Notes under the pieces: model-generated | Databases searched by the model: none | The model's input: only the letters and a program-made list of their open reading frames with translations | Told to the model about the DNA's origin: nothing | Source of the DNA: Nitrosospira sp. NpAV | GTDB taxonomy: Bacteria > Pseudomonadota > Gammaproteobacteria > Burkholderiales > Nitrosomonadaceae | Length of the DNA stretch: 64,000 bases | NCBI RefSeq assembly: GCF_000832065.1 | Contig: NZ_JXQM01000010.1 | Coordinates: forward strand, 62,001 to 126,000 | Direction: 5' to 3' | Shown here: one piece after another, positions 1 through 64,000 of the stretch | How positions within the stretch are numbered: position 1 is the first letter of the stretch | Layout: each line of letters begins with the position of its first letter | Made by a program: the position numbers and the translations under genes

Positions 1-101
1 CAAGCAAAGACTCCCATGTGCCGGAGTTCTCCCGGGATAAGGAAGGCAAACCGATCAAGGATCCGAAGTATGAGCAGGGAGGACCTATCGGACCGAATTA
101 G
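1..101 (+). CDS. 3' end of an unidentified gene
   Basis: Reading from base 3, a frame stays open for 32 codons and ends at TAG 99-101. The tail is hydrophilic and charged (ends GGPIGPN) and reads like protein, but it is too short to assign. The start lies outside the window. A weak hairpin (CCGGC at 120-124, GCCGG at 133-137) follows it and could help end the transcript. Coding status is an inference from the open frame and amino-acid composition only. Confidence 0.45.
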   Translation, partial: SKDSHVPEFSRDKEGKPIKDPKYEQGGPIGPN

Positions 102-187
102 GCCTTCGATCAGTAAAATCCGGCTATTGAATGCCGGCTTCGGATGCTGTTATGGAAGCAATTAGCTCTGAGTGGACAGGATGATGC

Positions 188-862
188 ATGGTGGTAGGAG
201 TAAAACATATAAAAACATTGATATATGCTTTACTGATGGGAGCTGCCGTGCTCATCAATACATCCGCTTCTGCACAATACAAGAATGAGAGCCGCGCCAT
301 TTACATCACCGTAGGCAGCACCTACGGTGGCTTGGATAACGCGGCCTTGCAATTGGTTCGGAAAACGGTTGGAAAGGCCATCGGTGTCAATACTATCGAT
401 ACATTCCGTGTATATTACCCCCGGGCGGGAAACCCTGCTTCAATGGAGGCCGGGTTATCCGCATGCGTGGAAGCAGCTTCCGGTACCACCACGGTAAAAT
501 TCAACGAATTGATCAAGCAACTGCATTCCATCCGTCCCAAGGCAGGAACCTTTCTCAACGTAGAGCTAACTGAACGCTGCAAGGAAATCGAACCCATTGA
601 ACCATCCAATTGTGGCGGCGTACTGGGCGCGATATGCCCTGATGCACAGTACTGTAAAATCGGCACCGGACAATGCAAGACTATCGAGGCACCGGGAGCT
701 TGCGAGGCCATCCCAACGATTTGCACCCGGGTATATAAGCCGGTTTGCGGTTGCGACGGCAAGACTTATGAAAACGAATGCGAGGCGGCACGCGCTGGTG
801 TCCCCCTTGATTACCATGACAAGTGCAAGATCCCGGAAGAATTGGCACATGGTAATAAGTAG
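188..862 (+). CDS. Secreted Kazal-type protease-inhibitor-domain protein
   Basis: A 224-residue protein with an N-terminal signal peptide (hydrophobic run around residues 10-28, likely cleavage after SASA), so it is probably periplasmic or secreted. The middle is unassigned. The C-terminal third is cysteine-rich: a CGG/C..C segment, then a Kazal signature (VYKPVCGCDGKTYENEC, A-A-R-A-G-V, final C). Kazal domains are small disulfide-bonded serine protease inhibitors; bacterial copies are scattered and little studied. The start at 188 is the ATG in frame with the signal peptide; ATGs at 181 and 184 are in another frame. The target protease is unknown. Single-gene unit between an unknown gene and a convergent response regulator. 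Confidence 0.8.
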   Translation: MVVGVKHIKTLIYALLMGAAVLINTSASAQYKNESRAIYITVGSTYGGLDNAALQLVRKTVGKAIGVNTIDTFRVYYPRAGNPASMEAGLSACVEAASGTTTVKFNELIKQLHSIRPKAGTFLNVELTERCKEIEPIEPSNCGGVLGAICPDAQYCKIGTGQCKTIEAPGACEAIPTICTRVYKPVCGCDGKTYENECEAARAGVPLDYHDKCKIPEELAHGNK

Positions 863-915
863 GATGGCAGGATTATCATGCCGACCATGTTAAGAATCCT
901 GTAACTCTTCCATAT

Positions 916-1359
916 TTATTTTTCCGGTACTTTATTTATCAACAACCAATATAAACCCGCACGAGAAACAACGTCCAGAAATTGCTCGAAGTCTACCGGT
1001 TTGACCAGATAACTATTTACGCCAAGCTGATAACTTTCAATAATATCCCGATCCTCATGCGAGGACGTCATAATAACGGCAGGTATTGCCTTTAGACGCT
1101 CGTCTGCCTTTACGCGCCGCAGGACTTCGATACCATCCACCTTCGGCATCTTGAGATCAAGCAAGATGAGCTTGGGTTTCGAGTTAAGACGGCCTTCATA
1201 GCTGCCGGTACAAAAAAGGAAGTCGAGCGCTTCGGCTCCATCCTTGAGCCACACCAAATGATTGGCCATATTTTTCTTTCTAAGTGCTCGAATGGTAAGC
1301 TCGGCATCGCTGGCATTATCTTCAACCAGGAGAATTTCTACCGATTCAAATTCACTCAT
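916..1359 (-). CDS. Rcp-type single-domain response regulator
   Basis: A 147-residue stand-alone receiver domain. Acidic residues EDN lie near residues 13-15, the phosphoacceptor is D68 (in LILLDLKMP), and the conserved Thr/Ser (IMTSS) and Lys (LVKPVD) follow. There is no output domain. It belongs to the Rcp1-like group, which usually partners phytochrome-like or other hybrid-less kinases. The ATG at 1359 ([10 protein letters not shown]) is preferred over the longer frame because the extra upstream residues would be read from inside the kinase gene and look non-native. It overlaps the end of the upstream sensor kinase by 8 bases, so the two are almost certainly co-translated partners. Confidence 0.9.
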
Positions 1360-2740
1360 CTTTTGATCCTTGTGGAAGCTCGAAGAAAAAAGTCGCGCCC
1401 TCATTTTCCTTGGCTTCAGCCCAAACTCGTCCGTTGTGCCGCAAAATGACACGCTCCACAATGGCGAGGCCGACACCGGTTCCGGGAAATTCATCATCGC
1501 GGTGCAACCGGTGAAATATACCGAACAGCTTATCGTAGTAGCGCATGTCAAAACCCGCGCCGTTATCTTTGACATAATAGATATTCATTCCATTCCCCTC
1601 CCGGCTTCCTAGCTCAACATATGCCGGGCTGACATGAGAAGTGAATTTGAAGGCATTGGTTAACAGATTGATCCATACCTGACGGATGAGCGCACGGTCA
1701 CCATGAGCTGGCGGCAGCTCATGGACGCAGGTCTGCACAGCGCGTTCCTTAAAATCAAGCTGTATATCCTCTATCACCTCCTTCACCAATGCCGCCATAT
1801 CGACCTTCGTCGCGGTTATCTGCTTACGCCCCAACCGCGAGAATTCCAGCAAGTCGTCAATCAGCGATCCCATTCGCTTACTGTTTTTCCTTATCACGCC
1901 TAGCAAGCGTTTCCCCTCGTCGTCCAGACTGGCGGCATAGTCTTCCTGAAGAATGCGCGAATATCCGTCAATCGCACGCAATGGTGCCCGCAGATCGTGG
2001 GAAACCGAGTAACTGAAGCTTTCCAGCTCTGTATTGGCGGCCTTTTCAGACTCCGCCAACAAGCGGAAGTGACGTTCACTTTGCGCGAGAGCCTTTTGGG
2101 CGATCCTACGTTGGTGCACTTCCCGTTTTAGAAAATAGAAAATAGCAGTAAGTATGCCCAAGCTGGCGATATTCCCGGTCACGATAATAAGGACGAGGCG
2201 CGCCGTACTTTCCCCTAGTTCACTTGAACGCCGCGTAAGAAGCTCTTTCTCTTCATTTTGAACTATATCGGCAACACGCTTGATTTCCTGCCAATTCAGG
2301 TTGGGGGCGAAAGGCGCCGCCGGATCGACATGCTGCCCGCTGGCTTTGAGGGACATGGTCGGAGCAATTACAGCTATATCGTCATGCAAGAGAGTGGATA
2401 GGGTTTTGATTTTATTCTGCTGCTGCGGATGATCGGTGGTCAAAACCCATAGAGATTCTATCTTGAGGGGAATCGCCTTGACCGCACTTTCATAGGCGTG
2501 CAAATCGACGGCATTTCCGGCGGACAGAAAGTTGCGCCATGACACTCTCGCGCTCAGATATAACGATACCAACTCCTCGATTTCAAGACTTACCTGCTGA
2601 GTATGCTCCACCCAGCGCCAATTATCGTACGCCCGATTGTGCGCGGTATAGGAAAGGGTAGTAATTACAGATAAGGTGACAAGCGCTATCCAAAAAGCGA
2701 TTACAACACTGTGTTTGGAAAGAAGCTGGAGGAATGTCAT
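1352..2740 (-). CDS. Membrane sensor histidine kinase with CHASE3-like sensor
   Basis: A 462-residue kinase. TM1 is at about residues 12-32, followed by a helical periplasmic region resembling CHASE3 (about 33-180), TM2 at about 182-204, a short coiled linker, HisKA with phosphoacceptor H248 ([10 protein letters not shown]), and HATPase_c with N box (NLLTNAFKF), G1 (KDNGAGFD), F and G2 (GTGVGLAIV) boxes. All catalytic boxes look intact. The HisKA/ATPase pair resembles phytochrome-type kinases, which fits its Rcp-type partner downstream. Ligand unknown. Its upstream region carries a 27-base element shared with the giant hybrid kinase operon at 58.8 kb. Confidence 0.92.
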
Positions 2741-3641
2741 ACAATTTTTTAATTGGGGTGGCGAACATTTTCCAGAACATTGCCTGATAGGGTCCTCGGC
2801 CGTGGTTTTCCCGAAATCTTGGTGCCGGCTTATCTGTTGTACATAACTTTTTCTAGAAAAACATTAACGGAAGTAGAATGTATTAAACAGCACGAAAAGA
2901 ACCACCGATAGCTGTTAAATCTTACAGGGGGAGAGAAGAAGCATCCCCTATTGCAATATCCGCCGTACACAACTCATCTCACCTTACGATGTCTTCATGA
3001 AGGGATCCGGCTTCTCTTATGCGTCCTTCTTCAGAGTTCAACCCGGCCCGAGATGCTTTCATTGATATCCACTGCGATATTGGAAAAAAAGCAAAATTTC
3101 TCTTGACATTCCAAAGTAATCCACATTCGTTACAAAAATTACACAATAGCACCGGTCAAACCCGCATGAATCTTAGTTATCCTATAAGTATTTGATTAAT
3201 TATAAGAAAATATGGAGTTCAAAAAATGGTCAACTAAGAAAATATTGTTACAGAAAGATGACTTAACCACCGTGTTCATAGGTTTATCAACAAACTTATC
3301 CACAGCTATTGTGAACAATAAAATAGTGCGAGATTAAAGCCTGGATAGTTCATGGCAGCATTCCAAGCCTGCCCTGGGCATTGCGACGACTGGGAGATCT
3401 CCGACTAGCGGAACTAACACCATTCACTGGTAGACTAATATTACTGTTAAGGCAAACTAATCGGTAGAAACTCTCATTTCCGCAGTTTCACAGTAAGCAT
3501 TGATAGGCTGCTAAGTTCGGTATCGCACAGAATTTTTTTACGGTTGGATTATCTTTGGCAGAATATCTTTGCGAAACTCCATACACACGGGAGGAGTAGG
3601 ATTCTTGGGTAAGTTTTCTTTGTTTAAAAAGGAGGAAAAAA
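2741..3641. other. 900-base AT-rich intergenic region
   Basis: No convincing gene was found in any frame. It should hold the promoter of the leftward sensor kinase and of the small rightward gene at 3642. It contains the 27-base shared element (2908-2934). Two DnaA-box-like 9-mers (TTATCAACA 3284-3292 and a perfect TTATCCACA 3296-3304) are also present but are not supported by any replication gene. A TTGACA hexamer lies at 3103-3108 without a good -10 partner. Confidence 0.5.
2908..2934. promoter_or_regulatory. 27-base element shared with the hybrid kinase operon
   Basis: This 27-mer matches 58993-59019 at 24 of 27 positions. It contains the near-palindrome CTGTTA-aatc-TTACAG (one mismatch) followed by a run of five G. 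It sits 168 bases upstream of the sensor kinase ATG; the second copy sits about 228 bases upstream of the hybrid kinase ATG. A regulator binding site or a small structured RNA segment are both possible. Confidence 0.5.
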
Positions 3642-3848
3642 GTGAATAAGTATCATCAGGATGACGCCATCACAACCTCTTCTTTTGCTCTACTTGACCA
3701 CGGTGCGGAAGTCTTTAAAAAAAAAATGTTTCAACATTGTCAATCGAAGACTCGGGAACGCTGGAACGATCTAGAAAGGTATCAGCTGGAGAAAAAATCA
3801 TTTACGATCAGGCCGATAGGCCGCAGGGCCGAATTTAATCAAGGCTGA
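3642..3848 (+). CDS. Small basic protein, paralogue of the 9526 gene
   Basis: A 68-residue hydrophilic protein starting at GTG behind a very strong ribosome binding site (AAGGAGG, 3629-3635). No known domain is recognised. Residues 19-42 align with the small protein at 9526 around the pattern D-[HY]-G-x3-F-[KR]-x-K-M-x2-H-x2-S. No membrane segment or signal peptide. Single-gene unit flanked by long gaps. The strong Shine-Dalgarno and the second copy argue for a real gene; function unknown. Confidence 0.55.
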   Translation: MNKYHQDDAITTSSFALLDHGAEVFKKKMFQHCQSKTRERWNDLERYQLEKKSFTIRPIGRRAEFNQG

Positions 3849-4284
3849 ATTCTGCGCGACGTCTTTCCCGCTCTCATAATAGCGGTGATAGCATGACCTG
3901 ATTTCTATACTGCCAAAGCCTCGCCGTTGCCAGATCACCTCTAAGAATGCGCTTGCTTAATACTTTTCTTTCCAATCCGAGACGCTCCCTTGCGAAAACT
4001 TGCTTCATTTTTTTGGGCCGGCTCATCCAGAACATGAGGCGCTTGCACCGGAGCTGATTGCTGCGTTCTAATCGTTACGAATGGGAACTGTGCGCCCGAA
4101 AACGTGTCGAATTTATAAGTTGTCTACAGCGCTATTAATGGGAAATTGCTCATGATCCGATATCCGGCTTCAGCTATTGCTTGAAGCAGCAAAAATAAAA
4201 TCGGACAAGACTGGATCCGTGGTTACTTTTTCAGCCTGGATGAATGTTGCGCACCTTATTCATATCTTAACAAGGAAAGCGAAG
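3849..4284. other. Intergenic region upstream of the His-rich gene
   Basis: I see no gene here. It must contain the promoter of the His-rich metal-binding gene at 4285, but no clear -35/-10 pair or metal-regulator palindrome could be picked out by eye. Confidence 0.4.
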
Positions 4285-4647
4285 ATGACTAATTGTAACC
4301 TGCCACAGCACGAAAATCATACTCACCCACACGGGCCCGAGTGTGGGCACACAGGTATCCTGCATAATGGTCACGTCGATTATCTGCATGATGGACATTT
4401 GCATCATCAGCACAATGATCACACTGATGAACATGTAATAGAAGTAACAACCGCCAACCCTGAAAATTGTACGCCTGAGCACAAGTGCTCAGGCCACCCG
4501 CAAACGCATACACATGGCCCGGATTGCGGGCACGAGGCTGTACCCCACGGCGGGCATGTTGACTATCTGGTCGACGGACATCTCCACCACCCGCACGATG
4601 GCCATTGTGATGATCACGGACCGGTGACGCTGGCCTCTGATCTCTAA
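4285..4647 (+). CDS. Histidine-rich metal-binding protein with internal duplication
   Basis: A 120-residue soluble protein with about a quarter histidine. Two copies of a unit of roughly 55 residues are visible: HTHxHGP[ED]CGH, then GHVDYLxDGHLHHxH and a D/H-rich end (first about residues 11-50, second about 74-113). His/Cys/Asp clusters of this kind bind zinc, nickel, cobalt or copper in the cytoplasm; which metal is not visible. The ATG at 4285 follows AAGGAAAGCGAAG and is preferred over the longer frame from 4177, whose extra residues are unrelated to the repeat. No transporter lies next to it. A strong hairpin follows the stop. Confidence 0.8.
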   Translation: MTNCNLPQHENHTHPHGPECGHTGILHNGHVDYLHDGHLHHQHNDHTDEHVIEVTTANPENCTPEHKCSGHPQTHTHGPDCGHEAVPHGGHVDYLVDGHLHHPHDGHCDDHGPVTLASDL

Positions 4648-4654
4648 GAAATAA

Positions 4655-4685
4655 CCGTAACGAGGCGGGCAGCGCCTCGTTACGG
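4655..4685 (+). terminator. Perfect 13-bp stem hairpin after the His-rich gene
   Basis: CCGTAACGAGGCG (4655-4667) pairs perfectly with CGCCTCGTTACGG (4673-4685) around a 5-base loop, 8 bases after the stop codon. There is no long T run, so it may work as an attenuator or mRNA-stabilising end as well as a terminator. Confidence 0.7.
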
Positions 4686-5248
4686 GCTTCGTCAAGCCTG
4701 GCTCATATCTACTCTTGGGGATGTGACGATGCACGTATTCCACTCCACCTTGCATCGTGATCATAAATCGGGCTATTTTCTCTCCGCCCACTGAAATTTT
4801 ATTAATCTCTCCCTCTTCTCCCCGTACCTTGGTCCCTCATATAAAACTTTACCAATGCAGAGGTAACAAATACCGCGGAAGCAAACGGAACTCTCGCTGA
4901 TGACCGGCGGTGCAAATGGAATAAACGGCTTTCATGTTCCCAGGCGTGATTGATCCCATCATAAGTCTTTTTAGCGTCGGGCAATCGAGTGTGCCGTGTT
5001 ACATTCAATTTCCTGAAGGATGCAATATTCAACCTGGTAAGCCAAGGTGTGCTGGCAATTGGGGCGGAGAGCCGCTCACCCAACGGCAGCTCGGTTACCG
5101 GTTGGAGGGGTAATGGACTGCTCACCGCATGATGACACACTTCCCGTGATATTAAATTTGGCGCAATCGGGATTTATTCGGGACTTTTCTTTACACTTAT
5201 GCTGGGTAAGATAGTGTGTGGATCAGTCAGTAGAGGAGAATTGCAGGG
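4686..5248. other. Intergenic region without a supported gene
   Basis: Open frames of 100-112 codons exist on the minus strand but have unusual composition, no ribosome binding site and no recognisable domain. I treat the stretch as non-coding. It ends with the promoter region of the hydrolase at 5249. Confidence 0.4.
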
Positions 5249-5899
5249 TTGACCGCCGATCAAGACACTGTCGTGCTCGTGCACGGTTTGTGGATGCATG
5301 GCTGGGTAATGAGATTAATGGGAATGCGGCTGCGGCGCTGCGGTTTTTATCCTGCCTTTTTTTCCTATCCTTCCATGCGCAACTCGCTATCGCAAAATGC
5401 GTTATTGCTATCGCGTTTTGTTGCGAATACCGTTGCGCCGCGCATACACTTTATCGGCCATAGCCTAGGCGGTCTTTTGGTGCTGCAGATGCTTGCGGAA
5501 TATCCGCAGCAGCGGGTTGGCCGCATTATACTGGCGGGAAGTCCTTATAACGGTAGCTGCGTGGCAGCGAGGCTTTCAGGAACCGCACCGGGACGATATA
5601 TTCTCGGACGCAGCATGCCGCAGTGGCTGAGCCAGAAGATTCCGGAGGGGGGAGACCACTACGAACTTGGGGTAATCGCGGGACGCAAGAGTATAGGCGG
5701 TGGCAAACTGATATCCCGGTTGCCGTATCCCAATGACGGAGTGGTTGCGGTGGAAGAAACGAGAATGCCCGCCACACGCGATGAGATAGTACTCGATGTG
5801 AGTCATTCAGGGATGCTTCTATCCGCCGCGCTGACTCGTCAGGCATGTTCATTTTTGAGATCTGGTCATTTTTTGCACCATCCGGCATCATTGGCCTAA
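5249..5899 (+). CDS. Lipase-like alpha/beta hydrolase
   Basis: A 216-residue alpha/beta hydrolase without a signal peptide. It has the oxyanion motif VLVHGLWMHGW near the N terminus, nucleophile S72 in GHSLGG, an Asp in YPNDGVVAVEE and a His in VSHSGM as the likely triad. The GHSLGG elbow and small size resemble PGAP1/triacylglycerol-lipase-like esterases acting on lipid or ester substrates; the substrate is unknown. TTG at 5249 is chosen as start because GAGGAG (5233-5238) lies about 10 bases before it and no in-frame ATG precedes the oxyanion motif. Single-gene unit. Confidence 0.8.
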   Translation: MTADQDTVVLVHGLWMHGWVMRLMGMRLRRCGFYPAFFSYPSMRNSLSQNALLLSRFVANTVAPRIHFIGHSLGGLLVLQMLAEYPQQRVGRIILAGSPYNGSCVAARLSGTAPGRYILGRSMPQWLSQKIPEGGDHYELGVIAGRKSIGGGKLISRLPYPNDGVVAVEETRMPATRDEIVLDVSHSGMLLSAALTRQACSFLRSGHFLHHPASLA

Positions 5900-5991
5900 A
5901 ATCTTATAGTTGATTCCTTGTTGCTTATCCATTGTTCTGCGAATTTTCCAGATAATGCCGTGATTCGCAAACCCTTGAATTTTATTTTTCT

Positions 5992-7125
5992 GTGAACCCG
6001 CCACAGCACTGTTCAACCGCCCGCCTCAGCATCATGATTTTGCAGATTTCGCGCGCGTTAAGGTTTAATGTTGTCGCAAGCCTTATCGTTTTGCTTGGAG
6101 GATGTGCCAATCTCGGCTACTACGCGCAAGCGGTGGATGGTCATCTTGATATCCGGCACCGCACCCGGCCTATTGATGCGATTATCGCCGATCCCGATGC
6201 TGATGAGGCATTGAAACGCTCCCTCACCATGGTGGTCAAGCTACGCGAGTTTGCGATCCGGCAACTAAAACTTCCTGATAACCAGAGCTTTACGACTTAT
6301 GCCGATCTCGGACGTCCCTATGCAATCTGGAATGTATCCGCCGCTCCGGAGTTATCCTTGGAGCTTGAGAAATGGTGTTTCGTTGCGGCAGGCTGTGTCA
6401 GCTATCGCGGTTTTTTCTCGAAAACAGAGGCGGAGCGCTTTGCTGAAGAGCTCAAAATAAAAGGCTATGACGTAACGGTAGGCGGGGTGCGCGCGTACTC
6501 CACGCTGGGCTGGTTCAAAGAACCCATACTCAATACATTTCTCGGCTATTCCGATACCGAACTCGCCCAACTGATATTTCACGAACTCGCCCATCAGGTC
6601 GTGTACGTGCCCGGTGATAGTACCTTTAATGAATCCTTTGCAACCACGGTCGAGCTGGAGGGCATAGCCCGCTGGCTGGACAGTAACGGAACGGATGCGC
6701 AGCGAGCCGCATTTGAGGCGGCACAAAAAAGGAAGGCCGCTTCCGCCGAAATAATGCTGGATTATCGCAAAAGGCTGGAAGCGCTTTTTGCCTCAGGTAT
6801 AAGCACCGCAGAAAAACGCACAGCCAAGGCGAGCATTTTTGCCGAGTTGCGCGAAAAACTCTCCGGATTGCGCACCGACAAAACCCGATCTGGCAACTAT
6901 GACCAATGGCTGGCCCAACATCTCAACAATGCGTATCTCGCGTCGATCTCCACCTATACACGCCTGGTGCCTGCATTTCAGGCACTCCTGGGGCGGGAGA
7001 ACAGAAATATTGCTCAGTTTTATGAAACTGTAAAAAAAATAAGCCGTTTACCCGAGCCGGAACGGGCTTTGTTACTGCATCAGGCAGAGCCGGGTAACCA
7101 GACCACCGCCAATTCAACCCCGTAA
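5992..7125 (+). CDS. Lipoprotein zinc aminopeptidase (COG4324-like)
   Basis: A 377-residue predicted metallopeptidase. The N terminus holds a lipoprotein signal (hydrophobic run ending LLGGC), so it is probably tethered to the outer or inner membrane facing the periplasm. The zinc motif HELAH is at residues 197-201, followed by a Glu in FNESFATTVE, the layout of the 'predicted aminopeptidase' family. The GTG at 5992 gives this length; the ATG at 6034 would still keep the lipobox and may be the true start. Convergent with the Wzz-type gene, 29 bases apart. Confidence 0.82.
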   Translation: MNPPQHCSTARLSIMILQISRALRFNVVASLIVLLGGCANLGYYAQAVDGHLDIRHRTRPIDAIIADPDADEALKRSLTMVVKLREFAIRQLKLPDNQSFTTYADLGRPYAIWNVSAAPELSLELEKWCFVAAGCVSYRGFFSKTEAERFAEELKIKGYDVTVGGVRAYSTLGWFKEPILNTFLGYSDTELAQLIFHELAHQVVYVPGDSTFNESFATTVELEGIARWLDSNGTDAQRAAFEAAQKRKAASAEIMLDYRKRLEALFASGISTAEKRTAKASIFAELREKLSGLRTDKTRSGNYDQWLAQHLNNAYLASISTYTRLVPAFQALLGRENRNIAQFYETVKKISRLPEPERALLLHQAEPGNQTTANSTP

Positions 7126-7154
7126 AGCTCTCATAGCTACCCCTTGGAACGTCG

Positions 7155-9116
7155 TTAAGCATTCGTAACCAATGCGGGGTGAAGGAGTTCTATTTCGTAA
7201 ATATGACGACCTTGCTGGGGTGGCGAATAGGCGCTATAGCTTGAAATAACAGAGGGCTCCAGATAACCCGTAATTTGTTCAAGATCCGATAGCCGCAGGC
7301 CTTGCCGGACAAGATAGGCAATATAGCTGTGCCGGATGGCTTCGGCGGTGATTCCCTGTGGGTCAAGCAAGCCAGAATCCACCGCTGCGCAGACCAGGGC
7401 GGCCGAGAGATCGATACGTACTCCCGGATCATCCGGATTCCATGCAGGGTAGCCATCCGATTGCTCAAACAATGATTTAAGCCCTGCGCTTAGGGAAATA
7501 ATTCTCGGCGTCTTTCCTGGCACTGAAACGGTTGCCGCCTGTAGATCAATCTGACCGGGTTGCAAAGCGGTGGCTTCATCAACACTCAGACCACTGAGCA
7601 AAAGACTGATCAGTTGCTTTGCCTTTAGATTTGAAGCATTGAGCAAAACTCTAAGCTGATGACTGGAAAGTTCTCTCACCGACGGACTCGTCAGGGCATT
7701 GGTTGCTTTATGGTCTAACGGAATGGGCTCGGTCTGAGGATAATTAGCCAATTCCCGGCTAGCGGGAGGATAGTCACGTATTCCGAAAACCGCTATCGGC
7801 GAGGGTTGTTCTTCCTTCTTTTGCGTCAGATACTCGAAAACCCAAACACTAAAAAGACCCAGTAAAAAAGAACCCGCTATCACTATCAGGGCATCTCGGC
7901 CATAGTCCGGTCTCACCGGATTGCCGGATTCGTATGCCCGGCTAATAACTGTTACCTGCGGGTATTTTTCTTTTTGTCCAGTTTTGACCTGCACCAACCG
8001 CTCCTGCGTTTCACGATAGAGTTTTTCCAGACTTTCCAAATCGCTTTTTAACGCGTCGTGCTTAGCGAATTTCGTGGTGAAAGCCGATGCTTGATGCTTA
8101 TGCTCATTCAGTTGGCCGCGAATTTCCCTTACAGTTTGTTGCGCGGCGGCATAAATCACCTCTGCATCGGCTAGGACAACGTCCCTGCCTTCCTGGTGTC
8201 TGCTTTTAATTGTCGTTTCCAGTTCCTTGATTTGCTCCGGAATAAATTTAAATTCTGGATGCAGATTGATATAGTCGCGGGTATATCTCTTATCCAGATC
8301 TGCCAGTTTCTCGCGTAAATTCTGCAAGCGCAATTGAAGCTCGGTCACGCTACCCTTTTCATCATTCGGGACGACAGTCTTTCCGCGGGAAATGGCCGAT
8401 TTTATGGCATCCACGCTTGCCCTCGCCTTGACCTCATCTTCATTAGCTTTGTTAAGTGAGTCGGTCAACCCTTTAAGGCGGGCCAATGCCACGTTTTCCT
8501 CTCGTCCGGTCGAGGAAATATCATGGGTTATTCTGAAAGTCTCCAGTTCCGTCCGGGCAGAATCAACTTTATCAGACAGACCTTTCAATTCGTCTTCAAG
8601 AATACGTGTCGTATCGCTCGTCAGTCGCTTGACTTCCTCATTCCGTGCGTCAAGATATACATCTATCCAAGTATTGATGAGTATCGGCAAGAACTTCGAA
8701 TCGGAATCTTCAGCCTCTATTTCAACGAGATTGGTATCGGCTACGGGTTCGACATGGAGCAATCTCTGGATATCGGATAGGGTGAGATGAAGCAAGGACT
8801 TATCGGCGGCCTTAAGCCGCGCTAAGGTTTCCGCAATCAGTTCATGCCCCAGCAAAATCTGACGTTGAATAGCAACATGCTGAATATCGGGATCGCCGCT
8901 TTCCCGGTCGATAGCAGTCATCGCCGACGTTAATAATGTCGCGCTGCTACGGTAAATCGCGGGACGGCTGTAATCGTAGATCAGGCCGATAATGGCGCTG
9001 ATTAGGAAAACCGTACCGAAAATACTGAACCTGCGCGATCGATACCAGGGCTTCCCACTCGGATCTACGGACGAATAGAAACTCCGGGGCGTGCGCGTAT
9101 CAGCTCTGTTTTTCAT
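7155..9116 (-). CDS. Wzz/GumC-type polysaccharide co-polymerase fused to a recombinase-like domain
   Basis: A 653-residue protein. TM1 is at about residues 28-48 and a Wzz-type periplasmic region with long coiled coils spans about 50-400, ending in a Q-V-T-V-I-x-R-A motif and a Pro-rich NPVRPDYG segment before TM2 at about 407-428. This is the classic chain-length-determinant layout for capsule or EPS export. There is no tyrosine-kinase domain. Instead the last 170 residues (about 480-653) resemble the catalytic domain of tyrosine recombinases: LLLSGLSVDEATAL (box I with its Arg replaced by Ser), ITAEAIRHSYIAYLVRQG (box II with the first His replaced by Glu, Arg kept), then SSYSAYSP at the tyrosine site. 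The altered residues suggest a non-catalytic, perhaps regulatory, cytoplasmic domain. No EPS glycosyltransferases flank it. Confidence 0.8.
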   Translation of the reverse strand: MKNRADTRTPRSFYSSVDPSGKPWYRSRRFSIFGTVFLISAIIGLIYDYSRPAIYRSSATLLTSAMTAIDRESGDPDIQHVAIQRQILLGHELIAETLARLKAADKSLLHLTLSDIQRLLHVEPVADTNLVEIEAEDSDSKFLPILINTWIDVYLDARNEEVKRLTSDTTRILEDELKGLSDKVDSARTELETFRITHDISSTGREENVALARLKGLTDSLNKANEDEVKARASVDAIKSAISRGKTVVPNDEKGSVTELQLRLQNLREKLADLDKRYTRDYINLHPEFKFIPEQIKELETTIKSRHQEGRDVVLADAEVIYAAAQQTVREIRGQLNEHKHQASAFTTKFAKHDALKSDLESLEKLYRETQERLVQVKTGQKEKYPQVTVISRAYESGNPVRPDYGRDALIVIAGSFLLGLFSVWVFEYLTQKKEEQPSPIAVFGIRDYPPASRELANYPQTEPIPLDHKATNALTSPSVRELSSHQLRVLLNASNLKAKQLISLLLSGLSVDEATALQPGQIDLQAATVSVPGKTPRIISLSAGLKSLFEQSDGYPAWNPDDPGVRIDLSAALVCAAVDSGLLDPQGITAEAIRHSYIAYLVRQGLRLSDLEQITGYLEPSVISSYSAYSPPQQGRHIYEIELLHPALVTNA

Positions 9117-9525
9117 ACCAGACTAGACTCCAACACAACCATACCTTGCAGCTCGAATGTACCGGGCAATGAAATGCCACACTAAAAAAAACGTCTGTGC
9201 GGTGCCACACAAACAGTAAACACCGATCCAACGGCAATGTGCATGCAACTCCAAAAAATTAATTGATTTTCATATTCCTGTAAAGGTTTTGCTTTAAGGT
9301 AGTCATATAAGGCCTCTGTGGAGCGTTATTGGATCACCTCCCGAAAAAAGCTGCCATCGATTGTTCGCATTCCCGGCAAGTGTCGAAAACCTGTTCAGGA
9401 GATTCCTTGCATTTGAATAGCTTATATCCGCTAGATCACCAACTCCGCCAAGAAACCGCCGCGGAATCGCCCGCCGCATTTCCCCCTTCTTCTGCCTATT
9501 CGCACTACGTTAAGGAATCAAGAGA
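9117..9525. other. Intergenic region between divergent genes
   Basis: It holds the promoters of the Wzz-type gene (left) and of the small gene at 9526 (right). A 66-codon frame from TTG 9329 ends in an ATGA overlap with the 9526 start, but it has no ribosome binding site and a biased composition, so I do not call it. Nothing else was recognised. Confidence 0.4.
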
Positions 9526-9708
9526 ATGAGAGTACATCTCGATCAAGAAACATCCTGCACTGTCATCCCTTTCGATTATGGGTCAGCGGCCTTCAGGCAA
9601 AAAATGCTTAACCATTACCGATCAAATGGCCGGAAGCTCGGAACAAATATTGAAAAAATTCCGGGAAAGAAAAGAAACGACTCGAACCATATTATCGAAC
9701 CCAGATAA
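9526..9708 (+). CDS. Small basic protein, paralogue of the 3642 gene
   Basis: A 60-residue basic protein starting at ATG behind AAGGAATCAAGAGA. It shares with the 3642 product the pattern D-[YH]-G-x3-F-[RK]-x-K-M-x2-H-x2-S-x2-R and a trailing KK, about 11 identities in 33 aligned residues. No known domain, signal peptide or membrane segment. The R2 repeat begins at base 9700, so the last codons and the TAA lie inside the repeat; the repeat may have defined the present C terminus. Function unknown. Confidence 0.5.
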   Translation: MRVHLDQETSCTVIPFDYGSAAFRQKMLNHYRSNGRKLGTNIEKIPGKKRNDSNHIIEPR

Positions 9709-9733
9709 TCCATTGAGTGGCTCAGGGAGCCCA
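9700..9733 (+). repeat. Dispersed repeat R2, copy 1
   Basis: A 34-base intergenic element whose core is GATAATCCATT followed by a GG-TC-GAGCCC pattern. It matches the reverse complement of 62731-62763 at about 24 of 34 positions, most differences being transitions, and also matches the reverse complement of 14883-14914. Confidence 0.5.
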
Positions 9734-9990
9734 CCCGATTGCTGGCGGCCAGTCTGCGGCCACTCCCGCAGCTTGCCAGACGTTCATAGACCAAGCTATG
9801 GACTTCTACTTCTCCCAACCAGCAAAAACTGTCTCGCAACCTGCCTCGCCATCATCCCGCATCCCAACGGACTATATGGGTTGAAGAAATCGCCCGGCTG
9901 GCGAAACCTTGTATCGTGGCTTGACATTCGTTATGCTGTACTGGGCTAGAAGCCGTTCGTAGTGCCCCTAGTATCATAACCGGAAGACCC

Positions 9991-10794
9991 ATGAGCCGCT
10001 ATCCCTCCATACCCGCCATACCCGCAATATTCGTCGGGCACGGCAACCCCATGAACGCACTTTCCAGCAACGCTTATACTGCGGCATGGTCGGCGCTTGG
10101 CGCCGCGCTTCCCAAGCCAAAAGCTGTCCTTTGTATATCTGCACACTGGTATGTGCCACAAACAGCCGTCACTGCGATGGTAAAACCACGAACAATCCAT
10201 GATTTTGGTGGATTCCCCCCGGAACTTCATCAGGTTCAGTATCCCGCACCGGGCTCTCCCAAACTTGCGGCGGAAATCGCCGATCTGCTTATGCCAACTG
10301 TCGTCACAATGGATACCGGTTGGGGTCTGGATCATGGAACCTGGTCCATTCTTATGCATATTTTCCCCAATGCCGATATTCCGGTTGTTCAACTGAGTAT
10401 CGATGAAACCCGGAACGCAGTCTGGCACTATAATATCGCCCGGCGCTTGGCGCCACTGCGCGAAGCGGGAGTGCTTATTCTGGGTAGCGGAAATATCGTG
10501 CATAATCTCCATACCTACTCGTGGGGAAATCACAAGATTGAACCATACGATTGGGCGCTTCGATTCGAAAATATGGTGCGCAAGGCATTAAGCTCCGGCA
10601 ACTCAGAAGATTTTGAGCCGCTTATCGAGTATGAAAAACTGGGGCAGGATGCAAAACTGTCCGCCCCAACGCCGGATCATTATTTGCCGCTACTCTATGT
10701 GCTCGCGCAGCGGCAGGAAGGCGACGAAATAAGTTTCCCGGTGGAAGGGTTCGATGGAGGTTCAATTTCCATGTTGGCAGTGAGGCTAGGCTAA
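9991..10794 (+). CDS. ygiD: DODA-type extradiol aromatic ring-opening dioxygenase
   Basis: A 267-residue LigB-family enzyme. Conserved signatures include PAIFVGHGNPMNA at the N terminus, the metal-site segment SAHWYV, DFGGFPPELHQVQYPAPGSP, and WGLDHGTWSIL. Members such as E. coli YgiD are class III extradiol dioxygenases that open catechol-type rings (for example 4,5-DOPA) using a non-haem iron or zinc site. The length matches the family. ATG at 9991 follows GGAAGACCC. Monocistronic; no aromatic degradation genes adjoin it, so the physiological substrate is open. Confidence 0.9.
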   Translation: MSRYPSIPAIPAIFVGHGNPMNALSSNAYTAAWSALGAALPKPKAVLCISAHWYVPQTAVTAMVKPRTIHDFGGFPPELHQVQYPAPGSPKLAAEIADLLMPTVVTMDTGWGLDHGTWSILMHIFPNADIPVVQLSIDETRNAVWHYNIARRLAPLREAGVLILGSGNIVHNLHTYSWGNHKIEPYDWALRFENMVRKALSSGNSEDFEPLIEYEKLGQDAKLSAPTPDHYLPLLYVLAQRQEGDEISFPVEGFDGGSISMLAVRLG

Positions 10795-10867
10795 CGAGGT
10801 GAATAGCGAACTTGGAGATTTTTAGGAACTTCATGGGCTTCCATGGAGTTTTAAAGCTTCTAAGACC

Positions 10868-11947
10868 TCAAAGGCCTCCATAATGGTAGGCTGCCATTTT
10901 ACTGTGCCGGCTGGCGCGCTCGCGGATTGCCTCTTCATACTCCGCAAATATATTTCGCCCCGCTATCTCGTGCAGACCCCGTTGCATTGCCCCCAGCAGT
11001 GCGCCCGCACCGAGCTGGGCCGATTCAATTGCCAACTCGATCCCCATGCCGCTGAGGGGATCGGGCGCATAAGCCGCATCACCGACGGCAATCCAGCCAT
11101 TCCCAGCCGCCTTGCTGAATGCACGCGTGCCAGCCATGCGTCCGGTTATGCGCAGGTTGACCGGAGTATCAGTCTTATCCAGCAAAGGAGCAAGCAGCCG
11201 TGTACGGCGAAGCTCCCCGAAAAAAAATTCCCGCAGAGATACGCGCCGCTGTTTGATCTCCTTACGGCTGGTGCAAAAACCAGCAAAATGACCACAATCT
11301 GGAGCAGGTAATGCGTACCACCAGCCGTTGTCCATAGCTTCGACGTAGAGCGTATGCTCGGACGTACAGGTCAGCGGATTTAAGGATGCCATCAGCGCAA
11401 TCTGTGACGATTCACCTACGGGTGACTGATCAAAAAAGGGCGCCGCCGCGCGGCCGGTAGCCAGAACAAGAAAACGCGCGCATACCGGATCGCATTCGGC
11501 GTCGCCCAAGCGCAGCGAAAGTTGCCATTGATCGCTGCGGCGGTCAATACCAATGACTTTGGCGCCGGTGATGACCGACACGCCCGCGGCATCCGCCAGG
11601 TCGCGCAATTTCTGGTCGAAAAGCGCACGCTCCACCGCGACACCGGCGCCCCATGGATTAAACATCATGCTCAATGTAACCGGTTCGGGCGTACCCCACA
11701 GCGATATCGTTTCATGGACTTCCATCCCCGGTATTCCGAAGGTTTCCTGTTGAAAAAAGCCAGGACAGTACTGCTCAATCATGCGGCGCGCACGACCGGA
11801 CACGAGTTCGATGCCACCTGTACTATAGCCGTCCCAATGCGCAAGGCATACGCCTACGCCACTGCGCGCGAGCATAAGCGCGCATACCGCACCGGCTGGG
11901 CCACCTCCCGCAACAACGACATCCACGTTATGGCTACTCCCGGACAT
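10868..11947 (-). CDS. FAD-dependent oxidoreductase, halogenase/LodB-like group
   Basis: A 359-residue flavoprotein. An N-terminal Rossmann motif VVVAGGGPAGAVCALMLAR (about residues 9-27) and the second FAD motif WIAVGDAAYAPDPLSGMG (about 287-304) place it in the p-hydroxybenzoate-hydroxylase/tryptophan-halogenase/geranylgeranyl-reductase superfamily. The halogenase WxWxIP motif is not visible. Flavoproteins of this size act as maturases for quinone-cofactor oxidases (LodB/GoxB) or as tailoring enzymes, but no LodA-type gene is present here. It is divergent from the SagB-type gene across 225 bases that contain repeat R1, suggesting joint function (inference). Confidence 0.75.
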   Translation of the reverse strand: MSGSSHNVDVVVAGGGPAGAVCALMLARSGVGVCLAHWDGYSTGGIELVSGRARRMIEQYCPGFFQQETFGIPGMEVHETISLWGTPEPVTLSMMFNPWGAGVAVERALFDQKLRDLADAAGVSVITGAKVIGIDRRSDQWQLSLRLGDAECDPVCARFLVLATGRAAAPFFDQSPVGESSQIALMASLNPLTCTSEHTLYVEAMDNGWWYALPAPDCGHFAGFCTSRKEIKQRRVSLREFFFGELRRTRLLAPLLDKTDTPVNLRITGRMAGTRAFSKAAGNGWIAVGDAAYAPDPLSGMGIELAIESAQLGAGALLGAMQRGLHEIAGRNIFAEYEEAIRERASRHSKMAAYHYGGL

Positions 11948-12030
11948 GGATCAGATAACCAATGAATTAATAAGTACGCAAACCAGCAAGCTGTTCATAT
12001 CTGGGGATATGGTTGGTATACCGACAAATA

Positions 12031-12141
12031 ACCTCAAATCCGGTAGTTGACCGCTCATTAAATAGCTCAGTGTTATGAGTAATAACAATATTTCTTATTA
12101 TTTAACCCTTACCTTCTGGTGAAGTCGTTACGGAATTTAGG
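12031..12141. repeat. Dispersed repeat R1, copy at 12.0 kb
   Basis: Head CAAATCCGGTAGTTGACCGC, a central inverted repeat GTTAT/ATAAC (from 12072), a small hairpin-like tail (CTTACC-ttct-GGTGAAG) and an imperfect terminal copy GTTACGGAATTTAGG. The same ordered parts occur at 29215-29379. It lies 31 bases upstream of the SagB-type start codon. Possibly a MITE-like element or a structured leader. Confidence 0.5.
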
Positions 12142-12172
12142 ATAATCCTATTCTCTATTAATGTAATCTCGT

Positions 12173-13873
12173 ATGAAAGAACTTACGGCAATTTACAGTT
12201 TCAGGCATCCCATGACCAAACCCGAAATCGAAGCAGGCACCAAGCGATGGCAAGCGTTACTTGAATACCATGAACGCAGCAAGCATCACGTCTATCGATA
12301 TGCGCCCGGCCCTGGCGTGCTTGACTGGGTAAATCAGCCAAATCCATTCCGGGAGTTCAGCGGCGCTCCCCAGATCAAGCTTTCTTTGACGGCGGATACG
12401 CTTGGCACACAATACAACGACATACGTTGCGGCAAATTGCCTTTACCGGCCCATTTTAATGTCAACAATCTTGCGACACTTTTCGAACTCTCGCTGGGTC
12501 TCTCGGCATGGAAGTCATATAACGGCAATAGGTGGGCGCTGCGTTGCAATCCTTCGAGCGGAAACCTGCATCCTACTGAAGGCTACCTGCTATGCCCACC
12601 CCTGGAAGGCTTGCCGGCGGGTGTCTATCACTATTTGAGCCGCAATCATGTGCTTGAGCAGCGTACCGCTATAGGTGATCCACAATGGGCCGAAGCCTTT
12701 GCGGGCAGGGGTATTCTGATTGGCCTAACCTCGATTCACTGGCGCGAGGCGTGGAAATATGGCATGCGCGCCTGGCGCTATTGCCAGCATGATTGTGGTC
12801 ATGCCATCGCCGCGGTGAGCTACGCGGCGGCGGCCCTAGGGTGGCAGACCCGGCTGGTTCTTTCCGCTGGGGATGACGAGACGGCCGGTTTGCTGGGACT
12901 GAACCGCAATGAGGGTATGGAGCCCGCCGCATCCGCCGAATTGGAAGCAGCCGATGCCCTGCTCTGGGTCGGTGATCCTGATACCCGGCCCGACCTGGGC
13001 CGTCTGCTGCAAGCCCTGGAAAACCGGGATCGTGCCGAATGGCGTGGACGCGCCAATCTTTTAAGCAAGGCTCATGTGCCATGGCCGGATATTGATTCGA
13101 TTCATCACGCCACATACAAACCTCATACTCTCTATCCGCGCGAAATGCATGAACTTGCCCAGACCTACCCTGCCCGTATCCCGCCGCATGCCAGTAGTGC
13201 CGCTGGTATGAGTTTCTCCCGCATTGCGCGGCAGCGGCGTAGCGCGATATCCTTTGACGGTATCACGCATATTCCCGCCCCAACTTTCTTTAGCATGTTG
13301 GAATGTCTGATAGCCGATCATTCTGCGCCCCCATGGAATTCGCTGGGCTCATCCCAAACCATGGTGCACCCCGTCTTTCTGGTACATCGCATAACGGGCC
13401 TGAAACCGGGACTCTATATATTCCTGAGAAACCCGGCGATTCTGCAAGACATGAAGAGGGCCATGCGCGCCGATTGGTTATGGCAGAAGACCGGCCCGGA
13501 TCATCTACCGTTGTATTTATTGCTTGCGCATGATCTGCGCGACGCGGCAAAGTTGATCTGCTGCCACCAGGGCATCGCCGCCGACTCATGCTTTGCGCTG
13601 GGAATGCTCGCACAGTTCTCAATCATTGAGAATGAACCATGGCGTTACCGTCATCTTTTTTGGGAGTGCGGAATGCTAGGCCAAATGCTCTATCTCGAAG
13701 CCGAAGCGGCCGGCATACGCGCCACTGGCATTGGCTGTTTTTTCGATGACGAAATGCACGCACTGCTTGGAATCAACGATCATTCCTGGCAGAGTCTTTA
13801 TCATTTCACCATGGGGGGCCCAACCGAAGACTCCCGTCTGTTGACCTTGCCGCCATATGGTGCCGGCACCTGA
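12173..13873 (+). CDS. SagB/ThcOx-type tandem nitroreductase-family dehydrogenase
   Basis: A 566-residue protein with two nitroreductase-like folds in tandem. The first (about residues 90-280) carries RCNPSSGNLHPTEGY, the FMN-contacting signature of SagB-type enzymes. The second (about 345-560) starts at RRSAISFDG and has YHFTMGG near the end. SagB/ThcOx enzymes are FMN dehydrogenases that oxidise azolines to azoles in RiPP maturation; the long tandem form is common in proteobacteria without a known product. No YcaO, docking protein or precursor peptide is visible here. The divergent FAD oxidoreductase is the only candidate partner. No strong ribosome binding site; ATG at 12173 gives the family-like N terminus. 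Confidence 0.82.
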   Translation: MKELTAIYSFRHPMTKPEIEAGTKRWQALLEYHERSKHHVYRYAPGPGVLDWVNQPNPFREFSGAPQIKLSLTADTLGTQYNDIRCGKLPLPAHFNVNNLATLFELSLGLSAWKSYNGNRWALRCNPSSGNLHPTEGYLLCPPLEGLPAGVYHYLSRNHVLEQRTAIGDPQWAEAFAGRGILIGLTSIHWREAWKYGMRAWRYCQHDCGHAIAAVSYAAAALGWQTRLVLSAGDDETAGLLGLNRNEGMEPAASAELEAADALLWVGDPDTRPDLGRLLQALENRDRAEWRGRANLLSKAHVPWPDIDSIHHATYKPHTLYPREMHELAQTYPARIPPHASSAAGMSFSRIARQRRSAISFDGITHIPAPTFFSMLECLIADHSAPPWNSLGSSQTMVHPVFLVHRITGLKPGLYIFLRNPAILQDMKRAMRADWLWQKTGPDHLPLYLLLAHDLRDAAKLICCHQGIAADSCFALGMLAQFSIIENEPWRYRHLFWECGMLGQMLYLEAEAAGIRATGIGCFFDDEMHALLGINDHSWQSLYHFTMGGPTEDSRLLTLPPYGAGT

Positions 13874-13971
13874 GCCCTGCATCCCGATCTGGTACGCCGC
13901 GATAAAACAAGTTGCAACCAGTTCAACCTCGAGCCGGCTTATTAAGGCCGGAACAGGGCATTCCAGCCAGC

Positions 13972-14781
13972 CTATCTTCCCTTGAAAGGCGTTGTCAGCG
14001 CGAAGTCGCGCTCACCGGGGATAAAAACGTTACAGCTATATTCCTCCCCCTTGTGATCCACCTGAATGCTGGCGACAACCGCACTATCCATTTCCCTAAT
14101 GATAGGAATCGGCAACGTCTCTGTATTTAACGCGTAGCCAACCGGCAAAATCCTTCGGGCATCAACGCCCTCAAACTTTGAAACAGCGCCTCTTGTCAAA
14201 AAGGAATGTTGCACCTGGGGCGGTAAAGAATCAGTCTTTGTCCAATTGACATTCAGCGTAATCTCTTTATTCTGTGGAGTGGCCCAGCATGTAAGGCCTT
14301 CACGCTTGCGCATGCAGGCGGACCAAGCGCTTGCCACAGATGGGGAGACAACCTTCTGCATCAGAAACTCGGCTGCCCTGGATGAATCAGCCAACGAATT
14401 CTTCGAACAATACGCACTCTTCCACTGATTGAATCGATCTTCGCTCAATGAGTCCTCAGAGGAATGCATGCCTGAATGCGCTCCGCTTCCGCGCTGGCTG
14501 AAGAGACCATAAGAGGTACCGAATGAGTCACTGGTACCGGATTGCTGCGCGCGGTTAATTGCTTGACGGGCTTGTTGAAATTTTGATGAACACAGCGCCG
14601 CGTACATCGCTTGATCTCTAAATCGAGCATTGATCCTGGCGTACTCATTGTAAAATCCCTCCGCGAGAATTTTTCGGCAGGAATCCACAACAAATGCGCC
14701 AGCGGGCGGAATGTGCAGAATGGGCAGAATACATGCAACGGCAAAAATCGGGTGGGTTACAGTAGCTCTGTTCATCATCAT
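13972..14781 (-). CDS. Secreted protein of unknown function
   Basis: A 269-residue protein. GGAGGAAGA lies just before ATG 14781 (MMMNRATVTH), so this start is preferred over 14823. It has an N-terminal signal peptide (hydrophobic run IFAVACILPILHIPPAGA), then a helical region rich in Ala/Arg/Ser with several Cys, and a C-terminal part with beta-like stretches (VVASIQVDHKGEEYSCNVF). No domain recognised. Probably periplasmic. Convergent with the SagB-type gene and apparently monocistronic. Confidence 0.7.
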   Translation of the reverse strand: MMMNRATVTHPIFAVACILPILHIPPAGAFVVDSCRKILAEGFYNEYARINARFRDQAMYAALCSSKFQQARQAINRAQQSGTSDSFGTSYGLFSQRGSGAHSGMHSSEDSLSEDRFNQWKSAYCSKNSLADSSRAAEFLMQKVVSPSVASAWSACMRKREGLTCWATPQNKEITLNVNWTKTDSLPPQVQHSFLTRGAVSKFEGVDARRILPVGYALNTETLPIPIIREMDSAVVASIQVDHKGEEYSCNVFIPGERDFALTTPFKGR

Positions 14782-14882
14782 TCTTCCTCCGCATACACTA
14801 TAGAGTATAAGATGCACTCGCATAATAATTCAACCAGGATTCCATCAGGACGCGAGATGATGGCAAGACAATTTTGCTGGTT

Positions 14883-14914
14883 GAGCTCGCAGAGCCGCCT
14901 AATGGATTATATGG
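14883..14914 (-). repeat. Dispersed repeat R2, copy 2
   Basis: The reverse complement reads CC..ATAATCCATTAG, then CGG.TCT.CGAGC. It agrees with the 62731-62763 copy at about 27 of 32 positions. It lies in the gap between the secreted-protein gene and the GGDEF-EAL gene, upstream of both. Confidence 0.55.
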
Positions 14915-15022
14915 ATTGAATATCTTTTTCATCGTTGATCAACATGGAATATTGTCATCACCGGAAAATTCCAGCTTTATTTTGAAACCCAGGTTAAAGC
15001 TTTCTCATCCCATATTCGTTAA

Positions 15023-18000
15023 ATGACGAGTCGTTCTTCATGGCTTATCGTTTTGCTCTATGCCGCCTTTTCCATACTTTGGCTGGTGGTTGCAAGCTAT
15101 TTGATTTCGCTTACCGTTGACGATCCGATTTTACGAAGCCGTGCCTATGTAGCGAGAGAATTGACACTTGTCGTCATGAGCAGCGGTCTGCTTTATCTCC
15201 TGCTAAGGCTGGGACGGGAACGGGAGGACCCTTCCAAGCTAATGGAAGCCCACGCGGATTCGGGTTATTTTTGGTCGAATCGATTGTTGCTCATGTTTGC
15301 CGCTCTGGCGATGGTGGCTCCCTTGGTGAGTATTGGCATCATCAAGGTGTATGGCCCGGAAATGGAACGCAAAGCCTACGCAGATTTACAAACAATCGTC
15401 GACCTCAAAGCGGAACAGGTCGAGCTTTGGCTGACGGAGCGGCACCGTGACGCGGAAGCAATAGCGGTGAGTCAGGCGCTCATTGAGCGAGTCGCGAACA
15501 TGCATAAGAAAAGGGATATGCACCTGAACCAACTCATCCGCAATCGGTTGGAAGCTGTTCAAAATGCTTATAGTTATGAGTCCGTGCTGCTGCTGAATGT
15601 AGAAGGCGAACTCTTGCTGACACCGGACGAGAAATATGAACTGCCCGCCGTTACCCAGGCATTACTGCCCGTCGCGTTGCGGACCAAACGAATACAGAGC
15701 AGTGACTTGTTCCTGGATGAACAGGGGACAGCCCGGCTGGATATTGCAGTGCCCCTGGTTCCCGAGGCAATCAGTCAGAATGCTGTCGCTGTCGTGGTTT
15801 TGCGTGCTAATTTGGGACGATTCCTGCTACCTCTTGTCGGAAAATGGCCGGTCGACAGCCTCAGTGCGGAAACTCTGCTGGTACGTCAGCAAGGTGAAAC
15901 CATTATTTATCTTAATACCAGGCGCCATCAAAAAGACACTGGAGGGCAGACAACCACTCCAGGCCACCATTCAGTGATCGCCAGCAAAGACGCGCCGGCA
16001 GCCGCTGCCGCGCGCGAGCAGCATGGCGGTACGACTTACGGAATCGACTATCGCGGGGAGCCCGTCTTGGCCGCGTTCCGCCCCATGACAGGCACCGGCT
16101 GGCACCTGGTATCCAAAATTGATCGCAGCGAAGTATTGGCTCATCTCTGGACCCTGGTATTCTGGGTCAGTATGGCCATTTTATTAGCCATTGCCGCGGT
16201 AAGTGGGGCCGTATGGTTGTTATGGCGTCAACAGCGGCGCGCTCATCAACTGGCGCTGCTCGTCCGTACCGCCGAGCAGGACAAGCTTCTCAAGTATTTC
16301 TATGAGTTGCCGTTTATCGGCATGGCCATTACCTCTCCCGACAGCAAGCGCTGGCTGCGGTTTAACGACCGTTTATGCGAGATTCTCGGTTATTCTCGCG
16401 AAGAACTTGCTGTCAAGAATTGGATGGAAATGACGCACCCCGACGATATCAAAAAAGATATCGTGGAATTCGAAAAGGTCATGCACGGGGAATCGGAAGG
16501 TTACACGATGAACAAGCGTTACATCCGCAAGGATGGCTCCGTTGTCATTGCCAATATGAGTGTCAAATGTGTGCGCACGGACGACGGCAAAGTGAATTAC
16601 TTCGTCGCCATGATCCGCGATATCACCGAACAAGAACGCCGTAAGACCGAGGCCCTGGCTGCTCAAAGCCAATTGCAGGCCACGCTGGACGCCATACCCG
16701 ACCTGCTGTTCGAGCTCGATCTGGATGGACGCTGTCACGATTACCACTCCGCACGCACCGACCTGCCAACCATGCCGATTGGAGATCTTCTCGGAAAAAA
16801 AATTTCAGATATCCTTCCTTCCGCTGCGGTAGACATTATCGTATCGGCGTTGCTGGAAGCGCAAGAAAAAGGCCTGTCGGCCGGCAAGCAGCTGGAATTG
16901 GAATTTGCGCAAGGCAAGTTGTGGTTTGAGCTTTCGGTTTCCCGCAAGCATGTTGATCCCGGGCACGAGCCCCGTTTCATTGTCCTTGCGCGCGATGTTA
17001 CCGAGCGCAAGGCCTCGGAACAACGCATCCTGAATCTCGCCCACTACGATTCGCTCACCGGCCTACCCAACCGCGCATTACTCGCAGACCGCATGCGGGT
17101 TGCGATTAAACGCGCCGAACGGCAATCCACCCGTCTCGCTGTATTATTCGTCGATCTTGATCGATTCAAACCAATCAACGATTCCTTGGGTCATGATATT
17201 GGTGACCAGTTGCTGAAGGCAGCCGCGCAACGCATGCAAACATCGGTGCGCAGCGTTGATACCGTAAGCCGCGTGGGCGGCGACGAATTTGTGGTTCTCC
17301 TGAGCGAAATCGAGACTACGGAGGATGCCGCGCGTGTCGCCGATAAGCTTATCATGGGGCTATCACAGCCGTATGGAATCGAGGGGCACGAACTGCAGGT
17401 GACCGCAAGCGTCGGCATCTGCATCTATCCGGATAATGGCACGCAGCCCAACGTGCTGCTACGCAATGCCGACGCATCAATGTATAGCGCCAAGGAATCA
17501 GGCCGGAATCGATATCAATTCTACTCCGACGACATGACAGTGCAGGCAATGGAACGTCTCAGTCTTGAGCGCGATTTGCGCGGGGCCGCCCAGCGCGGCG
17601 AAATCTATATGGTATATCAGCCGCAGATAGACCTTGCTACCAAGCGGATCATCGGCGCGGAAGTGTTAATGCGATGGCGACATCCGACGCAGGGTTTGAT
17701 TGCACCGGCACGTTTTATTCCCATCGCGGAAGATAGTGGATTGATTCTCGTGATCGGCGAATGGATACTGAGCGAAGCTTGCCGGCAGGCGCGACAGTGG
17801 CGTGACCGTGGAATTCTTGATGCATGCGTCTCGGTAAATGTTTCTGCGGTGCAGGTCCGCCAGAGTGATTTCGTCAGAGTCGTGGAGCGCGCGATCAATG
17901 AATCCGGGTTGCCACCCAATTGCTTGGAACTTGAAGTTACCGAGAGTGTGGTGATGCAGGGTATCGACACTACGGTGCAGAAGTTGCGGGAATTGGATGC

Positions 18001-18343
18001 CTTGGGCGTAAAGGTTGCAATCGATGATTTCGGCACCGGCCACTCAAGTCTCGCATATCTACGGCAGTTTACGGTTGATCGCCTTAAGATCGATCAGTCC
18101 TTTGTGCGCGACCTGCCAGGCAATATCGACGCTGAAGCCATTGCAACTGCCATCGTAGCCATGGGACTCAGCCTTGGCTTGCGTATCATCGCCGAAGGTG
18201 TGGAGACGGAAGCGCAGGCGAAGTTTCTGCAAAGCGTTCTATGCAAGGAGGGCCAGGGTTATCTCTACGCCCGTCCCATGGAGGCAGGCGACTTTGAAGC
18301 GTGGGTTACGGCATGGGGGCGGCACGTACAAACCAAATCCTGA
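15023..18343 (+). CDS. Membrane PAS-PAS-GGDEF-EAL c-di-GMP enzyme
   Basis: A 1106-residue protein. N-terminal membrane helices lie at about residues 8-30, 46-62 and 88-110; a periplasmic Cache/CHASE-like sensor runs to TM4 at about 375-398; two PAS domains follow (about 420-530 and 545-665), then GGDEF and EAL. The GGDEF motif is intact at 752-756, with an inhibitory I-site RSVD five residues before it, so diguanylate cyclase activity is plausible. The EAL motif reads EVL starting at E880, with DDFGTGHSSL and KIDQSFVRDL present, so phosphodiesterase activity is also plausible. Dual enzymes usually favour one direction, which the sequence cannot tell. Monocistronic. Confidence 0.92.
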   Translation: MTSRSSWLIVLLYAAFSILWLVVASYLISLTVDDPILRSRAYVARELTLVVMSSGLLYLLLRLGREREDPSKLMEAHADSGYFWSNRLLLMFAALAMVAPLVSIGIIKVYGPEMERKAYADLQTIVDLKAEQVELWLTERHRDAEAIAVSQALIERVANMHKKRDMHLNQLIRNRLEAVQNAYSYESVLLLNVEGELLLTPDEKYELPAVTQALLPVALRTKRIQSSDLFLDEQGTARLDIAVPLVPEAISQNAVAVVVLRANLGRFLLPLVGKWPVDSLSAETLLVRQQGETIIYLNTRRHQKDTGGQTTTPGHHSVIASKDAPAAAAAREQHGGTTYGIDYRGEPVLAAFRPMTGTGWHLVSKIDRSEVLAHLWTLVFWVSMAILLAIAAVSGAVWLLWRQQRRAHQLALLVRTAEQDKLLKYFYELPFIGMAITSPDSKRWLRFNDRLCEILGYSREELAVKNWMEMTHPDDIKKDIVEFEKVMHGESEGYTMNKRYIRKDGSVVIANMSVKCVRTDDGKVNYFVAMIRDITEQERRKTEALAAQSQLQATLDAIPDLLFELDLDGRCHDYHSARTDLPTMPIGDLLGKKISDILPSAAVDIIVSALLEAQEKGLSAGKQLELEFAQGKLWFELSVSRKHVDPGHEPRFIVLARDVTERKASEQRILNLAHYDSLTGLPNRALLADRMRVAIKRAERQSTRLAVLFVDLDRFKPINDSLGHDIGDQLLKAAAQRMQTSVRSVDTVSRVGGDEFVVLLSEIETTEDAARVADKLIMGLSQPYGIEGHELQVTASVGICIYPDNGTQPNVLLRNADASMYSAKESGRNRYQFYSDDMTVQAMERLSLERDLRGAAQRGEIYMVYQPQIDLATKRIIGAEVLMRWRHPTQGLIAPARFIPIAEDSGLILVIGEWILSEACRQARQWRDRGILDACVSVNVSAVQVRQSDFVRVVERAINESGLPPNCLELEVTESVVMQGIDTTVQKLRELDALGVKVAIDDFGTGHSSLAYLRQFTVDRLKIDQSFVRDLPGNIDAEAIATAIVAMGLSLGLRIIAEGVETEAQAKFLQSVLCKEGQGYLYARPMEAGDFEAWVTAWGRHVQTKS

Positions 18344-18357
18344 TCGCCGGATAATCC

Positions 18358-18543
18358 TTAGTCCTTTTTCTCCGTACTTTCCGTACCCTCTTTTTTGACG
18401 GGACTCTGCACCTTGTAGCCCTCCTCTTTCATCTTGTAGCCACCATATGCGCCCACCCCACCCGCCGCGAGCAGCCAGCAACCCGATAGCATCGGAACCA
18501 CGAGCAAGAGCATTCCCATACGAATCAATTTTCCTGCTTTCAT
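18358..18543 (-). CDS. Small glycine-rich lipoprotein
   Basis: A 61-residue lipoprotein starting at ATG 18543 behind GGAGG (AGGAGGTATAATG). Signal sequence, then lipobox LSGC, a short Gly/Ala-rich stretch (AAGGVGAYGGYKM) and a Lys/Glu-rich tail ending EKKD. The lipobox places it in the envelope. Function unknown. It overlaps nothing and is convergent with the GGDEF-EAL gene 15 bases away. Confidence 0.7.
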   Translation of the reverse strand: MKAGKLIRMGMLLLVVPMLSGCWLLAAGGVGAYGGYKMKEEGYKVQSPVKKEGTESTEKKD

Positions 18544-18888
18544 TATACCTCCTGAAAAATCCAACGAAAAAGTGAGCCCGCGATAACCATCACATCAGCC
18601 CACGATATCACACTCAAGCTGAGCCAGAGTATATTCATATAATAGCGAAAATAATCGCAAGAATTAAAACAGATTTGTTTTCCGCGGTAAGCCGGCCAGT
18701 TGCCTCAAGGAATGAAAGCTCGTCTCACTCCAAAATATCTCTTTACATATCGGCACGTGTTGCGCCAATATTTTTATTCGCGTATGCAGCGGGCAGATGC
18801 GTGATTATGAGTTTTCATATGATGTTAATTTTCAGATTTCTTCCATCCATGCTGCCGGCCACCGGCACACTCACTTAGGACTCGAAAT
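18544..18888. other. Intergenic region between divergent genes
   Basis: It contains the promoters of the small lipoprotein (left) and YpfJ-type peptidase (right). The AT-rich stretch around 18634-18645 (CATATAATAGCG) could supply a -10 element. No gene or repeat recognised. Confidence 0.4.
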
Positions 18889-19755
18889 ATGAAATGGGAA
18901 GGCCACCGTCGGAGTGACAACGTCGAGGACCGCCGAGGCTCCGGCATGGGCGGTTTCGGCCTGGGCGGACGCCGCATTGGAATCGGCACCATTGTTGTGG
19001 CATTGGTAGGCGGATTAATATTTGGTGTTGATCCACTCACCATGCTCAGCATCATGTCCGGCGGGGGCAACTCAATCCAGGAGCAAGGCCCCATATCCTC
19101 TCCTCCACCCGGCGATGTGCGTGCAGCGTTTGTTTCGACGGTTCTGGCCGACACCGAAGATGTATGGACAGGAGTGATGCAACAGGATGGAGGTACTTAT
19201 CGCCCCCCCAGGCTCGTCCTGTTTCGTGGAGCGGTCATGACTTCCTGCGGAAAGGGAAGTGCCGCCATGGGTCCGTTCTATTGCCCCGAGGACCAGAGAA
19301 TCTACATCGACCTTGATTTCTTTGACACAATGGCAACTCGTCTGGGAGCGAGCGGCGACTTCGCACAGGCTTATGTAATCGCCCACGAGGTTGGACATCA
19401 CGTGCAGAACCTTCTTGGCATTTCCGGGGAGGTAAACCAAATGCGCGGACACTTGCCTGAAAAACAGGCAAATGCATTGTCGGTTCGGGTTGAACTGCAG
19501 GCTGACTGTTATGCGGGGGTATGGGCACATCATTCCCAAAGATCCAAGGGATGGCTAGAACAAGGCGATATCGAGGAGGCACTTAATGCCGCCGCACAAA
19601 TCGGGGACGACACATTGCAACGCAAGATGCAGGGTACGGTGGTACCCGAAAGCTTTACGCACGGCACAGGCAGCCAGCGCATGGATTGGTTCACGCGCGG
19701 TCTGCAAAGCGGAAATGTAGCGCAGTGCAATACGCTGGAAGCAAAACGGCTGTAG
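18889..19755 (+). CDS. ypfJ: YpfJ-family neutral zinc metallopeptidase
   Basis: A 288-residue protein of the KPN_02809/YpfJ family. The N terminus begins MKWEGHRRSDNVEDRRG, a family hallmark, followed by a Gly-rich stretch and one membrane helix (about 31-50). The zinc motif HEVGH is at residues 166-170, with a downstream Glu in RVELQADCYAG. It is probably anchored in the inner membrane with its peptidase outside. The substrate is not established for the family. Length normal, no defects. Confidence 0.92.
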   Translation: MKWEGHRRSDNVEDRRGSGMGGFGLGGRRIGIGTIVVALVGGLIFGVDPLTMLSIMSGGGNSIQEQGPISSPPPGDVRAAFVSTVLADTEDVWTGVMQQDGGTYRPPRLVLFRGAVMTSCGKGSAAMGPFYCPEDQRIYIDLDFFDTMATRLGASGDFAQAYVIAHEVGHHVQNLLGISGEVNQMRGHLPEKQANALSVRVELQADCYAGVWAHHSQRSKGWLEQGDIEEALNAAAQIGDDTLQRKMQGTVVPESFTHGTGSQRMDWFTRGLQSGNVAQCNTLEAKRL

Positions 19756-19824
19756 TTCCGTCGGGAAGCAAGCTTGCCGGATTTAGATTAATAATTTTAA
19801 GAATTTCCATACGGAGCGCAAAAC

Positions 19825-20139
19825 ATGAAAGTATCCGAGCTTAAAGACGAATTGCTTGATTATTGGGTGGCGAAAGCCAATGAAGTGACGGAAGTACATG
19901 TAGTGGACTCGCACTGCCTCATCGATCACGTCCGCTGGGAACCGTCGGTCAATTGGTGTCAAGGCGGACCCATCATTGAAAAAGAGTGCATTAACCTTAG
20001 CCATAGCCTGGAACCAGGCTCGGAACACTGCACAGCTTATATGCGATCGGGCAGGAATCGGCAAAAGGGGCTCACTCCGCTGATTGCCGCCATGCGTTGC
20101 TATGTCGACTTCAAATTCGGTGAGGAGGTTACTGATTAG
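19825..20139 (+). CDS. NinX-like phage protein (DUF2591)
   Basis: A 104-residue protein that opens MKVSELKDELLDYWVAKA, the hallmark of DUF2591/NinX proteins from the nin region of lambdoid phages. WCQGGPIIE and a C-terminal AAMRCYV segment also fit. ATG 19825 follows ACGGAGC. No other phage gene, integrase or attachment site is visible nearby, so it looks like a domesticated or stranded phage gene. Function of the family is unknown. Confidence 0.78.
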   Translation: MKVSELKDELLDYWVAKANEVTEVHVVDSHCLIDHVRWEPSVNWCQGGPIIEKECINLSHSLEPGSEHCTAYMRSGRNRQKGLTPLIAAMRCYVDFKFGEEVTD

Positions 20140-20200
20140 CTGAATCCGGGAAATATGGAACAGGTATGCCGCAGGATCACCCAGGACTGAAGAAGAAAAC

Positions 20201-21829
20201 ATGGCCAAATTAAAGCCCAAGGAACATTCACGCGAGGCGATGCCCGCAACACGCGTCCTGGCTGCGCAGGCCTTCTCCCGCGCAGCCGGTGCCCCGCTCG
20301 TCCATGGAAACAACATCCGTCTTCTCAAGGATGGCGGGGAAAATTATTCCGCATGGCTTGATGCGATTTATTTAGCCGAAGAAACCATCTATTTCGAAAA
20401 TTATATTATCCGTGACGACAAAATCGGCCAGCAGTTTGCTGATGCGTTTATTACCAAGGCGAAAGAAGGCGTTAGGGTAAGAGTCCTTTATGACTGGATG
20501 GGATCGTTCCCGGAAGCATCCGGCGGCTTCTGGCGCCGCTTGAGCGATGGAGGCGTGGAGGTTCGATGCTTTAATCCGCCGCGCCTGGATAGCCCGCTGG
20601 GCTGGGTGAGCCGGCTTCACCGGAAATCCCTTTGCGTGGATAATTGCGTCGCGTTTATCAGCGGATTATGTGTGGGTCAAATGTGGGCGGGCTACGCCGA
20701 ACGCGGTATACCGCCTTGGCGCGACACCGGGGTGGAGGTAAGCGGCCCAATTGTAGCCGACGTGGTACAGGCATTTTTCCGGGCCTGGGCCGAAACCGGG
20801 CCCGAATTACCGGCAGATGAAATGCCGGAGCGGGAATCGATTCCCGCGACCGGCGCGGTTGATTTAAGGGTGCTGGCCAGCGTCACGGCAACGGCGGGAT
20901 TGTACCGCCTGGAACAACTGATCACGGTCCTCGCACAAAAAAGGCTCTGGCTTACCGACGCCTATTTCGTAGGCACCACCAGTTATGTGCAAGCGCTGAG
21001 AGGCGCGGCGATGGATGGCGTGGATGTACGGTTACTGGTTCCCGGGTCGAACGGCGACCTGAAGTTTCTGCGCCCTATCTCGCGTGCCGGCTACCGTCCG
21101 CTGCTGGAAGCCGGGGTGCGTGTATTTGAGTGGAATGGATCGATGCTGCATGCCAAAACGGCTGTGGCCGATAGCCGCTGGGCACGGGTGGGATCCAGCA
21201 ACCTCAACATCGCCAGTTGGCTTGGCAATTGGGAATTGGATGTGGCAGTGGAAGACCCTGGATTTGCGTATGAGATGGAGCAAATGTATCTAAAGGATCT
21301 GGATAACGCGACAGAGATCGTGCTCGGTAGAAAAAACCGTGTCCGGCCGGTGGCTATGCCCGAATCATCCGCAACCGCCCCTGCCTTGAGGGGTGGCATG
21401 GGTAGACGCAAAGGCGGCAGCGCAAGCCAGCTGACGGCGGGAGCCATCCGCGTCAGCAACACCGTCGGGGCGGCCCTTACCAGCCGACTTGTTCTCGGCG
21501 CGGCGGAAGCTAAAATCATGATGTCCGGCGGCGTGATATTGTTGGGCCTGGCTATCGCCGCATCGCTGGAGCCATTGCTGATTGCGGCCCCCTTCATACT
21601 GATCGCGGGGTGGATCGGGATTGCACTGCTGATCCAGGCATACCATTTGCATGGAAGTACCCAGAACCGCCGCGCCTCCGATAGAATGGATGACAAGATC
21701 GAACCGTTCCTATCGCGCGATGAACCATCCGAAGAAGCGCTTGCCGGGGCTTCCGAGCAGCACCGTGATTCTCCCTCTGAAATACCCGCCGAAGCGCACC
21801 CTGATAAAGCTCGCGACGGTATAGTGTAA
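20201..21829 (+). CDS. Cardiolipin-synthase-like phospholipase D protein
   Basis: A 542-residue protein with two PLD HKD motifs: H140-R-K-x4-D (HRKSLCVD) and H317-A-K-x4-D (HAKTAVAD), followed by GSSNLN. These form the active site that links two phosphatidyl groups in bacterial cardiolipin synthases. Unusually, the membrane segments are at the C-terminal side (two helices within about residues 440-490) rather than the N terminus. It ends in an acidic disordered tail. Closest in style to ClsB-type enzymes. It stands alone after the NinX-like gene. Confidence 0.85.
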   Translation: MAKLKPKEHSREAMPATRVLAAQAFSRAAGAPLVHGNNIRLLKDGGENYSAWLDAIYLAEETIYFENYIIRDDKIGQQFADAFITKAKEGVRVRVLYDWMGSFPEASGGFWRRLSDGGVEVRCFNPPRLDSPLGWVSRLHRKSLCVDNCVAFISGLCVGQMWAGYAERGIPPWRDTGVEVSGPIVADVVQAFFRAWAETGPELPADEMPERESIPATGAVDLRVLASVTATAGLYRLEQLITVLAQKRLWLTDAYFVGTTSYVQALRGAAMDGVDVRLLVPGSNGDLKFLRPISRAGYRPLLEAGVRVFEWNGSMLHAKTAVADSRWARVGSSNLNIASWLGNWELDVAVEDPGFAYEMEQMYLKDLDNATEIVLGRKNRVRPVAMPESSATAPALRGGMGRRKGGSASQLTAGAIRVSNTVGAALTSRLVLGAAEAKIMMSGGVILLGLAIAASLEPLLIAAPFILIAGWIGIALLIQAYHLHGSTQNRRASDRMDDKIEPFLSRDEPSEEALAGASEQHRDSPSEIPAEAHPDKARDGIV

Positions 21830-21907
21830 ACCGGCAATTGGGTCGATTATCGGTTCAAGCAATCTATCAACCAGAATGCATATTACTATCTTCAGGAGGA
21901 AAATTTC

Positions 21908-22405
21908 ATGGGATTATTTCACCGGAGCACCGATACCGCTCGACAGGGCGCTAACACCGCGCTCGCTCGAAAAACGGTGCAGAGCCCACTCACCTTGATC
22001 ATGACCATCCGCTCGCCCGAGGACTTCCAGGCGCTCAATGCGCGCATACTTGAAATTCAAGCCGCTCCGCCGGAAAGAAATCCCATCTGGATTGCTCTCG
22101 ACAAGCTCAGGATCGTGCACTTCGCACGTTTTGTGTTCCTCGAAAATAACACCAAGCTTGCCATCATCACCACGTACGATGGATCCTTCGAAGACTATCT
22201 CAATGAATTCATCGACGAGATCGGCGACGTTTTCAACGCGCTGCTCCAACATATGGACGGCGCACCCCCTTTGCCTGTTCAACAGAATCGCGAGGCTTTT
22301 GGAAATTACGTCAAGGCTAATGACCTGGGTGGTATTGAACCTTTCTATAGCGCCTACCCCCAAGCTACGGTGCTGGACATTCAGGCGGCGCTCGGCGAGA
22401 TATGA
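21908..22405 (+). CDS. DyP-associated protein of unknown function
   Basis: A 165-residue soluble protein. A strong AGGAGG lies before ATG 21908. The segment LTLIMTIRSPEDFQALNARI and FARFVFLENNTKLAIITTYDG resemble a ferredoxin-like dimeric beta-barrel half, the fold used in DyP peroxidases, but without a visible haem ligand. The DyP gene begins 20 bases downstream, so the two are surely one transcript. It may form a complex with, or modulate, the peroxidase (inference). Confidence 0.75.
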   Translation: MGLFHRSTDTARQGANTALARKTVQSPLTLIMTIRSPEDFQALNARILEIQAAPPERNPIWIALDKLRIVHFARFVFLENNTKLAIITTYDGSFEDYLNEFIDEIGDVFNALLQHMDGAPPLPVQQNREAFGNYVKANDLGGIEPFYSAYPQATVLDIQAALGEI

Positions 22406-22425
22406 TGGAAACTTGAGTTGATACC

Positions 22426-23817
22426 ATGGCTGACCTACCCCACGCAGATATTCAGGGCTTTATCCTTCGCACCTATGCCATGCCGGTTCTGCGTGTATTC
22501 GCCTTAAAGGTTGAGCAGCCGGGAGCCGCCAGGCGGTTTCTCGGCAAACTTGTGAGCGGCGAGAGCGATCTCCAGCTTGCCACCGCCATCGATTGGACGA
22601 CGAAACCACAATACTGCCTGAATGTTGGACTCACCTATCTGGGTCTTGCTGCGCTTGAGCTTCCTGCATCTTCGCTTGGCTCTTTTCCGGAAGAATTTTT
22701 GGCCGGCGCAGCGGCCCGTGCCGAGCGGGTTGGCGATACGGGCGAAAGCAGCCCTCAACATTGGAAAGGCCAGTTCGCCAGTCCCGATCTGCATATCCTG
22801 CTCTTCCTCTTCACCGAAACGGAAGACATTCTTGAGCAGATTACCCGCCAGCTTCGCGCGGATTATTCCAGCGACGGCGCGATGAGCGAACTTTCCCTGC
22901 ATGACGGCCGAAGTCTGCCCGGAAGCACCGCGCACTTCGGCTACCGGGATGGCTTCGCCCAGCCTACCATTGATGGCGGCCTTCCACCGCTGATGCCGGA
23001 TGTATTGCCGAAAGCGCCAGCCGGAGAATTTCTGCTGGGGTACCCCAGCCAGTACACGGACTTCACCTACTTGGTGCCGGTACCTCCCGAGTTGGGCCGA
23101 AATGGCAGCTTTATGGCGTTTCGCATTCTTGCGCAGGACTGTCATGGCTTCGAGCAATTTCTGACGGATGCGGCTCATCAAACAGGATTTGACCGGGAAC
23201 TGATAGCCGCCAAGCTTTGTGGCCGGTGGCGAAATGGCGTGCCGCTTTCTCTCTCGCCGGATTCCGCGGACGAACGCATCCTGCTGGAGCAACGCAATAG
23301 TTTCGACTATGTGCCGAGCGACGCGGTACCCGACGCCTTTGATGATCACCGTGGCTATCGCTGTCCGCTCGGGTCGCACATTCGCCGCATGAATCCACGC
23401 AACTCGACGGTGGCGGGAAACGGCGGCCTCAAGCATCGCATAATCCGCCGCGGCTTGCCCTACGGCCCTCCCTATGATCCAGCCAATCCCGATGACGATG
23501 TCGAGCGCGGGCTGCTTGGCCTGTTTATCGGCGTAAGTCTCAAGGACCAGTTCGAATTTCTGATGTCAGACTGGGGCAACAAGGGAAATTTTGCCCCCGG
23601 TCTGCGCAATACCAGGGACCCGATCATCGGAGATAATTCAATGCCGGGCGCAACTTTTCTAATCCCGAGCAAAGGTCAGAAACGCCCCATCGAACTTACC
23701 GGTCTTTCCAATTTCGTTACCTGCCGCGGTGCGGCCTATTGTTTTCTCCCCAGCGCCACGGCAATTCGCTATATCGCCAATTTATCCGTCATACCTGCCA
23801 CAGGAGCCAGGGATTAG
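22426..23817 (+). CDS. Dye-decolorizing (DyP-type) haem peroxidase
   Basis: A 463-residue DyP peroxidase. The distal GxxDG-type motif (GYRDGFAQP) gives catalytic Asp at D175. The proximal haem-ligand His is H318 in CPLGSHIRRMNPR. DyPs oxidise dyes and phenolic compounds with hydrogen peroxide. No signal peptide, so it is probably cytoplasmic. The C terminus (SVIPATGARD) lacks the short peptide that targets DyPs to family 1 encapsulins, and no family 1 shell gene is present. Translationally coupled to the 21908 gene. Confidence 0.92.
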   Translation: MADLPHADIQGFILRTYAMPVLRVFALKVEQPGAARRFLGKLVSGESDLQLATAIDWTTKPQYCLNVGLTYLGLAALELPASSLGSFPEEFLAGAAARAERVGDTGESSPQHWKGQFASPDLHILLFLFTETEDILEQITRQLRADYSSDGAMSELSLHDGRSLPGSTAHFGYRDGFAQPTIDGGLPPLMPDVLPKAPAGEFLLGYPSQYTDFTYLVPVPPELGRNGSFMAFRILAQDCHGFEQFLTDAAHQTGFDRELIAAKLCGRWRNGVPLSLSPDSADERILLEQRNSFDYVPSDAVPDAFDDHRGYRCPLGSHIRRMNPRNSTVAGNGGLKHRIIRRGLPYGPPYDPANPDDDVERGLLGLFIGVSLKDQFEFLMSDWGNKGNFAPGLRNTRDPIIGDNSMPGATFLIPSKGQKRPIELTGLSNFVTCRGAAYCFLPSATAIRYIANLSVIPATGARD

Positions 23818-23928
23818 AGCTGATAGGGTATTTAGAAGATTTGGCACATGCGATTTCGAAACCTGGCCTTCATCCTCTTGATAAGTTCGCTACGGGTAAC
23901 GTAAGAATAATTGAAAAAGGAGCATCAA

Positions 23929-24420
23929 ATGACGCGAATTCAGTCCGTACTCAAGGCAATAACCACGATATTGTTCTGCATACTATTTTCAATGCCTGCT
24001 CAAGCCGAACTCGTCGGTGAAGTGGACACCGCCTTTCGATGGCTGGGTAAGGATGACCGGGTAGTCATCGAGGCGTATGACGATCCCAAGGTCCACGGAG
24101 TAACCTGCTACGTATCCCGCGCGAGGACAGGCGGAGTAAAAGGCACTATAGGCCTGGCGGAAGATCGGGCGGAAGCCTCAATTGCTTGCCGGCAAGTCAA
24201 GGAGACGCTCCACTTTACCGAGAAACTTCCCCGGCAAGAGGATGTGTTTACCGAACGCATGTCGATTTTATTCAAGCGTCTGCATATTGTCCGCGTGGTC
24301 GACTCCAAGCGCAACACTCTTATTTATCTGACCTATTCAGACAAGCTGATAGATGGAAACCCGCAAAATAGCGTTACCGCTGTCCCCGTGACCCAGGGGA
24401 CTTCCATTCCACTCAAATAA
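23929..24420 (+). CDS. creA: CreA-family periplasmic protein
   Basis: A 163-residue CreA protein. ATG 23929 follows AAAGGAG and gives a clean signal peptide cut after AQA; the TTG at 23911 is not needed. Family signatures seen are VGEVDTAFRWLGKDDRVVIE, DPKVxGVTCYVSRARTGG and GLAEDRAEASIACRQ. CreA is widespread in proteobacteria, exported, and of unknown biochemical role. Monocistronic. Confidence 0.92.
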   Translation: MTRIQSVLKAITTILFCILFSMPAQAELVGEVDTAFRWLGKDDRVVIEAYDDPKVHGVTCYVSRARTGGVKGTIGLAEDRAEASIACRQVKETLHFTEKLPRQEDVFTERMSILFKRLHIVRVVDSKRNTLIYLTYSDKLIDGNPQNSVTAVPVTQGTSIPLK

Positions 24421-24484
24421 ATAAATGGTCAAATAGCTATCAACCAGGGAGTATGCGATAGCATCGCGTCTGACCCCAGCCCCT

Positions 24485-24531
24485 GACTACCGGATTCGAG
24501 TTCCAGCATAAACCCGGTATCTCATCGAATC
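24485..24531. repeat. R1-like half element with interleaved complementary segments
   Basis: Starts with ACTACCGGATTCGAGTT, matching the R1 terminal sequence. ACCGG (24489-24493) is complementary to CCGGT (24514-24518), and GATTCGA (24493-24499) to TCGAATC (24525-24531). The pairs interleave, so they could form alternative hairpins or a pseudoknot. It lies about 185 bases upstream of the CHRD gene; no other feature was found in this gap. Confidence 0.35.
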
Positions 24532-24714
24532 GCCGCATGCGAGTTTTGAGAAATGAGAATCGTTAACTTACGTACGCTACCGTACGGACTCATCCTTAAG
24601 GGTGAAATATAATTATTGTCGGCACTGGCGATAACGAATAACAAAAAGAAAGAATGAGCCCATAACCGACCAACAACCATTTACAAATTTTTTCAACCTG
24701 ATGGAGGTACACAA

Positions 24715-25155
24715 ATGAAAATTATTCGGAAATCGCGATTCACTCTAGTTATTGTCGCGTTGATAGCCAGTGCTTTTGCTGGCATGGCGACAGCGAGTGA
24801 AATCAAGGTTAATCTGAGCGGCGGTCAGGAAGTTCCCGCTGTCCAGACTTCTGCCAGCGGTAGCGGCACGATAATAGTTGAGGATGACAAGTCCATCAAA
24901 GGCAAGATCACCACTTCTGATATCAAGGCCACCGGTGCGCATATTCACGAAGGGGCAGTTGGTAAGACCGGCTCTGATATTATTACGCTCAAGAAGACTG
25001 GCGAAAATGAGTGGTCAGTTCCGCCCGATGCAAAATTGACCGATGCGCAATACGATGCCTTCAAGGCAGGGGGCCTTTATATTAACGTCCATAGCGACGC
25101 CAATAAGTCCGGTGAAATACGTGGTCAATTGAAACGCAAGGTGGACTCTAATTAA
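24715..25155 (+). CDS. Exported CHRD-domain protein
   Basis: A 146-residue protein. Good ribosome binding site (GATGGAGG) before ATG 24715; signal peptide cut near TATA-SEIK. The rest is a single CHRD domain: LSGGQEVPAVQT, GxGTI, AHIHEGAVGKTG and LYINVHSDANKSGEIRGQL. CHRD domains are beta-rich modules found in chordin and many exported bacterial proteins; the bacterial function is not established. Monocistronic. Confidence 0.9.
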   Translation: MKIIRKSRFTLVIVALIASAFAGMATASEIKVNLSGGQEVPAVQTSASGSGTIIVEDDKSIKGKITTSDIKATGAHIHEGAVGKTGSDIITLKKTGENEWSVPPDAKLTDAQYDAFKAGGLYINVHSDANKSGEIRGQLKRKVDSN

Positions 25156-25225
25156 GCCGCGCCCCCTGTCAGCCGGCGGGGTGATCCCGTTTGCCTGCTC
25201 ATTGTTCCCATCACAGCGTCTGCCC

Positions 25226-25447
25226 ATGACCCAATACTCTCGCACCTGCTTAGACCCGTCGGCCCAACGTTCACCTGGCAAACCTGCGGATGTGCCACCT
25301 CGCCCCATTGATCCGGATAAGCCCAGAAAAGAAGATCCCCAGCCCTTCGATCCGGATAAGCCTGTGGATCCACGACCCTTCGACCCCGACCCGTCTCCCG
25401 GCGATCCGATCATAGATCCTGCGGACGAGCCTCTGCTCCAATATTGA
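25226..25447 (+). CDS. Possible small proline/aspartate-repeat protein
   Basis: A possible 73-residue protein of low complexity with three to four repeats of the type [FI]DPDKP or FDPDP. Two start codons are possible (25181 or 25226); neither has a good ribosome binding site. It follows the CHRD gene by 70 bases and could share its transcript. The in-frame repeats favour real coding; the lack of initiation signals argues against it. Confidence 0.35.
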   Translation: MTQYSRTCLDPSAQRSPGKPADVPPRPIDPDKPRKEDPQPFDPDKPVDPRPFDPDPSPGDPIIDPADEPLLQY

Positions 25448-25487
25448 CCTAGCACGAGCTTTTGCTTCGAGCGAATTGCTCCAGTTT

Positions 25488-27410
25488 TCAGTGTATACCT
25501 TCCCGGCTCCTGTCGACCTGGGCCTTGGTGACCAGACTTGCACGGTTACCCCATGCATTGCGGATATATGACAACACCAGCGCGACCTCATCGTCGCGCA
25601 GTACCTGGGCAAATGGCGGCATGCCATAAGGGCGTGGATTGCCTCTTGTGGATGGCGGATAACCCCCATTGAGAACGCTGCGAATAGCATTAATGGGGGG
25701 AGTCATGGTGACGCCTCGATTGCCGGCCAGGGGCGGATAAATGCCAGGGGCACCCTGGCCGGAAGTCCCGTGACAATCCTGGCAATGCTTTTCGTAGATT
25801 TTGGCGCCCTGTTGAAACCATTGTTGCACCTGCTCGGTTAGCGCGGGGGGGCCGGGCTGTTTACGCGGCGCGCTTTCGGGTAATGATTTCAGATAGACAG
25901 CCATCGCACGCGCATCCTCCTTCGTCAGATACTGAAGGCCATGTCTGACCACATCGGCCATGGGACCGGATGTGGTGGCCCGCGGGGAAATGCCCGTAGT
26001 GAGCAGCTGCACGATCTCGTCGATCGGCCAGTCGGCGGAACCGGCTTCCACGCGCGCCGTTAAAGATGGCGCATACCAGTTTGAGCCCATGATCTGTCCG
26101 CCTCCCAAATCATCATCCCCGGTAGTGGCTCCCAGAGGATTACGTTCCGCGTGGCAGGCATTGCAATGACCGAGTCCTTGCACCAGATAAGCACCACGGT
26201 TCCACTCCTTGCTTTTTGTGGATTCCGCCTGATAGACGCCCTGCTTGAAGTACACGGCGCGCCACAAGCTCAATAGCGGCTGAAAATTGTAGGGAAAATC
26301 AATCTTGTTCGGCGGGTTATTTTGCGCAACAGGTGCGAGCGCTTTAAGATGGGCGAAAATGGCATTCGAATCCTCGCGCGTGATTTTCGTATATTCAGTA
26401 TAGGGAAAAGCTGGATATAAAGGCCGGCCATCGCGCGATTTGCCATCATGCAGCGCCTTCCAGAAATCCTGCTCGTTCCAATGTCCGATTCCTGTTGTTT
26501 TATCCGGCGTGATATTAGGCGAGATAAATGTGCCAAAGGGCGTAGACAGCCGGCGGCCTCCAGCATAGGGGCGGCCACCCTGGGCCGTATGGCAACCCAT
26601 GCAGTTCGCTGCCTGCGCGAGGTAAGCTCCCGTCGTCTGGCGCGTGGATGCTGCGGCCGCTGCTTTCGGAATGGCCGCTTCCTCTCCACTTTTTTGCATG
26701 GCGCTGCCGCAGCGCCGAATCATCTCAGGGGAAAGAGCGTCAGCCGGGCCGGTATTCTCCGGAACGGGCTGTGCGGCCAGCCATGCTGCCAAAGCGTTAG
26801 TCTCCTGGGGAGTTAGTTGCTTTGCGATTTCGGACATGCAGTCCGCAGTCTGCCCGCGCAATACTCCGCCGCTTTGCCAGGCACCCAGCTGGGCAATCAT
26901 GTAGACGCGTGGCAAACCCAGCAAACCGGGAATGGATGGCGCCGTACCCATCAACTCCTTCCCATGGCACTCAACGCAGCCGGGAATTTTCCGGGCTGGA
27001 TCGCCTTGAGTAACGAGTTTGTGAGCCAGCGTGATTTCGGCAGGCGAGGAAACCGGACGTTCCGGCGGTGGGAAAGGTTGCTTGAGTGCTGAAAAATAGA
27101 TAGCCATATCGAGCAGATACTGATCCGACACATTGGCAAGCAGCAAAGCCATGGGCCGATAGTAGCGTTTGCCATCCCTGAAATTGCGCAGTTGATTGAA
27201 AAGATAACCTTTGGGCTTGCCCGCGATCCGAGGGTAATAGCCGTCTCTTCCCGCTTTGTTTTCCGCTCCATGACAAGCGACACAGGCTTTTACCCTCTCC
27301 TCCATCGTATCGGGCACATCGAGCGGGGCAGCGGCGGTGGCGAGTCCGGTAGCGGTGGCGATGCCGGTATTACATATCAATATCAATATCAATAAAACGA
27401 GTGCTCTCAT
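25488..27410 (-). CDS. Five-haem c-type cytochrome
   Basis: A 640-residue exported protein. N-terminal signal peptide, then five CxxCH haem sites in order: CVACH, CVECH, CMGCH, CNACH and CQDCH. The first two sit in a cytochrome c4-like diheme segment (about 30-215). The last three lie in a region like the triheme cytochrome subunit of membrane alcohol/gluconate dehydrogenases (GTFISPNITPDKTTGIGHW, then FPYTEYTKITREDSNAIFAHL). It therefore looks like a fusion of a diheme and a triheme electron carrier. The matching dehydrogenase subunit is not adjacent. Periplasmic electron transfer is the likely role. Confidence 0.9.
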   Translation of the reverse strand: MRALVLLILILICNTGIATATGLATAAAPLDVPDTMEERVKACVACHGAENKAGRDGYYPRIAGKPKGYLFNQLRNFRDGKRYYRPMALLLANVSDQYLLDMAIYFSALKQPFPPPERPVSSPAEITLAHKLVTQGDPARKIPGCVECHGKELMGTAPSIPGLLGLPRVYMIAQLGAWQSGGVLRGQTADCMSEIAKQLTPQETNALAAWLAAQPVPENTGPADALSPEMIRRCGSAMQKSGEEAAIPKAAAAASTRQTTGAYLAQAANCMGCHTAQGGRPYAGGRRLSTPFGTFISPNITPDKTTGIGHWNEQDFWKALHDGKSRDGRPLYPAFPYTEYTKITREDSNAIFAHLKALAPVAQNNPPNKIDFPYNFQPLLSLWRAVYFKQGVYQAESTKSKEWNRGAYLVQGLGHCNACHAERNPLGATTGDDDLGGGQIMGSNWYAPSLTARVEAGSADWPIDEIVQLLTTGISPRATTSGPMADVVRHGLQYLTKEDARAMAVYLKSLPESAPRKQPGPPALTEQVQQWFQQGAKIYEKHCQDCHGTSGQGAPGIYPPLAGNRGVTMTPPINAIRSVLNGGYPPSTRGNPRPYGMPPFAQVLRDDEVALVLSYIRNAWGNRASLVTKAQVDRSREGIH

Positions 27411-27780
27411 TGGTTCGCTATTTATTCTTGTATGGATTGCTCTGATGAGACTATGTGTGCTTGCCGAAGTTGCAGTAATGAATATCTTCGTGAATGTGCC
27501 GCAGCATTCAATATGGAGTTCGTCGCTCTAGTCAGGCAACGCGCGCAGATACGTTTCTGCCTTCATTACTAATGCTTCTATTCTCTGGCTTGCTAACCGC
27601 AGCTTCCGATAAGGCACCTCATTTTAAAAAAGCATTAATGACGAGAATATTTACACTGTTTCTGGAAGACGAATCGAATAAATCCCAAAAACTTACATAA
27701 GAACTTCTTATATAACAATATTTAATTCAATGGCAACCTCTGGCACGAGTTATGCATTCAATCAAAGCGGGGGACAGTAC
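27411..27780. other. Intergenic region upstream of an orphan terminator
   Basis: No convincing gene. The left part holds the promoter of the five-haem cytochrome (minus strand). Because a good plus-strand terminator follows at 27799 and no plus-strand gene precedes it for 2 kb, a small RNA or a leader transcript may arise here. Confidence 0.35.
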
Positions 27781-27834
27781 TCCCCTACAAGGGGGACCAG
27801 CCCGGTGGCGGAGATCCCGCCCCGGGCTCTTTTC
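27781..27834 (+). terminator. Tandem hairpins ending in a T-rich run
   Basis: A small hairpin (TCCCC-tacaa-GGGGA, 27781-27795) is followed by a long one: AGCCCGG (27799-27805) pairs with CCGGGCT (27822-27828), and inner GGCGG (27807-27811) pairs with CCGCC (27817-27821). CTTTTCTT follows. It is a good intrinsic terminator shape with no annotated gene before it. Confidence 0.65.
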
Positions 27835-27883
27835 TTGATCTAGTCGGTAAAAAGGCAGCCATAACTCAAACGGAAACTTTAAA

Positions 27884-28078
27884 ATGCGCAAAATTATTGG
27901 CTTTGCCGGTTCGCACATACTCTATTTCCTGGCCGACTGTGTAGAACTGGTAATGGATAAAACGAATTCGAGACGGTTTTCTCCTCTTTACAGGAAGCTT
28001 CTGGGGCGTTCGGTAGATGTGGAAAATTGGGGAGGCGGCGGTGGCGCCTGGGGCACGCTCTGGGCAAAGCTGAGATAA
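27884..28078 (+). CDS. Possible small protein with hydrophobic N terminus
   Basis: A possible 64-residue protein. The N terminus is amphipathic/hydrophobic (MRKIIGFAGSHILYFLADCV) and the C terminus has a Gly run (ENWGGGGGAWG). No ribosome binding site is evident and no family is recognised. It lies 50 bases after the tandem hairpins, which could act as its leader attenuator. Weak call. Confidence 0.3.
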   Translation: MRKIIGFAGSHILYFLADCVELVMDKTNSRRFSPLYRKLLGRSVDVENWGGGGGAWGTLWAKLR

Positions 28079-28123
28079 TGCAGTATTTATAGAGATCGGA
28101 ACGGGACCGTATATTCCGCCCTC

Positions 28124-29122
28124 TCATGAGGTCGGGTTTGACCCCTGCAGTCTATCGCGACCATGAGGCTGGCTAAAGTCCACAATGGGTCCCGCCGGCA
28201 CTATTCCATTGGGATTGATGGTGGAATGGCTGCGGTAGTAATGCTCTTTGATGTGCTGCATATTTACTGTCGCGGCGATGCCTGGCCATTGATATAACTC
28301 GCGGGTAAAGTCCCAGAGGTTCGGGTAGTCCACCAACCGCTTGAGATTGCACTTGAAGTGGCCATGATAAACCGCATCAAAACGAAGCAGCGTGGTAAAT
28401 AACCGCCAATCGGCTTCGGTAATGCGATCACCCAGCAGATAGCGCTGGCTGGACAGGTGCTGCTCAAGCTCATCCAGTGATTCGAACAGTGCCTCCACGG
28501 CATTCTCATAAACTCGTTGCTGGGTGGCAAAGCCTGCCTTGTACACTCCATTATTGACGGTGTCATAGATGCGCGCGTTGATCTCATCGATCTGCGGCAG
28601 CAGTGGAGTGGGCGCATAATCCCCTTCCGTAGCGCCTACTCCGTCAAAAGCCTCGTTCAGCATACGGATGATCTCGCTCGATTCATTGCTGACAATCGTA
28701 TCGCGCCGCAAGTCCCACAGCACCGGCACGGTCACCCTGCCCGTATAATCGGGGGTGGCGCGCAGATAGACTCTATAGAGATAGTGAGTCTGCTGTACCG
28801 GGTCCGCCACAACCCCCGGCGCCTGTTCGAATGTCCAGCCATGATCGCCCATATAGGGATTAACTACCGACACCCCAATCATGCCCTCCAGCCCTTTCAG
28901 CACACGAAAAATCAGCGTACGATGCGCCCAGGGACAGGCCAGCGATACATACAAGTGATAGCGTCCCGGCTCGGCTGCGAAGCCACCCACGCCGCTTGGT
29001 CCGGCGTGCCCATCGGACGTGATCCAGTTGCGGAATTGCGCGGTGGTGCGGACAAAACTACCGCCCGTCGACGTTGTATCGTACCACTCATCGATCCACT
29101 TGCCATTGACCAGTAACCCCAT
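28124..29122 (-). CDS. yqjG: Glutathionyl-hydroquinone reductase (Xi-class GST)
   Basis: A 332-residue enzyme of the YqjG/PcpF/ECM4 family. Catalytic C63 lies in LACPWAHRTL. NPYMGDHGWTF, VTVPVLWD and SNESSEIIRMLN are further family signatures, followed by a helical GST C-terminal domain. It reduces glutathionyl-hydroquinones to hydroquinones using glutathione in the cytoplasm. The length is normal. ATG 29122 follows GGAGG (complement of CCTCC at 29131-29135). Monocistronic. Confidence 0.93.
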   Translation of the reverse strand: MGLLVNGKWIDEWYDTTSTGGSFVRTTAQFRNWITSDGHAGPSGVGGFAAEPGRYHLYVSLACPWAHRTLIFRVLKGLEGMIGVSVVNPYMGDHGWTFEQAPGVVADPVQQTHYLYRVYLRATPDYTGRVTVPVLWDLRRDTIVSNESSEIIRMLNEAFDGVGATEGDYAPTPLLPQIDEINARIYDTVNNGVYKAGFATQQRVYENAVEALFESLDELEQHLSSQRYLLGDRITEADWRLFTTLLRFDAVYHGHFKCNLKRLVDYPNLWDFTRELYQWPGIAATVNMQHIKEHYYRSHSTINPNGIVPAGPIVDFSQPHGRDRLQGSNPTS

Positions 29123-29214
29123 TTTGAGTCCTCCTTCTCTGATCCGCCCTGTGTGTCATTTGAGTACAGCGTACTATATGTCCTCGGACAAGTCGACAGG
29201 GCCGATATTATTCT

Positions 29215-29379
29215 AGATCCGCCGGTTGGCCGCTCATTTGTCAGTCTGGCGCCATGATCCGCGATCCAGCACCTGATCGCGTATTTGTTAGGGTAGCGTT
29301 ATGATTAATAACAACGGCCTACTGTTTTTGGGCCTCACCCTTTGGGTGAGTTCGCTACTGGACAACTGCCAGATTTAGG
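29215..29379. repeat. Dispersed repeat R1, copy at 29.2 kb
   Basis: Head GATCCGCCGGTTGGCCGCTC, a GTTATgattAATAAC inverted repeat (from 29298), a perfect hairpin CTCACCC-ttt-GGGTGAG (29334-29350) and terminal CAACTGCCAGATTTAGG (29363-29379). The same ordered parts occur at 12031-12141, with about 55 extra bases in the middle here. It ends 63 bases before the GNAT start codon and fills most of this intergenic gap. Confidence 0.5.
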
Positions 29380-29442
29380 AGATTGATGGACCGTGTTCAC
29401 GCCGGAATGGTTGTGGGATAAAGGACATGAGGACGAAATGAT

Positions 29443-29934
29443 ATGGCGCTGATTATACGAGCCGCGACTGAGAACGATGCGGCAACCGTAGGCGAATTGA
29501 CCGAAAGAGCATATCGTGCGGACGGGTTTCCGATCAGCGACAAGTATGCCGCACGGCTTCGGGATGCAGCCACGAGAATAAATGACGCCACCCTGCTGGT
29601 TGCCGAACTGGATGCCCGGATCGTCGCCACGATAACCCTTGCAATTCATGGAAGCCCATTCTCCGAAATCGCCAAGCCTGACGAGCTTGAAGTGCGGATG
29701 CTGGCGGTCTCTCCCGAAGAACGGCGGCAAGGCATCGCCGAAATGCTTATGTCCGCCGCCATGAAGCACGCACAAAGTCTTGGGGTGAGGGCTCTCGTCC
29801 TGTCAACCGAGACACCCATGTCCAGTGCCCATAAGCTCTATGAGAAATTGGGTTTTACCAGACAACCGGACCGCGATTGGCCGGTGGGAGATTATGACTT
29901 ATTCGTATACACCCGCGACCTAAACCAATCATGA
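29443..29934 (+). CDS. GNAT-family N-acetyltransferase
   Basis: A 163-residue protein with the GNAT fold. The acetyl-CoA pyrophosphate loop is visible in LEVRMLAVSPEERRQGIAEMLM (R-R-Q-G-I-A form of Q/RxxGxG/A), followed by ALVLSTETPMSSAHKLYEKLGF, a typical C-terminal half. The acceptor substrate cannot be told. ATG 29443 follows GAGGACGAA. Repeat R1 lies directly upstream. Confidence 0.88.
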   Translation: MALIIRAATENDAATVGELTERAYRADGFPISDKYAARLRDAATRINDATLLVAELDARIVATITLAIHGSPFSEIAKPDELEVRMLAVSPEERRQGIAEMLMSAAMKHAQSLGVRALVLSTETPMSSAHKLYEKLGFTRQPDRDWPVGDYDLFVYTRDLNQS

Positions 29935-30158
29935 CTACTAGAAATAGCGGAGTGAATTAACAAAGTGCAATCCAACAAGAGACTGCGGTCGCGCCAATCT
30001 GGTTCGTCAATATCCGTTCGCGCGACTCGCTCTGTCCCGTCGCCCCCGCTTAGAAAAAGATCAAATGGAATTTATTGAAACGAGCTACTCTTAGCCAATT
30101 CTCAACTAAGGGATAATTTTGAAGGAAGTATGAGAACAACATTCTCCAGGTTGGAATC

Positions 30159-30956
30159 TCAAGGTTTTTCTGCTTCAAATAGTATGGCTTGCATCGGATA
30201 GCGCGTGGGATTTGAGCCATACTCCCTCGTCAGCGCTTCCGCCAGCGCCGCGACTATCTTTTCCGGCTCGACTTCGCCGCGCTCCCTTATTTCCTCGATG
30301 ACCGGGCTGAACACCAGTCCCCGCGCGAAGGCTGCCACATCCATAATATCGTATTCCCGTCGCTGTACCGAGATGACAATTCGCGCAAAGCCTGAACGAA
30401 TAAGCGCTTCCTTGATAGGGTCGATTTCGAAGCAGGAAACGGGAAGCTCGAGAAACTGGGGCGGGTTCGAGGGAAAGAATTGCTTCATCACCTCAAAAGT
30501 CAGGCTGGCGAACGGATTGTAGCGCCGGGAGTCCCAGACACTGAACAAGTACCGTCCTCCGTGCTTCAGCGTCCGGCGCACTTCGCGAAACCCCGCCTCT
30601 TTATCGAAGAACATTACCCCGAACTGACAGACCACCGCATCGAACGCCTCGTCGTCGAAAGGCAGCGCCGTGGCGTCGGCGATCTGGAACGTGACCTGCT
30701 CGTGGGGAAGAAACTTTGTGCGTGCTACATCCATCATGGAATCACTGATGTCGATCGCAGTCAGCAACGCATTCTTGGGAAGTGCGTCACGTAATTGCCG
30801 GGTGACTATTCCTGTGCCTGCCGCAATTTCGAGCATGTGGCGGACCGATCTTTCCGTTGCACGTCGTGCGATATCCGCGGCGTGGTGCTCGAAAAGCACG
30901 TATCCGAGATCACGATCGTAAGCGATGGCGACATCGCCAACATAGCCTGCTGCCAT
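30159..30956 (-). CDS. Class I SAM-dependent methyltransferase
   Basis: A 265-residue methyltransferase of the UbiE/Methyltransf_11 type. Motif I reads LEIAAGTGIVTRQL, with the motif II acidic residue in LLTAIDISDSMM, and FDAVVCQFGVMFF marks the motif after. ATG 30956 follows AGGAGAATTG and removes nine unlikely residues of the longer frame. It is the last gene of the OsmC/monooxygenase/TetR operon; the same ACAGGAGAA leader precedes the gene before it. It may methylate a small toxic or hydrophobic compound (inference). Confidence 0.88.
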   Translation of the reverse strand: MAAGYVGDVAIAYDRDLGYVLFEHHAADIARRATERSVRHMLEIAAGTGIVTRQLRDALPKNALLTAIDISDSMMDVARTKFLPHEQVTFQIADATALPFDDEAFDAVVCQFGVMFFDKEAGFREVRRTLKHGGRYLFSVWDSRRYNPFASLTFEVMKQFFPSNPPQFLELPVSCFEIDPIKEALIRSGFARIVISVQRREYDIMDVAAFARGLVFSPVIEEIRERGEVEPEKIVAALAEALTREYGSNPTRYPMQAILFEAEKP

Positions 30957-31010
30957 TAACAATTCTCCTGTAAATAAATGCAACCAATGAAGGACAAGGA
31001 ATCTGAGTAG

Positions 31011-31637
31011 TCAAAGCCTTCTAAAAACTTGATAAAGAATTGCTGCCACGATCAGAAGAAGCATGGGCCAGAATTGAGTGATGCCTTCGTACCATGTCGT
31101 TCCCACCGTGATGGGGATTTCCAGCATGAAATCAGCCTGATTCTCATCTTTTCCGGATAGATAAAGCGTGTATTCACCGGTTTCACCGATATTCAATACC
31201 TGAGTGATGATGCCTAATTCGTGAATTCCCGGAGGAATCGTCACCAGTGTTTTCGACGGCGTGCTGCCTTCCATTTTTGCAAGCCTCATGGCCAGCGGCC
31301 ACTTGCGCGCGGATTCGGGGTAAAGAAGATCAATCGTGACATCCAGTATTCCGGGACCCGGTATATTTCCACACAAGACAGGAACGGACATCGCGCTGCT
31401 TGCATTCTCGGGAATTTCGTAGTCTCCAGGAATGAAATAACCCGAATAGCCAATCACCAGGAATTCGGACTCTATGGTGCACGTGCCGCCGCGGAAACCC
31501 TTCGGATAGGTATTTGACAGATCCCCTTGTGAGCTCACGTGAAATTGTAAGCCAACTGCGACGATCAACGCGAGGGCCCCGGTCAGGACCAGGAAACGCC
31601 GCATTCCCGTCGATAAATTCGCCCAGATGCTGTCCAT
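31011..31637 (-). CDS. Membrane-anchored protein of unknown function
   Basis: A 208-residue protein. ATG 31637 follows ACAGGAGAAATCT. TM1 is at about residues 13-30, a beta-rich extracytoplasmic part (LVTIPPGIHELGIITQVLNIGETGEYTLYLSG suggests an Ig-like sandwich) follows, and TM2 near the C terminus precedes a short basic tail (YQVFRRL). No family recognised. Fourth gene of the TetR-linked operon, between tetR and the methyltransferase. Confidence 0.7.
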   Translation of the reverse strand: MDSIWANLSTGMRRFLVLTGALALIVAVGLQFHVSSQGDLSNTYPKGFRGGTCTIESEFLVIGYSGYFIPGDYEIPENASSAMSVPVLCGNIPGPGILDVTIDLLYPESARKWPLAMRLAKMEGSTPSKTLVTIPPGIHELGIITQVLNIGETGEYTLYLSGKDENQADFMLEIPITVGTTWYEGITQFWPMLLLIVAAILYQVFRRL

Positions 31638-31662
31638 TAGATTTCTCCTGTAAAGATTCCGA

Positions 31663-32265
31663 CTAAGTCGATTCTTTCCCCAGGGAGGGGGAACACTCCG
31701 TGCACCGCAGAACATCCTCTGCGGCAAGCCGTGCAATATGGGCGGCCTGGCTGCTTTGAGTGACCATCGCAGTGATGATCGCACCCTCGATGATCAGGCC
31801 CAGTTTCTGGATGACAACATCTGGATCCCTGGCACCGCTTTCCACGACCAGTGCCTTGAGCCGATCAATTATTTGGTCCCGGTATGTGCCTGCCATATCC
31901 CTTACCCAGCCGCTATCCTTTTCATGCTCCGCCACGGCATTAACGAATATGCAGCCGAAGAAATCCTCCTTCGCGAACCATTTTTCGAGCAGATCGAACA
32001 GGGCAAGGATGCGCTCCTGGGAAGAACACTTCAGAGCCGGCAGGTCCTGGTCGAACCAGTGAAACCACATGTTCGCTTCCGTATCGAGCACCGCCTTGAG
32101 CAGATTTTCCTTGGAGCCATAATGCATATATAGGCTGCCGCGGGCCACACCGGCTTCCTCAAGAATCCGTGTAATGCCGGTCGCATGTATCCCGGCCCGG
32201 CAGAACAAGCGGCGCGCGGCCAGGAGCAACTTCTCCTCCGGCGATTTGCGTGCTGTCTTCGTCAC
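31663..32265 (-). CDS. TetR-family transcriptional regulator
   Basis: A 200-residue regulator. The HTH at about residues 10-55 reads AARRLFCRAGIHATGI, then EEAGVARGSLYMHYGSKENLL, a canonical TetR head. A helical ligand domain with TetR_C-like features follows. GTG 32265 follows TGGAGGAATAGG and sits 1 base after the stop of the monooxygenase gene, so it is co-transcribed. It most likely represses its own operon through the palindrome at 34142-34167 (inference); ligand unknown, perhaps an electrophile given the NemR-like operator. Confidence 0.9.
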   Translation of the reverse strand: MTKTARKSPEEKLLLAARRLFCRAGIHATGITRILEEAGVARGSLYMHYGSKENLLKAVLDTEANMWFHWFDQDLPALKCSSQERILALFDLLEKWFAKEDFFGCIFVNAVAEHEKDSGWVRDMAGTYRDQIIDRLKALVVESGARDPDVVIQKLGLIIEGAIITAMVTQSSQAAHIARLAAEDVLRCTECSPSLGKEST

Positions 32266-32266
32266 C

Positions 32267-33496
32267 CTATTCCTCCACGGCTTGCATGGGTTGATGCGGA
32301 TGTTGTCGACCGGAGATGCTTCTGGCGGCCAGTTGTTTCCCGATTCTTCTCGCGATTCTGCCCGCTTCCAGGCGAATTTCCCGCAGCTGACCACTAAGGG
32401 GATTGAGCTGTCCGATGAAGTAAAGACGGGGCGCGGCCGGAAATTCCTGATCTCCCAGCACTACGGGTCTGCCCTCCCGGGTAGTGATACCGGGAACCTG
32501 GACCAGTTCGGCGATGCCAGTGCGAAAACCTGTCCCGGCAACGATCGCGTCCACGCTCAATATCGTTTCCTTTACCGGCTCCCGAGATTGAGCTTCAACG
32601 GAATGAAAGGCGTGTATGGTCTGCCCACTGATGTTCCTGATCGGACCAACGACGCGGATGCGGCCCGCGCGAATATCTTCCACAAAGGGATAGTAGAGAA
32701 TCGGCACTACCTGTGTCCGGGCAAACTGCTGCGATACTCGGGATGTAGGAAATGGAAGACCGCGAGATGTCAGGTCCCCTATGAAGAGACGTCGTAGTGC
32801 ATATAGGAGGCTATCAACCCATGCAACCGGTAGCGCGCGCGTCGCCACACCGATTCCAACCAGCGGAATGCCAAAAACACTCTTGTGGAGAATATGGGGC
32901 GACGTCCTGACAGAGAGGGTCACGGATTTTGCGTATTCAGCGAGCCTACTTGCAATTTCCGCAGCGGAATTGCCACTGCCGACGACCAACACATCCTTTC
33001 CCTCATAGGCTCTAGCATTCTTGAATTTCGAGGAGTGAATGATTTCTCCAGTAAAGGTTTCCATGCCTTCCCATGTCGGGATGACGGGAATGCACGCGCA
33101 TCCGGTCGCGACAACCACGGCACGCGATTCGAATGTCTCCTCGCCCCGGCTAGAGATGGCCCAGGTGCCGCGCTGGCGGTCATACGCCACTTTCCCGATG
33201 TCGATTCCGGTTCGAACTTTGAATCCTCCTCGTTCGGGAAATGTTTCGAGGACCTGCACGACTTCATCACGCGAAGGCCAGCTGCCGGCCGAGCGGGGAA
33301 ACGGATTTCCCGGGAGTTGGGAAAAGAAACGCCCCGTGTTCACGCGCACTCCATCATAATGATTGCGCCAGACATCCCCCACCACGTCGGTCTTTTCCAA
33401 TACCAGCGGATCGAGACCCATCCTTTTCAGTTCATACGCTGCTGACAATCCCGCTGGACCGGCACCGATCACTGCGACATCATATACACCGGTCAT
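32267..33496 (-). CDS. Flavin-containing monooxygenase-like oxidoreductase
   Basis: A 409-residue flavoprotein. FAD motif VIGAGPAGLSAAYELKR lies at the N terminus, a second Rossmann motif VLVVGSGNSAAEIASRL for NADPH in the middle, and VAGTGFRTG near the end, as in group B monooxygenases of the FMO/YUCCA type. The FxGxxxHxxxY/F fingerprint appears as FTGEIIHSSKF. Start 33496 is preferred because AAGGGG is 7 bases upstream; ATG 33502 is the alternative. Second gene of the operon, 19 bases after OsmC. Confidence 0.88.
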   Translation of the reverse strand: MTGVYDVAVIGAGPAGLSAAYELKRMGLDPLVLEKTDVVGDVWRNHYDGVRVNTGRFFSQLPGNPFPRSAGSWPSRDEVVQVLETFPERGGFKVRTGIDIGKVAYDRQRGTWAISSRGEETFESRAVVVATGCACIPVIPTWEGMETFTGEIIHSSKFKNARAYEGKDVLVVGSGNSAAEIASRLAEYAKSVTLSVRTSPHILHKSVFGIPLVGIGVATRALPVAWVDSLLYALRRLFIGDLTSRGLPFPTSRVSQQFARTQVVPILYYPFVEDIRAGRIRVVGPIRNISGQTIHAFHSVEAQSREPVKETILSVDAIVAGTGFRTGIAELVQVPGITTREGRPVVLGDQEFPAAPRLYFIGQLNPLSGQLREIRLEAGRIARRIGKQLAARSISGRQHPHQPMQAVEE

Positions 33497-33515
33497 CTCC
33501 ATTCCCCTTCGGTGA

Positions 33516-34067
33516 TTATGAAAGCTCAGCCGCCAGTTCGGTCTGCTTGCAAGCGATCTCGACATTGAGTGGGACCGGGCGGATGATCGTATCCGGGATG
33601 GGCGCGGTCTTCAGCAACTTGTCCAGGATCCCCTCCACCTTGTCCGGAGAGGAATCAGTCTGGATATCCACCCTTATCCGGATGCTATCAAACCCGGAAT
33701 TGGTGGCTTCAAGACCATAGGCGGCACGGAAATTAACGCGACCGGACACGTTGAGCCGCAGGGATTTTACCGCGATGCCGGCAGCCGATAATCCGCCGAC
33801 ATAGGTGGCGGCAAGACAATTGCCGACCGCAGTGAGCAACAAATCCTGCGGAGCTAGGCCGGCTCCGCTACCACCGTAGCGCTCCGGTTCGTCGCCGATG
33901 ATTTCCTGACCGCCCGTAACGCACGATATTGTGTGATAGGCGTTGTCCCAGACAATAGTCGATTCGTATTGGGGGGTGGCGAGAAATCCATCCGCATCCG
34001 CCTGGATAAGGTCCCGCGTTGCATGCAATCTGTCGAGGTCGATTCCATTCACGCGTTTCATCGTCAT
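33516..34067 (-). CDS. OsmC-family protein
   Basis: A 183-residue OsmC/Ohr-type protein. It has GGSGAGLAPQDLLLTAVGNCLAAT, where the Cys is the first redox-active residue, and a second candidate Cys in VEIACKQ. Family members reduce organic hydroperoxides or bind small hydrophobic electrophiles; the wider OsmC group does not all show peroxidase activity. AAGGAG lies 7 bases before ATG 34067. First gene of the operon, directly behind the palindromic operator. Confidence 0.88.
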   Translation of the reverse strand: MTMKRVNGIDLDRLHATRDLIQADADGFLATPQYESTIVWDNAYHTISCVTGGQEIIGDEPERYGGSGAGLAPQDLLLTAVGNCLAATYVGGLSAAGIAVKSLRLNVSGRVNFRAAYGLEATNSGFDSIRIRVDIQTDSSPDKVEGILDKLLKTAPIPDTIIRPVPLNVEIACKQTELAAELS

Positions 34068-34141
34068 CGTTCATCTCCTTATCATTCTTGGCACCGAGAA
34101 TACTGATGCCACTTGGTTTTCATACATCCAGGGAGACATCA

Positions 34142-34167
34142 GAAACTAGACCGATCAGTCTAGTTTC
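34142..34167. promoter_or_regulatory. Perfect palindromic operator for the TetR operon
   Basis: GAAACTAGAC (34142-34151) and GTCTAGTTTC (34158-34167) are perfect inverted repeats around six central bases. The core TAGACC-gatc-AGTCTA resembles the NemR-type box TAGACCNNNNGGTCTA with one mismatch (recalled, not searched). It lies 75-100 bases upstream of the OsmC ATG, where a repressor would block transcription. Confidence 0.75.
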
Positions 34168-34323
34168 ATTCTATACCCTGAAAAAAGATGTTACAAGGGG
34201 GAGACATGCGAATTTCTTGAAGGCTGGGCAATCTGTAATACGAACGCTAACAGTCACTGACACGCTGGCTGGTTTGTAGAAACCGTACTATCGCAGCAAC
34301 TCGACGATTTGGAGACAACGCTG

Positions 34324-34476
34324 ATGCGCCATGGTTATCGGCTTAAAGACATGGTGGAGCAGTTCGACGCAAAGCTAGCAGAAAGCAAGGCATTGTTTAG
34401 CGACCAGCTTGACCCCCGTTCGCAGGGCAGAGTTACGGCATCCCATATTGGCGGCGGGATTACCGATCTAGAATGA
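34324..34476 (+). CDS. Possible small hydrophilic protein
   Basis: A 50-residue frame starting at ATG 34324 with GGAG about 10 bases upstream; the frame is open back to 34264. The predicted peptide is helical and acidic at first (KDMVEQFDAKLAESKALF), with a Gly-rich end (SHIGGGITDLE). No family recognised. The next frame starts at once after the stop (TGAATG). It could equally be a fragment of a lost gene. Confidence 0.3.
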   Translation: MRHGYRLKDMVEQFDAKLAESKALFSDQLDPRSQGRVTASHIGGGITDLE

Positions 34477-34683
34477 ATGACACGTCAGTCACACTTATTC
34501 CCGATTCGCGAAAATCAAGTGCAGGTCGATGGGGAAGAACACAGTTTCTATTGGCAGTTAATCCTAGTTTACGGGACGGATAGTCGCAGTTATTCCTGGC
34601 CCAAAACCGCGCTAAATGCTGATCGGGGGCGGTTTCAAATGCAGGTTGTCACGGCTACTGATCCTCATTCTCGTAGGTATTAA
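34477..34683 (+). CDS. Possible small protein following the 34324 frame
   Basis: A 68-residue frame that starts directly after the stop of the previous small frame, suggesting coupling if both are real. Composition is ordinary but no domain is recognised and there is no independent ribosome binding site. It ends 20 bases before the convergent pelG stop. Weak call. Confidence 0.25.
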   Translation: MTRQSHLFPIRENQVQVDGEEHSFYWQLILVYGTDSRSYSWPKTALNADRGRFQMQVVTATDPHSRRY

Positions 34684-34703
34684 AAATACCTGTCCCGCAC
34701 ATA

Positions 34704-36074
34704 TTAGTTCTGCAACATGAAAGTTTCATATTCCAGCCGATTGAATTTACGTGATAGGATAAACAGGCTGAGAAAGGCGGATAGCGTTACCGAGGCGGCA
34801 AAGCCATAACCGAATGTCTCCGCCCCCAGATGCAATGTGGCAAAGGTGAATATCAAATTCGTGATGAAGAAGCACGCCGTAATGAGCAGCACTTCCTTGC
34901 GCGCATCAAGGTAAAAAAGCACATTGAGTATCGCCATCAGCAGGACCTGCACGCTGACCGCAACGACATCAATATAGAATAAATGTATGTAGAGCGGAGA
35001 GATGCCTACCGCATGCAACAGCTCCCTGCCCCATAACAGGCACAGCACTACCGTTAATCCCTGCACCTTGAAAATCTCGTAGATGCCCTGCCGCGCGGCA
35101 TACACCATCTGGTCGCGCCGATACTCGATATGCATAAGAGTGTCGCCCTCGCGCACGGCACGGTAGAAACGTTCATGCTGTTCGGCAAAGTCGGCTTCCA
35201 TGGTCACCAGAAATACCGCCATACCCGGCAGAATGAACAGATAGGCAAGAAAGATGGGGAGATCGTAAATAATGGATGCTCGCAGCGGCCCGATGACGGC
35301 CTCGGAGGTAACTGGGACAAACCAGAAAATGAATTTATCTACCCAAATGGCCAGATAGTAAAGTGTGCCGACCGCAAGCAAGATATAAAAATTGCGGCGA
35401 TTCCGGAAAAAATCGAATTTGAGCAGGGAGTGTCCCGGATATTCGCGCACGATATGGTGCAAAAATGAAAATAACAGGTAGCTATGACCGACCAGCACGC
35501 CCAGCAACAAGCCACTCAATGCCCATGAAGATGCCGCGAGCGCCACGACAATGCCAAGAGAATAGCCTTTGACCAATGTCCAGACGATACGCCGATAAGC
35601 TTTCATTCCTGACAGGAAGATCAGCGTGATCCACAGGCCACTCAATACAATGAAGTTACTCAGCAACAATAGTTCCTGGGCAAACGGCCCTTCGAAAAAC
35701 CAGAAAATGAAAGGCGCCGCCCATAAGAAACCTCCTCCCATCGTGACCAGCAGTACCCCAAACAGGTTCGGCAGCACCTCAACTTTGTTATTTGCATAAG
35801 TCTGATCTGCGGCAAAACGCGTGAACATCAATTGCATGCCACCGGTCCAGATTAATGAAGCCGCCATCAGGTAAGTCACGCAAATCTGGAAAGCGTTAAC
35901 CTCTCCCTGGGCGACACCCAGGGTAACGGCAAGGATGCCGATCATCATGATACTCAGGATCGAAAGCACCCAGGGACCGCCGCTGACCAGACCCGCGTAG
36001 CCATAGGCACGCAATACCGACCAGTAGCTGTCACGCTCCAGGATTTTGCGAATTTCAGAACCGATACTCGTCAT
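34704..36074 (-). CDS. pelG: PelG, Pel polysaccharide membrane transporter
   Basis: A 456-residue integral membrane protein with about twelve predicted helices, homologous to PelG of Pseudomonas, a Wzx-like member of the MATE/MOP flippase superfamily. It opens MTSIGSEIRKILERDSYW, and a long loop (HERFYRAVREGDTLMHIEYRRDQM) is typical of PelG. It moves the growing Pel chain across the inner membrane together with PelD and PelE. Last gene of the leftward pel operon, 2 bases after pelF. Confidence 0.92.
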   Translation of the reverse strand: MTSIGSEIRKILERDSYWSVLRAYGYAGLVSGGPWVLSILSIMMIGILAVTLGVAQGEVNAFQICVTYLMAASLIWTGGMQLMFTRFAADQTYANNKVEVLPNLFGVLLVTMGGGFLWAAPFIFWFFEGPFAQELLLLSNFIVLSGLWITLIFLSGMKAYRRIVWTLVKGYSLGIVVALAASSWALSGLLLGVLVGHSYLLFSFLHHIVREYPGHSLLKFDFFRNRRNFYILLAVGTLYYLAIWVDKFIFWFVPVTSEAVIGPLRASIIYDLPIFLAYLFILPGMAVFLVTMEADFAEQHERFYRAVREGDTLMHIEYRRDQMVYAARQGIYEIFKVQGLTVVLCLLWGRELLHAVGISPLYIHLFYIDVVAVSVQVLLMAILNVLFYLDARKEVLLITACFFITNLIFTFATLHLGAETFGYGFAASVTLSAFLSLFILSRKFNRLEYETFMLQN

Positions 36075-36076
36075 GT

Positions 36077-37663
36077 TCAGGCGGGTACAGTGATGAGCGA
36101 AGGCGGCGCGGCGGCATCAAGCGCCTGCATGTAGAGGTTTCGATAGGAGGAAAACATCAGTTTGTCGTTATAGTAACGCTTCACGCGCTCAAGTCCGGCC
36201 TGTTGTGCCGCGTGCCAACGTGCCGTGTTATTGAGCAGTTCAAGCGCCGCTTTTGCTGCCCCTTCCGGATCGGCGATAAAAACCACGCTTCCAGCTGCAC
36301 CGAGTGCGCGATCTTCTTCGCCGCTGCCCTCGATGAGCTCGCGACAAGACCCCACATCCGTTGCCAGGCATGGCACGCCACTGGCAAATGCCTCCAGCAC
36401 TACCAGGGGCAGCGCCTCGCTGATCGAAGTCAACACCATCAATCCCAGTTGCGGAAGAATTTCCGTCACGTTCTGGAAACCCAGGAATTTGACGTGGTCC
36501 TGCAAGCCAAGGCTCGCGACCAATTCCTTGCATTCATTCACATACGAGGGGTCTTCGTCTTCCGGACCCACGATCCAACCGAGCGCGTCGGATCGTTCAT
36601 TGACCAGCATTCGCATGGTGCGGATAAACGTCTTAATGTCCTTGATGGGCACCACGCGTCCAATCAATCCCAGAATCGGTGGAATCCCATCCGGCCGTTT
36701 CTCGAGTGCGGTCTGATACCTTTGCAAGTCGATGCCGTTGGTGATGACGCGCGTTCTTTCCGGCACGGCGCCATCCGCAATCTGTCTCTGGCGATTGCCT
36801 TCATACAAGCTGACAATGGGTGATGCGTGTGCATAGGCCATGCGGCCGATCTGCTCGTAGAATTTGATCCACAGCCCCCGGATATACCCCATTTCGTCAT
36901 GCAGGGTATTGCACACGTCATCACTGTGATCATGAATCCATGTTGCCTGGGCGAGATCGATTTTTCGCTCTTTGGTGTAGATACCATGCTCGGTGAGCAC
37001 AAATGGGATATTACGCCGCAGTCGAATCATCGCGCCCAGCAATCCGGCGTAACCGGTGGAAATGGCATGCACAGCCCTGACGGGTGGTAATTTAGCCGCG
37101 ATATCCGCCAGGATGAACAGCGGTGCGTGCATGGCGCGTATAGCCCAGAAATAGTCGACGAATGAAGGCTCCGTACAGCGCTCCCGGTACTGCTGCGTAA
37201 TATAGTCCCACGAAGCTTCGCTATACAGAAAATCTTCCTCGCTGACACCTTCCACGGAACCCAGCCGGGAAAATGCGCTGATCATTTCCTCGCCTGACAA
37301 TTGAACCGATTGACGCATATGCGCATGCAGTTCGGCCATTTCTGAGAAAGCCCTGCGATTGCCTTTACGTGCGCTTGTTTTTAAAGCTTTGGGGGGGCGC
37401 AGCAAATAGTGCGTTTCGACATGGGTTACATTGGATGGAAATTGATATTGTGGAGGGCCGTACATTTTTTGATCCCCGCCGATAAAAACAACGGCAAAGT
37501 TGATCTCCGGCAAGCCGCTGATAATCTGATGAACCCATGCGGATACCCCCCCCCGGACATAGGGATAAGTGCCTTCGAGCAACAAGGCAATATCAGCCAC
37601 TGGTCCGTTCGTTTGCATTACCTGTGCCCTTTGTCGCGCCATTGTCTTTCCACCGCTACTCAT
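36077..37663 (-). CDS. pelF: PelF, GT4 glycosyltransferase
   Basis: A 528-residue cytosolic glycosyltransferase of the GT-B/GT4 type. The family opener IALLLEGTYPYVRGGVSAWVHQ and the donor-binding region ISEALPLVVLEAFASGVPCLATDVG are clear. PelF uses UDP-sugars (UDP-GlcNAc/GalNAc in Pseudomonas) to polymerise Pel. The exact start is unsure; ATGs at 37663, 37642 and 37618 are all possible. It overlaps the end of pelE by 8 bases. Confidence 0.93.
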   Translation of the reverse strand: MSSGGKTMARQRAQVMQTNGPVADIALLLEGTYPYVRGGVSAWVHQIISGLPEINFAVVFIGGDQKMYGPPQYQFPSNVTHVETHYLLRPPKALKTSARKGNRRAFSEMAELHAHMRQSVQLSGEEMISAFSRLGSVEGVSEEDFLYSEASWDYITQQYRERCTEPSFVDYFWAIRAMHAPLFILADIAAKLPPVRAVHAISTGYAGLLGAMIRLRRNIPFVLTEHGIYTKERKIDLAQATWIHDHSDDVCNTLHDEMGYIRGLWIKFYEQIGRMAYAHASPIVSLYEGNRQRQIADGAVPERTRVITNGIDLQRYQTALEKRPDGIPPILGLIGRVVPIKDIKTFIRTMRMLVNERSDALGWIVGPEDEDPSYVNECKELVASLGLQDHVKFLGFQNVTEILPQLGLMVLTSISEALPLVVLEAFASGVPCLATDVGSCRELIEGSGEEDRALGAAGSVVFIADPEGAAKAALELLNNTARWHAAQQAGLERVKRYYNDKLMFSSYRNLYMQALDAAAPPSLITVPA

Positions 37664-38681
37664 GCGCCCACCATACTTTCACCTGCGCCAGTTCCCGCCC
37701 TTTTTCGCCGGGCCGCTTAAGCGCAGACAGACAGCGCCTCACTTCCAGAAATTTCCGCTCATTAAAAGCAATTTCAGCAAGCCATGGCAGGATCTTCTGC
37801 TCATCAATGCCGGCCACTTTTGCATAGGAAAAAGCCTCCCGCGCCGGTGCGAGGTTGCCGGAATCCAACAGGATCCGGCCATATAACAGCCAGCTGTCGC
37901 CATCGCGCTTATCGGGAAGAGAGGGAGCCACGGGCTTGGCCTCCAATGGACCGAGCACTAACTCCATATGATATCGCGCAGTCTGCAACCAATGCTCCCT
38001 TACTGCGCCTTGGGCCAAGCGGTGGTATACCAATTCCCAGCATAGCGCGGCAATCGTTTTATGGTGGCTATTTCGCATACGAACCGGAATGTCCGGCAGC
38101 GCGTCGGTCAATGCCAGAATTCGCTCCGCCAGCTTTCTTTCGCTATCGTCCTTCATGGCGTAAGCCAGCAACCGCACGTCATCCACCGGGTCCCGAGTCG
38201 CTTTCGACCACACAATCATGGCTTCGCGTGGCAGCATATACCGCGTTGCCATCACCGCCTTGAGCCGTTTCAACGGCCGGCCGGCAAAATGCACGATCTG
38301 GCGTAATGCGCCTTGGCTATAGGGCGGCACCGGAAAGATCACGGGCGGAGTGAATGGCAGCTCCGGTACGATAACGAGCTTTACATTGTGCGAAGAGCGG
38401 TTGCGAGGGCGTCTCAAGGCACCGATAATGCTCCACAGCAAACCCAGTGCGCCGAATATGGGTAAAATCAATAGAAAAATGAATAACAAACTTAAGCTTC
38501 TTCGCACCGGCAACTTATACCGGCGCGGCAGCAACTGCCAAAAACCCTGCGCCAGATAATAGGATGAAACAACATGCAATATGACAGCGGCCAGTACAAG
38601 CCAATAACTCGCGCTCCACCAGAGCAGCATGCCTGCCAGCATCTCGGCACCTAATCCCAAAACTACAGGCAGTCGAACCAT
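37656..38681 (-). CDS. pelE: PelE, inner-membrane TPR protein
   Basis: A 341-residue protein. Two membrane helices lie near the N terminus (within residues about 1-75), followed by a soluble helical TPR region ending in EREFLEVRR-type repeats (NERKFLEVRRCLSALK). This agrees with PelE, which sits with PelD and PelG in the synthase complex. It overlaps pelD by one base and pelF by 8, so translation is coupled. Confidence 0.88.
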   Translation of the reverse strand: MVRLPVVLGLGAEMLAGMLLWWSASYWLVLAAVILHVVSSYYLAQGFWQLLPRRYKLPVRRSLSLLFIFLLILPIFGALGLLWSIIGALRRPRNRSSHNVKLVIVPELPFTPPVIFPVPPYSQGALRQIVHFAGRPLKRLKAVMATRYMLPREAMIVWSKATRDPVDDVRLLAYAMKDDSERKLAERILALTDALPDIPVRMRNSHHKTIAALCWELVYHRLAQGAVREHWLQTARYHMELVLGPLEAKPVAPSLPDKRDGDSWLLYGRILLDSGNLAPAREAFSYAKVAGIDEQKILPWLAEIAFNERKFLEVRRCLSALKRPGEKGRELAQVKVWWAHE

Positions 38682-39952
38682 CAGTGCAGCTCCAGAGAGC
38701 GAATTCTTTGCGGATCGATTTCATTGATGGGCAGCAACTCGCTCCTTACTTTCGCAAGAACGCCATCCGCCCGTTGCATCCATGCTTGCGTCTCCGCGGC
38801 ATTGGTTAATGGCAGCATGATCCAGATAACTTGCTGTCCTTCATCCTGGATCATGCAGATCATGTCGATAGCGCGTATTGAAGACCTGAGTTTTTCGTAA
38901 GCAACCATGACATCAGCATTATCTCCCGACAACCTCAAGAGCGTTGCATCGAGCTTGAATTCTTTATAATCCTGATGCACCCGCTCAAACGAGACCATAA
39001 AACGCGTGATGGAGGCGGTCGCCGCACCGAAACGAAGATGGTCCACACCATGCGCCACGAGTACCGCGATAAGTTTTAGATTATTCTCGTTAAATGCAAA
39101 AAACGGCATGGATCTCACCAGCAGTATGGCGTGAATTTCGCCCGTTGAGTCGATCACCGGAATGGCGGCCAACAATTCATTTTGATCCACCGCGTTTTCC
39201 GTTATGAGGTTTACCGCAGCCATTTCACCGCTTTCGAGCGCGGTTTTTAATACAGGATCATTATCATCGATCGTAAAATCTTCCCCAATACGGGCCAAAA
39301 CCCTGGCTGTATCGATACGGTCGGCAGTCAGACCCACGATACATGCTTGTGTCAGCGCGCCGTATTCCGCCACGAATTCGATGAGTTCTTGCAACGAAGA
39401 TTCGGTAAGCCCATCGATGGCATCGAGGGCGGATTGTAAATGCATAATGCCTTCACGCAATGAGAACCCGCTATTCGCCACGGTTTGCTCTAGGCGGTCA
39501 TGCGACAGGCGTAATAACTGATAATTGCGCGTAAATTCCTCAAGACGCTCTGCGCGGTATTGATAGGCGCCTTCAAGCCGGTGCAAGCGGCGCCCCCACA
39601 TGTCTCGAAACTCTCCCGCCACCATCGCCACGACCACAACGCCGATCGCCCATGCCAGCGGAAACCCGGATGCGGCCTGCCACTCCTGGTTAATGGCAAC
39701 GCCCAATATTGCCAATATCAGCAATGCGCTCATAAAACCATAGACGAACCCATATCGTAGACCGGCAAGCAAGGGACCCAATACCGGCCAGGGGAACCCT
39801 CCGCCCAGCCGGAACGGATCCTGTTGCTGGGTGACAAACGACGCCACTATCATGATCGCTGTCAGCGCAATGGTTTCAAACCATCCCGCCCATGCCGAGC
39901 TTGGATTGCTGACATTAACGACTTCAATACCTTCCAGCCAGGGTTTTTTCAT
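38681..39952 (-). CDS. pelD: PelD, c-di-GMP receptor of the Pel synthase
   Basis: A 423-residue protein. N-terminal membrane helices (about 28-135), a coiled segment, a GAF domain (about 165-310) and a degenerate GGDEF domain (about 325-423). R360-A-I-D363 matches the inhibitory-site RxxD that binds c-di-GMP in Pseudomonas PelD, while the GGDEF motif itself is gone (MIQDEGQQ region). Pel production is therefore probably switched on by c-di-GMP after translation. Start overlaps the pelB stop as ATGA. Confidence 0.92.
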   Translation of the reverse strand: MKKPWLEGIEVVNVSNPSSAWAGWFETIALTAIMIVASFVTQQQDPFRLGGGFPWPVLGPLLAGLRYGFVYGFMSALLILAILGVAINQEWQAASGFPLAWAIGVVVVAMVAGEFRDMWGRRLHRLEGAYQYRAERLEEFTRNYQLLRLSHDRLEQTVANSGFSLREGIMHLQSALDAIDGLTESSLQELIEFVAEYGALTQACIVGLTADRIDTARVLARIGEDFTIDDNDPVLKTALESGEMAAVNLITENAVDQNELLAAIPVIDSTGEIHAILLVRSMPFFAFNENNLKLIAVLVAHGVDHLRFGAATASITRFMVSFERVHQDYKEFKLDATLLRLSGDNADVMVAYEKLRSSIRAIDMICMIQDEGQQVIWIMLPLTNAAETQAWMQRADGVLAKVRSELLPINEIDPQRIRSLELH

Positions 39953-42699
39953 GGCTTTGTCTGCTCCTGATTCTGGATGGATACCGCTTGTAATTCCCGA
40001 ATTTTTGCCAATGTCTGACGGCAGATATCCAATTCATCATTTAACGAACTTTGATTCGGCGCGGCTTCTCCCCCAAGCCATCGGGCGGCCCGGTCAATAT
40101 CATCAATGGATAACGGCAGCGTATTCCCGGCTACAGGCCCACCCGGCTGTTGCCGCAAGTGATTAGAAACCGCCGCCAGCTGCGCTGATATAACTTTCTG
40201 GTTACCGTCTCTTAATGCATCGGCAAAAGTGACCCAGCCCGGCAACTGAAGACGCTCACGTTGACGCCTCAGTGCAAAATGACGGGCATTATCCATGGTT
40301 TTTGTGAAACCCCAACGTTCTCTTATTGATTGCCATTTCTTTGATTCATCCAGATTACTGGATTGCGCCCGCTGGTCTTTCGATCCGAGGAAGTATTCGG
40401 CCAAACGTGCAGGGTACTGCACTTCCGGTTGATTGAAGTGCTGCGAAACAAACATTTCCAGCGCGCTGAACCGGACATGATTGGCATTTGCGGGACACCC
40501 CGCCCATTCCATATTATCGGCTAATGTCAACGTCCATAGGAAATCCCTGGGCCGGGTGGTCAACGATCGCAGATACCACTCCCCTGCCTGCATAGATTTG
40601 CCAAGCGTATGCTCCGCCGCCGCCAATGCTTCCGCCAGGGGCGGACCTACCGCCGATTGACTGCCGGATTGATTGCGATAGGGTTGAACGAGTGCGTCAA
40701 TCGATGGATTATCGATTACTTTATCCGACAGCAACACCCAGATCATCGCTTCGGCAATTTCCGGATCGGGACCCCGCAGGCGCAAAAGCTGACCTAATGC
40801 ATGGCGAGCCGCGTCACGTTCGCCATTACCCATTTTGCGTATCGACTGAAAGTACCAGTAGTCGGGGGCCTGTGCGAGCGTCGCTGCTGGCATCGCATCC
40901 GCCAGCGATAGCCAATGCTCAAGTTCTCCCCAATTTTTACGATTCCAAGAAAAACGCATGAGGCGTTGCAAATCTTCAATGCGTCGCAAGTGATCCCATC
41001 CATAATGCGCAAGACGCTCGCTTTTTTTATCGTCGCGATGACGTGTCGCCAACCGTTGCAGATTTTCCAGTATCTCCGCATCCTTGGGACGAAAAGTCAG
41101 CGCCTTTTCATAGGCTTTCTCGGCATACGCATCCTGGCCTAATTGGGTGGATACTCTGCCCAGCAATAACCAGTACGCTTCCGCGTAAGCGGGATCAGGC
41201 GAGTTGAAATCGCGGAGTAACTCAAAGCTTTTCTGCGCGTCTCCCGCTTCTTCATACAGGCGGGCCAATTCCATTCTCTGCTGTCCCACCTGCGTGGTCG
41301 GCATCTCCTGATGTATGGCAAGCGCCGCGCGGGGTTTCCCTTGAAGAAGCAGCACCTGGGCGAGCGCTTTCAGCGTTTCCACGGGATTATTGAAACGTTC
41401 GGCGTGGGCACGCAATTGTTGCTCCACATGAGTGGGTTGTGCCGTGGCAAGGCCGGCGGTGACATAAGCCTCTGCTTCGATACCGGTCAATTTGCGGCGC
41501 ATCATGATGGCCTCAAGCAATTGCACCAGGGCTTTTTGATCCGGTTTTGCCCGGGCAAGCTCAAAAGCTCGTGTCTCCGCTTCGTTGTCGGCCCGGGCGC
41601 GCGCAAAAGACGACCATATTTCCAGAGCCTCATCGGGCTGTCCATTCCAGTCATAAATGTGAGCAATCAACCGTTGGCGCTCGCTCCCGGCAACCACGGA
41701 AGTTTTCAGTTGTGCCGCACGTTCGAGGCTCTCTTTCAACAATCCTAGCGATACCTGCAGCCGTATAATACGTTCAACGACCGACCGATCGCCGGGTGAT
41801 AAACGGCTCGCTTCTTCCAGCCACGCCAATGCCTGCTCGCGATCGCCAAGCGGCTCGGCGATATTGGAGCCAAGCAACAAAAGCTCTGCATCGCTTTCGC
41901 CTCTATCTTTGAGGTTGTCCAACATCTGCGCTGCGGCCTTCAAAGCCTCGTTGTCAATGCCTGCCTGAAGATAGGCACGCAAACTGGATTTCGCGATCCT
42001 CGTCTTTTTCGTCACCGATCCCGCAAGCGAAAAAGCCTTAAATAGATCTTGTGCGGCCAACCGCGGCTGATTTGCCGCGATACGCTGTTTTGCAGCTGAA
42101 ACCAGCCAAGCCGATTTTCTATCATCACTTTCATTCAATATGAGAAGCAACTGCTCAAAAGTTTCGGCGAGTACCGAAGGTTCGGCAAATTGCTCCGCCA
42201 ATGTGATCACCTGATCCAGTTCCTTGTCATTGTTCGCCATGTGTAGCAATGAAGGAATAAGCTCGGTGATACGGGCACGCAGCGTTCCTTCAACATCCTT
42301 GGGAGGCTGCCTGTAAAGTTGCTGCAATGCCAGCTTGAGCTCAGCAAGGCGGATTTCGTAGCTCAGGTTGGATTCGGGAGCCTGCTTCAGCGGATCAATG
42401 GCGCGGACCGCCTCATCGGTCAGGCCCGCTTCGGTCAATACCTGCACCAATGACAAGCGCAAAGGGGCGTTATTTGGATCGGACTGGACCAAAACACGAA
42501 GATAGGCAACCGATAAGGCATCCTTTGCCGACAGGTTGGATGGATCCCGGAATGCCGGCTGGCGGGGAAACAATACCCAGAAAACGATTAAAAGCACCGC
42601 GCTCATGAACATCAATGCGGGTGCGTTTAGCAAGGATTCACGCTGGGTTTCAACACGCAAGGCTGAATTCCCCTGCGGCGTTTCTTTCAGGTATAACAT
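39949..42699 (-). CDS. pelB: PelB-like TPR protein lacking the outer-membrane barrel
   Basis: A 916-residue protein. One N-terminal membrane helix (about 28-46) is followed by a long array of TPR-type helices through about residue 800. In Pseudomonas, PelB is about 1190 residues and its last 300 form the export porin; here the protein stops at QNQEQTKP without beta-barrel sequence. The stop is joined to pelD by an ATGA overlap, so a simple local frameshift with the barrel still downstream is ruled out. Its start lies inside pelA (50-base overlap). The periplasmic scaffold for PelA seems retained, but the export pore must be elsewhere or different. Confidence 0.85.
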   Translation of the reverse strand: MLYLKETPQGNSALRVETQRESLLNAPALMFMSAVLLIVFWVLFPRQPAFRDPSNLSAKDALSVAYLRVLVQSDPNNAPLRLSLVQVLTEAGLTDEAVRAIDPLKQAPESNLSYEIRLAELKLALQQLYRQPPKDVEGTLRARITELIPSLLHMANNDKELDQVITLAEQFAEPSVLAETFEQLLLILNESDDRKSAWLVSAAKQRIAANQPRLAAQDLFKAFSLAGSVTKKTRIAKSSLRAYLQAGIDNEALKAAAQMLDNLKDRGESDAELLLLGSNIAEPLGDREQALAWLEEASRLSPGDRSVVERIIRLQVSLGLLKESLERAAQLKTSVVAGSERQRLIAHIYDWNGQPDEALEIWSSFARARADNEAETRAFELARAKPDQKALVQLLEAIMMRRKLTGIEAEAYVTAGLATAQPTHVEQQLRAHAERFNNPVETLKALAQVLLLQGKPRAALAIHQEMPTTQVGQQRMELARLYEEAGDAQKSFELLRDFNSPDPAYAEAYWLLLGRVSTQLGQDAYAEKAYEKALTFRPKDAEILENLQRLATRHRDDKKSERLAHYGWDHLRRIEDLQRLMRFSWNRKNWGELEHWLSLADAMPAATLAQAPDYWYFQSIRKMGNGERDAARHALGQLLRLRGPDPEIAEAMIWVLLSDKVIDNPSIDALVQPYRNQSGSQSAVGPPLAEALAAAEHTLGKSMQAGEWYLRSLTTRPRDFLWTLTLADNMEWAGCPANANHVRFSALEMFVSQHFNQPEVQYPARLAEYFLGSKDQRAQSSNLDESKKWQSIRERWGFTKTMDNARHFALRRQRERLQLPGWVTFADALRDGNQKVISAQLAAVSNHLRQQPGGPVAGNTLPLSIDDIDRAARWLGGEAAPNQSSLNDELDICRQTLAKIRELQAVSIQNQEQTKP

Positions 42700-45361
42700 A
42701 TACGGAATGTGAATTCCGCCGCTGGGAGCTCAAGGCCTCGCCGTTTACTTTTAGGGTGCAAGATGCGGGAATCCCGAGCGTCAAATCCCCACGTGGCTCA
42801 AATAAGAAGGTAGCGGAACCATCGGCATTCAGGTGCCATGATTTTAGCGGTGCACTGGCATCAATCAACCGCAAAGCCGGGGCGCCATCGCGCGCAGGCC
42901 TGAGAACGGCATGATTGCGCGCCAGATGAATATAGCGAATGGTATCCCGGTCGGAATATCCGACAACATCTGTTGAGATCTGCGGTGTCATTTCCGCGAC
43001 AGGTAATCGCACCGTTCTGAGCGTATCCCCGAAAAGCAGCCAATCCCCATCGAGATCGCGCGCGATACTCGCCGTTTGAAAAGCCCGTCCACGCCAGACG
43101 TATTCATCGAGCCACACATTCAGTACATTTTCCGCACGCTGCTCGTCCGCGAGCCGATCCAGGAGGTCGGCGCCATTTGCATGCAACAGCGCATCGGCGT
43201 GAAACGAAAGGGACGCGGCACGCAAGCGGCGTGCGCGATCGAGCTCCTGGTTCCAATCGCTGATTATGCCAAAATTCAGCGCCTCCCCATACCAGAGTTG
43301 TGCAAACAGCGGCTCGCCGGTCAGTGGCGTCAGCACTTGCGTGCCCCACTGAGTGGGGCGCAGTGCCGGAGAAAGATCCGCAACGGATAGCGTGCCGCTC
43401 TGCCAGTACAACCCCCCTCCGCCATAATGTGGCAATGCGCCCTTCTCAGCTGCCGCCAGCGCGGCGGGACCAGGTTTGCCATCGCCAGACCAGATCAGCA
43501 ATAGAGGAGAGTTGGGCGCCACTGATTGCATAAATCCAATGGTTCCCGTGCTCTCGCGCGTCATCTCCGCCGCGTAACCCTCCATAAATACGCTATAGCG
43601 ATAAGGTTGCTGGTCCGCGTCGGTTTTTCCTTCGAATATTCCCCAGTAAAAGGGATGACTATACGTGTGGCTCGCCAATCGAACCTGCGGCAGGGCGGCC
43701 AATTGCCGGATTTTGTTGCGCTGCTCCTCACTGCTGACTTCAGCCTCGATCACGCCCAATGTTACCGGCGTGGTAATTTTTTCGATCCATGCCCTGAGCC
43801 GATCGATGGCTTCAACACCTTGCTCGTCTTTGGCGAACAGACGGTCGCCACGCACCTCGATAATTCCCAATCGGCGGCCATTTTCCGTCGTCAGATCAAA
43901 TATTGGCTGCTGTGCCGACAGGCGCAGCGCGGCCTTGAAAAAAGAAAAGGGATCGAGCAGCCATTCATGCCGGCCCGACACTGTCTCGCTCATGATGTGA
44001 GGATGCAACGCATACCCGCCCCATGCGCCCACAGCAACCGGATGGAATATGTTGGCGCCATTGTTCAACGTTAACCAGGCCTCATGATTATCGTGAACCC
44101 GGATATCCGGCGTACCACTACCCACGATGGGTGCTGTGCCTGGCCGGCCCAGACGTTCATCGACAGTACCGAGCTTGAGTCTATCTGTTGTGGGTTGCAG
44201 CTCTCCCTGATAATTGACTACGTTCCGGCAAGCGGCGCCCGCCGGCAAATAACCCATGAATACTACCGGCAAACCTGCATCGACTTCCGACTTCAAACGC
44301 GCGCAGATGCTGTCATAACGGCCACGGCTGTCTTCAGGCAACCATGTGATTACACCGGCATACCGTCCTACCAGCGGCTCTATGGGCAAGGGAAGCTGAT
44401 CGATATACCAGTAGTCGAGCGCTAGCCCTAGATATTCCAAAGGCATTGCCGCGTGTTTGAATAGTTCATGATCCATCTGCTGCGAGGGTGTGCCATTTAT
44501 GATGGCCAGCAGTTTGCGCGGCACCAGACGCATGCGCCCCTGGCCCAGCCAGGTGAGATCGCCGTTGGCGACCCAGGGCATGAACCCGAGTTCAACAATT
44601 TGACGCGCCGTTTTTTCCGCTTCGGCCCAGTTACCCGGTTCGACATAATCCAGTACGGTAACAGGTACGTTAAATTCATCTTGCGTACGCTTCAATTGCT
44701 TGAGAAGCCATTCCCGGTTTTCTTTCTTCGTCGGTGCGTGCTTGCCGGTAACGGGATCGAAACCGTGAAAAAGCGATTCTGCAACCATACCATCGGCATA
44801 CTGGGCTGCGCGATCCAGCACTTCAAAACCGCGATTGAGAATGAGCTTGCAACCGGGAAAGCGGCGTTTCACTTCCGCAAGCAGTGCAACCAACCCTTTC
44901 TCCTGTTCCTCGCGCTGTTTGCCTTCACTCGTTACAATCAGATAGCTATCAACGGTATCAAGGAAAAACGCGCGGTAACCGTCGCGCCACAGGCGGCCGA
45001 AATGGTGCTCCAGCAAATAATCGTGCCAAGCAGGATCATTCATGTTCATCACCAGGCTATTCCATGCCGGATTTACGCCAATCGACCATTTCGTCTTGAC
45101 GTGCGGCATATCCTCGCTATTACGCGCAATCTCACCGAATGAGATATAGGCAAATATCAGTGAATCCAGATTTAACAATGCTGCTTTCTCATGTGGCAAG
45201 ATCTGGCTAGGCTGAATGACGATCTGGTCGAAATGACGCAAATCTTCCACCGGCGGACGGCTTCCGTAGTAGAACACGATGTCACGTTGTTCCAGGGTAT
45301 CGGCTAGTACAGTAGATGCCATAAATATTGATGGCAGCAATAGGAAACGAAGAAATAACAT
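42650..45361 (-). CDS. pelA: PelA, Pel hydrolase/deacetylase
   Basis: A 903-residue periplasmic enzyme. ATG 45361 gives a clean signal peptide (MLFLRFLLLPSIFMASTVLA); the frame from 45442 would run through an R1 repeat end. The N-terminal glycoside hydrolase domain (GH166/GH114-like; GRLWRDGYRAFFLDTVDSY, DGMVAESLFHG) is followed by a linker region and a deacetylase-like domain with HTYSHPF. The usual Asp-x-Asp motif reads VRGD here, so the first Asp appears replaced by Arg. In Pseudomonas, PelA trims and deacetylates Pel in the periplasm. First gene of the operon. Confidence 0.9.
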   Translation of the reverse strand: MLFLRFLLLPSIFMASTVLADTLEQRDIVFYYGSRPPVEDLRHFDQIVIQPSQILPHEKAALLNLDSLIFAYISFGEIARNSEDMPHVKTKWSIGVNPAWNSLVMNMNDPAWHDYLLEHHFGRLWRDGYRAFFLDTVDSYLIVTSEGKQREEQEKGLVALLAEVKRRFPGCKLILNRGFEVLDRAAQYADGMVAESLFHGFDPVTGKHAPTKKENREWLLKQLKRTQDEFNVPVTVLDYVEPGNWAEAEKTARQIVELGFMPWVANGDLTWLGQGRMRLVPRKLLAIINGTPSQQMDHELFKHAAMPLEYLGLALDYWYIDQLPLPIEPLVGRYAGVITWLPEDSRGRYDSICARLKSEVDAGLPVVFMGYLPAGAACRNVVNYQGELQPTTDRLKLGTVDERLGRPGTAPIVGSGTPDIRVHDNHEAWLTLNNGANIFHPVAVGAWGGYALHPHIMSETVSGRHEWLLDPFSFFKAALRLSAQQPIFDLTTENGRRLGIIEVRGDRLFAKDEQGVEAIDRLRAWIEKITTPVTLGVIEAEVSSEEQRNKIRQLAALPQVRLASHTYSHPFYWGIFEGKTDADQQPYRYSVFMEGYAAEMTRESTGTIGFMQSVAPNSPLLLIWSGDGKPGPAALAAAEKGALPHYGGGGLYWQSGTLSVADLSPALRPTQWGTQVLTPLTGEPLFAQLWYGEALNFGIISDWNQELDRARRLRAASLSFHADALLHANGADLLDRLADEQRAENVLNVWLDEYVWRGRAFQTASIARDLDGDWLLFGDTLRTVRLPVAEMTPQISTDVVGYSDRDTIRYIHLARNHAVLRPARDGAPALRLIDASAPLKSWHLNADGSATFLFEPRGDLTLGIPASCTLKVNGEALSSQRRNSHSVYVIPERNAAGEFSLAC

Positions 45362-45370
45362 TTTGCTTTT

Positions 45371-45510
45371 AACCCAAATCCGGTAGTTGGATACGATGAA
45401 GTGCGTGCCCTGCGACGAGCCCATCAAAGAAGTAGAGATCAAATGGTAAAAATTTTATGGACCATAGTTTTAAATGAAAGAATAAGTAATCAACGCCGGA
45501 TTCGGGTTTA
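45371..45510. repeat. Dispersed repeat R1, inverted ends at 45.4 kb
   Basis: AACCCAAATCCGGTAGTTGG (45371-45390) and CAACGCCGGATTCGGGTTTA (45491-45510) are imperfect inverted repeats about 100 bases apart. Each matches the R1 ends at 12.0 and 29.2 kb. The element sits immediately upstream of pelA and must contain or displace its promoter. The remaining gap to 45658 shows no gene. Confidence 0.5.
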
Positions 45511-45658
45511 AGGATTTCAATTTATTTCTCAACATGCGCTAGGCGGACGGCAAGATATTCTTGGCGTACGCCCGGCAGAAGTGGATTTGACAACAAGGAG
45601 ATCGGCTGAAAAGTATTACTTTCTTGCTACGATTCTTCAAATCCGGCAAACTGTTAGG

Positions 45659-46711
45659 TTAGTGAGGTACCAAATAAGGTAGTGGCATGATCTCCAGCGC
45701 AGGCCCATCCAAGGACATCCATTGGATTTTACCGGCCTCAATGCTGCTTGTCTGTATGACAGCTAACACATCGAATCCGCCATCAGGTGCAGGAGCCGCG
45801 TTGACTATCATGCCATTTGACTGCTCCCCCATATCAGCGCTGAACAATTCGTCTCCCGCTTGAATCGTCGTTTCCGGCGGCGGCTTGATGTTGGCAAGGA
45901 CCATGCGGCGTTTAATTTTGCCCAGATATTGGGTACGAGCGACAATTTCCTGACCGGGGTAACAGCCTTTGTGGAAGCTTATCCCGCCGATGATATCCAC
46001 ATTCGCCATTTGCGGCACGAATTGTTCCTGCGTCGGCAGGGTGATCACCGGAATACCGGCTTTAATATCCAGCCAGTCCCAGCAGTATGCTCCCACCGGC
46101 GCGGCGTTTCTACTCAAACGCTCCCACGCTGTTTGCGCCTGCTCGATGGGTACAAGGAGTTCAAAACGATCTTGCCCAAGGCGGATTACGCTTCCCCGTT
46201 GAGTGTGCGTCACCTCTAGAAGCAAAGCAGGCACCACTCCCAGGAATTCCCGCACCAATGTCTCGGCATGCTCTCCTGCGGTGCCGACGCACACTATCGC
46301 ATCACTGTTGTCGGTCAGCTTGACTTTAGCGCGCAAGACATACATGGATAGACGCTTCTGGATGGCCGCTTGCAACCCTGACGGCAATTGCATGACATAG
46401 CCGCTGCCATCGTGCCACATCAGGAAACTTGCCAGCATTCTGCCCTTTGGGTTGCAATAACTTCCATAGAGTGCGGTGGCGCCGCTAGTAGAGGGATTGA
46501 TCGCTTTGATGTCGCAACTCACCTGCCCCTGAAGAAAAGATTGCGCGTCCTCCCCCGAAAAATGAATCAGGCTAAAGTGCGAAAGGTCAGCCAATACCGT
46601 ATCAGAGCGGACACTCGCAAGTTCGGCGGTAGCATTCCCATAGCTGACAACGCGGCCATCCTGGATGACCGCATTGCGGCTTTGCAGATAGGATTGCCAT
46701 AGGGGATTCAT
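45659..46711 (-). CDS. ygfZ: YgfZ/GcvT-domain folate-binding protein
   Basis: A 350-residue protein of the YgfZ (Iba57) family. The signature KGCYPGQEIVARTQYLGKIK, with the conserved Cys, is intact, and LADLSHFSLIHFSGEDAQSFLQGQVS marks the N-terminal GcvT fold. YgfZ uses tetrahydrofolate in the assembly or repair of certain iron-sulfur proteins, in the cytoplasm. ATG 46711 (MNPLWQSYL) gives the usual N terminus. Divergent from ygfX, as in enterobacteria, but sdhE is absent between them. Confidence 0.93.
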   Translation of the reverse strand: MNPLWQSYLQSRNAVIQDGRVVSYGNATAELASVRSDTVLADLSHFSLIHFSGEDAQSFLQGQVSCDIKAINPSTSGATALYGSYCNPKGRMLASFLMWHDGSGYVMQLPSGLQAAIQKRLSMYVLRAKVKLTDNSDAIVCVGTAGEHAETLVREFLGVVPALLLEVTHTQRGSVIRLGQDRFELLVPIEQAQTAWERLSRNAAPVGAYCWDWLDIKAGIPVITLPTQEQFVPQMANVDIIGGISFHKGCYPGQEIVARTQYLGKIKRRMVLANIKPPPETTIQAGDELFSADMGEQSNGMIVNAAPAPDGGFDVLAVIQTSSIEAGKIQWMSLDGPALEIMPLPYLVPH

Positions 46712-46804
46712 GCAAATCAAGGCCGTCTGTGAACGAGAATCAATTATACGGCCAATGCGCACGCCGGATAAACCGCTAATTGCCCAAAATGAGATAATCG
46801 GACT

Positions 46805-47326
46805 ATGGCTAGCCCTTCATCACCCTCTTCTCCTTTGCTGATTGTCCGGCTGAAACCCTCCATGCGCCTTGCCATGACATTGAGTCTTGCCCATTTTTCC
46901 GCTATCGGGCTACTGTGGCCGCTAACGTTGCCCGCCATAGCGCAACTGGCAGGAAGCGCTATCTTGGCGCTCAGCCTTGTTTTTCATTTAAGACGTTACG
47001 CATTGCTAAGCTCGCCGGCATCCGTGACGGGACTAGAATTATCGGACGAAATGATCTGTGCGCTCGAACTCCGGCGCGGGGCGCGAATTACCTGCACTCT
47101 GCTCGGCAGCAGCTTCGTTGCGCCTTATCTGACAGTGCTCGAACTAAAGCCCCTGAGAATCCTGGAGTCCGGCGGATCCATGCAATCTTTGACTCCTCCA
47201 GTTTCCCGATCTCCGCTGCGAATATTCTCTGGTTGCAGCGTAACGATTCTGCCGGACGGAATAGATGCGGAGGAATTCAGGCAATTGCGGGTGCTGCTAC
47301 GGTGGAAGTGGAAAGACCCACGGTGA
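46805..47326 (+). CDS. ygfX: YgfX/CptA-family membrane protein
   Basis: A 173-residue protein. An N-terminal IVRLKPSMRLAMTLSLAHF segment and two membrane helices (about 22-62) are followed by a soluble domain ending in RVLLRWKWK. This is the YgfX family (also called CptA, described as the toxin of a type IV toxin-antitoxin pair or as an SdhE-linked membrane protein). No CptB/SdhE partner adjoins it. Divergent from ygfZ with about 90 bases between the starts. Confidence 0.82.
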   Translation: MASPSSPSSPLLIVRLKPSMRLAMTLSLAHFSAIGLLWPLTLPAIAQLAGSAILALSLVFHLRRYALLSSPASVTGLELSDEMICALELRRGARITCTLLGSSFVAPYLTVLELKPLRILESGGSMQSLTPPVSRSPLRIFSGCSVTILPDGIDAEEFRQLRVLLRWKWKDPR

Positions 47327-47379
47327 GATGGTAATCGTTCGTCCTGAACCCATTAGTTCATATGTAATCGAAACTAGCG

Positions 47380-48405
47380 CTAATTTCTCTGAATATGCTC
47401 AAGAATTCCATTCTTGGCAAAGTGGATTTTCCGGGCCTGTTGCCAGCTGCCAAAAACCTCGTCTACGGTAAATAATTCCAGAGGGGGGAACCGATTTGCG
47501 TACTTGGCTCCCGCCTGCGCATCGCGCGGGCGATAATAGTGCTTGCCCGCAATGTCCTGGGCCTGGGGTGTATAAAGGTAATTGATATAAGCGGTAGTTA
47601 CTTCACGCGTGCCGTTCTTATCAGCCGACGCATTCACCACACTGACCGTGGGTTCGGCCACTATCGACATGGATGGCGTAACAATTTCAAATTTATCAGC
47701 TCCTTCTACGCTCGCTTGATGGATCAGAAGATGGGCTTCATTCTCCCACACCAGCAGCACGTCGCCGATACCTCGCTCGACAAAGTCGGTAGTCGCCGGC
47801 GATCTGATATTGGCGAATAATTTCCTGACAAATTCAAGTGCGGCTGCTTCGTCGCCGCCCGGTTGCCTGAGCGCATATCCCCAGGCCGCCAAATAATTCC
47901 AGCGGCCACTGTCCGAAATCTTTGGATTAGGCGTGACCACTTCTATGCCAGGTCGCGAAAGATCATCCCAGTCGCGCAATTTCTTGGGATTGCCCTTGCG
48001 CACCACAAATACTATGGTTGAAGTGTAGGGTGAGGCATGCGATGAGACATCGTGCAGGTTCTGTGATGAGGTTTGATTCCAGGCAGGCGCAATAAACCGG
48101 TTTTTTTCGCGCAGCTTATCCACATCATAAGACAGGGTAAGCGTTGTGATATTGAGACCATCAAGTACAGCACGTACCGGTTTTCCTGATTTGCTCTGGG
48201 CGGATCTGACATTAATGTCTACGCCCGTACGTGCTTTCCAGTGGGTGGCGAAGGCATCATTCAAATCCGCATACAATTCGCGGGCAGGATCGCGAACGGA
48301 GCCAGGAGAAAACGTTTGCAATGCGGCATACGCCGCGCCCAGGCTAACCAGGGATATCAATACGATAACCGCGATGTGGGATTTGTGGGATTTAATGAAA
48401 GACAT
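47380..48405 (-). CDS. sbp: Sulfate/thiosulfate-binding periplasmic protein
   Basis: A 341-residue ABC-type solute-binding protein of the Sbp/CysP family. Signal peptide at the N terminus, then INVRSAQSKSGKPVRAV, TLSYDVDKL, FVVRKGNPKKLRDWDDL and PNPKISDSGRWNYLAAWGYA, all family hallmarks for sulfate or thiosulfate. ATG 48405 follows GGAGGAAATC. The permease and ATPase genes (cysT/W/A) are absent here, so it must use components encoded elsewhere. A sulfur link with the CysB/encapsulin module 11 kb away is possible but not shown. Confidence 0.9.
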   Translation of the reverse strand: MSFIKSHKSHIAVIVLISLVSLGAAYAALQTFSPGSVRDPARELYADLNDAFATHWKARTGVDINVRSAQSKSGKPVRAVLDGLNITTLTLSYDVDKLREKNRFIAPAWNQTSSQNLHDVSSHASPYTSTIVFVVRKGNPKKLRDWDDLSRPGIEVVTPNPKISDSGRWNYLAAWGYALRQPGGDEAAALEFVRKLFANIRSPATTDFVERGIGDVLLVWENEAHLLIHQASVEGADKFEIVTPSMSIVAEPTVSVVNASADKNGTREVTTAYINYLYTPQAQDIAGKHYYRPRDAQAGAKYANRFPPLELFTVDEVFGSWQQARKIHFAKNGILEHIQRN

Positions 48406-48544
48406 TTTGATTTCCTCCAATGCTGACAATCAGGAAGGAAATCTAGCACTCATTTTCCCGGCATCAAACCAAGAAAATGTGGATAGCTTATCATGGCCGG
48501 GAAAATCTTCTCTGGGACGTCGATGCCAGTCATGCGGGACACAC

Positions 48545-48583
48545 AGCGAGCTAGACAGCCATACTTGTCAGAATTAGCTCGCT
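48545..48583 (-). terminator. Hairpin after the signalling operon
   Basis: AGCGAGCTA (48545-48553) pairs perfectly with TAGCTCGCT (48575-48583), and inner GACA (48554-48557) pairs with TGTC (48566-48569). It lies 80 bases after the stop of the leftward REC-GGDEF-EAL gene and 140 bases upstream of sbp. No T run follows, so termination strength is uncertain. Confidence 0.5.
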
Positions 48584-48663
48584 CATGATGTTTCACATGC
48601 TGCGTATCATGTACGACGGTAATAAATGAAACGGATATGTGCAGCGGTAATGGGGCTAACTTC

Positions 48664-50862
48664 TTATTTCTTCGACCCGGACAGCAGGCACGCGAATTCT
48701 TCCGCGGCCAGGGGTTTGCTAAAGTAGTAGCCTTGCATCTCGTCGCAACCCTGCTGCCTTAGAAAGGCCAACTGCGCCGGCGTTTCCACTCCTTCGGCAA
48801 TGACTTTCAGCCTCAGGCTTTGCGCCATGCTGATGATGGTGCTGGCAATCACCGCGTCGTCTGGATCTGTCATCATATTACGCACGAACGACTGGTCGAT
48901 CTTGAGTTTGTCGATCGGGAATTTCTTGAGATAGCTCAGGCTGGAATAGCCAGTACCAAAATCATCCATTGATAGTTTCAGCCCAAATGTCTTAAGTTGT
49001 TGCAGCAGCGTAATCGCCGCTCCAGCATCTTGCATGACAACACTCTCAGTAATCTCCAGTTCGCAGGCGGATGGAGCCAGGCCACTTTCATTAACGATGA
49101 CCATGATCATTTTGCCGAAATTTTTTTGACGGAACTGTACCGCCGACAAATTGGCCGCCATGGTAATTTCCGGCAACCCCATCTTGCGCCATTCCCGGTT
49201 CTGGCGGTATGCCTCACGAAGCACCCATTCGCCAATCAAGACGATCAGGCCGTTCTCTTCCGCGATGGGAATGAATTGCGCCGGCGAGACCATCCCCAAC
49301 ACGGGCTGATGCCAGCGCAGCAGTGCCTCGGCGCCAATGATACGACCGCTCTGCAAATCCACCTGCGGCTGATAATGAAGTGAAAGCTCCTTGCGCTCCA
49401 GCGCGTGGCTCAACTTGGTCCTGAGTGATATGCGTTCCAGTGTACGGCGATTCATTTCCTCGGTAAAAAACTGATAATTGTTGCGACCGTTTCCCTTGGC
49501 CTGATACATCGCATTGTCGGCATGTTTGATCAGGGTATCGCTGTCGCGCCCATCCTCGGGAAACACGCTGATACCGATGCTGGTGGTTACCTGGATTTCG
49601 CTACCGTCTATCAAATAGGAGCTGGCAATAGCTGTCAGCAGTTTGACCGCAATCATGGCAATAGCGTCGGTCGTTTCTGGTTCCCGCAGCATGATGATGA
49701 ACTCGTCACCGCCCGGCCGGCTCACTGTGTCGCTGGCGCGCACCGCTCCCTTGATGCGATCGGCGACTTCCCGCAACAGCTTGTCGCCGACTGGGTGGCC
49801 TAGTGAATCGTTAATGGTTTTAAAATGATCAAGATCAAGAAATATCACCGCCAACTTGCCGTGTTTACGTTTGGCATGGGCAATCGCTTGCGTTAGACGG
49901 TCCTGTAGCAGGAGACGATTAGGCAAACCGGTGAGAAAGTCGTGTTGTGCCATAAAGGCTACTCGCTCCTCCACCGCCTTGCGCTCGCTGATATCGGAAA
50001 ACACCGCGATATAATGGCTGATCTCGCCACATGTGCTCCTCATCGTGCTAATGCTCAACCATTCGGTATAATTCTCGCCGTTTTTGCGCTTATCCACCAT
50101 CTCACCCTGCCAATGGCCGATCTCTTTGATATTGCGCCATATCTCGCTGTAGCATGCCTCATCCATAAAACGGGGCATCGACGCGCGTGTGCCGGTCACC
50201 TCTTCCGCAGCGTAACCGGTAATGGCGGTGAAAGCCGGATTGACGTACAGGATATTTCTATCAGCACCCGTGACCGTAATACCTTCAGTGACGCTGTCGA
50301 AGATGCGTGCGAATAATGCAAGTTTCGCGGTGCGCTCGATAACTCTCTGCTCCAGCTCATTATTTAGTTTTTTTAACTCCTCCGTTTGATGCTGCACAAC
50401 GCGATTGAGGTAGAACAGGTCCACAAATACCTTGATCTTGGCTTTCAAGATTTCGGGCATGATTGGCGAGAGAATCCAATCCGCCGCGCCGACCGCGTAG
50501 CCTTTAAAGCGATCTTCGTCAGTCACCGCCTCGGCGGTGATGAAGATGATAGGGGTGTGCGCCGAACGCGGCCGGCTATGGATGATCTGGGCCGTCTCAT
50601 AACCATCCATCGTCGGCATGTAAACATCCAGCAGGATCAGAGCAAAATCCAGCTTGAGTAATTGACGCAACGCCTCTCGCCCCGAGGTGGCCGTCACCAC
50701 CTCCAACGCCATACCCGAAACGACCGAAGCCAGTGAAGTCAGCTTGGCCGGATTGTCGTCCACGATCAGTACGCAAGCGAGATTGCCCGCCGGTATCTCG
50801 ATATGGTATGGAATGCCACCATTGTGCAGCGCCGGTATTTCGATTTTGGGCAACTCCATCAT
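48664..50862 (-). CDS. REC-PAS-GGDEF-EAL c-di-GMP response regulator
   Basis: A 732-residue cytoplasmic protein. Receiver domain at about residues 29-150 with phosphoacceptor D79 (LILLDVYMP), coiled link, PAS (about 185-305), GGDEF motif at 384-388 with an intact I-site RASD five residues before, and EAL starting at E512 (AEALLRW), with DDFGTGYSSL and KIDQSFVRNM. Both catalytic motifs look active. It is the last gene of the operon headed by the giant hybrid kinase and overlaps cheB as ATGA, so the kinase probably controls its activity by phosphotransfer. Confidence 0.93.
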   Translation of the reverse strand: MMELPKIEIPALHNGGIPYHIEIPAGNLACVLIVDDNPAKLTSLASVVSGMALEVVTATSGREALRQLLKLDFALILLDVYMPTMDGYETAQIIHSRPRSAHTPIIFITAEAVTDEDRFKGYAVGAADWILSPIMPEILKAKIKVFVDLFYLNRVVQHQTEELKKLNNELEQRVIERTAKLALFARIFDSVTEGITVTGADRNILYVNPAFTAITGYAAEEVTGTRASMPRFMDEACYSEIWRNIKEIGHWQGEMVDKRKNGENYTEWLSISTMRSTCGEISHYIAVFSDISERKAVEERVAFMAQHDFLTGLPNRLLLQDRLTQAIAHAKRKHGKLAVIFLDLDHFKTINDSLGHPVGDKLLREVADRIKGAVRASDTVSRPGGDEFIIMLREPETTDAIAMIAVKLLTAIASSYLIDGSEIQVTTSIGISVFPEDGRDSDTLIKHADNAMYQAKGNGRNNYQFFTEEMNRRTLERISLRTKLSHALERKELSLHYQPQVDLQSGRIIGAEALLRWHQPVLGMVSPAQFIPIAEENGLIVLIGEWVLREAYRQNREWRKMGLPEITMAANLSAVQFRQKNFGKMIMVIVNESGLAPSACELEITESVVMQDAGAAITLLQQLKTFGLKLSMDDFGTGYSSLSYLKKFPIDKLKIDQSFVRNMMTDPDDAVIASTIISMAQSLRLKVIAEGVETPAQLAFLRQQGCDEMQGYYFSKPLAAEEFACLLSGSKK

Positions 50863-51434
50863 CCCGCCTCCTGCTCTCGATCCAGTTTGACCAGATATGG
50901 CCCGATTTCTTCCAGTTTGAGTTCGATTGCATGTCGCGTTGCTTCGATGGCGGCCGCTGGCATCTCTTGAGCGAATGCCGTCTGCCGTGATTCGATCAAC
51001 GCCACGCCGCCGCCGTGTTCTATTTCCGCCAAGCCCAGTGCACCGTCCGTGCCGGTGCCGGTAAGCACCACGCCGATGACACGAGGCCCGAAGTGCTCTG
51101 CCGCGGTTTTGAACAGCAAGTCTATTGATGGCTGCGCATGGTTCACCGCTGCTTCCGTAGAAAGTGCAAAATGATCTTCCTCAACCATGAGGTGGTAGCC
51201 GCCAGGCGCCAGGTAAATCTTTCCCGGTATAATGGCTTCCTTGTCCTCCACTTCCCGCACCAGGCGGGCGCATTCTTTCTGCAGCAGGAATTGCAACGTA
51301 TCGTCGGCATCAGAACTGCGATGCTGCACGATTGCCACCGGCAGGCGGAATGTGCCAGGCAGCGCAGACAATACACCCCGGAGGGAATTGAGTCCGCCAA
51401 GCGATGCGCCGATCACGACGAGCCCGTATTTCAT
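50859..51434 (-). CDS. Stand-alone CheB-type methylesterase
   Basis: A 191-residue CheB catalytic domain without the usual receiver domain. Nucleophile S11 in VIGASLGGLNSL, a His in IVQHRSS and an Asp in LTGTGTDGALGL form the triad. CheB removes methyl esters (and deamidates) on glutamates of chemoreceptors. With no receiver domain it is not directly gated by phosphorylation. It overlaps cheR upstream and the GGDEF-EAL gene downstream by 4 bases each. No chemoreceptor gene is nearby. Confidence 0.92.
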   Translation of the reverse strand: MKYGLVVIGASLGGLNSLRGVLSALPGTFRLPVAIVQHRSSDADDTLQFLLQKECARLVREVEDKEAIIPGKIYLAPGGYHLMVEEDHFALSTEAAVNHAQPSIDLLFKTAAEHFGPRVIGVVLTGTGTDGALGLAEIEHGGGVALIESRQTAFAQEMPAAAIEATRHAIELKLEEIGPYLVKLDREQEAG

Positions 51435-52243
51435 CGTATTTTCCGAAATAGTTTTACTGCCCGGTCTACCACCTCGTAGCAGTTCTCATAAGGGGTAAGT
51501 TGCAGCGATTCGCCATGTCCGAGGCCGAGCACTCCGCCCACCGGCAGGCTGTCGTAGATCAACCGGTGCACCCGGTCTTGCAACTTGCGGTTGAAATAAA
51601 TCATTACATTGCGGCACAGCACCATATGGAATTCGTTGAAAGAGCTGTCCGAGACCAGATTATGCTCCGCCCAGACAATATTCTTACCCAGAAAGGCACG
51701 CAAAATTACGTCGTCATGTCTTGCCGTATAGTAATCGGAGAAGACCGACTTGCCACCGGCTTTCTGATAGTTATTGGTGTAATCCTTCATCTTTTTGATG
51801 GCAAAAATTCTCCCCTTGCCTTGTTCCAGTAAGCGTTGATTAATGTCCGTAGCGTAGAGTCTGGCCTTGTCCAACAACTCCTCCTCATGCAGCATAATAG
51901 CCATGGAGTAAACCTCCTCGCCGGTGGCGCACCCGGCATGCCAGACCCGAAGGAGAGGAAGTTCCCGCCATGCCGGCACCACTTTGTCGCGCAACGCCTT
52001 ATAAAAGGCCGGGTCCCGGAACATGGCGGTGACATCTACCGACACCACATCGAGAAAGCGTGCCATGGTTTCCGGGTCGTGCAGGACGCGATCCTGATAA
52101 GCGGAAATGGTATGTACTCCTTGCTCCCGCTGCATGGCTAGATGTACACGCCGTTTCAACGAGGCCGGGGCGTAGTCACGAAAATCGTAGCCGTAGCGCT
52201 GAACCATGGCTTCGAGAAGTAACGGCAGTTCTATGGTTTCCAT
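51431..52243 (-). CDS. CheR-type methyltransferase
   Basis: A 270-residue protein-glutamate methyltransferase using S-adenosylmethionine. RVWHAGCATGEEVYSMAI is the SAM-binding motif. YATDINQRLLEQGKGRIF and FHMVLCRNVMIYFNRKLQ are further CheR hallmarks; the N-terminal helical domain is present. Its target is normally a chemoreceptor; here it is in one operon with a soluble HAMP-repeat kinase. It is coupled to cheB by an ATGA overlap and follows the 52382 gene by 138 bases. Confidence 0.92.
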   Translation of the reverse strand: METIELPLLLEAMVQRYGYDFRDYAPASLKRRVHLAMQREQGVHTISAYQDRVLHDPETMARFLDVVSVDVTAMFRDPAFYKALRDKVVPAWRELPLLRVWHAGCATGEEVYSMAIMLHEEELLDKARLYATDINQRLLEQGKGRIFAIKKMKDYTNNYQKAGGKSVFSDYYTARHDDVILRAFLGKNIVWAEHNLVSDSSFNEFHMVLCRNVMIYFNRKLQDRVHRLIYDSLPVGGVLGLGHGESLQLTPYENCYEVVDRAVKLFRKIR

Positions 52244-52381
52244 GGCCCCGTATTATTAGTTTCTTTTGGCAATTGTCATCATTCTGCTCAGGTGCGAAAA
52301 TGAACGCCTCGATGGTTTTTCCTGATGGGCTGGTCACGCTCGGCATCCGTGATCTCGAATCTGCCGACCTGCTTCATGGCA

Positions 52382-52642
52382 TCAATCCCACAGCGAGGCG
52401 GGAAGGCGCTCCAGGCTCGCAATATAGCGCTCCTCATCGAAGCCCTGTTCCGAACCGAGCACCTCGAACATTTCGCGCGACAGGGCACACCCCACCAAGG
52501 TGAACGCTTCTTCAGAGGTATAGCCTGATGCGATCAAACGTTCGCTGGTTCGCCTGACTTGCGGCGGCGAGTTCTCTTGTAACTGGGTAGTAACAATCTC
52601 GTGAATCGCCTCACGCACGGATGCAGAATAGTGATCTGTCAT
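52382..52642 (-). CDS. Small helical protein of unknown function
   Basis: An 86-residue all-helical, acidic protein starting at ATG 52642 with AAGGAAGCC upstream. No membrane segment. A central RLIASGYTSEEAFTLVGCAL stretch resembles small helical domains found next to signalling genes, but I cannot name a family. It lies 42 bases after the hybrid kinase and 138 before cheR, so it belongs to the operon. Confidence 0.7.
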   Translation of the reverse strand: MTDHYSASVREAIHEIVTTQLQENSPPQVRRTSERLIASGYTSEEAFTLVGCALSREMFEVLGSEQGFDEERYIASLERLPASLWD

Positions 52643-52684
52643 AGTGGCTTCCTTATTTAAACCCGCTATACGGAAGGGATCAAT

Positions 52685-55600
52685 TTACCTATATAGCCAC
52701 ACCCGCATTAGCGACAGAAGTTGATCCACATCCACGGGTTTGGAGACATAGTCGGAAGCACCGGCTTCTATGCATTTTTCACGGTCACCTTTCATCGCTT
52801 TGGCAGTGAGTGCAATCATGGGCAAGGATTCGAATTTTTTTATCTTGCGGATCTGGCGCATGGTCTCAAAGCCGTCCATTTCCGGCATCATGATGTCCAT
52901 CAGCACGATATTTACCTCGGGATTCTTTTTCAGTAATTCGATGGCGCTCTTACCGTTCTCGGCAGAGAATACCTCCAGCTTGTTGTGCTCCAGCGCGGCG
53001 GTAAGGGCGAAAATGTTGCGCACGTCGTCATCCACCACCAGGACTTTTTTACCAGTCAGACTATCGCTGCCAACGTAAAGCTTCTCCAGCATCTTTCGCC
53101 TGTTCTCCGGCAACTTGGCAACCACGCGATGCAGGAACAGTGAGGTCTCATCCAGCAGGCGTTCGGGCGACCGCACTTCCTTCACGATACCCTTAAGTGC
53201 CAGGGATTTCAGATGTTCCTGGTCCTTTTTTTGTGGCTCTTCCGCGCCGTACACAATCACCGGCACTTCCCGGGTCAACGCATTGCCCTGGATCATCTCG
53301 ATCAGTTCGCCCACCCCCATGTCAGGCAAGTTGAGGTCAAGCACTATGCAATCGTAGCGCTTCTTCTTCAGCGCCAACAGCGCCTCCTTGCCGGTCGCCA
53401 CCGCCTTGATGCGCACGTCATTGTTCCCAATGAGTGCAATGATGTTCTTGCGTTGCGCTTCGTTGCCGTCGGCGATGAGCAGATCCCCTATGCCAAGTTC
53501 GGCGAACTTGCGCAAATCGGTCAGCGCCTTCTGCACCGCTTCCAGCGTGGCTGGTTTTACCAGATACTCGTAAGCACCGTAACGAAGGCCACGCGAACGG
53601 TTGTCATCTACGGAAATAATCTCGACCGGAATATGGCGTGTGCCTGGATTGCGTTTAAGCTTTTCAAGCAAGACCCAGCCGTCCATGTCGGTCAGGTGCA
53701 GATCCAAAGTAATGGCGGTAGGCTTGAATTTTTCAGCGAGTTCGTATCCCTCACCGCCCAATGTAGCGACTACTCCCTTGAAGCCCTTCTCGCGCGCTGC
53801 CTGGAGCAGGATATCGGCGAATCTCGCATCATCCTCGATGATGAGCAGAGTGCGTTCGCCGGGTTGGATACTTGCCCGGTCATCCGCGACTTGGGAAGAC
53901 GGCGGCTTCTTGGCCGCTATCTCTTCAGAAGGGCGGGCGGGTGCCCTCTTCCCAGCTGCCGGTATTGACGATCGAGACGCGGATGGAGCCGCTGATTCCG
54001 CCTCATCCGCTCCGCTGAGCGGGATTGGCGCCTCGATAGCAAAGTTCCTGGCGCTGCCACTGGACATGCCATCGCCACTCTGCCCTGGCTCAGGTCCGTG
54101 CAGAGGCAGATACATTACGAAGGTGCTGCCCTTGCCATGCTCGCTGAAAGCCAGCTGTAGTTCGCCACCCAGCAGCCGTGCAATCTCGCGTGAGATGGAT
54201 AGCCCCAGTCCAGTGCCCCCATACTTGCGTGCTGTACCTGCATCGGCCTGTTGAAATGCCTCGAAGATGATCTTCTGTTTGGCTGCCAGCACGCCGATGC
54301 CGGTGTCAGTGATATAGAAGCCGATCACCTGTTCGGCCTGATCGAGTGTGGGATGACCAACGCTCCAGCCGGAATCCACCGGAGCGACACGCATTATGAC
54401 GGTGCCTTTCTCAGTGAACTTGAACGAGTTGGACAGGAGATTCTTCAGCACCTGCTGCAAGCGATTCTCGTCGGTATAGATGCTCCCAGGCAGGTCCGGC
54501 GCCAGCTCGATGGCAAAGTCAAGATTGCGGTTGTTGGCGACATGGCGGAAAGTGCGCTCGACCTGATCGCGCACGCGATTGAACAGTACGTCCGCCATGT
54601 CCAATGTAACCGTGCCGGACTCGATCTTGGACAGATCCAGAATCTCGTTGATCAGCGTCAGCAGATCTTTTCCCGAACCCTGGATAGTCTTCGCATATTC
54701 GACTTGTTTTTCGTTGAGATTGTGCTGCGGATTGTCGGCCAGCTGCTGTGCCAGAATAAGCAGGCTATTCAATGGCGTGCGTAATTCGTGCGACATGTTG
54801 GAAAGGAATTCCGACTTATACTTGGAAGTGAGGGTAAGCTGCTCGGCCTTTTCCTCCATCAACATTTTGGCGGTCTCGACCTCACGGTTCTTGCGTTCGA
54901 CCTCAAGCTTCTGCTCTTCCAGCAGATTCGCCTTTTCCTCCAATTCCTCGTTAGTTTGGCGCAGCTCTTCCTGCTGGCTGCCCAGTTCACTCGCCAAGGA
55001 TTGTGATTGCTTGAGCAATTCCTCGGTACGCATATTGGCTTCGATGGTGTTGAGCACGATGCCGATGGATTCGCTCAACTGGTCGAGGAAATTCTGATGA
55101 ATGGCGCTGAATTGGGTGAATGAGGCAATCTCGATCACTGCCTTCACCTTGTTCTCAAAAATGACTGGCAGCACAACAATACTCTGTGGCTTGGCCTCGC
55201 CGAGTCCCGAAGTGATCTCGATGTAATCAGGCGGTACGTTGGTCAGCAGGATACGCTGCTTCTCGAAGGCGCACTGGCCGACGATGCCCTCGCCAAGCTT
55301 CCATTCATTGGAAAGATTTTTACGTTCCTTAAAGGCGTAGGTGGAAAGAAGCTTGAGTCGGGGGTTTTCCGGCACCGTTTCATCCAGCACATAGAACACG
55401 CCATGCTGGCCGTTGATGAGGGGAGCAAGCTCAGAGAGCACCATTTTCGATACAGCGGTGAGGTCGCGTTGACCCTGCAGCAGCCGCGTGAACTTGGCGA
55501 GGTTGGTCTTGAGCCAGTCCTGCTCCGAATTCTGCCGCGTGGTCTCGCGCAGATTCCGGATCATCTCGTTGACATTATCCTTGAGATCCGCCACCTCGCC

Positions 55601-58600
55601 TTTTGCTTCGACGGTAATGTTGCGCGTGAGGTCGCCTTTGGTTACCGCCGTGGCGACGTCGGCGATGGCGCGCACCTGATTGGTGAGGTTGGCCGCCAGT
55701 CCATTCACGTTGTCGGTGAGATCTTTCCAGGTACCCGCGGCGCCAGGCACGTTGGCCTGGCCGCCCAGCCTCCCCTCGACTCCCACCTCGCGTGCCACCG
55801 AGGTGACTTGGTCGGCGAATAGTGCCAGCGTATCGGTCATGTTATTGATGGTATCGGCCAGCTCAGCGATCTCGCCCTTGGCTTCCACCGTCAACTTCTT
55901 CTTCAGGTCGCCATTAGCCACCGCCGTCACCACCTTGGCGATGCCGCGCACCTGGCTGGTGAGGTTGGAGGCCATGAAGTTGACATTGTCGGTGAGGTCT
56001 TTCCAGGTACCGGAAACGCCACGTACCGTAGCTTGGCCACCCAGCTTACCATCGGTTCCGACCTCTCGCGCCACCCGGGTAACTTCCGCCGCAAAGCTGT
56101 TGAGCTGATCCACCATCGTATTCACGGTATTTTTCAGGTCGAGAATCTCACCCTTCACATCCACCGTGATTTTCTTGCCCAGATCACCATTGGCAACAGC
56201 AGTGGTCACCTGCGCGATATTGCGCACCTGCGAGGTAAGGTTGGAAGCCATCATGTTGACCGATTCGGTAAGGTCCTTCCAAGTGCCGGCCACCCCCGTA
56301 ACATAGGCCTGGCCGCCGAGCTTGCCATCCATGCCGACTTCGCGCGCCACCCTGGTAACTTCCGAAGCGAACGAACGAAGCTGGTCCACCATGGTATTGA
56401 TGGTTTCTTTCAGTTGCATGAACTCGCCACGCACGTCCACCGTGATCTTTTTGCTAAGATCGCCGTTGGCTACTGCGATGGTCACGTCGGCGATGTTGCG
56501 TACCTGGCCGGTGAGGTTGGAAGCCATGCCGTTTACCGATTCGGTGAGATCCTTCCAGGTGCCGGAAACGCCGCGTACCGTAGCCTGTCCGCCCAGTTTG
56601 CCCTCGGTGCCCACCTCCCGCGCCACGCGTGTCACCTCCGATGCGAAGCTGGAAAGCTGATCCACCATGATATTGATGGTTTCCTTGAGTTGCAGGATTT
56701 CGCCCTTGGCCTCAGCGGTAATCTTCTTGCCGAGGTCCCCATTGGCCACCGCCGTTGTCACATCGGCGATATTGCGCACCTGTGTGGTCAGGTTGGCCGC
56801 CATCATGTTGACCGATTCGGTCAAATCCTTCCAGGTGCCCGCCACCCCCGTGACATAGGCTTGGCCGCCAAGCTTGCCATCCATGCCAACCTCGCGCGCC
56901 ACGCGCGTAACTTCATCAGCAAAGGTTGAAAGCTGGTCCACCATGATGTTGATAGTCGCCTTGAGCTCCAGGATTTCACCCCTCGCATCCACTGTGATCT
57001 TCTTGCTTAGGTCGCCCTGAGCCACCGCCGTCGTCACGTCGGCAATATTGCGCACCTGCGAGGTGAGGTTGGACGCCATGCCGTTCACGCTTTCCGTGAG
57101 ATCTCTCCAAGTGCCAGACACGCCTGCCACCTCCGCCTGCCCACCCAGCTTGCCCTCGGTGCCCACCTCACGCGCCACCCGCGTTACCTCGTCGGCAAAG
57201 GTTGAGAGCTGATCGACCATGATGTTGATGGTTTCCTTGAGTTGCAGGATTTCGCCCTTGGCCTCGGCGGTAATCTTCTTGCCGAGGTCCCCATTGGCCA
57301 CCGCCGTCGTCACCTCAGCAATATTGCGCACCTGTGTGGTCAGGTTGGCCGCCATCATGTTGACCGAGTCGGTCAAGTCCTTCCAGGTGCCGGAAACGCC
57401 CTCGACTTGCCCCTGACCACCCAGTATCCCTTCCGTACCCACCTCGCGCGCCACTCGGGTGACTTCCGAAGCGAAGCTGGAAAGCTGGTCCACCATGGTG
57501 TTGATGGTGGCTTTCAGTTCCAGGATTTCACCTCTGGCATCCACCGTGATCTTCTTGCTGAGATCGCCCTTGGCCACCGCCGTCGTTACGTCGGCGATAT
57601 TGCGCACCTGCCAGGTCAGGTTGGAGGCCATCATGTTTACCGATTCGGTAAGGTCCTTCCAGGTGCCACCCACCCCGGTCACCTCAGCCTGGCCGCCCAG
57701 CTTGCCTTCCGAGCCGACTTCGCGCGCTACTCGCGTCACCTCGGAAGCGAAGCCGGAGAGTTGATCCACCATGATGTTGATGGTTTCCTTGAGTTGCAGG
57801 ATTTCGCCCTTGGCCGCAGCGGTAATTGTCTTGGTCAGGTCGCCGCTGGCCACCGCGGTGGTGACGTAGGCGATGTTCCTTACCTGCGTCGTCAGGTTGG
57901 AGGCCATGCCGTTGACGCTCTCGGTCAGATCTTTCCAGGTGCCGGAAACGCCCGCCACCTCGGCTTGGCCGCCGAGCTTGCCTTCAGTCCCAACCTCGCG
58001 CGCCACGCGTGTCACCTCGGCAGCGAAGGTGGAAAGCTGGTCGACCATGGTATTGACAGTATCCTTGAGTTCCAGAATTTCACCCTTGGCCTCGACCGTA
58101 ATTTGTTTCGAGAGATCGCCCTTGGCCACGGCGGTGGTCACGTCGGCGATATTTCTCACCTGGGTGGTAAGGTTGGCGGCCATGCCGTTAACTGAATCTG
58201 TAAGGTCTTTCCAGGTCCCCGACACATCTGCGACCTCGGCCTGCCCGCCGAGGATGCCGTCGGTGCCGACTTCACGCGCCACCCGCGTTACTTCCGAAGA
58301 AAAAGTACCGAGTCGCGCCACCATGGTATTCACGATTTGTGCCGATTTGAGGAACTGGCCTTGCAACTTGAGACCATCGATCTCCATCGACACGCTTCGC
58401 GACAGATCGCCCTCGGCCACCGCACCCACGACGCGGATCATCTCATTCATGGGACTGACCAGGTCGTCAGCCAGAGCATTGCTGGATTCCACCAATCTTG
58501 CCCAGGATCCCTTCATTGTTGGCAGCACGATACGCTCGCCAACCTTGCCCTGCTTGCCGGCAAGTTGCGCCACACGCTCGAATTCGGCGGTAGTCTCCTG

Positions 58601-58765
58601 CGCCATATCAATAATATCGTTGAGGGTATCCGCAACTTTTCCGGGCAGCCCAATCAGATCGGTTGGCATGCGCACGGTAAAATCGCCTTTGCGGTATGCA
58701 TTAAGAACAGCGATGAGCTGTTTCACATCAAGATCGTCGGGTGATGTTTGCCGCAGTGAGGCCAT
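52685..58765 (-). CDS. Giant soluble hybrid histidine kinase with tandem HAMP units
   Basis: A 2026-residue protein without membrane segments. Order: degenerate HAMP-like head (1-200), nine tandem 92-residue HAMP units (201-1028), a partial tenth (1029-about 1085), GAF (about 1105-1250), a coiled coil, HisKA with H1326 ([12 protein letters not shown]), HATPase_c, a Pro/Ala/Ser linker, then three receivers (about 1632-1755, 1760-1885, 1903-2022). REC3 is typical ([19 protein letters not shown]); REC1 and REC2 carry LDLHL and LDLNL phosphorylation sites. The unit ([29 protein letters not shown]) closely resembles the repeats of fungal group III kinases such as Nik1, osmosensors. It heads the operon with CheR, CheB and a GGDEF-EAL regulator, so it probably senses a cytoplasmic or osmotic cue. 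Confidence 0.93.
55682..58165 (-). repeat. Nine in-frame tandem repeats of 276 bp
   Basis: Nine consecutive units of exactly 92 codons inside the hybrid kinase gene, with no length change between units. Each begins QVRNIA-VTTAVA and ends MA[SA]NLT. Units differ mainly at a few positions, for example NMMA versus NGMA, and AEAKGE versus VDARGE. The opposite strand stays open in several frames because of the repetition, which produces spurious long frames there. Confidence 0.92.
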
Positions 58766-58966
58766 GATTCCTCCTATGTTAATTGCTCAAGTGTCCCGGT
58801 AGCGGCTATGTGTCCACAAATATCGTTCACTATCTTTAACTGGGTTATGTTGCCATTTTTAAATGCATTTGCGATGACATGAAATACCAGTGCAGCGCGT
58901 CAGCTCTTATAGGCTCAGACTCGCCATGGCATAGGCGTAGGCCCGCTAATAAAATAGGGGCAGGGC

Positions 58967-59019
58967 ATTACATCATGTAATGACATTTACAAATAGCTGT
59001 AAAATGTTACAGGGGGTGA
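58967..59019. promoter_or_regulatory. Cluster of TTACA/TGTAA palindromes upstream of the hybrid kinase
   Basis: Three palindromes lie side by side: ATTACAT-c-ATGTAAT (58967-58981), TTTACA-aatagc-TGTAAA (58986-59003) and CTGTAA-aatg-TTACAG (58997-59012). The last is followed by five G and is part of the 27-mer shared with 2908-2934. The position, 200-255 bases before the ATG, suits an activator or repressor array. Confidence 0.6.
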
Positions 59020-59552
59020 ACCGATGGGAAGAAATCCCTCTTTTCATAAAGTAAGCCGAGCAACATCAAATCGGAAATTCGCTGTAAATTCCCTTCGGCC
59101 TGATCGGTAATAGATGGGGTTTAACCGGTGAGAGCGGGATCCTGTGGCGTTATCGCAGGGTACCGGAGTTCGAGATCAGGTTTCCCCCACCTGCGATTGC
59201 CTTGGAGCCGCTGCTTCGAAAGTGACATCATCCTGCTCTGCATACGGTATCTTTCTTTCGGAAATAGAGATGACCCCTGCTATCACGCCAAGACAAGCGG
59301 TACAAGCGGGTTAAGGATCAGGTTTCGATTTCGAATTCGTGTGGCTTTAGTTATCCCCCTGGAGTCCCTCTCCCGCAGAGGTTCGCAGCGCATTGTGCAC
59401 TTAATCCTTCATTTCCTGCTCACGGTGGTTAATTTCCACGTGCTCCTTATCCATAAAAGAGATAAGCAAATGAAATGTTATTGGTTCCCTGTAAAAGGCG
59501 GAGCTGATAACTTTAACACTGTGGTTATCTTCTCCTTTTTGTTTCAATTCGT
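59020..59552. other. Intergenic region upstream of an orphan terminator
   Basis: I see no supported gene. Frames across this stretch lack ribosome binding sites and protein-like composition. A transcript reading rightwards into the terminator at 59553 would be non-coding; a start for it could not be placed by eye. Confidence 0.35.
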
Positions 59553-59583
59553 GGCGCCAGCCGTTGGCTGGCGCCCTTTTTTT
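59553..59583 (+). terminator. Strong intrinsic terminator without an upstream gene
   Basis: GGCGCCAGCC (59553-59562) pairs perfectly with GGCTGGCGCC (59566-59575) around a 3-base loop, followed by C and seven T. It is an ideal Rho-independent terminator on the plus strand. The nearest gene upstream on that strand is over 10 kb away, so it points to a small RNA or protects the encapsulin promoter from readthrough. Confidence 0.8.
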
Positions 59584-59704
59584 CTCCAGAGGCCATACAA
59601 ACCTGAAAACCTGATCCTTTCCACCGATGGATACATCGAATCTTTTTTTCATCCAGAAAAACGATATCAATATCTGCATGGAGAAATTCAAAAATAAAAA
59701 ATCC

Positions 59705-59750
59705 ATATAATAATTTAATATAAGCTAATTATAATTTGTTATATATAATA
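59705..59750 (+). promoter_or_regulatory. AT-rich promoter region of the encapsulin operon
   Basis: Almost pure A/T with three TATAAT hexamers (59706-59711, 59730-59735, 59744-59749) and no good -35 element at the right distance from any of them. Such an AT-rich activator-dependent layout is typical of CysB-type LysR control, and a cysB gene closes this cluster. The link is inference. Confidence 0.5.
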
Positions 59751-59812
59751 GGCCGGCAGCATCCCCTCAATTCACTTCAATATTGCTCAGATACTTAACC
59801 AAGGAGAATGAA

Positions 59813-60730
59813 ATGGCGGATATCCACCAAGGACACACAGCACTGGGAGACGTGGCGGCACGCACGCTTGCCAATGCCACTAAAACCGTTCCTCAGCTGC
59901 GGCTTATCACCCCGCGCTGGCTTGTTCACCTGCTGCACTGGGTGCCGGTCGAGGCTGGTATTTACCGTGTAAACAAGGTAAAGGACCCCGATAAGATTGC
60001 AGTGGATTGTTCCAACAAGGATGAACGTGAACTGCCCAATACTTTCGTGGATTACGAGGAATGGGGGCGGGAATATGTGTTGAGCGCGGTCAATACCGTG
60101 GTGGACGTACATACTCGCGTTTCCGATCTCTATAGCAGCCCGCACAACCAGATTCACGAGCAGGTTCGCCTGACCATTGAAATAGTGAAGGAACGCCAGG
60201 AAAGGGAGCTGTTGAATAACAAGGAATATGGTTTGCTCAATAATGTAAATGACTTCATGAGAATAAAAACGCGGTCGGGTGCGCCCACTCCGGATGACCT
60301 GGACGAACTGATTGCACGCGTCTGGAAAGAGCCCGGTTTCTTTCTGGCACACCCCCAGGCAATCGCCGCATTTGGACGCGAATGTACGCGCCGTGGCGTA
60401 CCGCCTCCAACCATAACCTTGTTTGGTTCACAATTTCTGACTTGGCGTGGACTCCCGCTCATTCCCTGCGACAAGATTGATGTGGTCAAGGGCAAGACTT
60501 CCATCCTGTTGCTGCGCACTGGAGAAAGCCGTCAGGGCGTTGTCGGACTGTACCAGCCCGGTTTGGCTGGCGAACAAGGCATGGGGCTCTCGGTGCGTTT
60601 CATGGGCATCAATCATCAAGCCATTGCCTCCTACCTGGTATCTCTGTATTGCTCACTGGCGGTATTGACCGAAGATGCGGTTGGCATACTTGAGAATGTC
60701 GATGTAGGCAAATATCATGAGTACAAGTAA
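59813..60730 (+). CDS. Family 2A encapsulin shell protein
   Basis: A 305-residue HK97-fold shell protein. ATG 59813 follows AAGGAGAATGAA; the N terminus MADIHQGHTALGDVAARTLANATKT and the segment LVHLLHWVPVEAGIYRVNKV are hallmarks of the SrpI-like family 2A. There is no cyclic-nucleotide-binding insertion, which separates 2A from 2B. Established work on SrpI (Synechococcus) shows such shells self-assemble and enclose a cysteine desulfurase, with expression raised on sulfur starvation. The gene overlaps the desulfurase start by 14 bases, so shell and cargo are translated together. Confidence 0.94.
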   Translation: MADIHQGHTALGDVAARTLANATKTVPQLRLITPRWLVHLLHWVPVEAGIYRVNKVKDPDKIAVDCSNKDERELPNTFVDYEEWGREYVLSAVNTVVDVHTRVSDLYSSPHNQIHEQVRLTIEIVKERQERELLNNKEYGLLNNVNDFMRIKTRSGAPTPDDLDELIARVWKEPGFFLAHPQAIAAFGRECTRRGVPPPTITLFGSQFLTWRGLPLIPCDKIDVVKGKTSILLLRTGESRQGVVGLYQPGLAGEQGMGLSVRFMGINHQAIASYLVSLYCSLAVLTEDAVGILENVDVGKYHEYK

Positions 60731-62597
60731 TCGATCAGGCCTGGGTGAGACTTTGGGCGGTACGTCCGGCAGCCTTCCCGATATCGGGGAATTAACGCGC
60801 ATGGTGAATGAAATGTTTGCCACTCCGCCAGGCATGGAACGCGCTTCCGCAAGCCCTTCCGATATTTCTTTCGGAACGGGTGCCAGATTTCCCGCCGGGT
60901 ATTCTCCCAAGTTCCCCTACGAGTTTCCTTATTCAGCCGCCGCCGCGCCACATCCGCGATCCATGGCACCCTCCGAGGCTCCTGCGTCGGCTCCTTATGG
61001 AGTTCCAGGTTCGGCCGCAACCACGCCAGACCCGAAATCCGTGCTACCCTCGACGGCGCCTTTGGGGTCTTACTATACTGTTCCCTACTCGGCAGGGGCG
61101 GCTCAGGCTCTGAAGATTCCGGCACTTGGCGCAGATCTCCCCTACGCCGATACATTTACCGCATTTTCGCTGCCACCTCCCCCGGAACTGGAGGCCCCAT
61201 CCGCTTTCCTGCCATCCGGCAAACCGGGCATAAACGCCGCTTCATCAGCTGGTACGGGCGCTTTTCCCATCGGCCAGGCTGGCGGCCCGGCATTTTACTT
61301 CCTTGATGAGGCCGTGCCATTTGGCAGTGGCGCCCGTGAGAGGCAAATACCGTCGATTGCATCGACACATCCTGCATTTGATGCCAATGCCGTGCGGCGC
61401 GACTTTCCCATCCTAAAGGAACGGGTGCACGGCCGCCCGCTAATCTGGCTGGATAATGCCGCCACCACGCAGAAACCCCAATCTGTCATCGACCGTCTCG
61501 CCTATTTCTACCAGCACGAAAACTCCAATATCCACCGCGCAGCGCACGAACTTGCGGCGCGCGCCACCGATGCTTATGAGGAGTCACGCGGGAAGGTACG
61601 CCGCTTTCTCAATGCCCCGTCCGCCGATGAAATCATTTTCCTCAGGGGCACGACCGAAGCAATCAATCTTGTTGCGCAGAGCTGGGGCCGGCAAAATGTC
61701 AACGAAGGGGACGAAGTCGTCATCACCTGGCTGGAACACCATGCCAATATCGTGCCCTGGCAGCAGCTATGCAACGAAAAGGGTGCGAAACTGCGCGTAG
61801 CGCCGGTGGACGACGATGGCCAGATATTGCTCGACGAATATCAGAAGTTGCTTGGTTCGCGTACCAAGCTCGTATCGTTCTCGCACGTCTCCAACGCGCT
61901 AGGCACCATCACGCCGGCGCGCCAGATGATTGAAATGGCGCATCGCGTGGGTGCTCGCGTACTGGTGGATGGTGCGCAGTCGGTCTCGCATATGCGGGTG
62001 GATGTGCAGCAACTCGATTGCGACTGGTTCGTTTTCTCGGGTCACAAGGTATTCGGTCCCACTGGCATCGGTGCCCTGTTTGGCAAGGCTGAACTGCTCA
62101 ATACCTCTCCTCCCTGGCAAGGCGGCGGCAATATGATCCAGAATGTCACCTTCGAGAAAACGGCATATAATCCCGCGCCGGCGCGTTTCGAGGCTGGCAC
62201 GGGCAATATCGCCGACGCGGTGGGACTTGGCGCCGCGATCGACTATGTGGAACGCGTTGGTATCGACAACATAAGCCGCTACGAGCATGACCTGATGACC
62301 TATGCAACGCGGGGTCTCAATACCGTCCCTGGTTTGCGGCTTATCGGCACCGCGCCGGACAAGGCGGGAGTATTGTCGTTCGTGCTGAAGGGCTTCGCTA
62401 CTGAAGAGGTCGGCGAGGCCCTGAACCGGGAAGGTATCGCGGTGCGTGCCGGTCACCACTGCGCGCAGCCTATCCTGCGGCGTTTTGGCTATGAAACCAC
62501 GGTACGCCCGTCATTGGCGTTGTACAATACCTGTGCGGATGTCGATACACTGGTCACGGCACTACGCCGGCTGCAGGGCGGCCGCTATAATTATTGA
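60717..62597 (+). CDS. Encapsulated cysteine desulfurase with disordered cargo extension
   Basis: A 626-residue PLP enzyme. The last 400 residues form a SufS-type (type II) cysteine desulfurase: PLP lysine K444 in FSGHKVFGPTG and catalytic C582 in RAGHHCAQP, both intact. It takes sulfur from cysteine as persulfide, leaving alanine. The first 219 residues are a low-complexity Pro/Ala/Ser/Gly extension with a conserved-looking helix (LPDIGELTRMVNEMF, about residues 18-33) and repeated F/YP-type motifs. In family 2A systems this extension loads the enzyme into the shell. No serine acetyltransferase or rhodanese follows, unlike some relatives. Confidence 0.94.
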   Translation: MSTSNRSGLGETLGGTSGSLPDIGELTRMVNEMFATPPGMERASASPSDISFGTGARFPAGYSPKFPYEFPYSAAAAPHPRSMAPSEAPASAPYGVPGSAATTPDPKSVLPSTAPLGSYYTVPYSAGAAQALKIPALGADLPYADTFTAFSLPPPPELEAPSAFLPSGKPGINAASSAGTGAFPIGQAGGPAFYFLDEAVPFGSGARERQIPSIASTHPAFDANAVRRDFPILKERVHGRPLIWLDNAATTQKPQSVIDRLAYFYQHENSNIHRAAHELAARATDAYEESRGKVRRFLNAPSADEIIFLRGTTEAINLVAQSWGRQNVNEGDEVVITWLEHHANIVPWQQLCNEKGAKLRVAPVDDDGQILLDEYQKLLGSRTKLVSFSHVSNALGTITPARQMIEMAHRVGARVLVDGAQSVSHMRVDVQQLDCDWFVFSGHKVFGPTGIGALFGKAELLNTSPPWQGGGNMIQNVTFEKTAYNPAPARFEAGTGNIADAVGLGAAIDYVERVGIDNISRYEHDLMTYATRGLNTVPGLRLIGTAPDKAGVLSFVLKGFATEEVGEALNREGIAVRAGHHCAQPILRRFGYETTVRPSLALYNTCADVDTLVTALRRLQGGRYNY

Positions 62598-62626
62598 AAT
62601 AGCGGGTATTCAGTGAAGGAGATGAA

Positions 62627-62663
62627 GCCTGCCTGTGTCGGATGGTATGGGCAGGCCTCCTTT
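62627..62663 (+). terminator. Hairpin after the desulfurase gene
   Basis: GCCTGCC (62627-62633) pairs with GGCAGGC (62650-62656), followed by CTCCTTTC. It is a modest terminator 30 bases after the stop, suggesting that cysB has its own promoter. Confidence 0.55.
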
Positions 62664-62695
62664 CTCGTACATTCCGAGCATCCAGCACAAAATAA

Positions 62696-62765
62696 ATCCG
62701 GATAATCCGTAAGGATGCAAGCAATCGCGCGGGCTCGGAGAACCGTCTAATGGATTATCCGGGAT
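62696..62765. repeat. Imperfect inverted repeat containing an R2 copy
   Basis: ATCCGGATAATCC (62696-62708) is complementary, apart from one inserted base, to GGATTATCCGGGAT (62752-62765). The right half (62731-62763, minus orientation) is the R2 repeat also found at 9700 and 14883. It ends 20 bases before the cysB start codon, in the cysB leader. Confidence 0.5.
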
Positions 62766-62785
62766 AACATGAATTTATAGACCCC

Positions 62786-63730
62786 ATGAACTTTCAGCAA
62801 CTACGCATCATCCACGAAACGGTCCGGCAGAACTATAACCTCACTGAAGCGGCAAATGCCTTGTTTACGTCGCAGTCGGGTGTCAGCAAGCACATAAAAG
62901 ATCTGGAAGATGAATTAGGCATCGAATTGTTCGTGCGCAAGGGCAAACGGCTGCTCGGATTGACTGACCCCGGCAAGGAACTGGTGGAAATCGTCGAGCG
63001 CATCCTGCTGGATGCGAAAAACGTCAAACGCCTGGCGGAACAATTCAGCAATAAGGACCAGGGACGGCTGACTATCGCGACTACCCATACACAGGCGCGG
63101 TATGCATTGCCTTCCGTGGTGACGCAATTCAAGAAGGCATTTCCCAACGTTCACCTTATCCTGCATCAGTCCAGCCCCGATGAGATTGTATCGATGCTGC
63201 TCGATGGCGTCGCGGATATCGGCATCGCCACTGAAGCATTGGAGAGCGTGGTGGAGCTGGCGTCATTTCCCTATTACTCCTGGCATCATGCGGTCATTGT
63301 ACCGCCCGGTCATCCACTCGAATTGGTACATCCGCTAACGCTTGAAGCGATTGCCGAATTTCCAGTCATTACTTATCATGAAGGTTTCACCGGGCGGTCA
63401 GGAATTGACGAGACTTTCGCAAAGGCGGGAATCGTACTCGATATCGCGATGTCGGCCCTGGACGCCGATGTCATCAAAACCTACGTCGAACTCGGATTGG
63501 GGGTGGGTCTCGTGGCTTCGATGGCGTTCAACCCGACACGCGATATACGGCTCCACCTGCTCGACAGTTCGCACCTGTTCCAGAAAAATACCACGAATAT
63601 CTCTATCAGGCGCGGCCACTATCTACGCGGATACGCTTACCGCTTCATCGAGCTTTGCCTGCCATCACTAAGCGAGGCAGCAATCCGTTCCGGCGTCAAA
63701 CCGGAGGTGGATATGGAACTGGATGACTGA
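62786..63730 (+). CDS. cysB: CysB-type LysR regulator of sulfur assimilation
   Basis: A 314-residue LysR-family regulator. The N-terminal HTH reads MNFQQLRIIHETVRQNYNLTEAA, then SQSGVSKHIKDLEDELGIELFVRKGKRL, near-identical in style to CysB/Cbl. The ligand domain includes IATTHTQARYALP, which forms the sulfate/acetylserine site in CysB. It activates cysteine-biosynthesis genes when sulfur is short, with O- or N-acetylserine as inducer. It lies 188 bases after the desulfurase gene on the same strand, which suggests it controls the encapsulin operon. Confidence 0.93.
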   Translation: MNFQQLRIIHETVRQNYNLTEAANALFTSQSGVSKHIKDLEDELGIELFVRKGKRLLGLTDPGKELVEIVERILLDAKNVKRLAEQFSNKDQGRLTIATTHTQARYALPSVVTQFKKAFPNVHLILHQSSPDEIVSMLLDGVADIGIATEALESVVELASFPYYSWHHAVIVPPGHPLELVHPLTLEAIAEFPVITYHEGFTGRSGIDETFAKAGIVLDIAMSALDADVIKTYVELGLGVGLVASMAFNPTRDIRLHLLDSSHLFQKNTTNISIRRGHYLRGYAYRFIELCLPSLSEAAIRSGVKPEVDMELDD

Positions 63731-63777
63731 ATCCGGATGAGTACGGTAGTTGGTCAGTCAGTGGCTGTTCAGAAGCG

Positions 63778-64000
63778 CTACGCGGTGAATCCCCCATCGA
63801 TTGTCAGGCTCGCGCCGGTTATGAAGCCCGCTTCGGGTCCAGCAAGATATGCAACCATCGCGGCAATCTCATCGACCGTACCATAGCGTGGAACAGCCAT
63901 GACCTTCCGCAGCATCTCGGCAAAATCGCCCTTGGCAGGATTCATGTCGGTGTCGGTAGGTCCGGGCTGAACATTGTTGATGGTGATGCCCCGCAGGCCG
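63778..64000 (-). CDS. SDR-family oxidoreductase, C-terminal part
   Basis: The minus strand reads through 73 codons to TAG at 63778-63780; the N terminus is beyond the window edge. GLRGITINNVQPGPTDTDMN and FITGASLTIDGGFTA are classic ends of short-chain dehydrogenases/reductases (NAD(P)-dependent, cytoplasmic). The Rossmann and YxxxK motifs would be outside the window, so the substrate cannot be judged. Convergent with cysB, with an R1-like half element (about 63730-63752) between them. Confidence 0.9.
   Translation of the reverse strand, partial: GLRGITINNVQPGPTDTDMNPAKGDFAEMLRKVMAVPRYGTVDEIAAMVAYLAGPEAGFITGASLTIDGGFTA

Follow-up and report, generated by a model that had tools for sequence, protein, structure and literature searches.

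A family 2A encapsulin with cysteine desulfurase cargo in Nitrosospira sp. NpAV, a probable sulfur store paired with sulfate-uptake genes

The closest described relative of the locus analysed here is the SrpI/CyD system of Synechococcus elongatus PCC 7942 (structures 6x8m and 6x8t). According to the available portion of its description, SrpI is induced under sulfate starvation, the desulfurase works approximately sevenfold faster when encapsulated, knockouts of shell and cargo show no growth defect, and the cargo carries two motifs, LARLANEFFS and AASPYYFLDG (PMC8049743). A wider survey, in the part available, counts 1281 family 2A operons with a desulfurase, 813 of them in Proteobacteria, and reports that, of the accessory genes in desulfurase operons, those for serine acetyltransferase and rhodanese are the most enriched (PMC8346489), whilst the accessible text of two further papers mentions sulfur storage in passing (PMC10960027, PMC12407261). 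Within the one literature collection searched, we found no paper joining an encapsulin with Nitrosospira, CysB or 'sulfate permease'; three join one with Nitrosomonas.

Here we describe a locus of this kind in a 64,000-nucleotide stretch of the Nitrosospira sp. NpAV genome (the window). Our reading, to which we assign a probability of about 0.85, is that it encodes a family 2A encapsulin that stores sulfur taken from cysteine and is paired with sulfate-uptake genes. The features concerned, in window coordinates, are as follows.

47380 to 48429, minus strand: sulfate-binding protein gene, sbp (NF008022, 359.7 bits, cut-off 288)
48664 to 58765, minus strand: 10-kb signalling block (REC-PAS-GGDEF-EAL, CheB, CheR, hybrid kinase)
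59553 to 59575, plus strand: terminator-like hairpin and T run upstream of the shell promoter (pattern match only)
59691 to 59750, plus strand: AT-rich putative promoter region of the shell gene
59813 to 60730, plus strand: family 2A encapsulin shell protein, 305 aa (curated profile models and structure match)
60717 to 62597, plus strand: cargo cysteine desulfurase, 626 aa, with a SufS-like domain from about residue 221 (profile models)
60717 to 61373, plus strand: N-terminal extension of the cargo, residues 1-219, rich in A, P, S and G (loading role taken from the SrpI paper)
60783 to 60821, plus strand: IGELTRMVNEMFA, residues 23-35, counterpart of LARLANEFFS
61287 to 61313, plus strand: PAFYFLDEA, residues 191-199, counterpart of AASPYYFLDG
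62627 to 62656, plus strand: terminator-like hairpin of 13 pairs between cargo and regulator (folding z -3.21)
62786 to 63730, plus strand: CysB-family LysR-type regulator, 314 aa, a paralogue of canonical CysB (profile models, tree)

The shell protein scored 535.7 bits with the NCBIfam model encap_f2a (cut-off 380), covering profile positions 1-295 of 295, and 353.6 bits with the Pfam SrpI-like model (cut-off 22.8), and its top match among solved structures was SrpI (6x8m, E 7.7e-155). The original prediction of a family 2A encapsulin with desulfurase cargo, which had proposed a comparison with family 2A and 2B models, was borne out by both curated models, that of the shell and that of the cargo. 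The family 2B model was also exceeded (429.6 bits, cut-off 400), its best stretch on the shell being only profile positions 210-449 of 450, the C-terminal half, and the cyclic-nucleotide domain that is a trait of family 2B was not found in the shell with Pfam at an E value of 0.001; passing the 2A model with no such domain places the protein in family 2A. It aligns with SrpI without gaps over residues 9-305, with R193, G195, P197, F263 and Y274 standing for R192, G194, P196, F262 and Y273 of SrpI; of the six pore and contact residues published for SrpI, five are therefore identical, and the sixth differs in having K305 in place of R304. Structures named 'Major membrane protein I' (8t6r, 9ksl, 8wol and 8won) are also family 2A shells by sequence, and the window shell lies farther from them (491.1, 439.9, 439.9 and 421.8 bits, respectively) than from SrpI (517.6 bits). 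The best start for the shell gene is the ATG at 59813, with AAGGAGAATGAA just before it; the mechanically called reading frame opens at a TTG at 59783.

The shell gene could instead encode a phage capsid, resident or domesticated, that has nothing to do with a compartment, and there is a match to the major head protein family PHROG 212. That match, the best from PHROG, reached 32.2 bits against 535.7 for encap_f2a, the cargo gene overlaps the shell gene, and no phage gene was present among the neighbours scanned with Pfam, leaving the capsid explanation with next to no probability. Identity as a tailed-phage major capsid (phrog_212) was rejected on the same scores, the reverse of the better phage match that the original prediction had named as grounds for abandoning it. 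The shell-cargo pair is real and adds one more ordinary case to a family already described.

The cargo scored 891.9 bits with NF041166, the model for family 2A cargo desulfurases (cut-off 800). Its gene overlaps that of the shell by 14 bases (ATGAGTACAAGTAA), a difference from SrpI/CyD, and the catalytic residues K444 (in SGHK) and C582 (in RAGHHC) are kept; both points had been predicted exactly. The N-terminal extension measures 219-225 residues depending on the domain start chosen, in keeping with the 219 residues first proposed, and 54% of its residues (225 counted) are A, P, S or G; the disorder proposed along with that length is suggested by composition only. As in SrpI/CyD, the extension bears both conserved motifs, and an adjacent cargo of this build is a further mark of family 2A. 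Counterparts of both motifs were present in all nine Nitrosospira cargos, whilst narrow patterns made for this analysis detected each motif in 55 of all 81 complete extensions, and the FYFLD-type motif occurred twice in the extensions of L151, L164 and L171. Extensions of the Nitrosospira genomes G015, G022, G001 and G005 span 352-394 residues versus approximately 225 in the window, and a repeat motif, detected with a pattern chosen after seeing it, occurred in seven of nine Nitrosospira cargos versus none of 74 others. Within the G022 extension lies a 156-bp tandem array of 2.7 copies (L079:6470-6897), and no similar array was found in the window. Separately, IscS-like desulfurase matches with internal stops were observed in G003, G007, G008 and G019.

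By analogy with the published relatives, sixty shell copies would assemble into a small icosahedral shell and the desulfurase would be loaded through its N-terminal extension. Cysteine would then enter through the five-fold pore, and its sulfur, freed as an enzyme-bound persulfide, would accumulate inside as a sulfur reserve of the cell. The shell could alternatively channel sulfur rather than store it, shielding the desulfurase whilst an acceptor takes over the persulfide for the synthesis of Fe-S clusters or thio-cofactors, as the SufS-like cargo domain might imply and as might the rhodaneses listed, in the available part of the survey, among the most enriched accessories of other desulfurase operons (PMC8346489). 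Against channelling, a Pfam scan of neighbouring genes (part of the 64-kb reading frames) showed no rhodanese, in agreement with the original prediction, and a search for the SufE family, as distinct from SufU, gave no match in the strain's own genome, versus matches in five of 14 control genomes. We consider channelling improbable; since no SufE match was found in the genome, storage fits better than hand-over to SufE. Counted against storage are the 14 of 23 genus genomes without a full-length shell and the S. elongatus knockouts, which grew without defect in the text available (PMC8049743).

To place the locus amongst its relatives, we compared the best 80 of at least 581 confirmed loci, and the counts therefore describe nearest relatives only; three of these (L100, L101 and L111) repeat the genus genomes G017, G002 and G001. 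The nearest named shells belong to Nitrosovibrio sp. Nv17 (95% identity) and a Nitrosospira MAG (93%), with Nitrosospira sp. Nsp14 at 85% and Nitrosomonas at 84-86%; those of Nv17, the MAG and Nsp14 are identical to the shells of G017, G002 and G001, genomes of the same genus as the window, which places the window in this Nitrosospira/Nitrosovibrio group. Within 6 kb of the shell in these best 80 loci we detected serine acetyltransferase in 68, sbp in 50, EAL in 46, cysTW in 43, cysA in 41, DUF2325 in 25, cysK in 21 and a CysB-type gene in 13 (nine at 67% identity or above), all of which are lower bounds as many loci stop at contig ends. Where possible, counts were taken from this 6-kb search, which recovers the shells of L100 and L139 that are missed, along with other genes, by the gene-order listing of longest non-overlapping reading frames. 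Representative acetyltransferases score above the cut-off of the EpsC-type model and below that of the older cysE model; the CysA chosen to represent its cluster is accepted by the sulfate subfamily model and fails the CysA equivalog.

Nitrosomonas loci (e.g. N. oligotropha Nm45, L102) share with the window the same type of cargo and nearby sulfate genes. Amongst the best 80 relatives, cysTWA adjoins the shell-cargo pair in all 11 Nitrosomonas loci, after it in nine and before it in two, and the acetyltransferase is present in seven of the 11. They differ from the window in that the pair stands with cysT, cysW and cysA, often also with sbp, DUF2325 and EAL genes, which at the window locus are absent or set apart from it. 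Methylophilaceae and Methylococcales loci contain the same shell-cargo pair, there usually with serine acetyltransferase upstream and, in several Methylococcales, cysK beside the acetyltransferase; they differ in having few nearby CysB-type genes, 41-45% identical (L136, L159, L171 and L178).

In this lineage the shell-cargo pair would belong with sulfate-uptake genes, lying in relatives inside or beside genes for sulfate permease and serine acetyltransferase. The window would hold a reduced cluster: its permease genes lie elsewhere in the genome, the locus lacks the acetyltransferase, and signalling genes separate sbp from the shell. Because the fuller form is widespread among relatives, we infer that the window arrangement is a trimmed form of a sulfate-uptake cluster and that change ran in this direction. 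Elsewhere in the same genome, contig C1 carries a porin-sbp-DUF2325-EAL-cysTWA cluster that lacks a shell (Pfam confirmed porin, sbp, EAL, CysA and one permease; the rest were named by eye), and C202 carries an acetyltransferase copy. The window sbp is 84% identical to that of G021, which is divergent from and adjacent to the shell gene, and the gap between sbp and shell is 518 bases in G021 versus 11383 in the window strain; the signalling block between the two is thus read as a probable insertion. It includes a hybrid kinase of 2026 residues (52685-58765, minus strand) with 11 HAMP_2 stretches, GAF, HisKA and HATPase domains and three receiver domains.

Within the genus, a full-length shell gene was present in nine of 23 genomes (G000, G001, G002, G005, G012, G015, G017, G021 and G022), and across the order 29 of 300 sampled genomes had a shell above cut-off, with 30 having any match. 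Loci were compared in 22 of the 23 genomes (G016 was left out), and 20 of the 22 contained the same ABC exporter gene within the stretch. The sbp gene is divergent from and adjacent to the shell in five of the nine shell-bearing loci, the contig of G002 being too short to tell. Remnants of shell, cargo or sbp genes were recovered from four genomes. In G006 and G010, cargo pieces lie beside the regulator; in G018, an sbp piece runs straight into the cargo C-terminus, close to a contig start; and in G008, a shell fragment lies beside sbp (L095:8439-8676) on a different contig from the regulator locus, a layout that suggests rearrangement before or during shell loss. All genus shells form one clade (support 100/100), and horizontal arrival within the genus is consequently not favoured, a result that leaves the time of entry of the clade unfixed.

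Serine acetyltransferase, present at three of the nine shell-bearing loci, lies between cargo and regulator in G015, G022 and G001, the G001 copy carrying one in-frame stop. A translated search found none in positions 55001-64000 of the window or in the 16-kb stretch L073, so that its predicted absence from the locus, unlike SrpI/CyD, held. At genome level, 21 of 23 genus genomes gave a strong acetyltransferase match; none was found in G002 (80% complete), and G007 has a weak, broken match with stops (G007:C1:2978326-2979206). The idea that the window represents a distinctive arrangement lacking this gene fared less well: because three of nine genus loci keep the acetyltransferase and all 11 Nitrosomonas loci have sulfate-permease genes, its absence is best read as a probable lineage loss, not a new design.

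The gene downstream of the cargo, another difference from SrpI/CyD, had been called a cysB that follows directly. A CysB-family gene is indeed there, separated from the cargo stop by 188 nt and a hairpin; its identity as CysB did not stand. The regulator missed the CysB equivalog NF009326 (365.2, cut-off 436) and the Cbl equivalog NF009324 (433.2, cut-off 491) and passed the broad CysB-family model NF009327 (444.2, cut-off 402). The copy that does pass as CysB (475.5, cut-off 436) is divergent from cysI elsewhere in the same genome, near cysH-, cysD- and cysN-like reading frames (named by eye), and the genome also has a third CysB-type paralogue. Three sequences were folded, and the two besides the window, G021 and G017, also have a hairpin at this place between cargo and regulator (z -2.07 and -5.60, respectively). 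Among 35 CysB-type sequences placed in a tree, those from Nitrosospira group with three from Nitrosomonas shell loci (L106, L114 and L115) in one clade (98/94), with the copies of Sideroxydans, G037 and G039 outside it at weaker support.

Control of the compartment by CysB had been proposed from a promoter that is strongly AT-rich and has no good -35. Both descriptive points agree with our analysis: no 60-mer of the window, scanned in steps of 10, is richer in A+T than 59691-59750 (91.7%), and reading by eye gave TATAAT at 59744-59749 and TG at 59738-59739 with no good -35. A promoter scan near the shell gave as its sole match a different 9-of-12 site at 59687, and the 34-nt promoter pattern is exact in G000, G012 and G021. 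The upstream hairpin has 10 pairs, nine of them G-C, and a loop of three, and is one of six such sites in the region versus 5.1 expected. An element around TAATCTAACATAATATTCTTT is strongly conserved between cysI and cysB in the genus (16 sequences; L181, L185-L199). From these 16 cysI promoters we built a CysB-box matrix after both promoters had been seen; the sites share ancestry, and matches of this kind arise readily in AT-rich DNA. With a lighter pseudocount its best place in the 64-kb window was the shell promoter, at 8.3 bits versus approximately 54 at true cysI; with a heavier one the shell promoter came second, 16.2 versus 16.4 at 3235. Of 300 shuffles, those scoring at least as high as observed (lighter/heavier pseudocount) numbered 7/6 in G000, 1/1 in G012, 11/12 in G021, 6/6 in G002, 0/1 in G001, 25/21 in G017, 98/81 in G015, 88/74 in G022 and 265/259 in G005, giving likeness to the cysI element in five of nine strains. 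A single shared box was found neither with a palindrome pattern nor with MAFFT over the nine upstream regions. This likeness is suggestive, at most, of control of the shell promoter by a CysB-type protein, with the paralogue unspecified, and control by such a regulator is a weak possibility.

The downstream gene might nevertheless be a dedicated regulator of the shell-cargo pair. It follows the cargo in all nine shell-bearing genus genomes (six directly, three after the acetyltransferase), regulators of the same clade accompany Nitrosomonas shells and a more distant one (68% identity) a Sideroxydans shell, and the promoter likeness in five of nine strains points the same way. However, an orthologue (at least 85% identity, whole or split across contigs) persists in every genus genome but G016 (22 of 23), and 13 of those 22 lack a full-length shell; a dedicated cysB linkage as originally stated was rejected since the gene stays where the shell has gone. 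The intervening hairpin also counts against it, as does the promoter element, not found in G015, G022 and G005 and weak in G017. In G037 and G039, from other families of the order and with no shell match, orthologues 73% and 70% identical come after an ABC ATPase gene, itself preceded by permease and sulfate-binding reading frames (a single permease frame is listed in G037), and stand last in an apparent sulfate-transport operon, as read by eye. We therefore consider a dedicated role unlikely.

Beyond the preferred reading of a sulfur store paired with sulfate-uptake genes, a more specific and decidedly tentative proposal, doubtful at present, is that in ammonia oxidisers the compartment takes an active part in sulfate uptake, serving as a store that fills on sulfate import and is switched by a second, sulfate-permease-linked CysB-type regulator, and that it has been repeatedly lost in Nitrosospira. 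If this were true, close Nitrosospira relatives would be natural knockouts for the worth of the compartment. The benefit of family 2A encapsulins to their hosts is a question on which the Synechococcus knockouts, in the available part of that paper, gave no growth phenotype (PMC8049743), and within the Nitrosospira group closely related strains range from those with a fuller or a trimmed locus to those with remnants or nothing at all. In Nitrosomonas, the company of sulfate import and often serine acetylation genes points to a condition to test. Overall, the most useful additions made here are the sulfate-uptake context of the shell-cargo pair in Nitrosomonas and its patchy, decaying state in Nitrosospira.
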